IMG/VR virus record: IMGVR_UViG_3300030110_001829
Span: 1 to 40,948 of that record
Strand: one strand, 5' to 3'
Origin: a virus
Length of the DNA: 40,948 nucleotides
Of the stretch, positions 1 to 40,948 are shown piece after piece; position 1 is the stretch's first letter, and each line of letters starts with the position of its first letter. The notes beneath the pieces are model-generated. The model had not been told where the DNA came from and did not search any database. It worked only from the letters and a program-made list of their open reading frames with translations. Position numbers and translations under genes: made by a program.

Positions 1-162
1 GCTGATGCTATTCGACATGCAGTAAACACGATACACGAACCAGAGGTCTTTAATCATTTACAATTACAACAAGAATTTACAAAACGTTTTTACAGTTGGG
101 AAAAGAAAAAAATAGAATGGACTAATTTTTTACAAGGTATTGTAAATGAAAGAAAAGGTTAA
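1..162 (+). CDS. C-terminal end of a gene, possibly a glycosyltransferase (partial)
   Basis: The first reading frame is open from the window edge for 53 codons and ends in TAA, so only the C-terminus of the protein is present. The tail has an amphipathic helix and a FYSWEKKKIEW segment, which resembles the 'YSWEK' end of GT-B (group 1) glycosyltransferases. The stop lies 17 bases inside the next gene, itself a probable glycosyltransferase, so the two may form a sugar-transfer pair. The family assignment rests on a short tail and on context and is tentative; an unrelated virion protein is possible. Confidence 0.5.
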   Translation, partial: ADAIRHAVNTIHEPEVFNHLQLQQEFTKRFYSWEKKKIEWTNFLQGIVNERKG

Positions 163-931
163 AATTTATTTAGCTACTCCAGTCCATAGTAATGTATCTA
201 TTCATTACATGCAATCAGTGGTTAGATTTCAAACCGAATGTTACAAACAAAATATAGATTTCACACTTGATATGATGAAAAGTTCTTTAGTTACTCAAGG
301 TAGAAATACTTGCGTGTCTCATTTTTTAAACTCGGAATGTACGCATTTATTATTTATAGATAGTGATATATTGTTTTATCCTGAGTCTATTATTAAGATG
401 ATACATAAAGATGTGGAAGTTTGTAGCATACCTTATCCTATGAAAACTATAAACTGGGATAAGGTATTTGATAAAATTGGAGATATACCAAGTATGAACA
501 AATTACAAAAAAACACAAGTGGTAATAAATTTCCTGTAAAGATAAAAGATGTTGAAAATGATGTTACTATGAAAGATGAAATGATAGAATTAAACTATGC
601 TCCTACTGGTTGTATGTTATTAAAAAGACAAGTATTTGATAAATTAATTAAGGCTTACCCTAATAAAACTATACATCAAGAAAATATGGTTGATGGTGAA
701 ATGGTTACTAAATTAAATCTATACAACTTTTTTGACACTTATTATGATGAAAAAGAAAAAAGATACTACGGAGAAGACTTTGCTTTTTCAAGGCTTTGGA
801 GAAAAACTGGTGGAAAATGTATGGCTTTGATTACAGAGTATATTACACATGTAGGAGAGTATCAATTCACAGGAAGGCTAATTGATGAAATGGTTGCTGT
901 AGGTATTGATGTCTCTAAGAAAAAAGGGTAA
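146..931 (+). CDS. GT-A-type glycosyltransferase-like protein
   Basis: A 261-aa protein that probably transfers a sugar from a nucleotide sugar. The N-terminus (IYLATPVHSN) is the first beta strand of a GT-A nucleotide-binding fold. A typical DxD metal-binding motif lies in LLFIDSDI (D72-S-D74), after the conserved SSLVTQGRNTC segment. A second acidic cluster, YYGEDFAFSRLW near residue 210, fits the catalytic or acceptor side. Such enzymes in phages modify virion proteins, phage DNA or host surface glycans; the target cannot be read here. It overlaps the preceding partial gene, consistent with translational coupling. Fold class is fairly safe, substrate unknown. Confidence 0.75.
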   Translation: MKEKVKIYLATPVHSNVSIHYMQSVVRFQTECYKQNIDFTLDMMKSSLVTQGRNTCVSHFLNSECTHLLFIDSDILFYPESIIKMIHKDVEVCSIPYPMKTINWDKVFDKIGDIPSMNKLQKNTSGNKFPVKIKDVENDVTMKDEMIELNYAPTGCMLLKRQVFDKLIKAYPNKTIHQENMVDGEMVTKLNLYNFFDTYYDEKEKRYYGEDFAFSRLWRKTGGKCMALITEYITHVGEYQFTGRLIDEMVAVGIDVSKKKG

Positions 932-960
932 ACTACTTATATAACTAAGGAGATAATCAT

Positions 961-1725
961 ATGGTACCTTTAATTGCAGGTGGAGTTAGTTTTTTAATGG
1001 CTAAGGCATCTGGTGCGTCTAATAAACAAGCTTTAATGGCAGGTATAGTTGGAGGGCTAGGAGCATATGGAGCTGGACAAATAGGAGCACAAGGAGCTTT
1101 AGGATTTAGTAAGGTGCCTGGCACAGCCGCAGGAAGATTTTTGGCTTCTGGAGCTGGACAGTTTGCAGTAGGAACAGCCGCAGGAACTTTACCAACTGCT
1201 ATGGGACAAAACAAAATGGCTGACAAACAAGCTCAACAATTAGCTAATCCTTTTGGTGGAGAAGAAGCTTACGAACAAGCTTATAATACGGCCGTAGGTG
1301 ATATGCAAGGTTTATCACAAAGGGCAACTTATAATGATCAACCCGCTATGAATCAAAGTGTATATAATTATCAACCACCAATGTTTACTGCAAGAGAAGG
1401 TGGTATAGCAGAAATAGCTAAATATAGAGAAGGTGGCGTAAACTATCTTCCAAGTAAAATGGAACATGATGAAAAAGATATAAACAACTATGTTAGAGCA
1501 CAAGGTTATGTAGAAGATGGTAGTGGAGTTGGAGACAAAGATGAAGATACTATGTTAGCACAACTTGCTGATGGTGAATTTGTAAGTAGAGCAGATGCTG
1601 TTTTAGGAGCAGGAATAATGAGTGGTGCTGACCCTAAAGATTTTAAAGAAATGAGAGAGTTTGGTGCTAAATATTTTTATAAACAACAAGACCAGTTAAA
1701 AAGGATTTATGACATTACCTCATGA
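961..1725 (+). CDS. Probable virion protein with Gly/Ala-rich N-terminus
   Basis: A 254-aa protein starting after a strong AAGGAG site. The first 85 residues are Gly/Ala-rich (AGIVGGLGAYGAGQIGAQGA), like membrane-active or glycine-zipper segments of DNA-injection proteins. The C-terminal half has the segment MLAQLADGEFVSRADAV, a recurrent motif of marine phage structural proteins that I recognise without a family name. The stop overlaps the next gene by 4 bases, and the following genes are internal virion proteins. A role in the tail or injection apparatus is inferred from this position and composition. Confidence 0.6.
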   Translation: MVPLIAGGVSFLMAKASGASNKQALMAGIVGGLGAYGAGQIGAQGALGFSKVPGTAAGRFLASGAGQFAVGTAAGTLPTAMGQNKMADKQAQQLANPFGGEEAYEQAYNTAVGDMQGLSQRATYNDQPAMNQSVYNYQPPMFTAREGGIAEIAKYREGGVNYLPSKMEHDEKDINNYVRAQGYVEDGSGVGDKDEDTMLAQLADGEFVSRADAVLGAGIMSGADPKDFKEMREFGAKYFYKQQDQLKRIYDITS

Positions 1726-2132
1726 TAGAAATAAAAACGTTACATCCAGACGATTACTGGAACACAGTATCTGTGATGTTAGAAAAAGCTATTGATTTAA
1801 GTAATGGTAGGCACACCTTATCCACTACTTATGAAAAAATATGCAAAGGTGTGATGAAATTGTTTGGTGTTTTTAAACACCAAGTTTTAATAGGAGCTTT
1901 TGTAAGTCAAGTTATGATCTATCCAGCAAAAAATATTTATTGTGTTTTATTTATAGGTGGTGATGGTTTAATAAAATACATTAAAGAACTTGTAGGTTTT
2001 TTTAAAGAATTAAGTATTGAAAACAATTGCAAAGGATTAGAAATAATTGGTAGAAAAGGGTGGTCTAAAATTAACAAGACCTATAATTTAAACTTTATAG
2101 AAAAAGGCGTGTATTATGAAATGGATACTTAA
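1722..2132 (+). CDS. GNAT-fold protein, T7 gp13-like internal virion protein candidate
   Basis: A 136-aa protein whose layout matches small acetyltransferase-fold proteins: an N-terminal MIEIKTLHPDDYW helix start, a central beta strand (KNIYCVLFIGGDG), then a helix and the segment GLEIIGRKGWSKI near residue 108. That IGRKGW block is typical of the podovirus internal core protein family related to T7 gp13. The gene sits directly before larger internal virion proteins, as gp13 precedes gp14-16 in T7. Start overlaps the previous stop by 4 bases. No acetyl-CoA site is clearly intact, so it may be structural rather than enzymatic. A true acetyltransferase is the alternative. Confidence 0.55.
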   Translation: MIEIKTLHPDDYWNTVSVMLEKAIDLSNGRHTLSTTYEKICKGVMKLFGVFKHQVLIGAFVSQVMIYPAKNIYCVLFIGGDGLIKYIKELVGFFKELSIENNCKGLEIIGRKGWSKINKTYNLNFIEKGVYYEMDT

Positions 2133-3177
2133 ACTCTTACCAACAAAATTAAAAGTATGGATATACACATCTTTACATAAAGACATAGCAGACAAAGGAG
2201 AATATGAAGATACCGAGTTAGCTCATGTCAACCCTTATGAAGTAAAGATACTAAAAGAGTTAGGGGGTGCTGGTAAGGTAAATCCTGAAACAGGTTTAAG
2301 AGGTTATTTTGGTGGTGGAGGTTCTCCAGCACCAGCTCCTGCTCCTAGTGGTTCTGGTACACAAACTACTATTTCAAGAGAAGCTCCTGGAATCGAATCA
2401 AGAAAACTAGCCTTATTTGATGAGGCTATCGATTTAGCTGGTGAACCTATATCAATCCCTAGAATGCAAGTTGCGGGTGTGTCTCCTTTACAACAACAAG
2501 CTTTAGACCAAGCTGCCGTTACAGGTGTTGGTGGAGCTGCAGTAGATGCGGGAATAGCTTCTTTTCTTAAAGCTTCACAAACAGCAGAAGCTCCTATAAA
2601 TGTAGATGCGTTTATGAATCCTTATGAGTCTTATGTAGTACAAGAAATAAATAGACAAGCCGATATTGGTAGAAATAGATTAGCTCAACAAGCTATTGAT
2701 TCAGGTGCTTTTGGGGGAGGTAGAGAGGGTGTAGCATTAGGTGAATTAGAAGCAGGAAGAGCAAGAGCCGTGGGACAAGTTCGAGCAGCTAATTATGATA
2801 AAGCTTTAGAATCTGCAACAGCTCAAAGACTATTTCAAACAGAAGCGGCAATGAATGTAGGTCAGCAACTAGCTACCACTGGAGGTATACAACAAGAAAT
2901 GGCTCAATCTGATATACAACAACTAGGTGGAGCGGGACAATTACAACGAAGTATTGCTCAAGAAGGTTTACAAGCAGAACGTGCAACAGAGTTAGCTAGA
3001 GCCTATGAGCCTTTTCAACGTATTGAGTTTGCAAAAGGTATCATGACTGCTTTACCAACTACAGCATCTCAAGTAACTCAAGCCTCTGCCCCTAGAGTAA
3101 ATCCAATTACTCAAGCAGTCGGTACAGGCATCACGGCGGCTCAAGGAGTTAACATGTTAAAAGGATTTGCTACATAA
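2116..3177 (+). CDS. Ala/Gln-rich internal virion (injection) protein
   Basis: A 353-aa protein with a hydrophobic, basic N-terminus (MKWILKLLPTKLKVW), a Gly/Pro/Ala linker near residues 65-80, and a long helical Ala/Gln/Glu-rich region. The segment from MNPYESYVVQEINRQ to DSGAFGGGREG (about 168-200) is a widespread motif of marine podovirus structural or injection proteins. Its composition resembles T7 gp14 and the P22 ejection proteins. It overlaps the acetyltransferase-fold gene by 17 bases and ends in TAATG with the next gene. The virion role is inferred from composition and position. Confidence 0.6.
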   Translation: MKWILKLLPTKLKVWIYTSLHKDIADKGEYEDTELAHVNPYEVKILKELGGAGKVNPETGLRGYFGGGGSPAPAPAPSGSGTQTTISREAPGIESRKLALFDEAIDLAGEPISIPRMQVAGVSPLQQQALDQAAVTGVGGAAVDAGIASFLKASQTAEAPINVDAFMNPYESYVVQEINRQADIGRNRLAQQAIDSGAFGGGREGVALGELEAGRARAVGQVRAANYDKALESATAQRLFQTEAAMNVGQQLATTGGIQQEMAQSDIQQLGGAGQLQRSIAQEGLQAERATELARAYEPFQRIEFAKGIMTALPTTASQVTQASAPRVNPITQAVGTGITAAQGVNMLKGFAT

Positions 3178-6098
3178 TGGCTAAAAGAGGTAGACCACCA
3201 AAAAAAAATAGATTAGATAAAACTAAAGCTTTAGGTAGTGCAGGTTTTAAAGGTTTATTAGGTTTAGGCGGAATTCTAGGTTTATCAGGTTCAAGTAATT
3301 TAGAGGAAGGCATACGCACAGGAGATGCTTCTGAAATGTATACGGGTGCAACAGAAACAGCTGGTGGTATTTACGCTTTAAATCAATTATTAAAATCACT
3401 AGGTAAAAAAACAAAAGCAGGAAAAGCACTTAGAGGAGTAGGAGGACTTTTAGAAAATATACCGGGAGGTCGATCTTTTAAAAAATTAATAAAAAATAAA
3501 TTACCTTTTCAAGATACTCTTACTAAACCAGTTTTTCTACCACATATTGCTGCAACTAATCTTGCAGTAGAACAGGCAATTGAAGAAACTATTGATAAAG
3601 ATAAACCACCAACTGAAACCTATTTAGATATGCTAAGAATATCAGGAAGAGACCAAAATATTTTTAAGACTGATCCACGATTTTTAGAACCAGCAAAAGT
3701 TATTACAAAAGAAGTCTCTAAAGAAGAGAAAGATAAAAACTACCAATTGGCTAATTTAAGAAGTTATGATGATGCTCCAAAGACAGAAAAGGCTTTTGAC
3801 TACATTACTACAAATGAAATAGAAGAACCTGTAGTAAATGAAACAGAACAACCTACAACAGAAGTTGTTGAAGAAAATATACCTGTTTTAACCGACCAAA
3901 CAGATACTGATGAAGAAGCTACTAAAGAAAACATTAAGGATAACGCTCAAGTAGAACAAATTAATAAAGAAAAAACTACTGATCCCTCTGATGAAATATT
4001 AAATGAATTAGAATCACAAGTTACAGCTGTTGACAGTACAATTAAAGTGGGAAGTGGAAAGAACGAAGACGACCCCAGAATAGTATTAGAAGATGGGGAT
4101 GAAGAAACAAAAGAAATAGAGCCTGTAAATAGATTAAATATACAAGAAAACCTTGATCAAATGAAAGATCCTGAAAATGCAATAGCTAATATTATGGCAA
4201 GTCCAATGGATATTGAAAATTATACAGAGGCGGCAAATGAATATAAAAAAAATGCTATGACAAGTATAGCTTTGCTTAAAAAATTTGAAAAAGATAACCC
4301 CAGAGTAAAACTTACTTGGGATGAATATAGAGAAAAGTTTGGTGGTGAGATACAAAATGATACTAAAGATTTTATTCTATTAAAGTTTGGTTTAGGTTTA
4401 ATGAGTGCTAGAACGGATTTACCTGGCTTTAGTGGTTTTATGGATATTCTTGGTAGAGTTGGAGGACAAGCTGTAGACGAGTTACAACAAGTGTATGAAG
4501 CAGAAAGACTAAACAGACAAAGGATGCAACAAAGTTTTGCACAATATGAAATGCAAATACAAGAATCAGGAAGACAAGATAAGTTAAATATGTTGAACGC
4601 AAGTTTGGGCGTATACAATAAGCTAAGTAACGATTTAATTGGTTTAAAAATAAAATCAATAGACAACAAATATAGTCTTGATATGAAAAGAATCGAAGAA
4701 GAAGCTAATATTAAAATAAAAAAAATGGAAGTTTATGAAAGCATTGCAAAACAACGATTAGAGATAGATAAAGATCGAGCAGATAAAATGGGTATTAAAG
4801 ATAATACCTTAAATAATTTTACAAATATATATAATGGTGAAGGGTTGTTAGGAGGAGTTGGGTATATGACAGCTTTAACCAAAGATAATGAGCTTTTAGT
4901 TAAATCTAATTTTATTGAAACTCAAAAGGGTGAAATAATACCTAACCCCGGAGTCACTCTTGATTACATTCCAGTGAAGGATCACAATAGAATGGTTTTT
5001 ACTAAAATAGATCAGCAAAATAAAAAAATAAAAGTCCTTAAAGACACTGTTAAAACCCTAGAACCAAAGTTAAAAACAATAAATATTGGTGAGAAAAAAA
5101 ATGTAGTTGTCACCCAAACTTTGTTTGACCAATATAAAGATAGACCTGGTTTTAATGTTACACAAGAAATGGTAAATCAGAATATTAATACCAACACACA
5201 GATTGAACAAGCAAAAGCTGCAATAGTTACAGAAACAGAAAAAAGAATTTCATATCAAGATTCTGTGTTTGATACAAATAATATGTCATCACCAGCCAAA
5301 GAAGTAGAAATTCCAAAACATATACCTAGTGCTTTAACTAGTGCTAACTTAGCTTTACTACAAGCTGAAGATGTGCAAAATTTAATTAACTTTGCATTTG
5401 ATAAAGGCTCTGAGGTAGTAGGTTTTAGAGGACGACTAATGGAAATGTTTTTAGGTTTTAAAGATATTGCTAACATAGGTGATCAAGATCAAGCTTCCAT
5501 TGAAGAAATTCAAAATGAAGCTCTTGCAAACGGTTTGACTCATTTAACAAATGTAAAATATGTAAATGATAAAAAAGAAGAAAGCACTGTTATGCAAGAA
5601 ATACAAAAAAGATTAGATGCTAAAGAAGACATACAGTTAACAACCTTACAAGACAAATTACTTGAAAAAGCTACAGGATATTTAGATAGTGGTCAAAAAT
5701 TAAGTGAGGGTGCAAAAAGAGCAATACAAGCAAGACTTCGTGTATTAGAAACAGTTTTAGTTTTTCAACTTGCTAATGCTCTTAAAGAAGAAGATCGTTT
5801 AACAGAAGCAAATATTAGGTCAGCTAAAGAATTATTACCTCTATTTCAATTTTCTGGACTAGGAACTGTAAGAAGTAAGGTTGATGCTACCATCATGACT
5901 ATTAAAGAAAAAGCTACTTCTAACATGAAAGTGGCTTTTGATTCAGGTATGAATGAAAATCGAATACAATCACTTGCTCCTTATATTTATAAAAAACTTA
6001 AACAAAAGAATTTAAGAGATAGAGCTAATTCTGAGTTAGGTCTACCTCGCGCTAAAAATGCAGCTCAGATGATAAATGAAATTAGAAAAGGTATGTGA
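3177..6098 (+). CDS. Large coiled-coil virion protein with AT-hook-like N-terminus
   Basis: A 973-aa protein starting on the TAATG junction with the gene before. The first residues, MAKRGRPPKKNR, form an AT-hook-like basic motif. A Gly-rich helical part follows (20-110), then an acidic Pro/Thr/Glu-rich stretch (about 190-330), a region with DLPGFSGFMDILGRVGGQA near 415, and long Gln/Lys/Glu helices likely to form coiled coils (450-560). Size, composition and place between other internal virion genes suggest an injected core protein like T7 gp15, but no sequence family is recognised. No catalytic motif is seen. Confidence 0.55.
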   Translation: MAKRGRPPKKNRLDKTKALGSAGFKGLLGLGGILGLSGSSNLEEGIRTGDASEMYTGATETAGGIYALNQLLKSLGKKTKAGKALRGVGGLLENIPGGRSFKKLIKNKLPFQDTLTKPVFLPHIAATNLAVEQAIEETIDKDKPPTETYLDMLRISGRDQNIFKTDPRFLEPAKVITKEVSKEEKDKNYQLANLRSYDDAPKTEKAFDYITTNEIEEPVVNETEQPTTEVVEENIPVLTDQTDTDEEATKENIKDNAQVEQINKEKTTDPSDEILNELESQVTAVDSTIKVGSGKNEDDPRIVLEDGDEETKEIEPVNRLNIQENLDQMKDPENAIANIMASPMDIENYTEAANEYKKNAMTSIALLKKFEKDNPRVKLTWDEYREKFGGEIQNDTKDFILLKFGLGLMSARTDLPGFSGFMDILGRVGGQAVDELQQVYEAERLNRQRMQQSFAQYEMQIQESGRQDKLNMLNASLGVYNKLSNDLIGLKIKSIDNKYSLDMKRIEEEANIKIKKMEVYESIAKQRLEIDKDRADKMGIKDNTLNNFTNIYNGEGLLGGVGYMTALTKDNELLVKSNFIETQKGEIIPNPGVTLDYIPVKDHNRMVFTKIDQQNKKIKVLKDTVKTLEPKLKTINIGEKKNVVVTQTLFDQYKDRPGFNVTQEMVNQNINTNTQIEQAKAAIVTETEKRISYQDSVFDTNNMSSPAKEVEIPKHIPSALTSANLALLQAEDVQNLINFAFDKGSEVVGFRGRLMEMFLGFKDIANIGDQDQASIEEIQNEALANGLTHLTNVKYVNDKKEESTVMQEIQKRLDAKEDIQLTTLQDKLLEKATGYLDSGQKLSEGAKRAIQARLRVLETVLVFQLANALKEEDRLTEANIRSAKELLPLFQFSGLGTVRSKVDATIMTIKEKATSNMKVAFDSGMNENRIQSLAPYIYKKLKQKNLRDRANSELGLPRAKNAAQMINEIRKGM

Positions 6099-6104
6099 TA
6101 AACT

Positions 6105-9100
6105 ATGTCTAAGTATGATCCTGAATTTTTAAAAGAGTTGAGAACTTCAGTTCAAGATAGAAAATTTAATCCTGATAAATTATCTCCTGATGCTCTAAGA
6201 GAAGTTGATTCCTTATTTAGAGCTGGAGCTGTGGCCGACTTTACTTCTATCAATGAATATATTGCAGAAAGAGATTTAGCTAAAAGAGAAAGAGCTTTAG
6301 AATATGCTGAACAAGCAGAACCAGGTAGAACAGCAATAAGAGAAGCTACAGGTATAGATGTTACAAGGCCTGGGTTAGAGTTTGGTGGTGAAGTAATAGG
6401 TGCTACTTCAGCATATTTATACAATAGAAAAAATTTAAGTGAGGCTTACAAAAGAACAAAGTTAAATCCTGTTAAAGTTGATTTTATTAATAGTTCTAAA
6501 AATTTAGGTCAAGTATTAGAGAGCACTAAATTAAAAGGTAAAAAAGGTTTAATAAAATCGGCTTTGAGTATTTTACCTAGAACAGCTAATTTTTTAAAAA
6601 GAACTTCAAATATATTTGTAGGAAGAGATTACAGTTCTACTGCAAAAAGAGTGGGTGTCTACTCAGCTTTAGCTGGAGCATCAGGAGCTGCAGCAGGTTC
6701 AGTTACTTATGATGTTATGAATATGCAAAAAGATTTTGCAACCAATGCAACTCTTGATATTGGTAAAATTTCAGAGAATGAATTATTAAAACTTCCCACT
6801 TCACAACGTATGGAGATTGCTGCAATAAATGCTTTTAAAAACTCATTGTTATGGACAGGAGGAACTAGTGCTGCAATAACAGGAGCTTTACGACTTGGTT
6901 CTTTTGGTGCAAAAGTATTAACAGGCACTACAGGTAAAGAAGCAAAAACATTAGCCTTGTCTGCAAGAAAATTAATGGGAAATGAAGGTATACCCTTAAT
7001 TTTATTAGCTAACAATAATAATACTTTCGGTGCAATTATAAGAGGTTTTTTTACAGCTGGTGGTTTGATTCCCGGAGTTGGTGGTGTTGGTACTGCTGCA
7101 AAGCAAAAATTAGTAGAACAAGGTATGGCTAAATTTACTTCAGAGTTATCTCAAACTTATGGAATGTTAAGTCACAATGAAATATTTGGACACACCCTCG
7201 GCCCTGTGCTCAAGAATAATTATATAAAAAACATGAAATTAATTGATCAAAAATTTGCACAAACTAATGAAGCTGCAAGATTAGTTGATCCAGAAAACAA
7301 CTTTGCAATAGTTCCTACAGATAATTTACGTAAAGCTATGAACAGTTTTAGTGATACTATGAATTCTAATACTTTAAAAACTATAAAAGCAGCTTTAGAT
7401 GACCCAGATGGCGTAAAATTTATTGATCCTGCTATAGTAAAAGCTTTACCTAACAAAAAACTTTTACTGAGTTTAACTGATTTTTTAAAGGGTGGTAATA
7501 GATTACCTAAACATATGACTTTAAATGAATATCAGGGCTTCATTACTATGTTAAATAATGTCATTAAACAAAGTGGTAAAAAGGATGACCTACTTTTATA
7601 CACAAAAGGTATGCGTATGGCTATGGAGTCTGATTTAAACACTGTGGCTAAGAAAAAATTTAGAAAAGATTTCGTAAAAACAGCTGCAGACAATCCACAA
7701 ATTAAACAAAATTTAGATGCCATAGATAATGGAGATGTTGTTGAAATGGCTGGTACTAAATTTATGAAGAAAAACGACACTATGCTAGGTCCTCCATTAC
7801 CAAACACTTTTGTTGGTGAAGCCTCTGCTGTAAAAAAAGCTTACTTAAATCATATAATGGGTGGTATTGATAATTTTGGTAAAAGCCTTACCACTTCTAA
7901 TGATTTTATGAGTCGTATGCTTCAGCCGTATGAAAGAACTGTTGCTAGAAAATTAGCAGGTAAAACAGATAAAAATTTATTTAGCACTTACAACATGTTA
8001 GATATAGTAGGAGAAGGTATAACTCCTGATCAAGTATTTAAACATCTATCAAGAGATGTATTACAATCTGGTAGCAAAGGAGTAATACAAGATTTTAAAA
8101 TATTGTTAGGCACTAATAATATAAAAGGTAAACTAGGTCGTGAATATTTTCAAAGATTAAAAACTAACCATATCTTTGATGCTTTTTTTCAATCTTTTGA
8201 AAACTCTGGAATACTTGCTGGACAATTTGTTAAAAACCCAGCCAAGATTTTTGATGAGGCTAATAAAAAAAGATTATTTTCTAAAAAAAGATTTAAAGAT
8301 GGTATTGAAGATGCTACTGAAAACAATGTTATTAATCCATATGATTTAAATGCTGAAGCCATTTTAAAAGATAAAAAGTTTTTAGAAATAGATAAAAGAA
8401 AAGTTATAGCTGATGTGGAAGCATTAGGTGATTTTAGTGCGGATAAATTTATTAAAAATTTGAAATTAGATTCAAAAGAAGGTATAGAAAGTTTTGTAGA
8501 AATGATAGCAGATGGCACTAGTAAAGCAGAATACAAAATGGCTCAAAATTATGTAGAAAACAAAGTTATACCTTTTATAGCTTCTATGAAAAATATTTCA
8601 GATATGCGTATAGGTAGTGTATCTTCTATGATTGCAAGACAAACTCAATTAGGTGGTGCACGAGGGTTTTTATTTGCAGGACCTATGGTTGGAGCATTAG
8701 CTGGTTCTACTTTAGCAGCAACTGGATTATTAGAAGCTTTAACTATTCCTCTTATGTTAAGAGGTATTGGTTATTTATTAACAAGGCCTAAATTAGCTAC
8801 TAAATTATTAGATGCTTATTTACCTGAAGAGTTGATAGCTAAGAAATTTAAGACAGATGCTTTAGGAACTCCTACAACATTTAAAGCTACTGCCGCTGAA
8901 GGCTTACCTTCCAAACGTAGAGCATTAGGTGCCATTATAAATTTAATAAATGACGAAACACAAGATTCTTTACAAATAAATTTAGATAAATTATCTGATA
9001 AAGAAATACAAGAAAAACAAATAGAGATACGTGATGCTATTATGGGGGCACCAACTGTTTTACCTGATGATACTTTTTCTCCTGAGATACTAACTGAAGA

Positions 9101-9482
9101 AGAAAGACAAAGAATGTATCCAGAATTTGAAGCTTTTGCTAAAGCAAGTACTGAAGATAAGGCTGCCTACTTACAGTATGTGTCTGGCTTACAAAAAGGT
9201 AAACTTCGTGCTGAATTAGCAATGGAAGCAGAAGATATCACAGAAGATGAAATGCTTATGGCTATTCAAGGAAGACCCGCGCAAAGACAACCCGCGGCTC
9301 CCGAACCTGTGCAAGAACAACAAATGGCACAAAACCAACCTATACAATTACAATCAGGAGCAAATCCAATAAATACTCAAGGACTTAACTTAGATGCTTT
9401 TGGTTCTTTATTTCCAGACGATCCTATGGGTCAATTAATAGCAGATAGAAAAAAATCTATTGGAGGACCTAACTTTGGATGA
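6105..9482 (+). CDS. Giant virion protein, probable DNA-injection protein
   Basis: The longest gene here, 1125 aa. Hydrophobic Ala/Gly-rich segments occur near residues 185-205 (YSALAGASGAAAGSVTYDV), 300-330 and 860-890 (GFLFAGPMVGALAGSTLAATG), which could insert in membranes. The rest is Lys-rich and helical. The C-terminus is Gln/Pro-rich (PAQRQPAAPEPVQ) and probably disordered. Its size and position match the last internal core protein of podoviruses (T7 gp16 analogue). No lytic transglycosylase motif is visible. It begins 7 bases after the preceding stop and its own stop touches the next start. Confidence 0.55.
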   Translation: MSKYDPEFLKELRTSVQDRKFNPDKLSPDALREVDSLFRAGAVADFTSINEYIAERDLAKRERALEYAEQAEPGRTAIREATGIDVTRPGLEFGGEVIGATSAYLYNRKNLSEAYKRTKLNPVKVDFINSSKNLGQVLESTKLKGKKGLIKSALSILPRTANFLKRTSNIFVGRDYSSTAKRVGVYSALAGASGAAAGSVTYDVMNMQKDFATNATLDIGKISENELLKLPTSQRMEIAAINAFKNSLLWTGGTSAAITGALRLGSFGAKVLTGTTGKEAKTLALSARKLMGNEGIPLILLANNNNTFGAIIRGFFTAGGLIPGVGGVGTAAKQKLVEQGMAKFTSELSQTYGMLSHNEIFGHTLGPVLKNNYIKNMKLIDQKFAQTNEAARLVDPENNFAIVPTDNLRKAMNSFSDTMNSNTLKTIKAALDDPDGVKFIDPAIVKALPNKKLLLSLTDFLKGGNRLPKHMTLNEYQGFITMLNNVIKQSGKKDDLLLYTKGMRMAMESDLNTVAKKKFRKDFVKTAADNPQIKQNLDAIDNGDVVEMAGTKFMKKNDTMLGPPLPNTFVGEASAVKKAYLNHIMGGIDNFGKSLTTSNDFMSRMLQPYERTVARKLAGKTDKNLFSTYNMLDIVGEGITPDQVFKHLSRDVLQSGSKGVIQDFKILLGTNNIKGKLGREYFQRLKTNHIFDAFFQSFENSGILAGQFVKNPAKIFDEANKKRLFSKKRFKDGIEDATENNVINPYDLNAEAILKDKKFLEIDKRKVIADVEALGDFSADKFIKNLKLDSKEGIESFVEMIADGTSKAEYKMAQNYVENKVIPFIASMKNISDMRIGSVSSMIARQTQLGGARGFLFAGPMVGALAGSTLAATGLLEALTIPLMLRGIGYLLTRPKLATKLLDAYLPEELIAKKFKTDALGTPTTFKATAAEGLPSKRRALGAIINLINDETQDSLQINLDKLSDKEIQEKQIEIRDAIMGAPTVLPDDTFSPEILTEEERQRMYPEFEAFAKASTEDKAAYLQYVSGLQKGKLRAELAMEAEDITEDEMLMAIQGRPAQRQPAAPEPVQEQQMAQNQPIQLQSGANPINTQGLNLDAFGSLFPDDPMGQLIADRKKSIGGPNFG

Positions 9483-9483
9483 G

Positions 9484-9705
9484 ATGATGTTCTGGAATAT
9501 TATCCTTACGATAATAGCGTCAGCCTTCGGTTGGGCGTTTAGTAAGCTATTTTCAGAAGTAAAAAGATTACAAATACTACTCAATAAAACCAGGGAAGAG
9601 TACCTGCCTCGTGACGATGCACAGTCACAGACAAATCAAATACTCGAACATCTTCGAAGATTAGAGGATAAACTTGATCGTTTTATTGAGAAGTCAAATG
9701 GTTGA
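9484..9705 (+). CDS. Small membrane protein with coiled-coil tail
   Basis: A 73-aa protein from the ATG just after the previous stop (TGAGATGATG). It has one N-terminal membrane segment (FWNIILTIIASAFGWAFSKLF) followed by a charged heptad-like helix ending ILEHLRRLEDKLDRFIEKS. The form recalls haemolysin XhlA-type or accessory holin proteins, but no family is certain. A TTG at 9475, eight bases after a GGAGG at 9462-9466, is an alternative start and would add three residues. It overlaps the following gene by 8 bases, so the two may be made together. Confidence 0.6.
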   Translation: MMFWNIILTIIASAFGWAFSKLFSEVKRLQILLNKTREEYLPRDDAQSQTNQILEHLRRLEDKLDRFIEKSNG

Positions 9706-10327
9706 GCCAGTCACAATTCTGACGGGAATTGCATTAGTTAAAAAAAGTGTAGATTTCATTAAGGGAAACATAGGAACAGTACAAGATATTGGTGACATTA
9801 TAGGTCATGTTGATAAAGCACTTAATGGTCAACAACAAGTTATAAAGGAGAGAGATTCAAAAAATGTCGATCATTTTGCCGTAGAGAACGTGGCCAAGGA
9901 AGTGATTGATGCAAAACTTGCTCAAGAACAATTATATGAAATGAAACAATTAATCGATCATAGGTTTGGTCACGGCACATGGTCGTTCATATTAGAAGAA
10001 AGAAAAAAAAGATTAGATAAAAGAAAACAAGCAATCAAAGAAGCTAAAGCGGCTAAAATGAAAAAACAAAAAGAAATGTATGATATGATAAGAATGGTTA
10101 TGATAGGAATAGCAGTCATATTGTTTGTAGTAGTAGCTATTGGTATAACTATAAAATTTGTACTAGCACATCCTCATGAGGATACGGATACAAAAACTTG
10201 TATGATATATGAACCTAAATATTTTTTTATTTGTATGAACGAAGGTAGAGAATATGCAGATACAGAGTTGTATTTAGATTATAAAAGAATGAGAGAAAAC
10301 TGGATTGTCGATGATGATAAAAAGTAG
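9698..10327 (+). CDS. Conserved marine-phage membrane-anchored protein of unknown function
   Basis: A 209-aa protein from the ATG preceded by GAGAAG; a TTG at 9674 would be a poorer start. The N-terminus (MVEPVTILTGIALVKKSVDFIKGNI) is amphipathic and hydrophobic, the middle has FGHGTWSFILEERKKR and a basic helix, and one strong membrane segment lies at about 140-165 (VMIGIAVILFVVVAIGI). The C-terminal domain has two cysteines and an ELYLDYKRMRENWIVDD end. I recognise this architecture from other marine phages, without a function. With the preceding small membrane protein it could be part of lysis or virion membrane attachment; that is only inference. Confidence 0.65.
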   Translation: MVEPVTILTGIALVKKSVDFIKGNIGTVQDIGDIIGHVDKALNGQQQVIKERDSKNVDHFAVENVAKEVIDAKLAQEQLYEMKQLIDHRFGHGTWSFILEERKKRLDKRKQAIKEAKAAKMKKQKEMYDMIRMVMIGIAVILFVVVAIGITIKFVLAHPHEDTDTKTCMIYEPKYFFICMNEGREYADTELYLDYKRMRENWIVDDDKK

Positions 10328-10358
10328 TATAATTAATATTTAACTTAGGAGATAAACT

Positions 10359-10886
10359 ATGATGCGTAAAAAACCAATGAGAGCTATGGGTGGTAAGATG
10401 GCTAAAGGCTATTCCAAAGGTGGTTCTAAAATGATGAAAGCTATGGGTGGTAAGATGGCTAAAGGGTACTCCAAAGGTGGAGCTAAAATGATGAAAGCTA
10501 TGGGTGGCAAGATGGCTAAAGGTTACTCTAAAGGTGGAGCTAAAATGATTAGAGCTCAAAGTGGTAAAGAGATTAAAAGACCTAGAAATATGATTAGTAA
10601 TGTTAGATCCATGAAAAAAGATCCTATGACTAAAAGACAATTGCAATTAAGTGGAGCAAAGGGTATGTATGGTTCAGCAACTAAATTAGCTAATGCAATA
10701 AATAAATTACCTAAAGCTGGTAAATTAGCTTTAATAGGTGGTTTAACAGCAGGAACTATATCTCTTATAAAAGAGTTAAAACCCAAAGCTGAAAAAGCAG
10801 GTAAACAATTTACTAAACAAGGTTTTGGTAAAAATTTTAAAAGAATGTTAGACGAGCAGTATCCAAAAAAGAAGAAGAAAAAATAA
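10359..10886 (+). CDS. Lys/Gly-rich tandem-repeat protein
   Basis: A 175-aa, very basic protein with a good TAGGAG site. Residues 7-63 are three 19-residue repeats of the form MKAMGGKMAKGYSKGGAKM, and a fourth degenerate unit starts at IRAQSGK. The second half has a hydrophobic helix (LALIGGLTAGTISLIKELK) and a poly-Lys end. The charge suggests binding to DNA or to acidic virion parts. It closes the late block before the replication genes. No family is recognised. Confidence 0.6.
   Translation: MMRKKPMRAMGGKMAKGYSKGGSKMMKAMGGKMAKGYSKGGAKMMKAMGGKMAKGYSKGGAKMIRAQSGKEIKRPRNMISNVRSMKKDPMTKRQLQLSGAKGMYGSATKLANAINKLPKAGKLALIGGLTAGTISLIKELKPKAEKAGKQFTKQGFGKNFKRMLDEQYPKKKKKK
10377..10547 (+). repeat. 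Three tandem 57-bp coding repeats
   Basis: Units begin at 10377, 10434 and 10491, each 57 bases long, and are nearly identical in DNA as well as protein; most differences are silent or swap Ala/Ser and Arg/Lys. The copies are in phase with codons and could expand or shrink by slippage or recombination. Confidence 0.9.
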
Positions 10887-10920
10887 CTTGCAATATATCT
10901 TATAAGTCTTATGATGAGGT

Positions 10921-11613
10921 ATGGCATACTTAACTGCAAACATACCTTATTTTAAAGTATGGATACGAAGAGAGTTTACTCACAATCACCGAGATTATCA
11001 TAACGAGTTTTTACACGGACTCGCTATTGCAGTTACTGCGATACCAGATCGCTCTTTAAGTTTTCAAGTAGTTTTTACAGGATGTGAAGATGAAGAAAAT
11101 CGTGTTCATTCTCCTCACGGAGGAGCGATGTGGGCTCGTATGCCCATACAATCTTTAGTGGCTGATGAAGAATTAGATAAGTGGCCTCCAAGAATTCCTA
11201 ATCATTTTATTCAACCTTGGGATTGTTCTAGTAGACATTTTAGTATTGTACGTTATGACAGAACTAGTAGTAGTCCTTGGATAACTAAGATAGATGGTAA
11301 ATTTTACAATGCAAAATACTATTTTACTATTGATTATACAAATGGAGATGAGCTTACAAGTTTAGGAGATGATGTTGCTCAACACAAACAAAGTCATATA
11401 TTAGCAATTACCAATGGTGAATTCAAAGGACAAATTGTAGCTCAACCTAATAATAGAGTAAGAGTTACAAACCCAGCTTTATGGGTAACAGGTTCAGGTG
11501 CTCCTGATTTTATACCAAGTCAACATGAGTTTTCTGCTGAAGAAGATGAATCTTATTTAAATCCACAATATACTTTTAACAATCTGTACTCTGATGAAGA
11601 TACAGACAAGTAA
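10921..11613 (+). CDS. Conserved phage protein of unknown function
   Basis: A 230-aa soluble protein starting MAYLTANIPYFKVWIRREF. It has no membrane segment and is rich in aromatic and charged residues, with HSPHGGAMWARMPIQSL near residue 60 and PWDCSSRHFSIVRY near 98. This looks like a conserved marine-phage family that I recall only as hypothetical. The GAGGT directly abutting the ATG is a poor ribosome site. Upstream, 10887-10920 holds an AT-rich stretch containing ATATATCTTATA, similar to one half of the operator-like palindrome found elsewhere in this genome. It overlaps the exonuclease gene by 20 bases, suggesting a link to replication or packaging. Confidence 0.6.
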   Translation: MAYLTANIPYFKVWIRREFTHNHRDYHNEFLHGLAIAVTAIPDRSLSFQVVFTGCEDEENRVHSPHGGAMWARMPIQSLVADEELDKWPPRIPNHFIQPWDCSSRHFSIVRYDRTSSSPWITKIDGKFYNAKYYFTIDYTNGDELTSLGDDVAQHKQSHILAITNGEFKGQIVAQPNNRVRVTNPALWVTGSGAPDFIPSQHEFSAEEDESYLNPQYTFNNLYSDEDTDK

Positions 11614-12307
11614 TGAAAAGATAATCTTAACGGACGTAGAGTTTGTTAATAAATATTCTTATACGGAATATGAACGTAATGATGAGGATATAAGAACCTA
11701 CTCTGTATCAGAAAAGAAAGTTCCTAGTGTAACTACTATATTATCAGCAACACAAAGCAAACAAAAACAAGATTCCTTACAAGCTTGGAGAGATAGAGTA
11801 GGCAATGAAGAAGCTGCACGGATCACGAACCAAGCTGCAACTCGTGGTACAGAAATGCACTATGTATTAGAACAGTATTTACAAGGTCAAGGATATTTAA
11901 ATCTATCACCAAAAGGTGAACAAGCTCGTATGATGGCACATACTATATTAGCTAATATGCAAGATGTAACAAAAGTGTATGGCACAGAAGTAAATTTAGA
12001 ATACAAACAAAGATGGGCTGGAACTTGTGATTTAGTATTTGAATCTGATAAAGGTTTAGCCTTAGGAGATTTTAAACAATCAAACAAACCTAAAAAAGAA
12101 GAATGGGTAACCGATTATTATTACCAACTTGCTGCATATGCTTTAGCTCACAGTTTACATTTTGAAGATGTTCAACGTTGTGTGATTTACATGTGCACTC
12201 CAGGACTAGTATTTCAAAAATTTATAATGCCTAAAGATTTACTTGAAGAATATAAACTACGATGGTTAGCTAGAGTAGATAAGTATTATAGTTTACTTGA
12301 AGTCTAA
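11594..12307 (+). CDS. PD-(D/E)XK exonuclease (RecB/Cas4-like)
   Basis: A 237-aa nuclease of the PD-(D/E)XK superfamily. Visible motifs are the His in TRGTEMHYVLE (H89), the acidic residue in YGTEVNL (E132), G-T-C-D at 143-146, D159-F-K161 as the core D-x-K, and the helix Gln of YYYQLAAYALA (Q178). This order is that of phage RecB/Cas4-like exonucleases that degrade host DNA or process ends for recombination. Divalent metal is expected to bind E132, D146 and D159. The gene converges on the helicase gene, their ends overlapping by 15 bases. Confidence 0.85.
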   Translation: MKIQTSNEKIILTDVEFVNKYSYTEYERNDEDIRTYSVSEKKVPSVTTILSATQSKQKQDSLQAWRDRVGNEEAARITNQAATRGTEMHYVLEQYLQGQGYLNLSPKGEQARMMAHTILANMQDVTKVYGTEVNLEYKQRWAGTCDLVFESDKGLALGDFKQSNKPKKEEWVTDYYYQLAAYALAHSLHFEDVQRCVIYMCTPGLVFQKFIMPKDLLEEYKLRWLARVDKYYSLLEV

Positions 12308-13729
12308 TATATCTTCTCCTAAAGTTTTAGCTGATATTTCTAATTTTTTTGTAAGAGCATGTAATATATATTTATCTATTGTGTTTTCTGTAATTAAATC
12401 TATATAGTTCACTACTTTCTTTTGTCCTTTTCTATGTGCTCTATCTTCTGATTGTACTCTTTGTTCTAAATTAAAATTGTTGCAAAAATATATGACAGTA
12501 TTTGCAGCAGTCAAAGTTAAACCTATACCACCTGTACTTGGATTAGCTACAAAGAAACGAACCTTATCATTGTTTTGAAAATCTTCTACTCTTTTATGTC
12601 TATCTTTAACAGATACTGCACCATAAAAAGTTACTACACTTTTTTTACCATACTTGTTTTCTAGAGCTTCTGATATTTTGTTTATTGTATAAACATAGGT
12701 GCTCCATATAATAATTTTATCATCGGTCTCTTCAATAATATTAAATATTTCATTTATTTTATTTGAAGATAAATCAATTCTTTTTCCATCATCAGTCATT
12801 ACATATCCATTTGCGACCTGATGAAGTTTTACTATTTCTGTTAATCTATTCTGATACGTTGCTTCTTTATCTTGTAAAATAGTTCTAGCATTATCTTTTA
12901 GTTCACCATAAATTCTTTTTTGTTCGGGAGTCATAGGCACCATTCTAGTATGATATATTTTTGGTGGTAAATCTAAACATTCACTTTTTCTAGTTCTGTA
13001 ACTAAAACCTCTCAATATATTTAAAAGTTTATCTAGATTAATATATTTGTACGGCTCTTGTATAACTCTACCTGTAATAGTAGTGATTGGTTTCATTAAA
13101 GAATACGCAGCTCTGAAAGCAAAAAAGTTATCTGTACCTAATAGACCTGTTTGTAAAAAATTACATTGACTAAATAAATCTAAAGGACTTTTAGTAACAG
13201 GAAAGCCACTAAGTATTCTTTTGTAACGCACACCTTTTGTAAGTTTAATTATATTTTTAGTTCGTTTAGCAGTTCTATTTTTTATCCAAGTCGATTCGTC
13301 TACAACACAAGCCATAACATCTCTCATTGACTGCACGTAACTTTGAACCTTTGCTATACCTGATTGATGAGAAAAAGCTTCGGTATTTATAAGATAATAA
13401 TTTAATCTATCTTGTTTAAATTCAAATTTCTTATCTACCTTATGTCTGTATACATTAGTTCTAACAATACTATGTGTTTGTATCTCATCAGCCCAAGTCA
13501 TATAATTAGAGTTAGGAGCAATTACTAAAACAAATTGTAATTTATTGTTTAAATATAAGTAACTCATATCATCAATTGTCACTTTAGTTTTACCTGTACC
13601 CATGTCCATAAACAGTGCAAAATAGTCTTGATCCTTCACTAAATTAAAGGCTTCTAACTGGTGGTTCATAGGCTGTGTCTTAAAATATCTTTTATTCATA
13701 TGAGATATATTATAATTTATTGTTGACAT
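12293..13729 (-). CDS. SNF2-type superfamily 2 helicase
   Basis: A 478-aa ATP-dependent DNA translocase. Walker A is FMDMGTGKTKV (44-49), the DEAH-like box is VVDESTWIK (144-147), and the C-terminal lobe has FFVANPSTGGIGLTLT and QRVQSEDRAHRKGQ, the arginine-finger motif typical of SNF2/Rad54-like phage helicases. A role in recombination, replication restart or branch migration is expected. It is the only long leftward gene in the replication block. The first ATG has no ribosome site and overlaps a rightward promoter; the ATG at residue 11 is an alternative. A TTTACA/TATAAT pair in the leader on this strand could drive it. Confidence 0.88.
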   Translation of the reverse strand: MSTINYNISHMNKRYFKTQPMNHQLEAFNLVKDQDYFALFMDMGTGKTKVTIDDMSYLYLNNKLQFVLVIAPNSNYMTWADEIQTHSIVRTNVYRHKVDKKFEFKQDRLNYYLINTEAFSHQSGIAKVQSYVQSMRDVMACVVDESTWIKNRTAKRTKNIIKLTKGVRYKRILSGFPVTKSPLDLFSQCNFLQTGLLGTDNFFAFRAAYSLMKPITTITGRVIQEPYKYINLDKLLNILRGFSYRTRKSECLDLPPKIYHTRMVPMTPEQKRIYGELKDNARTILQDKEATYQNRLTEIVKLHQVANGYVMTDDGKRIDLSSNKINEIFNIIEETDDKIIIWSTYVYTINKISEALENKYGKKSVVTFYGAVSVKDRHKRVEDFQNNDKVRFFVANPSTGGIGLTLTAANTVIYFCNNFNLEQRVQSEDRAHRKGQKKVVNYIDLITENTIDKYILHALTKKLEISAKTLGEDILDFK

Positions 13730-13751
13730 TGTAAACCAAAAATATTATATA
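13723..13751 (+). promoter_or_regulatory. Sigma70-like promoter of the replication operon
   Basis: TTGACA (13723-13728), a 17-base spacer and TATATA (13746-13751), followed within 15 bases by an AGGAGG ribosome site and the first gene of the rightward replication run. The -35 box overlaps the first start codon of the leftward helicase. Confidence 0.65.
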
Positions 13752-13771
13752 TACTTACAAAGGAGGTCAAT

Positions 13772-14332
13772 ATGACTATTAATCTAAGAAAAGAAAGTGA
13801 AGATGCTGTCCTAGAATTGGACATTAAGTTATCTAAAACTATCTCTGATTCTTGTAATAAGCTATTGGATCTTCAGAATCAAATAAAAACGAAAAAAGAA
13901 GAAGTAAAGAAGTTTGAGGAAGAAGAGAAACGTTTATCACAAAAAGTAATACCAGAACTTATGCAACAAGCGGGTATAAAGATGCTGAAACTCAGTGATG
14001 GAGCCAAAGTTGAAGTCAAAGATAAGTTTACTGCTCGACAAAGTGCGGGTAATAAAGAATATATTTTTGATTGGCTAAGAGAAAACGGACTAGATTCTAT
14101 TATTAAAAATAAGGTATCTGTAAGTTTTGCTCGAAGTCAAGACAACGAAGCTTCTGATGTAACAGAACAGTTGAAGCAAAAGTTTGGAGATTCTGTACGT
14201 AAAGAATCTTACATTGAAGCCGCCTCATATACATCAACGTTACGTGAACATGTGTCTGAGGGTAAGGCAGTCCCTATGGATAAACTTGGTATATACATTT
14301 TCAGCGAAACAAAAATAAATAGAAAGGACTAA
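13772..14332 (+). CDS. Conserved phage protein with N-terminal coiled coil
   Basis: A 186-aa acidic and Lys-rich protein with an AAAGGAGG ribosome site. Residues 25-60 form a coiled coil (QIKTKKEEVKKFEEEEKRL), followed by VIPELMQQAGIKMLKLSDGAKVEV and a WLRENGLDSIIKNKVSV segment. The same arrangement is found next to ssDNA-binding genes in other marine phages and has no known function. As first gene of the operon it is likely expressed early. A regulatory or accessory role in replication is inferred from its neighbours only. Confidence 0.6.
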   Translation: MTINLRKESEDAVLELDIKLSKTISDSCNKLLDLQNQIKTKKEEVKKFEEEEKRLSQKVIPELMQQAGIKMLKLSDGAKVEVKDKFTARQSAGNKEYIFDWLRENGLDSIIKNKVSVSFARSQDNEASDVTEQLKQKFGDSVRKESYIEAASYTSTLREHVSEGKAVPMDKLGIYIFSETKINRKD

Positions 14333-14334
14333 CG

Positions 14335-15153
14335 ATGACGAAAAATACTAAAACAAACGAAGTAACTTCTTTTCGCGCACATGCGGGAGAAGGAACAGAG
14401 AATATTTCAGCTAAAGATCAGAAGCTACCTATTCTTAAAATACTACACGCCTCATCTCCTGTGTTAGATGAGTCGGAAGCTAAGTATAACGAAAAAGCCA
14501 AACAAGGCGACATCTATAATGAAATTACGGGATCTTTATATAAGTCTAAAGATGGAGTTATTGTTGTGCCATGTGGGTATGTCAACACTTACAATGAGTG
14601 GGCTGATAGAGGAGACTCTCCAGGTAGACCTATTGCAGTGCATAGTGATCCTAATATAATGACAAAGACAACTCGAGATACAGAAAATAAAGATCGTCTT
14701 GATAATGGTCATTATGTAGAAGATACGGGTAATCATTTTGTTTATATTTTAAATAAAGATTATGAGCCTATAGAAACTGCTTTGATTACAATGAAGTCTA
14801 CACAAAGAAAAAAATCTAAGTTATGGAACTCTATGATTAATTCAAAGAGGATGAAAGATGCTCAAGGATTTTTCGTACCCGCAACTTGGATGACTGTGTA
14901 TAAACTTACAACAAACAAAGAGTCCAATGGTAATAACAGTTGGTGGGGTTGGAATGTAGAATTTGATAGATTCTTAGACAAGTCCGAAGATGGAGATACC
15001 AGACAGATGACTGAAGACTTTTGGAAGTTTACGAAAAGTTCTGACATCTTTGGTAAGATACAGTTTGATCCTAAAGACGAAAAGACTATAGACCAAATAC
15101 CAACAGCAAAGATTGAAACCTCAAAAGACGATATAAGTCAATTTAGGAGTTAA
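14335..15153 (+). CDS. Predicted ssDNA-binding or recombination-mediator protein
   Basis: A 272-aa protein starting 3 bases after the preceding stop. LPILKILHASSPVLDE near residue 30, the GDIYNEITGSLY segment and the VIVVPCGYVNTYNEW strand are hallmarks of a widespread phage family often found between recombination genes and treated as ssDNA-binding. The tail (KIETSKDDISQFRS) is short and mixed-charge. It lies directly ahead of the primase, where a single-strand binder would be useful. Function is inferred; no OB-fold can be shown by eye. Confidence 0.5.
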   Translation: MTKNTKTNEVTSFRAHAGEGTENISAKDQKLPILKILHASSPVLDESEAKYNEKAKQGDIYNEITGSLYKSKDGVIVVPCGYVNTYNEWADRGDSPGRPIAVHSDPNIMTKTTRDTENKDRLDNGHYVEDTGNHFVYILNKDYEPIETALITMKSTQRKKSKLWNSMINSKRMKDAQGFFVPATWMTVYKLTTNKESNGNNSWWGWNVEFDRFLDKSEDGDTRQMTEDFWKFTKSSDIFGKIQFDPKDEKTIDQIPTAKIETSKDDISQFRS

Positions 15154-15155
15154 TC

Positions 15156-16739
15156 ATGCACAGCAAACTCTTAAAAGTGTTTGCTGGGTATCAAGAATCA
15201 CATGTTCAGTTCTCTCTTACAGAAGAGAGGACTGAAAGTGGTAAAGTACAAGCTAAGTATGTAACCATACGTAAGCCAGTTACTGCTGATATTTGGAAAC
15301 AACATCTTGAAGGCAAGATTAGAATAGGTATACGACCTGAACACGAAGATAAGTGTAGTTGGTCTTGTATAGATGTTGATCCCGCTAATTACAAAGATTA
15401 TTCACAAAAGAAATATGTAGATATTATTGGTAAGTACAAATTACCACTAGTTCCTGTCTTATCTAAAAGTGGTGGTTTACATATCTTTGTTTTTTTTACT
15501 AAACCTTATCCAATACAAAAAGTGAAAGATAAGCTTTGTGAAATAAATGAACAGTATTTTTTAGCGAATGAAGTTTACCCATGCAATAAAACAATTAATA
15601 TGCCTTACTGTAATCATAAAAGAACAAGAGAGTTTGCTTATGATGATGAAAACTATCCTCTAAGTCTTGAAAGATTTTTAGAAGAGGTAGCAAACAAAAC
15701 TGTAGAACCAGAAGAGTTTTGTCAGATTGAAGTTAAAGAAAATCAAATAGAATCAGATTGGTCACACTATCCACCTTGTGTGCAAAAATTAATTCAAGAA
15801 GGTTGGTCTGGTAATAACAGACATCAGTTTTTATATAATGTAGTTGTATTAGAAATTAAAAAACAACCAAGTATATCTTTACCAGATTTAGAAACTTTAA
15901 TACTGCAACGCAATATAAAAATATTTACAAAACCTTTACCAGAACAAGAGGTGCGCACAATGGTAAAGTCCATACACAAAGAAGGGTATGGTTTTCAATG
16001 TCCACCAAAACATATTGAGTATCAAGTGATATGTAATAAAGAATTATGTAAAACTAGAAAACTAGGCACGGGAGATTATGTTCCTGACATTATAGATGAC
16101 TTTACCGATATAGCTTACATACAAGATACTAAAAATACTTTTTATGAATTTACATTTAAAGACAAACATGTATCGGTTACCCCGGAGGATATGAAAGATG
16201 AAAAGAGTTGGCGTGTAAAATTATTACGATACAGAATCTATTGGCTCACTTTACCTAAACCTAGAAAAGGTCCTAGTCCTTTTGAATTACTTATGAAGGG
16301 TATTGTAGAGAAATCTGTTGAAAGCAAAGAACATGCGTATGTAGATACATTAGAGGAAGAACGATATTTAATATTAAAAGATTTTTTTGAAAATCATATT
16401 GAACAAGATAAGTTTGATAAGCTTAAAGATTCTTACATCGTATTAGATAGTAAAACTAATATATGTTATTTTAAGAAGTATACACTAGATAGGTTTTTAA
16501 AAAAGAATAGCTCTAAAGCTTTTAATAATACCCAAGATGCTTTACGAGTATTAGGTTGTAAAAGAAAAGATTACCACGAAGGCGAAAAGAATGTTTGGTT
16601 TGTAGAGATGCCTGAGTTTGTAAGACACGAAAGTATTAAGAAAGAAGTAAAAAAAGAAACAGTAACGGAAATGGATGATGAATACCACAGTAAATTTAGG
16701 ACTGCAAAAGCAAAAGCAGATATACAAAAAAACAGTTAA
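15156..16739 (+). CDS. Archaeo-eukaryotic-type (AEP) primase
   Basis: A 527-aa primase that makes the RNA or DNA primers for phage replication. The AEP metal-binding motif is CIDVDPANY (D73, D75), the nucleotide-binding motif is SKSGGLHIFVFF (S105, H109), and a third conserved strand is TINMPYCN (147-153). After this catalytic domain, a PriCT/PriL-like region has four cysteines (C208, C282, C293, C298), spaced as for a zinc or iron-sulfur site. The C-terminal 200 residues are lysine-rich and unassigned. The gene overlaps the helicase gene by 65 bases. The primase fold is well supported; the metal centre is inferred. Confidence 0.82.
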   Translation: MHSKLLKVFAGYQESHVQFSLTEERTESGKVQAKYVTIRKPVTADIWKQHLEGKIRIGIRPEHEDKCSWSCIDVDPANYKDYSQKKYVDIIGKYKLPLVPVLSKSGGLHIFVFFTKPYPIQKVKDKLCEINEQYFLANEVYPCNKTINMPYCNHKRTREFAYDDENYPLSLERFLEEVANKTVEPEEFCQIEVKENQIESDWSHYPPCVQKLIQEGWSGNNRHQFLYNVVVLEIKKQPSISLPDLETLILQRNIKIFTKPLPEQEVRTMVKSIHKEGYGFQCPPKHIEYQVICNKELCKTRKLGTGDYVPDIIDDFTDIAYIQDTKNTFYEFTFKDKHVSVTPEDMKDEKSWRVKLLRYRIYWLTLPKPRKGPSPFELLMKGIVEKSVESKEHAYVDTLEEERYLILKDFFENHIEQDKFDKLKDSYIVLDSKTNICYFKKYTLDRFLKKNSSKAFNNTQDALRVLGCKRKDYHEGEKNVWFVEMPEFVRHESIKKEVKKETVTEMDDEYHSKFRTAKAKADIQKNS

Positions 16740-18297
16740 GATATACGGTCCTCCTGGAACGGGAAAGACTCATACCTTAATTGAACGCATACTTAAAAAG
16801 TATTTAGATAAAGGTATACATCCTATGGATATGGCTTTTATTTCTTTTACTAATAAAGCAGTTAATACAGCAAGAGATAGAGCACTTGCTGCGTTTCCTA
16901 AATATACCGAAGATGACTTTGCACGATTTAAAACATTACATAAATACTGTAAAAAGTATTTTGAAGAAGAGGTATTTGATCCAAAAGCTTGTATGTTAGA
17001 TTATGCTTTACAGGCCAAGATAATCAAGACTAGCGACTCACGGCTATCGGACGATAACTTCTTATATAAAGATTGGAGTTTAGGTATTTACGATAAAGCT
17101 AGAAACATGATGGAAGATCCAGTTTTAGTTTACAAAAAGGAAAGTTATAAAAAAGATAGTCTTGATGTATTTGTAAGAAAGATAAACACCTACGAGCATT
17201 ATAAAAAAGATTCTTTTATAGATTTTACAGATATGATTGAACGAACAATTGACGAAGTAGATTTTCCTGAATTAAAAGTTTTGATATTAGATGAAGCTCA
17301 AGACTTTACACCACTACAATGGTCAGTGTTATATAAAATGGCTGAGAATGTAGAACGTATCTATGTAGCTGGAGATGATGATCAAAGTATTTATAAATGG
17401 AATGGTTCTGATCCTAAATATTTTACACAGTTTTTCCCGGGCCGTAAAGTAATCCTTAGAACTACTCGAAGATTTGGAGAAGCTATACATCATTTTAGTC
17501 AAATTATAAGAAGAGGTATTTTAGATAGTGTAGATAAAGAGTATGTGCCTCAAGATAAGAAGGGCTATGTAAAACGTTATCTTAATTTTAATGAAGTACC
17601 AATTGGAGAACTTCCTGGTACTTGGTTTATTTTAGGAAGAGTCAATACTACAGTTAATGAATTAAGAATAGCTGCAAAAAATGCGGGTTTATATTATGCA
17701 GATAATAAAGGTAATAAATCTTTTGATGCAAAACAATGGGATGCAATAAAATCTTGGACAAGACTTAGTAATGGTAAATCCATAACTAAAATACAAGCAG
17801 AAAATATGTATAGATATATTAGAGATTTAAAAGATTTAGAGTATAGAACTATGCGTTTTTGGTTGGGTTGTGCTGATACTAAAATGTATGACTTCAAAGA
17901 GTTAGTCGATTGGTGTGGCTTGGATATGCAACCTGAAGATAAGAGCAGAACTTGGTGGGAAGTATTGACTAGAAATTTTACTCCTGTTCAAACAGAATAT
18001 TTTGTTCGTTTGTTAAAACGTTATGGACAAAAAATGTTAGATGATGAACCTCAAATTATTATAGATACTATACATAGTGTTAAAGGTGGCGAAGCTAATA
18101 ATGTATTGTTATATAGTAAAGCTAACTGGCCTTCTAATTTTTACAACAAAAATATAGATGAGCGTTCTGATGAACGTAGAGTAATTTATACTGGAGCTAC
18201 CAGAGCTCGAGACACTTTACATATACTATCAAGTAATTATAAGTATAATTATCCGATAGGTGAAGACTATTTAATTTATTTAAGGGAGAAAAAATAA
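16675..18297 (+). CDS. UvrD/Rep-like superfamily 1 helicase
   Basis: A 540-aa ATP-dependent DNA helicase. Motifs in order: Walker A YGPPGTGKT (25-32), QASFIT-type TNKAVN near 62, motif II LDEAQDFTPLQW near 205, motif III AGDDDQSIYKW near 233, motif V DTIHSVKGGEAN near 463 and motif VI VIYTGATRARD near 503. This is the full UvrD set in a compact form. It probably unwinds duplex ahead of the polymerase or during repair, as no DnaB-type replicative helicase is seen. It starts inside the primase gene with no good ribosome site, so coupled translation is likely; a later non-ATG start is possible. Confidence 0.88.
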   Translation: MMNTTVNLGLQKQKQIYKKTVKIYGPPGTGKTHTLIERILKKYLDKGIHPMDMAFISFTNKAVNTARDRALAAFPKYTEDDFARFKTLHKYCKKYFEEEVFDPKACMLDYALQAKIIKTSDSRLSDDNFLYKDWSLGIYDKARNMMEDPVLVYKKESYKKDSLDVFVRKINTYEHYKKDSFIDFTDMIERTIDEVDFPELKVLILDEAQDFTPLQWSVLYKMAENVERIYVAGDDDQSIYKWNGSDPKYFTQFFPGRKVILRTTRRFGEAIHHFSQIIRRGILDSVDKEYVPQDKKGYVKRYLNFNEVPIGELPGTWFILGRVNTTVNELRIAAKNAGLYYADNKGNKSFDAKQWDAIKSWTRLSNGKSITKIQAENMYRYIRDLKDLEYRTMRFWLGCADTKMYDFKELVDWCGLDMQPEDKSRTWWEVLTRNFTPVQTEYFVRLLKRYGQKMLDDEPQIIIDTIHSVKGGEANNVLLYSKANWPSNFYNKNIDERSDERRVIYTGATRARDTLHILSSNYKYNYPIGEDYLIYLREKK

Positions 18298-18365
18298 TGG
18301 AAATAATTTGGTTATATACAATTATAAGCACTTTAATTGGCTTACAAAACGCAGGAGTTATATAA
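18297..18365 (+). CDS. 22-aa hydrophobic peptide, coupled on both sides
   Basis: A tiny reading frame (MEIIWLYTIISTLIGLQNAGVI) whose ATG overlaps the helicase stop as TAATG and whose stop overlaps the next ATG, again as TAATG. An AAGGGAG site lies nine bases before the start. It is a single membrane-helix-like peptide. Precise stop-start coupling at both ends is the main argument that it is translated; it might instead act only as a leader for the next gene. Confidence 0.5.
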   Translation: MEIIWLYTIISTLIGLQNAGVI

Positions 18366-18544
18366 TGCACAAGTATGAGATAAATTTAAAAATGGAGTTT
18401 AAAACTAGACCTTCAAAAATTGAAGTAGAACATAAACTTTTCGATATTTTGAAAAATGGCTTTACTCTGCGTACTGCTGATGAAGCCGATGATTATGTAA
18501 GACGTAAAACTATAAAGGAGAAAAATGAAAGAAAAATTAAGTAA
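18365..18544 (+). CDS. Small protein of unknown function
   Basis: A 59-aa protein (MHKYEINLKMEF to KNERKIK), chosen from the ATG behind AGGAG rather than from a GTG-like start 57 bases upstream. It is mixed-charge and has one predicted helix (EADDYVRRKTIKEKN). The 3' end overlaps the DUF3310 gene by 20 bases. No family is recognised. Confidence 0.6.
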   Translation: MHKYEINLKMEFKTRPSKIEVEHKLFDILKNGFTLRTADEADDYVRRKTIKEKNERKIK

Positions 18545-18854
18545 AACATTATTAGAATTTTTTGAGAAGAATAAAGATATACCAAAAGAAACTGTAGAAG
18601 AGTTTCAATTAGTATTGAAAAAAGTCTATGATCACACTCCCGATGATAACGAAGACGGACTTTGGGACAAAGGTGGAGATCATTATAAAGATTTTAAAAT
18701 ACAGCCTTCCGTATTTATAAACCAAAACGATTTAGGGTTTGCTGAAGGTAATGTGATTAAATATATATGCAGACATAACAAGAAAGATAAGAAAAAAGAT
18801 ATATTAAAAGCAATACATTATTGTGAAATGATAATTGATCGAGATTATGAATAA
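18525..18854 (+). CDS. DUF3310 phage protein
   Basis: A 109-aa protein with the DUF3310 signature: GGDHYKDFKIQPSVFI, GFAEGNVIKYICRHNKKD and DILKAIHYCEMIID. The family is common in tailed phages and lies near replication genes; it has been called nucleotide kinase-like, but no P-loop is present here. An AAAGGAG site precedes the ATG. The 50-residue N-terminal extension is charged. Its place between a helicase and DNA polymerase supports a role in DNA metabolism. Family assignment is strong, function uncertain. Confidence 0.85.
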   Translation: MKEKLSKTLLEFFEKNKDIPKETVEEFQLVLKKVYDHTPDDNEDGLWDKGGDHYKDFKIQPSVFINQNDLGFAEGNVIKYICRHNKKDKKKDILKAIHYCEMIIDRDYE

Positions 18855-18957
18855 AAACCTAGGTACAATCATAAGCAAAACTTATTTTAGGGCACTCAGC
18901 GGTCATTTAAACGACTTTTTATCTCAAACACAGACTCACAGGGGGTTACATGACTAG
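18847..18957 (+). CDS. Possible 36-aa ORF overlapping the DNA polymerase start
   Basis: The ATG overlaps the end of the DUF3310 gene and the TAG falls just inside the polymerase gene (ATGACTAG), filling the only 95-base gap here. The peptide (MNKNLGTIISKTYF...) has no clear ribosome site. Coupling at both ends suggests translation, but it may just be the polymerase leader. Confidence 0.3.
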   Translation: MNKNLGTIISKTYFRALSGHLNDFLSQTQTHRGLHD

Positions 18958-20815
18958 TTTACAGTTAGTTTTTAATTATAAGAAGAATATATGGTCTGCT
19001 CCATTAGATTATAAGGATTTATCAGATGCTAAGGAGATTGCTATTGATTTAGAAACTAAAGATGATGGTATCAATGAAGGACTTGGTGCGGGTTGGGCTA
19101 CGGGTCGTGGAAAGATTGTAGGATTTGCAGTCGCTGTTGAGGGTTGGCAAGGATACTATCCTATGGAACATTTTGGTGGTGGCAATTTAATAAAAGAACA
19201 AGTGTTACAATATATGCAAGATATATGCGCTCTACCTTGTCGTAAAATATTTCACAATGCTCAATATGATGTGGGGTGGTTACATGCTTATGGTATCAAA
19301 GTAAATGGAGAGATTGTTGATACTATGATTGCAGGTGCTTTGATTGATGAAAACAGATACACCTACAAATTAAATGCTCTTGCAAAAGATTACTTGGGTG
19401 AAATAAAAGCAGAAACAGATTTAGTTGAAGCGGCAAAAGCACATGGGGTTGACCCTAAGGGAGAGATGTGGAAGTTACCAGCAGAGCATGTTGGACATTA
19501 TGCGGAACAAGATGCACGGCTCACGTATCTTTTATGGCAACGATTTAAACATGAAATAAATCAACAAGATTTAGAAACAGTATGGGAGTTGGAGAAAAAG
19601 CTATTACCTAACTTGATAGAGATGCGTATGCGTGGTGTACGAGTTGATGTAGAACGTGCTGCTCTTTTAAGACAAAACTTTATTAAAAGAGAAAAAGATT
19701 TACTGCTTCAAATTAAAAAATTAGTAGGATCAGATGTAGATATTTGGGCAGCAAGAAAGATAGGTTTTGCTTTTGACAAATTAGGTATTGAGTATCCTAA
19801 AACAGCTAAGAGTGATGAACCTAGTTTTACACAACAATGGTTGATTAACAGTCCACATAAGATTAGTAAACTTATAGTGCAGGCCCGAGAAGTAAACAAA
19901 TTTCATTCTACTTTTTTATCCAGCATAATGAAGTACGAACACAAGGGGCGTATACATGCTGAAATACAACAACTGCGAAGTGATTCTGGAGGTACAGTAT
20001 CTGGAAGATTATCTATGTCTAATCCTAATTTACAACAACTTCCCGCTAGAAATAAAGAATTAGGACCTTTGATTAGAGGTTTGTTTTTACCCGAACCTGG
20101 GTGCCAATGGGGTAGTTTTGATTACTCGCAACAAGAACCTAGAATGGCAGTTCATTACGCTAGTGCTGTTGGTTTTGATGGTAGTCAAGAACTGGTTGAT
20201 GCTTATGCTAATGCTAGTGCAGACTTTCATCAAACAGTGGCTGACATTGTGGGTATTGACAGAAAACAAGCTAAGACTATTGGGTTAGGTTTGATGTATG
20301 GTATGGGTAAAAATAAGTTAGCTAATATGTTAGGTTTACCTACTGATGAGGCTACTTCTTTAATTAATAAATACAATCGTAAAGTTCCTTTTATGAAAGA
20401 ACTATCTAATAAGTGTATGCAGTTAGCACAAGATAGAGGTTCTATTAGAACTAAAAAAGGTCGCAAGTGCAGATTTGATTTATGGGAGCCAAAAGATTTT
20501 GGTATACATACAGCTGAACGTTATGACAATGCAGTAGCTAAATATGGTAGAGGTAATATTAAACGTGCTTTTACTTACAAAGCTTTGAACCGATTAATAC
20601 AAGGTTCTGCAGCAGATCAAACAAAAGCTGCGGTCATTGCTTGCGCAGAAAAAGGACATCTTCCAATTGTTCAAATACATGATGAACTATGTTTTAATAT
20701 TAAAGATAAAAAAGATATAGAAGAAATAAAGAAAGCTATGGAGACCTGTGTAGAACTAATTGTTCCCTCAGTTATAGATGTTGCTCTAGGCAACGATTTT
20801 GGTCAGGCTGTTTAG
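18950..20815 (+). CDS. polA: DNA polymerase, family A, with 3'-5' exonuclease domain
   Basis: A 621-aa replicative polymerase starting after AGGGGGT. The proofreading domain has ExoI AIDLETK (D33, E35), ExoII HNAQYD (N103, D107) and ExoIII HYAEQD (Y184, D188). The polymerase domain has motif A FDYSQQEPR (D391), motif B RKQAKTIGLGLMYG (438-451) and motif C HDE (577-579). The position matching E. coli Phe762 in motif B is Leu446. There is no 5'-3' exonuclease domain, as usual for phage enzymes of this length. All catalytic residues are present, so it should be active. It is probably the main phage replicase. Confidence 0.95.
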   Translation: MTSLQLVFNYKKNIWSAPLDYKDLSDAKEIAIDLETKDDGINEGLGAGWATGRGKIVGFAVAVEGWQGYYPMEHFGGGNLIKEQVLQYMQDICALPCRKIFHNAQYDVGWLHAYGIKVNGEIVDTMIAGALIDENRYTYKLNALAKDYLGEIKAETDLVEAAKAHGVDPKGEMWKLPAEHVGHYAEQDARLTYLLWQRFKHEINQQDLETVWELEKKLLPNLIEMRMRGVRVDVERAALLRQNFIKREKDLLLQIKKLVGSDVDIWAARKIGFAFDKLGIEYPKTAKSDEPSFTQQWLINSPHKISKLIVQAREVNKFHSTFLSSIMKYEHKGRIHAEIQQLRSDSGGTVSGRLSMSNPNLQQLPARNKELGPLIRGLFLPEPGCQWGSFDYSQQEPRMAVHYASAVGFDGSQELVDAYANASADFHQTVADIVGIDRKQAKTIGLGLMYGMGKNKLANMLGLPTDEATSLINKYNRKVPFMKELSNKCMQLAQDRGSIRTKKGRKCRFDLWEPKDFGIHTAERYDNAVAKYGRGNIKRAFTYKALNRLIQGSAADQTKAAVIACAEKGHLPIVQIHDELCFNIKDKKDIEEIKKAMETCVELIVPSVIDVALGNDFGQAV

Positions 20816-20988
20816 GCCTGATTATGTAACCTTTTTCGCATCTCTTCTTGATCATGGTTTATGATCTTTTTAGTTAAATCAGAAATACGAGTTGTAAGAG
20901 GAATCATCTCCACTGTGTATAATCCATTTTTTTTATACAACCTAGTCCACTTACGTTCTAAGGCTACTTTTTCATCTAACAATGTCAT
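20812..20988 (-). CDS. Small antisense-strand protein convergent with DNA polymerase
   Basis: A 58-aa basic, helical protein (MTLLDEKVALERKW to KRLHNQA). Support: an ACAGGT site six bases ahead of the ATG, a TTGACA promoter on the same strand 50 bases upstream, and an exact fit into the gap downstream of the polymerase, with a 4-base overlap of the two stops. The KWTRLYKKNGLYTVEMIPL start and charged helices suggest a DNA- or RNA-contacting regulator, but no family is recognised. Confidence 0.6.
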   Translation of the reverse strand: MTLLDEKVALERKWTRLYKKNGLYTVEMIPLTTRISDLTKKIINHDQEEMRKRLHNQA

Positions 20989-21010
20989 GTTTATACCTGT
21001 TTAATTTATA

Positions 21011-21038
21011 TATATAATATATTATATATATCTGTCAA
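21011..21038 (-). promoter_or_regulatory. Leftward promoter of the small antisense gene
   Basis: On this strand TTGACA (21038-21033) is followed after 16 bases by TATATA (21016-21011), with a second TATATA two bases on. It faces away from the rightward promoter, the two -35 boxes being six bases apart. Confidence 0.5.
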
Positions 21039-21044
21039 CATACC

Positions 21045-21072
21045 TTGACATTTCTAGGATATATCTTATATT
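21045..21072 (+). promoter_or_regulatory. Rightward sigma70-like promoter
   Basis: A perfect TTGACA (21045-21050), 16-base spacer and TATATT (21067-21072) about 30 bases before the first gene of a small-gene operon. The spacer contains the operator-like palindrome described next. Confidence 0.65.
21053..21070. promoter_or_regulatory. Operator-like palindrome, copy A
   Basis: Matches TATAAGATATATCTTATA at 16 of 18 bases; the left arm is degenerate. It fills the spacer of the rightward promoter and runs into the -10 box, the classical place for repressor binding. Confidence 0.5.
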
Positions 21073-21102
21073 TAATATATACTTACTAAAAGGAGATAAA
21101 AG

Positions 21103-21357
21103 ATGGGCAAAGTGAAACAATATTACACTACAGAAGCAGAGAAAAAGTTAGATAATTTAGCTGATATGTTAAAACAAAAACTAATCACCCCAGAGTATGT
21201 ACGTAAACAAATTAAAGGCGATCAAGCTATACAAATGTTTGTTTTTAATTGTGATGAAGATGAGATGAACGAACATATAACTGAGTTTATAAAATATGTG
21301 CAAACTTCTGTTCGATTAGTGGTAGATAATCAAAAGAAGGGGTTAGTAGATGAGTAG
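21103..21357 (+). CDS. Small acidic protein of unknown function
   Basis: An 84-aa protein with an AAAAGGAG ribosome site, first gene behind the strong rightward promoter. It is helical and charged (TTEAEKKLDNLADMLKQKL), with a FNCDEDEMNEHITEFIKYV segment. No family is recognised. Its stop overlaps the next start by 8 bases. Being first in an operon under a putative operator, it may be an early regulator or host-takeover protein; this is inference. Confidence 0.65.
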   Translation: MGKVKQYYTTEAEKKLDNLADMLKQKLITPEYVRKQIKGDQAIQMFVFNCDEDEMNEHITEFIKYVQTSVRLVVDNQKKGLVDE

Positions 21358-21646
21358 AAAAACTAGCGTAATGGAAAACCTTATGAAAGTACAACCTTCT
21401 TTTAGCGCACCACGAAGCAAGTCTTTTGCTGAATGGTATGAGAAAGTAGATGAAGTGCTAGATTCACTACAATTAAATGATTATAGTTTTGGTCAGACTA
21501 TACATAAGTTGAAGGGACTAGGTGTACCCACGGAACTAGCAAATCAATGGGTGCAGGACGAAAAGGTATACAGACAAGATTGTGCAAAACTGTATAGCAG
21601 ATGGAAGCAGGATATAGGTATATCTGATATTGTAGATGAAGGTTAA
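21350..21646 (+). CDS. Small protein of unknown function
   Basis: A 98-aa protein (MSRKTSVMENLMKVQPSF...) with an AAGGGG site. The core SKSFAEWYEKVDEVLDSLQLNDYSF and the helix VPTELANQWVQDEKVYRQDCAKLYSRW suggest a compact helical domain. No motif of an enzyme is seen. It is likely coupled to the previous gene by an 8-base overlap. Confidence 0.65.
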   Translation: MSRKTSVMENLMKVQPSFSAPRSKSFAEWYEKVDEVLDSLQLNDYSFGQTIHKLKGLGVPTELANQWVQDEKVYRQDCAKLYSRWKQDIGISDIVDEG

Positions 21647-21649
21647 ATT

Positions 21650-21760
21650 ATGTTTAAAATTTATTTAGTTATATTTGGTTTAATAGTTCTGGTCGCTCCA
21701 AAGTTAGTTGCTATCTTTATTGCTCTTTTCTTATCTGGCATTTATTATTTAATATTATAG
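21650..21760 (+). CDS. 36-aa membrane peptide
   Basis: A short, almost entirely hydrophobic protein (MFKIYLVIFGLIVLVAPKL...). Lys/Pro in the middle splits it into two short hydrophobic halves. A GAAGG site lies eight bases before the ATG, and it fills the space between two coupled genes exactly. It could be a small holin-like or host-membrane peptide; composition is the only clue. Confidence 0.6.
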   Translation: MFKIYLVIFGLIVLVAPKLVAIFIALFLSGIYYLIL

Positions 21761-21769
21761 AGAGGTACA

Positions 21770-21976
21770 ATGGACACAACTAAATGGCGTAGTATAGCAA
21801 TACGAGTAGAAACACATAAACTGTTGAGAGCGTTAGCTGAAGATAGTTTTAGAACACCCGAGCAACAGATAGCCAAACTGTTAGATAATCACATAGCGTT
21901 CAAAGCTCAAAGGGAACGTATTAAAAAAGATGATCTATTGGCTGATTTATTAAAAAAAGAGCCAGATAAGAAGTGA
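21770..21976 (+). CDS. Ribbon-helix-helix (CopG/Arc-type) DNA-binding protein
   Basis: A 68-aa protein with the classic layout: an N-terminal beta strand (WRSIAIRVE), helix A (THKLLRALAEDS), a short turn with R/T (FRTPEQQ), helix B (IAKLLDNHIAF) and a basic tail. Such proteins bind palindromic operators as dimers through the N-terminal strand. It lies in the operon driven by the promoter with the operator-like palindrome, so autoregulation is plausible. An AGAGAGG site precedes the ATG. Fold call is good; the target is inferred. Confidence 0.75.
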   Translation: MDTTKWRSIAIRVETHKLLRALAEDSFRTPEQQIAKLLDNHIAFKAQRERIKKDDLLADLLKKEPDKK

Positions 21977-21977
21977 T

Positions 21978-22211
21978 ATGCCTGTTTTAGAATGGAGTGA
22001 GATGTCCGAAGAGTTAACAAATCTCAAACATTTTACTCCAGCAGAGCGCATGCAGATAATAAATTCTGTGTATGAAGACTACGAAAGACTCTCTCTTTTA
22101 TTAAAAGACAACGGATCTTTTTTACCGAACTCAGATTCAGAGTTTGACAAAAATATTTTATTATTATACAAAAAAGTATTGGGGTTATTAATAAAAAAAC
22201 ATGGACATTGA
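21978..22211 (+). CDS. Small helical protein of unknown function
   Basis: A 77-aa protein (MPVLEWSEMSEELTNLKHFTPAERMQ...), mostly helical and mixed-charge. It follows the ribbon-helix-helix gene by one base, and its TGA overlaps the next ATG as TGATG. A Leu/Lys end (NILLLYKKVLGLLIKKHGH) could pack against a partner. No family recognised. Confidence 0.6.
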   Translation: MPVLEWSEMSEELTNLKHFTPAERMQIINSVYEDYERLSLLLKDNGSFLPNSDSEFDKNILLLYKKVLGLLIKKHGH

Positions 22212-22684
22212 TGTATTATCCTGCACCAGAAATTTTAAAGATCATAGGATTACAACTATCAAGAGAAATTATATACATTTCAGACATTACTCCAGAGCAA
22301 AGATTATGGCGCGGTGTCTTATTAAATGCCATAGAAGATGTTCTTATTAAACACTCTGATCGCAAACATTCTTTACAAAAAGGTCAAGCTCACAATTGGA
22401 TTATATCTAATAGTATTAACTTTCAAAAGGTATGTGGTTGGGCGGCACTTGACTCTGATCTTGTGTTAGAAGCCTACAAAAAAGCAATAAAAAAACGTAA
22501 AATACAATTTACAGTAAGACAAATTATGTGGAATAAATATTCAAAATTTAGTAAAAAAATACGTTCAGTAGAAGATGTGTATGTTAAGAGAAAATATAAA
22601 GGAGATATTAAACGTTTTCGACACGAAGTTTTAAACGCTCCTACTAGTTACGTTACTACCTTATGTATTTCGGTGATTGCATAA
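22211..22684 (+). CDS. Conserved phage/prophage protein of unknown function
   Basis: A 157-aa protein from the ATG coupled to the previous stop. RLWRGVLLNAIEDVL (about 30-45) and the segment INFQKVCGWAALDSDLVLEAYKK (about 70-95) match a family often seen next to packaging genes in alphaproteobacterial phages and prophages, pattern W-x-x-V-L...F-x-x-V-C-x-x-A-x-L-D. The basic C-terminus (KKRKIQFTVRQIMW and RKYKGDIKRFRHE) suggests nucleic-acid contact. It ends TAATG with the terminase small-subunit gene. Function unknown. Confidence 0.6.
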   Translation: MYYPAPEILKIIGLQLSREIIYISDITPEQRLWRGVLLNAIEDVLIKHSDRKHSLQKGQAHNWIISNSINFQKVCGWAALDSDLVLEAYKKAIKKRKIQFTVRQIMWNKYSKFSKKIRSVEDVYVKRKYKGDIKRFRHEVLNAPTSYVTTLCISVIA

Positions 22685-23187
22685 TGCCACAAATTAAGAA
22701 AGAACTACGCACCACGGATCACTTGAAACCTAAACAAAAGGAATTTGTAAATATACTAGTGAAGCATTGGGGTATAATTAGTAAATCTGCTGCGTTACAA
22801 AAAGCTGGATATAAAACAAAAAATGATGCCTCTGCTCGAGTTCTCGCTAGTAAACTTACCAACCCAAATTTAAACCCACACATTTGCCGTTACCTAGAAT
22901 CACAGTTATCTAGGGAACAAGAAAAATATGAAAAGGATAAGCTCCGCCGCTATAAAACATTTGAAAGACTTCGTGATGGTGCAGAAGCTAAAGGACAATA
23001 TACCGGGGCTATCAACTCTGAGTATCGTTCTGGTCAACTCGCTGGATTGTTTATAGATAAAAAAGAAGTAATGCACAATACATTAGAAGGTATGAATAGA
23101 GAACAATTAGAAAAGCGATTAGAAGAATTAGAAAGAAAGATAGGAGAAGGTGTGAATATAATTGACATCACTCCTGAAAAGAAATAA
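22684..23187 (+). CDS. Terminase small subunit candidate
   Basis: A 167-aa protein from the ATG coupled to the previous stop. The N-terminal region LKPKQKEFVNILVKHWG, SKSAALQKAGYKT and ASARVLASKL is the helix-turn-helix layout of small terminases, which recognise the packaging site. The C-terminus is a long coiled coil (EGMNREQLEKRLEELERKIGEG), expected for the oligomerisation region. The large subunit lies 6.5 kb downstream rather than adjacent, separated by the leftward operon. A transcription factor is the alternative, but the LKPKQKEFV opening favours terminase. A bidirectional terminator follows. Confidence 0.7.
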   Translation: MPQIKKELRTTDHLKPKQKEFVNILVKHWGIISKSAALQKAGYKTKNDASARVLASKLTNPNLNPHICRYLESQLSREQEKYEKDKLRRYKTFERLRDGAEAKGQYTGAINSEYRSGQLAGLFIDKKEVMHNTLEGMNREQLEKRLEELERKIGEGVNIIDITPEKK

Positions 23188-23230
23188 ACTATAGTTCTCT
23201 TTTAGTAAGAGGTTTAAAAAAAAATACGTC

Positions 23231-23262
23231 AACCTAGCATATTTATTTATGCTAGGTTTTTT
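23231..23262. terminator. Bidirectional intrinsic terminator
   Basis: An 11-bp perfect stem (AACCTAGCATA / TATGCTAGGTT) with a 6-base loop is followed by TTTTTT rightward. On the other strand the stem is followed after GACG by a run of U from the A-tract at 23214-23224. It lies between convergent genes, and the leftward methyltransferase stop codon is in its loop. Confidence 0.88.
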
Positions 23263-24425
23263 AGTATGTGGGCTATGACATCAACAGTCCAACCATTACC
23301 TATCATTTTGTAGCGTTGTGTATCAGACACGCCTTGCGTGTAATTGTCTGGTAGTGTTTGTAAGCGTTCACATTCCAATGGTGTAAGTTTTCTCCAAGTA
23401 TATTCATCTCCTACTAACATATTACCACTTCCAGCAGTTCCTCCACTTTGTGCTGATAAAGTAATTGCTTTTCCCTGCGAAGAATAAATTCTATCTCCTT
23501 GCCCTCCTTTATTAATAGTAGCCGTTCGCACTATAACATTATCTTTTTGTACTGTTGTAAGTGAATTACTTTTTCCATCAAAGCGTAATTCTAACTGTTG
23601 GTCTGTCAACCCCGCTACTTTCATTTTATGATCTTGACGTACCCCGTTGATTTTGTATCGACCACGAAACGCTCCACAGAATACTTTCGGTTCTCGGTGT
23701 CCTCCTTGCATAGTCGTCAATGTTGGCGACTTGCCTTCTTTTGCATACACCCGTTTCACACTATCGTGTCCTTTTATGTCAGCATCTCCTACTCGAACAC
23801 AACTGAAAACTAATTGCCGTCTTGCCTTTTCGAAGTAATTTTGCACATTACCACCCTTGAAATAATTTGCATCAATGCAGTAGGATTTTGCTCTATCCAC
23901 GCACCCACACTCAAGTATATCTTTTAAGTATATGCGTTTATTCTCGGGCAAGAAAACTCTCGGTATATTTGTCCAATATAATCGTTCTCGGTTTTGTGCC
24001 GATACCAACGCACTATTAATACACAAAGGTTGCACTCCTAGTTCTCTCGTTATAACTCGTTCGTGTTCTTTTTTCATTCTCACATTTTCAAGCAGAAAGT
24101 ATTTTGGTTTTGTTTCTTCTAACACTCGCATGAACTCCCAGAATAATTCTCCCCGTTCGTCTTTGAACCCTTCTTGTCGCCCAGCAAACGAGAATGACTG
24201 ACACGGCGAACCACCCATTACCAAGTCTGGTTTGGCCAGACCCACGCCTCTTGAACCTAGTCTGGTAATGTCGCCTAGTTCTCTCGTGTTTGGATAATTC
24301 TTTTTTGCTATGGTGATTGCATACTTGTCAATTTCTGCTGCCTCATAAAGTTCAACGGGCAAATTAGCCCGTTGACACGCTACCTGACCAGAGGACATTC
24401 CGTCAAATAAAGATAATACTTTCAT
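23247..24425 (-). CDS. dcm: C5-cytosine DNA methyltransferase
   Basis: A 392-aa enzyme that transfers methyl from S-adenosylmethionine to cytosine C5. Motif I is LFDGMSSGQ, motif IV GGSPCQSFSF (catalytic C75), motif VI LLENVRM (113-115), motif VIII SAQNRERLYW (144-150) and motif X MIGNGWTVDV near the end. The target-recognition region (about 190-340) has three S/T-L-T-T repeat-like phrases. Length and motif order are normal. It is the last gene of the leftward operon and no restriction endonuclease partner is visible, so it likely protects phage DNA from host restriction or regulates expression. Its target site cannot be read. Confidence 0.93.
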   Translation of the reverse strand: MKVLSLFDGMSSGQVACQRANLPVELYEAAEIDKYAITIAKKNYPNTRELGDITRLGSRGVGLAKPDLVMGGSPCQSFSFAGRQEGFKDERGELFWEFMRVLEETKPKYFLLENVRMKKEHERVITRELGVQPLCINSALVSAQNRERLYWTNIPRVFLPENKRIYLKDILECGCVDRAKSYCIDANYFKGGNVQNYFEKARRQLVFSCVRVGDADIKGHDSVKRVYAKEGKSPTLTTMQGGHREPKVFCGAFRGRYKINGVRQDHKMKVAGLTDQQLELRFDGKSNSLTTVQKDNVIVRTATINKGGQGDRIYSSQGKAITLSAQSGGTAGSGNMLVGDEYTWRKLTPLECERLQTLPDNYTQGVSDTQRYKMIGNGWTVDVIAHILKNLA

Positions 24426-24556
24426 TTAATTTTCTCCAAATATACATCATTGTATCCTTTATTTATCCAATCATCATAATCTCTTTTTGCATCTGCATAG
24501 TGAATATAATAATCATCTACCCCACCAACCCAAACTATCCATTTAAATTGTGCCAT
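24422..24556 (-). CDS. 44-aa small protein
   Basis: A short acidic protein (MAQFKWIVWVGGVDDYYIHYADAKRDYDDWINKGYNDVYLEKIK) with a strong AGGAGGG site; its TGA overlaps the methyltransferase ATG as ATGA. Trp/Tyr-rich strand-helix-helix layout resembles small anti-defence or regulatory peptides in general size only. No family is recognised. The ribosome site and coupling make expression very likely. Confidence 0.7.
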   Translation of the reverse strand: MAQFKWIVWVGGVDDYYIHYADAKRDYDDWINKGYNDVYLEKIK

Positions 24557-24565
24557 CATTCCCTC

Positions 24566-24787
24566 CTAAAACTTATGTCCAAATATTCTTTTAAACTCTT
24601 CCCACTTCCATTTTTCATACTCTTCATCTATCTCCGATTCTATAATCTCTTGGAAATGATTTACAATCATATCAAGCCCTTTACACATACCATTATACTC
24701 GGCTCTCGTATGACTGTCATTAGGTTCTTCCCAACTTTGTTTTATATCTTTTGCAGCGTTTTTTAATCTGTGTAATTCAATTTGCAT
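24566..24787 (-). CDS. Small helical protein of unknown function
   Basis: A 73-aa protein starting MQIELHRLKNAAKDIKQSW after an AGGAGAAGG site; the longer start 15 bases upstream would hide that site. It is charged and entirely helical, with an acidic tract (EIIESEIDEEYEKWKWEEFKRIF) at the C-terminus. It overlaps the end of the gene before it by 11 bases. No family is recognised. Confidence 0.7.
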   Translation of the reverse strand: MQIELHRLKNAAKDIKQSWEEPNDSHTRAEYNGMCKGLDMIVNHFQEIIESEIDEEYEKWKWEEFKRIFGHKF

Positions 24788-24944
24788 TTTCCTTCTCCTC
24801 ATAATTTATAATTGTTTTTAAAACTCTTTCTAATCTTCGTTCTAGTGTTTTTCTGCAATCTATTAATTCGGCATCAGTTAATTCTCTTAAACTACAATTA
24901 GTTTCTTCAATATCATCAAATATTTCATTGAGTAAATTTATCAT
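24777..24944 (-). CDS. 55-aa small protein
   Basis: An acidic then basic helical protein (MINLLNEIFDDIEETN to NYEEKENAN) with an AGGGAGAG site. It overlaps its neighbours by 11 bases downstream and 20 bases upstream, fully in keeping with this compact operon. It holds two cysteines spaced 13 apart. No family recognised. Confidence 0.65.
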   Translation of the reverse strand: MINLLNEIFDDIEETNCSLRELTDAELIDCRKTLERRLERVLKTIINYEEKENAN

Positions 24945-25173
24945 TTTCACTCTCCCTTTTTAACTCCATTGTTATAGGATTAATATCTAGGAATCCTCCT
25001 CCGTTACCTTCTGGGTCTTGACATACTACAACTTGATATTGTTTACCTTTATACTCTGTAACCAAAATCGGAAAAGGTTCTATGTCGTCATCATTACCAT
25101 CTACATGAAATTCTTTGATTGTATGACCAATTAATTGTTCATAATGATTTATATATTTTTTAGTTATCTCCAT
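24925..25173 (-). CDS. Small conserved protein with QDPEGNGGGFL motif
   Basis: An 82-aa protein (MEITKKYINHYEQLIGHTI...) with an AGGAG site. It has a beta-rich core, PFPILVTEYKGKQYQVVVCQDPEGNGGGFLDI, which I recall from other phage genomes without a name. The N-terminal helix and this strand-turn-strand core suggest a small globular fold. It is one of several such early proteins in the operon. Function unknown. Confidence 0.65.
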   Translation of the reverse strand: MEITKKYINHYEQLIGHTIKEFHVDGNDDDIEPFPILVTEYKGKQYQVVVCQDPEGNGGGFLDINPITMELKRESENDKFTQ

Positions 25174-25345
25174 TTTCGCACTCCTTTTCTTTTAAAATTT
25201 TGTTTATTAATTGTGCTTTTTGTGGTGTTAATTCCATTCTATTAGTTCTGTTTCCATTGCCATCTGAAATTACTATACCAAAACCATAAATTGTATTATT
25301 TAATTTTTTAAATTGTTGTCTTACATAATTTTCATATCTGTCCAT
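25160..25345 (-). CDS. Small protein of unknown function
   Basis: A 61-aa protein (MDRYENYVRQQFKKLNNTIYGFGIVIS...), chosen from the ATG behind AAAAGGAG instead of one 24 bases upstream. A helix, a beta hairpin (TIYGFGIVISDGNGNRTNRMEL) and a second helix give a compact fold. It overlaps the next gene by 14 bases. No family recognised. Confidence 0.65.
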   Translation of the reverse strand: MDRYENYVRQQFKKLNNTIYGFGIVISDGNGNRTNRMELTPQKAQLINKILKEKECENGDN

Positions 25346-25616
25346 TTTTGCACTCCTTTTCTTGTTCATCTAATATTTCTGTAATGTGATGATTAATGAT
25401 TTGATGTAGTAAGTGTGTCGCTATCAACTCATTTGGTGCAGTATCAAAAGCCAACTCGCATACAAAATGTTGTAGAGTCTTAACCATATTCGGGACTGTT
25501 ACTTGCTCTTGACTATCCTCACATATATCTAACAACTTCTCACGCACCAATGCCATTTGTTCTGCATTACTCAATGGTGTTACTTTTTTTCTTTTAACTG
25601 TCTGTCTTTTAGCCAT
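25332..25616 (-). CDS. Small helical protein of unknown function
   Basis: A 94-aa protein (MAKRQTVKRKKVTPLSNAEQMALVREKLL...) with an AAGGAG site. A basic N-terminus is followed by helices rich in His and Glu (THLLHQIINHHITEILDEQEKECKNGQ). It overlaps both neighbours. No domain is recognised; a nucleic-acid or protein adaptor role is possible. Confidence 0.65.
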   Translation of the reverse strand: MAKRQTVKRKKVTPLSNAEQMALVREKLLDICEDSQEQVTVPNMVKTLQHFVCELAFDTAPNELIATHLLHQIINHHITEILDEQEKECKNGQI

Positions 25617-25819
25617 ATTATTTCTCCTTGTTTTTTAGGTTTAATTGTTAAATCCGTCTTTTGTTGTCTTACTGCCTCTTCCACTTTTCTCCAATGTTGC
25701 CTTGCCCAAAGTGTTACATCTTTATCAAAGCAACTTCTTAATTTTCTGACTCGCTCAAGTCTTAATTCAGCGACTATCTTTTTCATTTTCTTTTCGTCAA
25801 TATCCATAAAGCTACACAT
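25580..25819 (-). CDS. Small basic protein of unknown function
   Basis: A 79-aa protein beginning MCSFMDIDEKKMKKIVAEL. This start, behind a very strong GGAGGTGAGGG, is preferred to a longer frame with 43 more residues that lie wholly inside the upstream gene. It is basic (ARQHWRKVEEAVRQQK) and has an EIIWLKDRQLK end. No family recognised. Confidence 0.65.
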   Translation of the reverse strand: MCSFMDIDEKKMKKIVAELRLERVRKLRSCFDKDVTLWARQHWRKVEEAVRQQKTDLTIKPKKQGEIIWLKDRQLKEKK

Positions 25820-26201
25820 AATATCCCTCACCTCCACATTCTTTACAGTTTTCATTTTCTTCTTGTCCTCCATCACACTCAATACACCAATTATCAACTG
25901 CATCATAATAAGTTTCTTTATCTCCTCTTTTGTATGGTACTGTTGCAATCAAGTATTGGAATCTATTTACAAAGTGATAACCTTGTATAAAACAAGTTAC
26001 TCCATCTTCCTCAATAACAGTCCAGATTAAGTTATCTGGTTGCTCTTTGACATACTGCACTTCCTCTCCAAAAGTTTCATAAAACTCATCTTGGTTTGGA
26101 TTGCCTTTATGAAAGTGATTCATTTGTGGTTTATACTTCTCAAAAAAATCATCACTATCTATTTTGTCATAATAGTATTTATATTCCTCTTTACTTGGCA
26201 T
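25812..26201 (-). CDS. Acidic protein with C-terminal Cys-rich zinc-binding end
   Basis: A 129-aa protein. The N-terminal part is Tyr/Asp/Phe-rich (YKYYYDKIDSDDFFEKY). The last 25 residues hold CIECDGGQEENENCKECGG, two CxxC pairs forming a likely zinc ribbon. The central region VIEEDGVTCFIQGYHFVNRFQYLIATVPY is beta-rich. It overlaps the next gene by 8 bases and the preceding one by 11. Function unknown; an adaptor or anti-host role is a guess. Confidence 0.65.
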   Translation of the reverse strand: MPSKEEYKYYYDKIDSDDFFEKYKPQMNHFHKGNPNQDEFYETFGEEVQYVKEQPDNLIWTVIEEDGVTCFIQGYHFVNRFQYLIATVPYKRGDKETYYDAVDNWCIECDGGQEENENCKECGGEGYYV

Positions 26202-26532
26202 CTTTTAAATACCCTCCCTTCCTCATAAACTTCTGTGGTTCGATATGCTTGAACCAATCAATCATACTAGGAATAAATCCTAAATCCTCAATGATATGTC
26301 TTTCTGCAATTAGTCTGACGGGAACTTTTTTTCCGTCTGAATTAGTAATGGTAGTACCAAACTTTTCCTCACAAGCAAAGCAACCTTCTGCGTGATGTCT
26401 TAATGCTCTGTGTCTGAAGTCTGCCATTATCTTTTTACTTTCATCAAACCAATCGTGAATAGGTTGGTAGTCCTCTGGACTACCTCCCCATTTCTTTACA
26501 GATGATACTGCGTGATGATAACAGTTAGCCAT
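26191..26532 (-). CDS. DUF6915 family protein
   Basis: A 113-aa protein with the opening MANCYHHAVSSVKKWGG and the motifs IHDWFDESKKIMADFRHRALRHHAEG and ERHIIEDLGFIPSMIDW, which I recognise as the DUF6915 family found in phages and bacterial chromosomes. Many His and Trp residues suggest a metal- or cofactor-binding helical bundle. It has a GAGGAGG site and its ATG overlaps the previous stop as TAATG. The family's activity is not known to me. Confidence 0.72.
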   Translation of the reverse strand: MANCYHHAVSSVKKWGGSPEDYQPIHDWFDESKKIMADFRHRALRHHAEGCFACEEKFGTTITNSDGKKVPVRLIAERHIIEDLGFIPSMIDWFKHIEPQKFMRKGGYLKDAK

Positions 26533-27044
26533 TATATTTCCTCCTCTCTTTCATTCTCAATAATCTCATTATAACTGTGACTTATTTTTTTATTGATAGC
26601 ATCTAATGTTACTGTACCAGATTGTCCTTCATTGATTTCCCAACCTCCGTGAAATGCCTCAAGAAAATCATAAACTACATCTTCCACATAATCTTTTAAG
26701 GTTTTTAGTTCTGTGGTCTTTTCTCTTGTATGTGTAGTGTAATTAAATTTAGACCATTCACCAATGTTCACAATGGGAGTATCAAGAACCTCGACACTTT
26801 TATCATTTATATAAAAGTCTACAGATTCTATACAACCATCATCTCCAGAACCACTATAGTATACTTCTACTCTATCTAATCCATTAGTCTTGATAACTTC
26901 TAATGCTTTTGGTTTAGTAGTATCTGTAAATTCTTTTTGGTTTTTATCTTTTTTAGCATAATACTCTTCGTGCCATTTTCTGTTTTCTTCCTCTGTAGTT
27001 TCTATTGTGATACTACCATCATCTTGTTTTTTGAACTCTGTCAT
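26532..27044 (-). CDS. DUF6878-like protein, first gene of the leftward operon
   Basis: A 170-aa protein starting MTEFKKQDDG, chosen because GGAG lies six bases ahead of this ATG; the ATG four codons earlier is itself part of that site. Key segments are RVEVYYSGSGDDGCIESVDFY (about 55-75) and FLEAFHGGWEINEGQSGTVT near 140, typical of DUF6878 as I recall it. It is acidic and beta-rich with an HGGWE loop. It is immediately behind the promoter carrying the palindromic operator. Function unknown; likely early-expressed. Confidence 0.72.
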   Translation of the reverse strand: MTEFKKQDDGSITIETTEEENRKWHEEYYAKKDKNQKEFTDTTKPKALEVIKTNGLDRVEVYYSGSGDDGCIESVDFYINDKSVEVLDTPIVNIGEWSKFNYTTHTREKTTELKTLKDYVEDVVYDFLEAFHGGWEINEGQSGTVTLDAINKKISHSYNEIIENEREEEI

Positions 27045-27064
27045 AATATTCTCCATTTAAGTTA

Positions 27065-27103
27065 ATATAAGATATATCTTATATGTATTTATATTATTGT
27101 CAA
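27065..27103 (-). promoter_or_regulatory. Promoter and operator-like palindrome of the leftward operon, copy B
   Basis: On this strand TTGACA (27103-27098) is followed after 16 bases by TAAGAT (27081-27076). The -10 lies inside a perfect 20-bp palindrome, ATATAAGATATATCTTATAT (27084-27065). A bound repressor there would block the operon; the leader to the first gene is only about 20 bases. Confidence 0.6.
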
Positions 27104-27158
27104 TCTCTAATGTCATTCCTTACAACTTTTTTTTTAAACAAAGTGTAAAATAGCCAAA

Positions 27159-27252
27159 AGTTTTAGGAAAATAGGAAAAATAGCAGAAAATATAGTATTA
27201 CAGAGAAAAAGTTTTAGGAAAGTTTTAGGAAAAATTCCTAAACTTTAGGAAT
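27159..27252. repeat. Iteron-like AT-rich repeat cluster, possible origin
   Basis: AGTTTTAGGAAA occurs at 27159-27170, 27210-27221 and 27221-27232, with shorter AGGAAAA copies between and an inverted copy (TTCCTAAACT, 27235-27244) followed by CTTTAGGAA. The 275-base stretch between the leftward operon and the rightward nuclease gene has no gene. Clustered direct and inverted repeats in AT-rich DNA fit a replication origin or a multi-site operator. Confidence 0.5.
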
Positions 27253-27331
27253 ATATATATACTTCTTACCGACCGGGAGCTGCAAAGTTATTTTATTTTT
27301 TTTTTCTAGGAAAGTGCATTATACTATTTGA

Positions 27332-27763
27332 ATGAAGATAACAGAGTCAAAAGTATGGTCTTACATTAACCAGATTCAAAAGCAAAAAAAAGGTTGGCAT
27401 TTTATTAGGATAGAATCTAATACAATCAATGGAATCCCTGATATAAATGGTGTGGTAAACGGCAAAGAATTTTGGATAGAATTGAAGTGCAATCGTGGTA
27501 ACAATATAGGATTAAGTAAGTATCAACTGTTGTGGCATAGTAAAAGAATACAATCTGGAGGGAAAACTTTTATTCTGCATCTGACCGAGAAGCAAGAGCA
27601 TATTGAAATTCTCGAGGTGCGAGATTCCCGTTCCCGTTCCCGTTTCCCGTTTGCCGTTAGAATTAGTCTAGTGTCGTACGCTAGCAGCCAGCCTGGCTGC
27701 ACACCAGGGACCCGGGTTCGGGTTGGTTTGGAGAAAGCCGTGAACCTGATGTCCCGTATGTAA
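27332..27763 (+). CDS. VRR-NUC-type nuclease with a repeat-encoded C-terminus
   Basis: A 143-aa protein whose first 92 residues are a small PD-(D/E)XK nuclease of the VRR-NUC type: GIPDING (D37), then the strand EFWIELKCN (E50-x-K52), and SKYQLLWHSKRIQSGGKTFIL. Such enzymes cut structured DNA or Holliday-like junctions. From about residue 93 the code runs into the CCCGTT tract and yields RDSRSRSRFPF and Pro/Gly-rich sequence, unlike the family. The real ancestral C-terminus may have been cut off by insertion of the GC-rich element. No clear ribosome site precedes the start. Confidence 0.7.
   Translation: MKITESKVWSYINQIQKQKKGWHFIRIESNTINGIPDINGVVNGKEFWIELKCNRGNNIGLSKYQLLWHSKRIQSGGKTFILHLTEKQEHIEILEVRDSRSRSRFPFAVRISLVSYASSQPGCTPGTRVRVGLEKAVNLMSRM
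27626..27727. repeat. GC-rich structured element, unit 1
   Basis: Starts with CCCGTT repeats, then a CTAGTGTC block, a perfect 7-bp hairpin GCAGCCA/TGGCTGC (27684-27700) and a second hairpin ACCCG-GGTT-CGGGT (27710-27723) flanked by ACCA/TGGT. Much richer in G+C than the genes around it. It lies inside the 3' part of the nuclease frame. Confidence 0.7.
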
Positions 27764-27764
27764 G

Positions 27765-27847
27765 TCCCGTTTCCCGTTCCCGTTTCCCGTGTTCGTAGTT
27801 GAGGCAACAAGATCCAGCGTAAGCTGCTGGGCAGCGACCCGGGTCCC
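27765..27847. repeat. GC-rich structured element, unit 2
   Basis: CCCGTTTCCCGTT tract, a TTCGTAGTT block, a GCTGC-TGG-GCAGC hairpin (27823-27835) and the perfect palindrome GACCCGGGTC (27836-27845). Same component order as the other units. Confidence 0.7.
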
Positions 27848-27876
27848 AAGAACAGTAATTATTATAAAAAAAAAAT

Positions 27877-27904
27877 TTGCAGTTATAAAAAAAAATGTTA
27901 TAAT
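27877..27904 (+). promoter_or_regulatory. Promoter with perfect -10 box
   Basis: TTGCAG, 16-base spacer, TATAAT (27899-27904). The start region (AGTTTCTTTTAAACAATTA) closely matches that of the promoter at 28405, so both share promoter and leader. Confidence 0.65.
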
Positions 27905-27938
27905 AGTTTCTTTTAAACAATTACTAAAAGGTAAAACA

Positions 27939-28289
27939 ATGACACAAAAAACTTGCAAAGATTTAGTCCAAGAAAATTACAACGACAGACTTGAACAGAT
28001 AAGAACGGAAGAAGAAGCCCCTTTTTTGGGTTTCGATTATGTAGAGCCGAACACCTTTGAAGGTCAGGAGGTGGGTTATTATCGTTATCAGATGAGTTGG
28101 GGCGGACCTTCTGACGAATTTAGATTACACGACAATAAAAGTAAAATAGAATATTGGTATTTAGATTGGTATGACGGGGCATCTATTGAAGTAGATGATT
28201 TTGAGGTTGTTGACTTGATGAACTTTCATATTGAAAGCCACAAAGAAAAATTAATGAATCCATTAAATAAAATTTTTAAATATAATTAA
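27939..28289 (+). CDS. Small acidic protein of unknown function
   Basis: A 116-aa protein (MTQKTCKDLVQENYNDRLEQIR...) from the ATG behind AAAAGG, downstream of its own promoter; a longer frame would start inside the GC-rich element. The core YYRYQMSWGGPSDEFRLH and YWYLDWYDGASIEVDDFEVV is beta-rich and aromatic, like small phage regulatory proteins. It is flanked on both sides by GC-rich elements. No family is recognised. Confidence 0.65.
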   Translation: MTQKTCKDLVQENYNDRLEQIRTEEEAPFLGFDYVEPNTFEGQEVGYYRYQMSWGGPSDEFRLHDNKSKIEYWYLDWYDGASIEVDDFEVVDLMNFHIESHKEKLMNPLNKIFKYN

Positions 28290-28290
28290 G

Positions 28291-28397
28291 CCCCGTTCTC
28301 GTTTCCCGTTCCCGTTTTCGGGAGCGGGATTATTTTGTTTTGGTCTTTAGTTACCGGGCTGGCAGCAGCGCGCGCAACCGGGTACCGAGTCAGGTAA
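28291..28397. repeat. GC-rich structured element, unit 3
   Basis: A CCCGTT tract folds into an 11-bp hairpin with TTTT loop (28304-28329), followed by a T-rich stretch, so it can end transcription of the preceding gene. Then a TTTAGTT block and a GC-rich stretch containing GGCAGCAGC and CCGGGTACC, bounded by TTACC (28351) and GGTAA (28393). Confidence 0.7.
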
Positions 28398-28404
28398 AAA
28401 GTAG

Positions 28405-28432
28405 TTGCAAAATATCCCATATATAATACAAT
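28405..28432 (+). promoter_or_regulatory. Promoter similar to the one at 27877
   Basis: TTGCAA, 16-base spacer, TACAAT, then AGTTCTTTTAAACCAATAAAGGAG, which aligns with the start region of the previous cassette promoter. Confidence 0.6.
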
Positions 28433-28464
28433 AGTTCTTTTAAACCAATAAAGGAGAATGAAAG

Positions 28465-28641
28465 ATGAATAAAGATGACTTTATAAAAGGGCTCATGAAG
28501 TACGGCAGAGACAAAGGGTTTATACAAGATAAGCCTGAAGAGGGCAAAACATATACTCTTGTGGGTGCAGGTAATTGTATTGCAGGTGGCAATACTTGGG
28601 CTGAATCCGAAGTAAGCAAAAAAAAGAAGGAAGATAAATGA
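28465..28641 (+). CDS. 58-aa small protein
   Basis: A short protein (MNKDDFIKGLMKYGRDKGFIQDK to VSKKKKEDK) with an AAGGAG site eight bases ahead and its own promoter. It has a Gly-rich centre (YTLVGAGNCIAGGNTWAE) with one cysteine and a lysine-rich tail. It is followed directly by the next GC-rich element. No family recognised. Confidence 0.6.
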   Translation: MNKDDFIKGLMKYGRDKGFIQDKPEEGKTYTLVGAGNCIAGGNTWAESEVSKKKKEDK

Positions 28642-28652
28642 GGGCAGAAGCT

Positions 28653-28768
28653 AACGGGAAATGCAATCGCATTTCCCGTTTCTCGTTACAACTCCCGTTG
28701 GGGCGTTCGGCGTTTCTAGTTCAGCCCGGGCTGCAAGTTGCTGCAGCCAGCGTACCGGGTCGGAGGAG
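28653..28768. repeat. GC-rich structured element, unit 4
   Basis: Opens with a perfect 12-bp hairpin AACGGGAAATGC/GCATTTCCCGTT (28653-28680). A 46-base block (28675-28720) is repeated in unit 5 with two differences. It ends with the 12-bp palindrome CAGCCCGGGCTG (28722-28733), a GGCTGCA/TGCAGCC hairpin (28729-28748) and CCGGGTCGGAGGAG, which also supplies the next gene's ribosome site. Confidence 0.75.
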
Positions 28769-28771
28769 CTG

Positions 28772-28885
28772 ATGATTCAAATGGCAGTTTTCGTGGGCAT
28801 TTTGTGTGTCCTTTGGTTCTTCACTAGATGGCTAGTGCTGTCTGTGGTCATTATAGTCTTGACATATTTGGTGTTCTTTTGTTAG
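28772..28885 (+). CDS. 37-aa membrane protein
   Basis: A small protein of two membrane-helix-like segments (MIQMAVFVGILCVLWFF and LVLSVVIIVLTYLVFFC). GGAGGAG lies a few bases ahead of the ATG, inside the end of the GC-rich element. A longer frame would extend into that element and is rejected. Such small membrane proteins occur as holin-like or superinfection-exclusion proteins, but nothing more specific is visible. Confidence 0.6.
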   Translation: MIQMAVFVGILCVLWFFTRWLVLSVVIIVLTYLVFFC

Positions 28886-28889
28886 GAAG

Positions 28890-28973
28890 CCCCGTTTCCC
28901 GTTACAACTCCCGTTGGGGCGTTTGGCGTTTCTAGTGTCTAGTCCCAGGTTTTTACCCTGGGCTGGGTGCAGC
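28890..28973. repeat. GC-rich structured element, unit 5
   Basis: CCCGTTTCCCGTT and the 46-base block shared with unit 4 (28891-28936), then CTAGTGTCTAG, a hairpin CCCAGG/CCTGGG (28944-28962) and GGGTGCAGC. It ends in an A-tract just before the AT-rich palindromes. Confidence 0.75.
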
Positions 28974-28999
28974 AAAAAATAAATATTTATGTGCGGACA

Positions 29000-29017
29000 T
29001 ATAAGATGTGTCTTATA
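29000..29017. promoter_or_regulatory. Operator-like palindrome, copy C
   Basis: TATAAGATGTGTCTTATA, 16 of 18 bases as in the consensus. It is followed at once by an inverted repeat ATAGGA-TAT-TCCTAT (29015-29029). Confidence 0.55.
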
Positions 29018-29041
29018 GGATATTCCTATAGCAGATATAGG

Positions 29042-29070
29042 TTGCATCTATAAGATATGTCTTATATACT
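29042..29070 (+). promoter_or_regulatory. Promoter enclosing palindrome copy D
   Basis: TTGCAT (29042-29047), 17-base spacer and TATACT (29065-29070). The spacer is occupied by TATAAGATATGTCTTATA (29049-29066), 17 of 18 to the consensus. Promoter and operator geometry match the one at 21045. Confidence 0.6.
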
Positions 29071-29104
29071 ATATATATTATTAACAAATAACTTGGAGGT
29101 TATA

Positions 29105-29374
29105 ATGTCAGATACAAAACTGATACTACAAACATTACAAAGCTTTGAGCGAAAGCTTGAAGAGATTAAATCTAATGCGGTTACTAATCCGCAACCATTA
29201 ACTGAAAGCTCTATTAATTGGTTGAATGTATATAAGGCAATGGAGTCTTGTGTCGAGGAGGTTATGGTCGCTTATCCTAATAGTGAGGTTACAAGACTAT
29301 TAAGGAATAAACTAGCAGAAAGACTTCAGCCTTTACTTGCTAGAATGAATGGCGGAGATATAGATGAGTCTTAA
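29105..29374 (+). CDS. Small helical protein of unknown function
   Basis: An 89-aa protein (MSDTKLILQTLQSFERKLEEIKS...) from the ATG behind TTGGAGG; a start 48 bases upstream would lie in the promoter leader. It is helical, with leucine-rich repeats of charge (LLRNKLAERLQPLLARMNGGDIDES). It overlaps the following gene by 11 bases. Control by palindromes C and D is likely. No family recognised. Confidence 0.65.
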   Translation: MSDTKLILQTLQSFERKLEEIKSNAVTNPQPLTESSINWLNVYKAMESCVEEVMVAYPNSEVTRLLRNKLAERLQPLLARMNGGDIDES

Positions 29375-29540
29375 AAATAAATTAAAAGAATATGAAACTA
29401 TTACTGTTAAAGATTTATATCATAATTTTACTAAAGTGGAATTGACACAACTATTGATTAATTTCCAATCTAGACAAGTAACACACAAAGAATTTTTTCA
29501 TAATTACTTGGCATTATATATGAGTAATAGAAACAAATGA
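29364..29540 (+). CDS. 58-aa small protein
   Basis: A short basic protein (MSLKNKLKEYETITVKDLYHNFTKVELTQLL...). GGCGGAG precedes the start, which overlaps the previous gene's stop. It is helical with HKEFFHNYLALYMSNRNK at the end. It closes this operon and is followed by stem-loops. No family recognised. Confidence 0.6.
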   Translation: MSLKNKLKEYETITVKDLYHNFTKVELTQLLINFQSRQVTHKEFFHNYLALYMSNRNK

Positions 29541-29602
29541 GATAGCCTCCAAGCTATCCGTTGCAACGGAACAGAGTCTCTTCGGAGGCTCTGTTTTTTT
29601 TT
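29541..29602 (+). terminator. Intrinsic terminator with upstream alternative stem
   Basis: The terminator is ACAGAGTCTC-TTCG-GAGGCTCTGT (29571-29594) with a UUCG tetraloop and nine T. Before it are GATAGC/GCTATC (29541-29558) and CCGTTGCAACGG. AGCCTCC (29544-29550) can also pair with GGAGGCT (29584-29590) and would undo the terminator. Further on, 29603-29714 has a TGTCTT/AAGACA hairpin (29655-29682) and no gene. Confidence 0.85.
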
Positions 29603-29714
29603 GGTTTTTGCCGTTGGTGATTTCGCCGTTTTTTTCGTCACGGGGGGTCGGTAGTGTCTTTTGACTAAAGTCAGGCAAGACAAACACATGTAAATATGCT
29701 ATAAAAATTCTAGG

Positions 29715-31187
29715 ATGCAAAAAGAAAACCTACCAGTAGAGAAACTGAGGCTCGAGGTTGAGAGGCTCATGTTAAAACATATCAAGCTATGTCAAGATAA
29801 TTTTTTATATTTCGTACAGGATATATGGCCTGATTTTATATGTAGAAAAGCTAAAGAACGAAATAAGTGGGGTCATCACCAAATCATAGCAGATGAGTTT
29901 ACACAGATTGCTAGTGAAAGAAAAGGAAGGCTCATTATAAACATGCCTCCTAGACATACTAAATCAGAATTTGCATCTGTTTATTTTCCTGCGTGGATCA
30001 TAGGGAAGTTTCCAAAATTAAAAATTATGCAAGTATCACACAATACAGAATTAGCAGTACGATTCGGAAGTAAGGTTCGTAATATTATTGATTCACCAGA
30101 GTACAAACAAATTTTTGGAGACGTAAAACTTCGTGAGGACTCTAAGGCAAAAGGAAGATGGGAAACAAATCAAGGTGGAGAATATTACGCCGCGGGTGTC
30201 GGTGCGAGTATCACGGGTCGTGGTGCGGACTTATTGATTATTGATGATCCACACACGGAACAAGATTCTATGTCGGACATGGCGATGGAACGTGCATACG
30301 AATGGTACACATCAGGTCCTCGACAAAGATTACAACCAGGAGGCTCAATATTATTAGTAATGACAAGATGGGCAGAAGATGATTTGACTGGCAGATTGTT
30401 GAAGGCTCAAACGGAACCTAAAGCAGATACATGGAAACAAATTTCTTTTCCTGCGATTCTCGAATCAGGGAACCCAGTATGGCCAGAGTATTGGGAACTA
30501 GATGATTTAGAAAAAGTAAAAGCGTCTATTCCTATTCGTAACTGGTCAGCTCAGTATATGCAAAACCCAACATCCGAGGAAGGTGCAATTTTAAAACGTG
30601 AGTGGTGGCAACCTTGGGACAAAGAAACTATTCCAAATTTAGTGCATGTGATACAAAGTTATGACACAGCGTTTAGTAAAAAAGAAACAGCAGACTATTC
30701 TGCAATTACAACGTGGGGAGTTTTTTTTCCTGATGAAACAACACCTCAAATTATTTTGTTAGATGCGATTCGTGGTAAATATGATTTTCCCGAGTTAAAA
30801 GTTGTGGCGTTAGATACGTATAAATACTGGGAACCCGAATCAGTAATCATTGAACAAAAAGCTAGTGGTGAACCATTGACACAAGAGTTTCGCAGAATGG
30901 GTATACCTGTTATTCCGTTTGTTCCTACAAGAGGTAATGATAAACATTCAAGAGTAAATGCTGTAGCACCTTTGTTTGAAAGTGGTGCTGTGTGGTTTCC
31001 GTATGGTGAAAAGTTTGCAGATGATGTGATTGACGAATGTGCTGCGTTTCCACACGGAGCAAATGACGATTATGTAGACTCTACCAGTCAAGCACTTTTA
31101 AGGTACAGACAAGGTAACTTTGTTGAGTTATACTCAGACTATGTTGATAATTTTGATAGACCTGTAAAAAATTATAGTTATTATTAG
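29715..31187 (+). CDS. Terminase large subunit
   Basis: A 490-aa packaging motor and nuclease. The ATPase has a variant Walker A, INMPPRHTKSE (77-84), Walker B LLIIDDPHT (D177-D178), and the coupling motif LLVMTRW near 215. The C-terminal RNase H-like nuclease has QSYDTAF (D317), a middle acid in LLDAIRGKYDF, and GANDDYVDS near 465. This matches the Terminase_6 group. No clear ribosome site precedes the first ATG; an ATG at residue 20 with GAGAGG ahead is possible. It opens the head-assembly block. Confidence 0.93.
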   Translation: MQKENLPVEKLRLEVERLMLKHIKLCQDNFLYFVQDIWPDFICRKAKERNKWGHHQIIADEFTQIASERKGRLIINMPPRHTKSEFASVYFPAWIIGKFPKLKIMQVSHNTELAVRFGSKVRNIIDSPEYKQIFGDVKLREDSKAKGRWETNQGGEYYAAGVGASITGRGADLLIIDDPHTEQDSMSDMAMERAYEWYTSGPRQRLQPGGSILLVMTRWAEDDLTGRLLKAQTEPKADTWKQISFPAILESGNPVWPEYWELDDLEKVKASIPIRNWSAQYMQNPTSEEGAILKREWWQPWDKETIPNLVHVIQSYDTAFSKKETADYSAITTWGVFFPDETTPQIILLDAIRGKYDFPELKVVALDTYKYWEPESVIIEQKASGEPLTQEFRRMGIPVIPFVPTRGNDKHSRVNAVAPLFESGAVWFPYGEKFADDVIDECAAFPHGANDDYVDSTSQALLRYRQGNFVELYSDYVDNFDRPVKNYSYY

Positions 31188-31190
31188 TCT

Positions 31191-31466
31191 ATGAAAAGAA
31201 AAAATAGTGATATAGCTCCTTTAAGCGAATGGGCTGGACGATGGGCAGATTATAATTTATATCAACGTTATGGAAAACTTTGGAGGTTCATAAAATGTTA
31301 CAGAAAATTAAAACAATATTTCAAAAAATTAAGAAAAGACTTTTTGGTAAACTATGTGAGTGTGCACCAAAAAAAAGAGGCAGAGGTAGACCAAAAAAAT
31401 CATGAGTCTAAAAAAAAGAGGGTTACGAGCTTTAGCAGATTTTTTCGCAAGAAAGAAAACGCCTGA
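31191..31466 (+). CDS. Uncertain 91-aa basic ORF overlapping two other frames
   Basis: The first 35 residues (MKRKNSDIAPLSEWAGRWADYNLYQRYGKLW) look like a genuine protein, but the rest overlaps two better-supported genes in other frames and becomes Lys-rich. No ribosome site is seen. It could be a gene whose 3' half is overprinted, or the upstream frame of a frameshift product. Confidence that it is translated as drawn is low. Confidence 0.35.
   Translation: MKRKNSDIAPLSEWAGRWADYNLYQRYGKLWRFIKCYRKLKQYFKKLRKDFLVNYVSVHQKKEAEVDQKNHESKKKRVTSFSRFFRKKENA
31295..31405 (+). CDS. 36-aa AT-hook-like protein
   Basis: A tiny basic protein (MLQKIKTIFQKIKKRLFGKLCECAPKKRGRGRPKKS) with an exact GGAGG site and a TGA overlapping the next ATG as ATGA. 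An amphipathic helix is followed by CEC and an AT-hook-like KKRGRGRPKK, so minor-groove DNA binding is plausible. Its frame differs from both overlapping genes. Confidence 0.55.
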   Translation: MLQKIKTIFQKIKKRLFGKLCECAPKKRGRGRPKKS

Positions 31467-33933
31467 AGCTCCATCAACTACAACACCGACAGGAATACAA
31501 TCGTTAGAAGATGAGATACGTAAAAATCCTTTATCAAGAGAACGAGATCCGTTTTTACCAGCAGTACAAAAACAAAGACAGATAGCTCCTTCAAGAAAAC
31601 GTTTGGAAGAAGAACAAGCGTCTCAACAAATAACATTATCAAAACAAAGAAAAAAACAAGCGGAAGAAAATCCTTTTGAAGATGTGTATGTTTCACACAG
31701 AGGGGTATCTCCTGTAGAAGAATATTCTACAATCCCTCGTGATGCGATGCCAAGTGGTTCTTCTTTATATCAATACATAGCTGCACATCCAAGTGACAAG
31801 CCACTCGCTGCAAAAGAATGGATTCGTTATTTAAAAGGAGGCTTACAAAAAGGTAGAAAAGTAAATACTAGTAATCCTAATTTAAAGAATGTAGATACAA
31901 GTATATCAAAAGAAGAACTTGCCGATTCTAATATATTAGTTTTGGAACCTGTGTTACAAAAAAAAACTTTTCAGTTAAAAAAGTTTGATACTAAACCAAT
32001 AGATACTCCTGCAAAATTTGATGAAAATTTAGAAGTGGGTGGTTATCTAAAAAGTGGAGAATCTTTAAATGCAATGGTAACCAAAGAAGAGTTGTTAGCA
32101 ATGGTTGCTGATCAACCTATGGCACAAGCAAAAGTAAATATATTAGGTTATCAAAATGTTCCTCAAATGGTTAAAAGAATTGATGACGGACACAAAGAAT
32201 TATTAGAACTGGGACAAAGAAATAATGCAATAATTAACAAAGCTATAGATGATGTTGGTTCCTTTGTAAATATTAAAGCAGAACAAAAAGAACGCATACG
32301 AGATCATTTAGTCAATTTGAGAGTCACGCCTCAACAAAGTATAGGAGGTATTACACCTTTTACTTCAATTCAAACACTTATCAAAGAAGGTAGCCAAGCC
32401 AAATTAAAACCTTCTCAAGTGGATAGTATGTTTGAATCAGCCATAAGAAATTTATATGACAACTTACCATCTGAAGATAATCTATTAAAAAAAATTAAAC
32501 TACCAGGAAACAATCAAAGATTTGCAGAAACGTTTGGTGAAGATAAAAGAATGTTAGATACGCTTTTTTTATCAGGAGGTACAGATTTAGGAGAAGCTTT
32601 TACTATACAAAAACAAATGAAAAAAATTGCAGAGAGAACTAAAGATGATGTTGTAGCATCATTTTCTGATCCAAAATTTTTTCCTTCTGTTTATGGAAAC
32701 GCTTCTTCCTATCGTATAGCAGGTGGAGAAGAATATATAGAATTTGTTACAAGAGTTCCTGATCCACAAGGAGTGATTGTTCGTTCAGGAGGACATTACT
32801 CTACTGTAACAGGACCTGATGGAGTGGCACAAAATTTACGACAACAAGCTTTGGCACATACAAGAGGACATATACGTTTTACAAAAGATGGTAAAAAAGT
32901 TTTTCTTATTGATGAACACCAATTAGATAAGCAACAAAAGATAGGAGTGAAACTAGCACGTGAACCAGAATTAAGAAGATTAAATCCGTATAACAGAGAT
33001 TACTTTGATGATGTTGCAGGTTCTGATTCGGGTTCCTTAGTATCTGGACAAAAGAAAAAACTGTTAGATGAAATTATAAAACTAGATAAAGGTGTGCGAA
33101 CAAGTGATGCAGACTTACAAGAAATAGAACGCATACGAGATCGTTTAATGAATATTGATGGTCAGAAAAAATTTCATAACTTAGATAACAATATGTTTGT
33201 AGAAGCTTACAATAAATTGATTAACGAAAAAGGATTAGAGTATCAACCAATGTTGCAAGAACATAGAAACTATACTATTAAAATGTTATCTAAATATTTT
33301 GCAAAAGAAAGACCTGACATAGATTATATAGGAGTGGTTCCTTCTGAAATAAGTGGTGCTGCAAAAGGCCGAGGAACAGCTGCAGACTTTTCTCAATACG
33401 GAACATTCTTAGGTAAAGCTGGTGCAAGACTAGATGGTAAAGTTTTACGAGGACAAAGTTCAGGTACAAGTTCTGAAAGAAGATTAACAAAACCTGATCA
33501 AGATTCTAGTTTTATGAAAGCAATGAAAAGTTTTGCAAAAAACTATGAAGGTAAAATAGTAAAAGTAGATGTGGCACGAAGCGATCCTAAAAAACAATAT
33601 AAAGTAGTTGCTAGAAGTAATGCAAATACAAATACAGAAGGTTCTGATTTAGTAGAACAAAGATTAAAAGGAATGAAGATACAAGCACACGGCCCAACAA
33701 CAGAACCATACCAAGAACATCTTGGTGCGTTCTATACAGATGCAGAAGCGGAATCGTTTATGAATTTAGCAGGAATAAGAGGACGTAAATTTATAATAAC
33801 TGACTCTGGGCCTACTTCAAGATCTTTATACGATAAATATATTTTATTAGAACTACCAAAAGATTTGGACAAAACTCCTGTTAAGATATATAAAAGTAAA
33901 GGGGGTCTAGTCGTAGACCTATTTAAATGGTAG
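31402..33933 (+). CDS. Large head-block protein with polyvalent-protein-like segment
   Basis: An 843-aa protein between the terminase and the portal. Residues 1-100 are basic and Gln/Lys-rich. A segment near 455-515, GGHYSTVTGPDGVAQ ... AHTRGHIRFTKDGKKVFLIDEHQLD, follows the pattern H-x-R-x(n)-G-K-x-V-h-h-I-x-E-x-Q of domains in large polyvalent phage and plasmid proteins. The C-terminal part has a GRGTAADFSQYGTF loop and a mixed alpha/beta end. It may be an injected or virion-carried effector. It starts on an ATGA junction with the tiny AT-hook gene. Confidence 0.55.
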   Translation: MSLKKRGLRALADFFARKKTPEAPSTTTPTGIQSLEDEIRKNPLSRERDPFLPAVQKQRQIAPSRKRLEEEQASQQITLSKQRKKQAEENPFEDVYVSHRGVSPVEEYSTIPRDAMPSGSSLYQYIAAHPSDKPLAAKEWIRYLKGGLQKGRKVNTSNPNLKNVDTSISKEELADSNILVLEPVLQKKTFQLKKFDTKPIDTPAKFDENLEVGGYLKSGESLNAMVTKEELLAMVADQPMAQAKVNILGYQNVPQMVKRIDDGHKELLELGQRNNAIINKAIDDVGSFVNIKAEQKERIRDHLVNLRVTPQQSIGGITPFTSIQTLIKEGSQAKLKPSQVDSMFESAIRNLYDNLPSEDNLLKKIKLPGNNQRFAETFGEDKRMLDTLFLSGGTDLGEAFTIQKQMKKIAERTKDDVVASFSDPKFFPSVYGNASSYRIAGGEEYIEFVTRVPDPQGVIVRSGGHYSTVTGPDGVAQNLRQQALAHTRGHIRFTKDGKKVFLIDEHQLDKQQKIGVKLAREPELRRLNPYNRDYFDDVAGSDSGSLVSGQKKKLLDEIIKLDKGVRTSDADLQEIERIRDRLMNIDGQKKFHNLDNNMFVEAYNKLINEKGLEYQPMLQEHRNYTIKMLSKYFAKERPDIDYIGVVPSEISGAAKGRGTAADFSQYGTFLGKAGARLDGKVLRGQSSGTSSERRLTKPDQDSSFMKAMKSFAKNYEGKIVKVDVARSDPKKQYKVVARSNANTNTEGSDLVEQRLKGMKIQAHGPTTEPYQEHLGAFYTDAEAESFMNLAGIRGRKFIITDSGPTSRSLYDKYILLELPKDLDKTPVKIYKSKGGLVVDLFKW

Positions 33934-33956
33934 ACTATTTATTTTAAGGAGTTTCT

Positions 33957-34793
33957 ATGGGTTCAAAATATAAAATAGGAAAAGCTTTTTATCCAACAAT
34001 AAAAGAGAGTATAAGAGATTTAGGTAAAAGATATAGAAAAGAAACAGGTAAAAAAAGATCTACTATTTTTGATGATGAGTATGCAAAAATAATACGAGAT
34101 AGAGCCGATAGGATGATGGAAGGCGATCGTTATGTTAAAAAATCTTTAAATGGAAGTACAAAAAAATATAATGAATTAATGAAAGTTAGAGATAAATTTA
34201 GTGCTGGAGGTACAATGAATAAAAAAAAGAAAAAAACAAAAGATCCTTTAGTAAGTAAATATAAAAGGATACGTAATACTATTCTTGCTGCTCCTGAAGC
34301 AGTTTCGATTGGTGAAGCTGTTACCGATTTAATTGGTATGGGAGGTTTTGATGATGGTGCTTTAGTTTCTAAAAAACGAAAAAAATTAAGACCAGTGAAA
34401 CCTAAAAAACTTGAATCTGTAAAACCAAGTGAAAAACAAATACCTGAAAGTAATAAAGGATTAAAACCTATACCACCAGAAAACAAAGGATTGAAAAAAT
34501 TACCAAGGGGTGTTAGAAATAAAATGGGTTATATGAAAGATGGTGGTAAGGCTAAAGTATCAAAACTAGGTTCAGAAAAAGATCCAATGACTATGTTAAA
34601 TCAAATGCTAGATAAAAAAATACCACCACTTACTAGAAAAGAAAAAATCAAACTTAAAGCTATAGATATAAAAGACAAAACAAAAAAAGTTATTAAGTAC
34701 GGTGGGTACAGTAACCCTAAAAAAAAATCAACTGGAGGCTCAGTAATAGTGCCAGTTAAAATAGGAAAAAATAAACCTACAAAAATAATGTAA
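33957..34793 (+). CDS. Lys-rich protein of unknown function
   Basis: A 278-aa, strongly basic protein with an AAGGAG site. It has a helical N-terminus (MGSKYKIGKAFYPTIKESI), a poly-Lys linker near 88, a short hydrophobic stretch (AAPEAVSIGEAVTDLIGMGGF) near 115, and a GYMKDGGKAKVS segment. Similar Lys/Gly 'KDGGK' proteins accompany the head genes of marine phages. It could bind DNA or the portal; function unknown. Confidence 0.6.
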   Translation: MGSKYKIGKAFYPTIKESIRDLGKRYRKETGKKRSTIFDDEYAKIIRDRADRMMEGDRYVKKSLNGSTKKYNELMKVRDKFSAGGTMNKKKKKTKDPLVSKYKRIRNTILAAPEAVSIGEAVTDLIGMGGFDDGALVSKKRKKLRPVKPKKLESVKPSEKQIPESNKGLKPIPPENKGLKKLPRGVRNKMGYMKDGGKAKVSKLGSEKDPMTMLNQMLDKKIPPLTRKEKIKLKAIDIKDKTKKVIKYGGYSNPKKKSTGGSVIVPVKIGKNKPTKIM

Positions 34794-34797
34794 TTAT

Positions 34798-37152
34798 ATG
34801 GCTGATGTTGAATTAAACCCTGAGATACAAGAAGATGATATTGCCCCTGATGGCTTACCTGAAGTTGAAATAGAAGAAGAAGAGGATATGGAGCAAGAGG
34901 AAGTTGCTCAAGATTTTTCTCAAGAACAACAAGCAATACAATTTTTTTCTAATTTATCGGAAGAATTAGATGAGCGTGTTTTATCAGGATTAGCAGTTGA
35001 TTTATTAGCTGACTACAGAAAAGATAAAGAATCAAGAAGTGATTGGGAACAAGCCTACACAAAAGGATTAGATTTATTAGGTTTTAAATACACAGAAGAA
35101 AGTGGCCCTTTTTTAGGAGCTTCTTCTGTAACACATCCATTGTTAGCAGAATCGATTACACAATTTCAAGCACAGGCTTATAAAGAATTATTACCAGCAA
35201 ACGGTCCTGTAAAAACACAAGTCGTGGGAGAAAGAAGTCCAGAAAGAAATGAACAAGCTCAAAGAGTAAAAGAATTTATGAACTATATGCTGACAGACAA
35301 AATGGAAGAGTACACTCCTGAGTTTGATCAAATGTTGTTTTATCTTCCTTTAGCTGGTTCTTCTTTTAAAAAAGTATATTACGATGAAGTAATGAAAAGA
35401 GCAGTCAGTAAATTTATACCTGCTGAAGATTTAGTAGTTCCTTACTATGCAACAGACTTACGAGATTGTGATCGAATAACACATATTTTAAAAATGAATG
35501 AAAACGATGTTTTAAAAAAACAACGAGCAGGTTTTTATAGAGATGTAGAAATACTACCATCAAGAAGAGATGATGATGAAGTGCAAGACAAGTATGATTC
35601 TATTGAAGGAGTGGCCGATAACCAAGATACAGATTATCAATTTAATATTTTAGAAATGCACGTAGATTTAGACTTGGAAGAATATGAAGTAGAGGATGCA
35701 GAAAAAAACGTCAAGCTTCCTTACATTGTAACTATTGATGAAGGCTCACAAGAAATATTATCTATATATAGAAACTATAATATGAATGATGATACTTTCA
35801 AAAGAAAAGATTTCTTTGTTCATTTTAAATTTTTACCGGGATTAGGTTTTTATGGTTTTGGATTAATACATATGATTGGTGGATTATCAAGAGCCGCAAC
35901 TGCCGCGTTGAGACAATTATTAGATGCTGGAACTTTAAGTAACTTACCAGCAGGTTTTAAGTCAAGAGGCATGCGCATTAGAGATGATGACCAACCTTTT
36001 CAACCTGGTGAATTTAGAGATGTTGATGCTCCGGGAGGAAACATACGAGATCAATTTTTACCTTTACCTTTCAAAGAGCCAAGCACAACTTTATTTAACC
36101 TTTTAGGATTTGTAGTTCAAGCAGGTCAGCGATTTGCATCTATTGCAGATTTACAAACAGGTAATGATAAACAAAATAGAGCTGTTGGTTCTACACTAGC
36201 ATTACTTGAACGTGGTTCAAGAGTTATGAGTGCAATACATAAACGTTGCTACTATTCTATGCGACAAGAATTTAAATTATTAGCTTCTGTTTTTGGAACA
36301 TACTTGCCTCCTGTATATCCGTATGCAGTTTATGGAGGTAATCGTTTTGTTAAACTTACAGATTTTAGTCAAGAGGTAGATGTTTTACCTGTAGCTGATC
36401 CAGATGTATTTTCTTTATCGCAAAGATTTACAATGGCACAAACACAATTACAAGTAGCTTCAAGTAATCCTGCAATGCACGATATGCGTGAAGCTTATTA
36501 CAGAGTATATGAAGCATTAGGTACAAAACAAATTGATAGTTTATTAAAACCATCACAAAAACCAAAGCCGTCTGACCCTGCTATTGAAAATAGTAATGCT
36601 ATGAAAATGATGCCTTTAAAAGCATTTCCTGAACAAGATCATGATGCACATATTGGAGCACACATTGCTTTTATGCAAACTAGAATGGTGCAAGTAAATC
36701 CAGCTGTGTATGGTGCTCTTCAAGCACACATTATGGAACATATTTCTTTTAAGGCAAGAGCTTTAGTATTAATGGATATACAAAAAGACCAACAAATGAC
36801 TGCTTTATCACAAACTGATCCTAAACAATTTGAAACAGTAACAGAATCTAAGATAGCTCAAACTATAAATGAACTTACACAAGGTTTAGCTGAATTAGAA
36901 CAAGGTACAAGTAAACCCGATCCGTTAGTTGCTCTTAAAACTAGAGAGTTAGACCTAAGAGCTATGGACTTACAAAGAAGACAAGGCGAGTTTGCTGCTA
37001 CAGAGCAAAGAAAAATAGATGAATTTGAAGAAAAAATAGATTTAGATAAAATGAAGAGAGAAGATCAAGAGTTTCAAGCACAAGAACGTATAAGAGTGGC
37101 TGATGAAAAAGTAGATATAGCGAGAAGTAAGGTAAATGAGCAAAAAAACTAA
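34798..37152 (+). CDS. Portal protein (P22-like)
   Basis: A 784-aa portal, the dodecameric ring at the capsid vertex through which DNA enters and leaves. The N-terminus is acidic and disordered (to about 45). The core has YRKDKESRSDWEQAYTKGLDLLG, FLGASSVTHPLLAESITQFQAQAYKEL and GFGLIHMIGGLSRAATAALRQLLDAGTL, typical of large P22-type portals. The C-terminal 130 residues are a long helix rich in Glu/Gln/Lys, like the barrel. Position after the terminase and before scaffold and capsid genes fits. Confidence 0.9.
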   Translation: MADVELNPEIQEDDIAPDGLPEVEIEEEEDMEQEEVAQDFSQEQQAIQFFSNLSEELDERVLSGLAVDLLADYRKDKESRSDWEQAYTKGLDLLGFKYTEESGPFLGASSVTHPLLAESITQFQAQAYKELLPANGPVKTQVVGERSPERNEQAQRVKEFMNYMLTDKMEEYTPEFDQMLFYLPLAGSSFKKVYYDEVMKRAVSKFIPAEDLVVPYYATDLRDCDRITHILKMNENDVLKKQRAGFYRDVEILPSRRDDDEVQDKYDSIEGVADNQDTDYQFNILEMHVDLDLEEYEVEDAEKNVKLPYIVTIDEGSQEILSIYRNYNMNDDTFKRKDFFVHFKFLPGLGFYGFGLIHMIGGLSRAATAALRQLLDAGTLSNLPAGFKSRGMRIRDDDQPFQPGEFRDVDAPGGNIRDQFLPLPFKEPSTTLFNLLGFVVQAGQRFASIADLQTGNDKQNRAVGSTLALLERGSRVMSAIHKRCYYSMRQEFKLLASVFGTYLPPVYPYAVYGGNRFVKLTDFSQEVDVLPVADPDVFSLSQRFTMAQTQLQVASSNPAMHDMREAYYRVYEALGTKQIDSLLKPSQKPKPSDPAIENSNAMKMMPLKAFPEQDHDAHIGAHIAFMQTRMVQVNPAVYGALQAHIMEHISFKARALVLMDIQKDQQMTALSQTDPKQFETVTESKIAQTINELTQGLAELEQGTSKPDPLVALKTRELDLRAMDLQRRQGEFAATEQRKIDEFEEKIDLDKMKREDQEFQAQERIRVADEKVDIARSKVNEQKN

Positions 37153-37822
37153 AAAAACCTTTGGAAAAAAATTAAAAGTTATGCAACTTGGGCAAAATTT
37201 AATGGCAAGTAAGCAAAGAAGTAACATTAAACAAGAAAACATACCTTCTATGTCTCAATTTTTAGCTAAAATTAAAAACAAAACACAAAGACCTACCAGA
37301 AAAGTGTTTCCTATGCCTTATGAACAGGTACAAGGAGCAAAAAGCGGTAAAGTTATGGAAAAAGTAAAGAACCCTAGTGTTGCTTATAAGGTAGCTGACA
37401 AAATTATCAAAAGTAAAAAATACCCTTATGTAAACAGAGCTGTAAATCCTAAATCACCTACCATAGATAATCAAACAATGAGAACTATGGGTTCTGATGG
37501 TAAATTATTTCCAACGATTAGAAGAAATAAAAGAGGTAGGTTAAGACAATATGGTAGTAAACAGGCTATGAAAATAGCTCAATTGAAAAACGATGCTATA
37601 TCTGTAACTGATATTGCTCCAACTTATGTTGACACAAAAGATGTGTCTATAGCATTGTCAAATAGAGTTGGTAAAGCAAGAGGAGTGCCCCCAAAAAAAG
37701 GTCCTAACCCTCAAGGTATGAAAGAAGGTGGTTGCCCTTATAGAGAAAATGGTGTAAGAAGTCCTATAAAGGGTGTAAAACCCATACAGATAAAAGGCGT
37801 TAAATTTACAGGAGTAAAATAA
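37136..37822 (+). CDS. Conserved marine-phage basic protein
   Basis: A 228-aa basic protein, overlapping the portal end by 17 bases. Its C-terminus GCPYRENGVRSPIKGVKPIQIKGVKFTGVK is a recurring signature of marine phage head-block proteins that I recognise without a function. The rest is Lys/Arg-rich. It ends coupled to the holin gene. A structural or assembly role is inferred from location. Confidence 0.6.
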   Translation: MSKKTKKTFGKKLKVMQLGQNLMASKQRSNIKQENIPSMSQFLAKIKNKTQRPTRKVFPMPYEQVQGAKSGKVMEKVKNPSVAYKVADKIIKSKKYPYVNRAVNPKSPTIDNQTMRTMGSDGKLFPTIRRNKRGRLRQYGSKQAMKIAQLKNDAISVTDIAPTYVDTKDVSIALSNRVGKARGVPPKKGPNPQGMKEGGCPYRENGVRSPIKGVKPIQIKGVKFTGVK

Positions 37823-38211
37823 TGGCACTTACTGCATTAATAGGACCAGCAACTAAATTAATTGGAAAATTTGTACGAGATAAAGATAAACAAGCACAAC
37901 TTGCTCATGAAATATCTACAATGGCAGAAAAACATGGTCAAGAGTTAGCATTAGCACAAATAAAATTAAATACAGAAGAAGCTAAAGGTAATTGGTTTCA
38001 ATCATCGTGGAGACCTTTGTGTGGATGGATCTGCGCATTATCCTTGGGTATAAATTTTATGGTTGCTCCGATTTGTGCAGGTTTTGGTATTACTGTTCCA
38101 CAAGCTGACATGTCGATTATGATGCCTCTTTTGCTTGGAATGTTAGGAATCGGAGGATTGCGCTCCTTGGACAAAATCAAAAAAGTAGATACGAAAACAA
38201 CAAAAAAATAA
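37822..38211 (+). CDS. Holin of the 3TM / gene-transfer-agent type
   Basis: A 129-aa membrane protein that should form the pore for lysis. An N-terminal amphipathic part with KIGKFVRDKDKQ-type charge is followed by FQSSWRPLCGWICALSLGINFMVAP, a second segment after CAGFGITVPQ, and MMPLLLGMLGIGGLRSLDKI. The WRPLCGWICA opening is the mark of the GTA holin family (Holin of 3TMs). The charged KVDTKTTKK tail stays in the cytoplasm. No endolysin gene is next to it, so the lysis enzyme must be elsewhere. Confidence 0.82.
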   Translation: MALTALIGPATKLIGKFVRDKDKQAQLAHEISTMAEKHGQELALAQIKLNTEEAKGNWFQSSWRPLCGWICALSLGINFMVAPICAGFGITVPQADMSIMMPLLLGMLGIGGLRSLDKIKKVDTKTTKK

Positions 38212-38394
38212 ATGTACGATATTGATACTATTCAAGTTTTAAGAGCTAAAATAAAATCCAGTTTAGATAGATATAAAGAAGATATCATTTATAGTGTAGA
38301 CACAATGGAAAACTTACAATATGCTAGAGGAAAGATCAATGCTTTAGAAACGTTGCAACAGGACTTAAATGACCTGCTTAAAAAGGAAAGTTAA
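38212..38394 (+). CDS. Small coiled-coil protein
   Basis: A 60-aa helical protein (MYDIDTIQVLRAKIKSSLDRYKEDIIYSVDT...) beginning directly at the holin stop. Heptad spacing of hydrophobic residues suggests a coiled-coil dimer. Marine phages often have such a small gene between holin and chaperonin genes. Function unknown. Confidence 0.6.
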   Translation: MYDIDTIQVLRAKIKSSLDRYKEDIIYSVDTMENLQYARGKINALETLQQDLNDLLKKES

Positions 38395-38829
38395 ATGAGT
38401 GTAGAATTACAGAAGAAGCCGAAACTTATATTACCTAAAAGAATAAAACAAAAACCCAATATACCTTTAACCACACAAGAGAGAGAAGAATATTTAAATA
38501 CGCTTCCTGATCCAGTAGGTTATAGAATGTTGTTAAAACCATTTGTTCCTGAAAAGAAAACACAAGGTGGTATTTTACTATCTGATAAAACAGCAGAAAC
38601 AATGGAAATGACAACTGTAGTTGGATTAGTTGTAAAGATGGGAGAGCTTTGTTATAAAGATAAAAGTAAATTCCCTGAAGGTCCTTGGTGTAAAGAAGGA
38701 CAATTTGTTATTTATGGTAGATATGCGGGAGCTAGATTTAAAACTAAATTTGGTGAACACAGAATATTAAACGATGATGAGATCATCGCAACAATTAAAA
38801 AACCCGAGGATGTCCTCGCACTATTTTAA
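38395..38829 (+). CDS. GroES-like co-chaperonin
   Basis: A 144-aa protein of the Cpn10 fold. After a 40-residue basic extension come DPVGYRMLLKPFVPEKKTQGGILLSDKTAETMEM, the mobile-loop and strand region, then VVGLVVKMGELCYKD and GQFVIYGRYAGARFKTKFGEHRILNDDEIIATI, matching the GroES core. It probably replaces host GroES on host GroEL for folding the capsid protein, like T4 gp31. No GroEL is present. Position before scaffold and capsid genes supports this. A ribosome site AAAGG lies ahead. Confidence 0.85.
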   Translation: MSVELQKKPKLILPKRIKQKPNIPLTTQEREEYLNTLPDPVGYRMLLKPFVPEKKTQGGILLSDKTAETMEMTTVVGLVVKMGELCYKDKSKFPEGPWCKEGQFVIYGRYAGARFKTKFGEHRILNDDEIIATIKKPEDVLALF

Positions 38830-38838
38830 GGAGTAGTT

Positions 38839-39732
38839 ATGGCACAAGAACAACAAGTAGAACTTGATATAGATGATGCAGAAGAAAAGACAGTACAAGT
38901 AACTGAAAAATCAAGCGACAATGAAAAGGTGGAAACACCTACTGTTGATTTAGGTTACACAGAGTATGATAAAAACACAGAAGTAAAAGTTGAAGATAAT
39001 CCACAAGACGACTTGACTGAAATATCTGGTAATGTCCAAAAAAGAATAGATAAACTTACAAAAAATTGGAGAGAGTCTCAAAGAAGAGAAAGAGCAGCTC
39101 TTGATTATGCAAAAGGTTTACAACAAAAATATTCAGATATTGAAAAAAGTTATTCTACAGTAGATGAAAATTATGTTAAAGAATATGATGCTAGAGTAGA
39201 TGCCGAAAGAGAGCAAGTTAAGAAAACTTTACAAGAAGCTATTGAATCACAAGATTCAAAAAAAATAATGGAAGCTAATGACCAACTTACAAAATTAGCT
39301 GTAGAAAAAGAAAAAGCTAGAATTAAAATACAACAAAAAGAACAAGAAAAAGAAGTTAAAAAAGAACAACCTACACAAGAGCAGGTACAACAACCAGTTA
39401 CTCCAAGTCCTAGAGCTCAAGAATGGGCAGGAGAGAACAATTGGTTTGGCACAGATAAAGCTATGACAAATGCAGCTTTTGGAATACATGAAGATTTAGT
39501 CCAAAAGGGGTTTGACGTAGAAAGTGAAGAGTATTATGCTGAAGTAGATAAGCAAATGAGGGGCTACTTTCCTAATAAGTTTGCTGAAGAGACAAGACCC
39601 GTTCAAACTGTTGCCTCAGCGGGGCGAAAACAGCAAGGACGTAAAACTGTGAAACTCACTCGTTCGCAGGTTGCGATAGCAAAAAAATTAGGAGTGCCAT
39701 TAGAAGAATACGCTAAATACGTGAAAGGATAG
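38839..39732 (+). CDS. Capsid scaffolding protein
   Basis: A 297-aa acidic, highly helical protein: Glu/Asp-rich N-terminus (to about 60), a coiled coil of Gln/Glu/Lys (RESQRRERAALDYAKGLQQK to EKARIKIQQKEQEKEVKK), a hinge with Pro/Thr/Gln, and a compact C-terminal part (WAGENNWFGTDKAMTNAAFGIHEDL). This composition and position, between chaperonin and capsid genes, match phage scaffolds that are removed after prohead assembly. The basic end KTVKLTRSQVAIAKKLGV is a likely capsid contact. Confidence 0.85.
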   Translation: MAQEQQVELDIDDAEEKTVQVTEKSSDNEKVETPTVDLGYTEYDKNTEVKVEDNPQDDLTEISGNVQKRIDKLTKNWRESQRRERAALDYAKGLQQKYSDIEKSYSTVDENYVKEYDARVDAEREQVKKTLQEAIESQDSKKIMEANDQLTKLAVEKEKARIKIQQKEQEKEVKKEQPTQEQVQQPVTPSPRAQEWAGENNWFGTDKAMTNAAFGIHEDLVQKGFDVESEEYYAEVDKQMRGYFPNKFAEETRPVQTVASAGRKQQGRKTVKLTRSQVAIAKKLGVPLEEYAKYVKG

Positions 39733-39735
39733 ATT

Positions 39736-40206
39736 ATGACACAGAAAATAGATAGAACTTCACGCAGTTCAAGGGAAACTGTAGAAACTAGGAATAAACC
39801 TTGGACTCCACCATCAAGTCTGGATGCACCTCCTGCGCCTAAAGGATATAAACATCGTTGGATAAGAACTGAAAGCATTGGTTTTATGGATACAGGTAAT
39901 GTATCTAAAAAACTTAGAGAAGGTTGGGAGTTCGTAAGAGCTGAAGAAGTAAAAAACCAACTTGGCGATCACGACTTTCCAGTGGTACAACAAGGGCAGT
40001 ATCAGGGGTTAATCGGGGTTGGAGGCCTTGTGTTGGCAAGGATACCTGAAGAGATAGTCGAGCAACGCAAAAAATATTTTGAAGACATTACTAAAGATCA
40101 AGTAAAGTCCGTTGATAACGATATTCTAAGGGAACAACGTCCTGAGATGCCTGTCAATATTGATAGACAATCAAGGGTAAGTTTTGGTGGCTCTCGCAAG
40201 AAGTGA
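39736..40206 (+). CDS. Small head-block protein
   Basis: A 156-aa protein with an AAAGGA site. It has a Pro/Ala-rich stretch (WTPPSSLDAPPAPKGYKHRWIRTE) and a C-terminal helix with basic residues. The PPAPKGYKHRWIR block recurs in marine phages directly before the capsid gene, and I recall no function. It may help capsid assembly. A hairpin and T-run lie at its 3' end. Confidence 0.6.
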   Translation: MTQKIDRTSRSSRETVETRNKPWTPPSSLDAPPAPKGYKHRWIRTESIGFMDTGNVSKKLREGWEFVRAEEVKNQLGDHDFPVVQQGQYQGLIGVGGLVLARIPEEIVEQRKKYFEDITKDQVKSVDNDILREQRPEMPVNIDRQSRVSFGGSRKK

Positions 40207-40216
40207 GAGTTTTTTT
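40190..40216 (+). terminator. Possible attenuating terminator before the capsid genes
   Basis: GCTCTC / GAGAGT with a nine-base loop, then seven T (40210-40216), starting within the end of the preceding gene. The 6-bp stem is modest, so it may only lower or adjust read-through to the capsid genes. Confidence 0.5.
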
Positions 40217-40243
40217 GTTAATTATTTTATAAGGAAATAAAAT

Positions 40244-40888
40244 ATGGCTAATACTAATGTATCGTTTGGCTTGAGACCTTTAGCAAGATTAGGTTCAAGT
40301 TACAACACTACTGGTACTACTGAATACAGAATAGCTTATGACAATGCCAATAGAATTTACCAAGGGATGCCTGTAATACCTACTGCGGCTGGAACAATCG
40401 ATGATTTACAAGCAGCAGCTGGTGGAACAGTTTCTATCTTAGGTGTATTCTATGGTTGCGAATATGTTTCAAGTACCACTGGAGAAAGAATTTTCTCTAA
40501 CAACTGGCCTGGGTCTGGAGCTGATAGTAATCACCCAGTAAAGGCTTTTTTATATGACGATCCAATGCAATTATTTGTGATAGCAGGTGATGCTGGTGGA
40601 GCAAATTTTGATACGGAAGCTGAAATAAGAGCAGCAATATTCTTAAACGTGCAAATGGCAAATGGTAACAGTGGTAATAATACTACTGGTATTTCTACTG
40701 CTGTTGCTGATTTAAGCACAGCTGCTGATACTGCTTCTTTCCCTCTACGTATAGTGGGTATTCAAGAAGATCCTGAAAATTCAGACTTCACAGCAGCAGG
40801 TATTCCATTGATCGTGCGTATTAATAATCATTTTAATGCACCGAACGGCTCTATAGTCCAAGGTACAGTTTCAAACACAGGAGTATAA
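40244..40888 (+). CDS. Structural protein before the capsid gene, possible decoration protein
   Basis: A 214-aa Ala/Gly/Thr/Asn-rich, beta-rich protein (MANTNVSFGLRPLARLGSSYNTTGTTEYRIAY...) with an AAGGAA site. It has SILGVFYGCEYVSSTTGERIFSNNWP, VKAFLYDDPMQLFVIAGD and a RIVGIQEDPEN segment. This is the make-up of marine phage head-surface or decoration proteins encoded just before the major capsid gene. No enzyme motif. Role inferred from position and composition. Confidence 0.65.
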   Translation: MANTNVSFGLRPLARLGSSYNTTGTTEYRIAYDNANRIYQGMPVIPTAAGTIDDLQAAAGGTVSILGVFYGCEYVSSTTGERIFSNNWPGSGADSNHPVKAFLYDDPMQLFVIAGDAGGANFDTEAEIRAAIFLNVQMANGNSGNNTTGISTAVADLSTAADTASFPLRIVGIQEDPENSDFTAAGIPLIVRINNHFNAPNGSIVQGTVSNTGV

Positions 40889-40891
40889 AGC

Positions 40892-40948
40892 ATGGCAATA
40901 TCTAGAGCACAATTAGTAAAAGAGTTAGAACCAGGCTTGAACGCACTT
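40892..40948 (+). CDS. Major capsid protein, N-terminus (partial)
   Basis: Nineteen codons (MAISRAQLVKELEPGLNAL) run to the window edge behind CAGGAG. The opening MAISRAQLVKELEPGLNALF is that of major capsid proteins of marine podovirus-like phages as I remember them, and the place after scaffold and decoration genes agrees. Confidence 0.7.
   Translation, partial: MAISRAQLVKELEPGLNAL

Follow-up and report, generated by a model that had tools for sequence, protein, structure and literature searches.

GC-rich repeat spacers between small accessory genes upstream of the terminase in HTVC023P-type pelagiphages: probable terminator-promoter modules at the boundaries of exchangeable gene cassettes

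The window, by which we mean the whole stretch of DNA analyzed (40,948 nucleotides; IMG/VR record IMGVR_UViG_3300030110_001829), encodes a terminase large subunit (TerL; 29715-31187, plus strand; phrog_38, E 1.6e-118) that is 75% identical to the TerL of HTVC023P, a cultured, podovirus-type phage of the ocean bacterium Pelagibacter. Judged by this protein, the window is an HTVC023P-type pelagiphage; no close match at the DNA level was found among named phages. HTVC023P-type phages, which are described as widespread phages of Pelagibacter (PMC9599517), hold a large reservoir of functionally uncharacterized genes. TerL forms the right border of an array of small genes. Its left border is a plus-strand gene (27332-27763; family f1) with weak resemblance to PD-(D/E)XK nucleases of the Hjc/VRR-NUC type (phrog_2165, E 2.3e-14; phrog_93 “endonuclease”, E 9.8e-6; Hjc Pfam match below the cut-off, E 0.05-0.15), which gene adjacency places at the same border in nearly all relatives. 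The three small genes listed at 27939, 28465, and 28772 in an initial annotation of this DNA are real, as they have homologues or recur in relatives. The first (27939-28289, plus strand; f7, 116 aa) belongs to phrog_36747, of unknown function, and has a conserved core, WGGPSDEFR..DWFDGA, with homologues at 46-78% identity; its AF2/AlphaFold model is confident (pLDDT 82), and the best match of the model in the PDB was no better than E 1.9. The f7 protein also occurs in L217-L219 and in L215, an unrelated-looking phage contig. The second (28465-28641, plus strand; f20, 58 aa) has homologues at varying positions in L214, L012, L011, and L261, while the third (28772-28885, plus strand) encodes a small membrane protein of 37 aa with a homologue in L214 (f42), its slot being occupied in other relatives by similar short hydrophobic ORFs (f31, f37/f38). 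Behind the array lie, first, a gene of the f2 family (29105-29374, plus strand), which usually sits within the last block before TerL, and a strong intrinsic terminator (29568-29605, plus strand) upstream of TerL. Elsewhere, the structural part of the window holds two very long ORFs, at 3177-6098 (973 aa) and 6105-9482 (1125 aa); neither has a PHROG match, and the former also has no Pfam match.

Five GC-rich elements of 87-109 nt each lie with these genes within 27626-28975, between the nuclease-like gene (27332) and TerL (29715). As first described, they share one order of components and are far richer in G+C (57-60%) than the adjoining genes (34-39%) or the whole window (33.8%). In all five, the order runs from a tract of CCCGTT hexamers through a TTCTAGTT-like block to a GC-rich block. 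The tract opens each element close behind a stop codon, except in the first, where it lies inside the end of the left-border ORF. Across 27601-29000, CCCGTT occurs 15 times (500 dinucleotide shuffles: mean 0.6, maximum 4), with nine tandem pairs (shuffle maximum 1) and a single AACGGG. The description of the elements as hairpin-forming held for E1 (27626-27724, 60% GC; fold z -3.54; tract overlapping the called ORF 27332-27763 at its 3' end), E3 (28290-28387; z -3.26), and E4 (28654-28762, 59% GC; z -3.80), but not for E2 (27752-27849, 58% GC; z +0.37, no excess structure) or E5 (28889-28975, 57% GC; z -1.12), all five being given on the plus strand. The E3 hairpin at 28304-28329, TCCCGTTCCCG-TTTT-CGGGAGCGGGA with a T-rich tail (11 pairs, 8 of them GC), has the sequence of a textbook intrinsic terminator. 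Positions 28675-28720 in E4 are 96% identical to 28891-28936 in E5, a recent intragenomic copy.

Two of the three genes had been credited with their own promoters, and sigma-70-like sites do precede 27939 (27876-27904, plus strand; TTTGCA-17-TATAAT; z 2.3 versus shuffles) and 28465 (28405-28432, plus strand; TTGCAA-16-TACAAT, identical in L214). Promoter-like sites in this stretch are as numerous as shuffles predict, and these two count only because the same genes in relatives have them too. Two copies of a TATAAGAYRTRTCTTATA palindrome (29000-29067) occupy the promoter region of gene 29105. With 0-2 mismatches, this palindrome is found at 21053, 27066, 29000, and 29049 (8 strand hits versus a shuffle mean of 0.84), and three of the four places adjoin promoters, among them the promoter of the minus-strand operon that runs divergently; a phage regulator probably uses these palindromes as operators. 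The stretch 27156-27315, ahead of the nuclease gene, contains repeated TTTTAGGAAA iterons, and HTVC023P carries similar CTAGGAAA repeats just upstream of its terminase small subunit (L089, ~2440-2545); both sets of repeats are possibly a packaging or replication site.

TerL searches provided 121 loci that include 1.2 kb or more of upstream sequence, of which 86 are non-identical; in 73 loci left after deduplication, we mapped the gene families and the spacers. Of the 86 loci, 29 contain CCCGTT-like tracts. The tracts always lie between the nuclease-like gene and TerL and almost all point one way (202 sense matches versus 9 antisense); in 12 records of 17-58 kb they form a single cluster with a single orientation per record. 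Near-complete relatives have no tracts outside the nuclease-TerL region, which argues against the suggestion that these are spreading repeat elements. The near-identical contig L088 has the same array as the window, while in L018-L024 the array is absent and the nuclease gene stands directly upstream of TerL. About a quarter of the tracts behind a family gene begin 15 nt or less from its stop codon, and tract doublets are mostly 80-120 nt apart. In phages that lack CCCGTT, the slot holds different tandem repeats (CATAAC, ATCAT/CCAATCAT, ATCTCTACC, ATACC, or CCAGCAATCAT), and HTVC023P and HTVC027P each have a repeat type of their own at the corresponding position. C exceeds G on the sense strand in 87 of 102 non-coding arrays of the slot and in 3 of 13 in other upstream non-coding DNA. 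The spacer feature is real and general in HTVC023P-type pelagiphages. In HTVC027P (L090, 4797-5160), the repeats are AAGCTTG, and the genes of the matching region are on the minus strand, so that the repeat has C>G in their sense. L217 (3620-4640) and L218 have, in the same slot, a TATAGTAA-like block and then a CGGCCGGCCG palindrome behind each gene. Among the matches listed, a tract scan of bacterial genomes gave apparent chance matches in unrelated taxa and is uninformative for SAR11.

Comparison of relatives, as the initial annotation had advised, revealed that relatives have acquired, lost, and rearranged whole gene-plus-spacer units, with such differences even between phages whose TerL proteins are 94.5% identical, in keeping with its view of the locus as gene-plus-element cassettes. 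Specifically, f7 precedes f20 in the window and in L214, whereas f20 precedes f7 in L012; a unit containing f30 stands before f4 in one and after it in the other of L261 and L042 (TerL 94.5% identical); and units f24, f23, and f8 also shift position among the 73 loci. Between L261 and L042, several homologous blocks, or stretches of synteny, end within about 10 nt of tracts. Gene adjacency is kept per pair across 53% of element junctions versus 77% of element-free junctions, a difference that is confounded because element-free junctions are mostly operon-internal. Breakpoints lie near tracts in 19.3% of cases versus 13.8% by chance (largest of 300 nulls, 19.6%), and near-tract breakpoints make up 39% of left-hand ends versus 8% of right-hand ends, an excess that could arise from alignment extension through the conserved tract. 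The breakpoint test is marginal, and recombination at the tracts is therefore plausible rather than demonstrated.

Integron arrays also consist of small genes that alternate with foldable elements and get reordered, and the initial annotation had drawn that comparison. The pelagiphage cassettes likewise alternate with elements and are gained, lost, and reordered. An integron-like or other site-specific recombination array, with a recombination site for each gene, is nevertheless the least probable of the readings that we weighed and is disfavored. Tyrosine recombinase (PF00589) was found in 0 of 15 related records, some of them perhaps incomplete (the control search was positive in 14 of 14 known genomes), which bears out the original remark that no integrase is visible, and serine recombinase/resolvase was found in none of the 15. 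The attC core pair RYYYAAC/GTTRRRY was found neither in the window stretch 27601-29000 nor in any of 135 elements of relatives. Finally, the cassettes are not mostly promoterless, since a strong sigma-70-like promoter of their own precedes 58% of the genes flanked by elements. Because integrase, serine recombinase, and attC cores were all missing from these searches and the genes have their own promoters, we do not count the locus among the integrons.

The relatives also reveal the regulatory anatomy of the spacers. Of 64 genes flanked by elements, 58% are preceded by a sigma-70-like promoter in the top 5% of shuffles, compared with 3% of 65 genes inside operons, and palindromes specific to the lineage are present in many cassette promoters (six-period clade, TTATCSGATAA; window, TATAAGAYRTRTCTTATA). 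The HTVC027P matching-region genes gp30, gp33, and gp34 have their own temporal expression classes (PMC12753301), which is consistent with separate transcription units. A terminator-like hairpin with a T-run is present on the sense strand in 26% of the 135 elements (5% when shuffled, 7% antisense), leaving 74% with no recognizable intrinsic terminator. In several cases the terminator stem is built from the tract itself, and its partner switches with the tract type: CCCGTT pairs with AACGGG and CTCGTT with AACGAG, the stems being CCCGTTCCCG:CGGGAACGGG in L009/L224 and CTCGTTCTCG:CGAGAACGAG in L010/L012. An own-type complement of at least 7 nt is found in 20-25% of type-6 and CTCGTT elements, compared with 0-2% in the control.

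Might termination depend on Rho instead, with the tract serving as the rut site? Tandem repeats that are C-rich and G-poor on the sense strand occur in several lineages, and the C>G bias of the slot arrays agrees with this reading. However, when the C>G bubble is assessed over 78 nt, as in rut prediction, the C-over-G excess of tract genomes is no higher on the sense strand (0.091 versus 0.121 on the opposite strand), and the rut pattern is present in 36% of sense versus 48% of opposite strands, which leaves Rho-dependent termination unlikely. A family of structured small RNAs, another of the early suggestions, is disfavored and seems very improbable, for although three of the five elements in the window are folded more stably than shuffled sequence, the 135 elements have a mean fold z of -0.7, with most values near zero and a similar picture on the opposite strand; an Rfam search of the window gave no match, and RNAalifold on 18 elements aligned by sequence returned no consensus pair.

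The reading that we favor, at a probability of roughly 0.6, is that the stretch consists of terminator-promoter spacer modules bounding the cassettes of an accessory-gene hot spot in HTVC023P-type pelagiphages. Terminator-promoter modules had been listed among the original alternatives, and they are the best fit of that list. Under this model, the hot spot would be built from autonomous units, each with a host-type (sigma-70-like) promoter and one to three small genes and each closed at its 3' end by one or two GC-rich spacers, in which a C-rich tandem tract near the stop codon would be followed by a hairpin (in some copies), a GC-rich block, and the next promoter. The spacers would keep transcription from running on from one unit into the next or into the late operon, which extends from TerL, and a unit could therefore function wherever it lands. 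Similar spacers in every gap would plausibly supply short homology, by which ectopic recombination could insert, delete, and reorder units, and such exchange would need no site-specific recombinase. What the sequences themselves display is the layout, confinement, orientation, promoters, a minority of terminator-like hairpins, reordering, and the uniform tract type, while we infer that the spacers terminate transcription, insulate the units, and serve as sites of homologous recombination. The locus shows the place and the regulatory setting in which HTVC023P-type phages exchange part of their pool of unknown genes, and the spacer repeats offer a tag for locating cassettes in metagenomes; a term search of PMC9599517 found no mention of these repeats.

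Several known systems resemble this arrangement in part. PeSLs (promoter early stem-loop) of T4-like phages were reportedly described by Arbiol in 2010 and by Comeau in 2014. They are intergenic repeats of a terminator stem-loop and an early promoter among small accessory genes and have been proposed as cassette shufflers (PMC4503421). The pelagiphage spacers are also repeated intergenic modules, dense in a gene-shuffling region, in which a promoter is frequent and a terminator-like hairpin occurs in 26% of elements. They differ in belonging to podovirus-type pelagiphages (TerL 75% to HTVC023P) rather than to the T4-type myovirus group, and in having a high G+C content and tandem tracts peculiar to each lineage, which are uniform within a genome and switch between genomes. 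By analogy, the locus appears to work like PeSLs, though it lies in a different group of phages and most copies lack the hairpin. In lambdoid phages, morons and linker (boundary) sequences comprise additional genes that sit between conserved ones and have a promoter and a terminator to themselves. The pelagiphage units fit that description as well but stand serially in one dedicated slot, with the same type of element in every gap.

The terminator-promoter model does not explain why tracts are uniform within a genome. Tracts are of the CCCGTT, CCCGTTT, CTCGTT, or CCCGT type depending on the genome, and 95% of 139 tracts are of their own genome's main type versus 57% in shuffles (maximum 64%), with counts that are inflated by genome kinship. 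The same gene families stand beside differing types in different genomes (three each for f20, f24, and f4). Whole spacers, meanwhile, are more alike at the same junction between genomes than are different spacers within one genome, for which reason concerted evolution of whole elements was rejected; taken together, these two patterns imply that the spacers are inherited in place and that the tract motif is kept uniform genome-wide. An opposite-strand G-quadruplex was rejected as a shared function, since, by inference, CCCGTT permits it and CTCGTT (L011, L012) does not.

One possible though improbable account is that the tracts are DNA or nascent-RNA binding sites of a phage-coded factor at unit ends, with factor and tract co-evolving and switching together. 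This would accommodate the genome-level uniformity, the fixed orientation (202 versus 9), and the change of tract type beside f20, f24, and f4, and it has a parallel in the stoperators of Cluster A mycobacteriophages, which are intergenic, of one orientation, and genome-specific in motif (PMC6550527). The pelagiphage tracts share those properties, with one orientation relative to transcription, but are confined to a single region with no genome-wide spread, combine a tandem tract with a hairpin, and vary in repeat period (5 to 7 in the clade, up to 11 or more elsewhere); moreover, stoperators are sites for an immunity repressor, and the pelagiphage factor is hypothetical. A more speculative proposal, which we consider doubtful, is that a tandem repeat recognized by a phage-coded factor marks every cassette end and that newly arrived genes are given the recipient's repeat as their new mark; if this lineage-specific punctuation code were true, pelagiphages would own a recombinase-free cassette-array system. 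Equally doubtful is that the tracts are slippage-prone simple repeats of little function, in weakly constrained spacers, that are homogenized by gene conversion or ectopic recombination. The variety of C-rich repeats that different lineages have in the slot (CATAAC, ATCAT, ATCTCTACC, CTCGTT, CCCGTT) and the recent copy shared by E4 and E5 suit that account, but neutral repeats would not be expected to show the sense bias (202:9), the proximity to stop codons, or the C>G excess (87 of 102 arrays), and same-junction spacers are more alike between genomes than spacers are within one. Whatever its cause, a tract that is uniform within genomes and switches between them poses a clear concerted-evolution puzzle, testable in cultured HTVC023P and HTVC027P.

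Outside the array, the phrog_2402 protein (14335-15153) was considered as an annealing recombinase and rejected, as its model is an OB-fold that is gp32-like at best (Z 5.7); the model points to an SSB and does not establish the protein as an annealing one. The protein has weak similarity to gp32-type ssDNA-binding proteins and is present in all 11 records searched.
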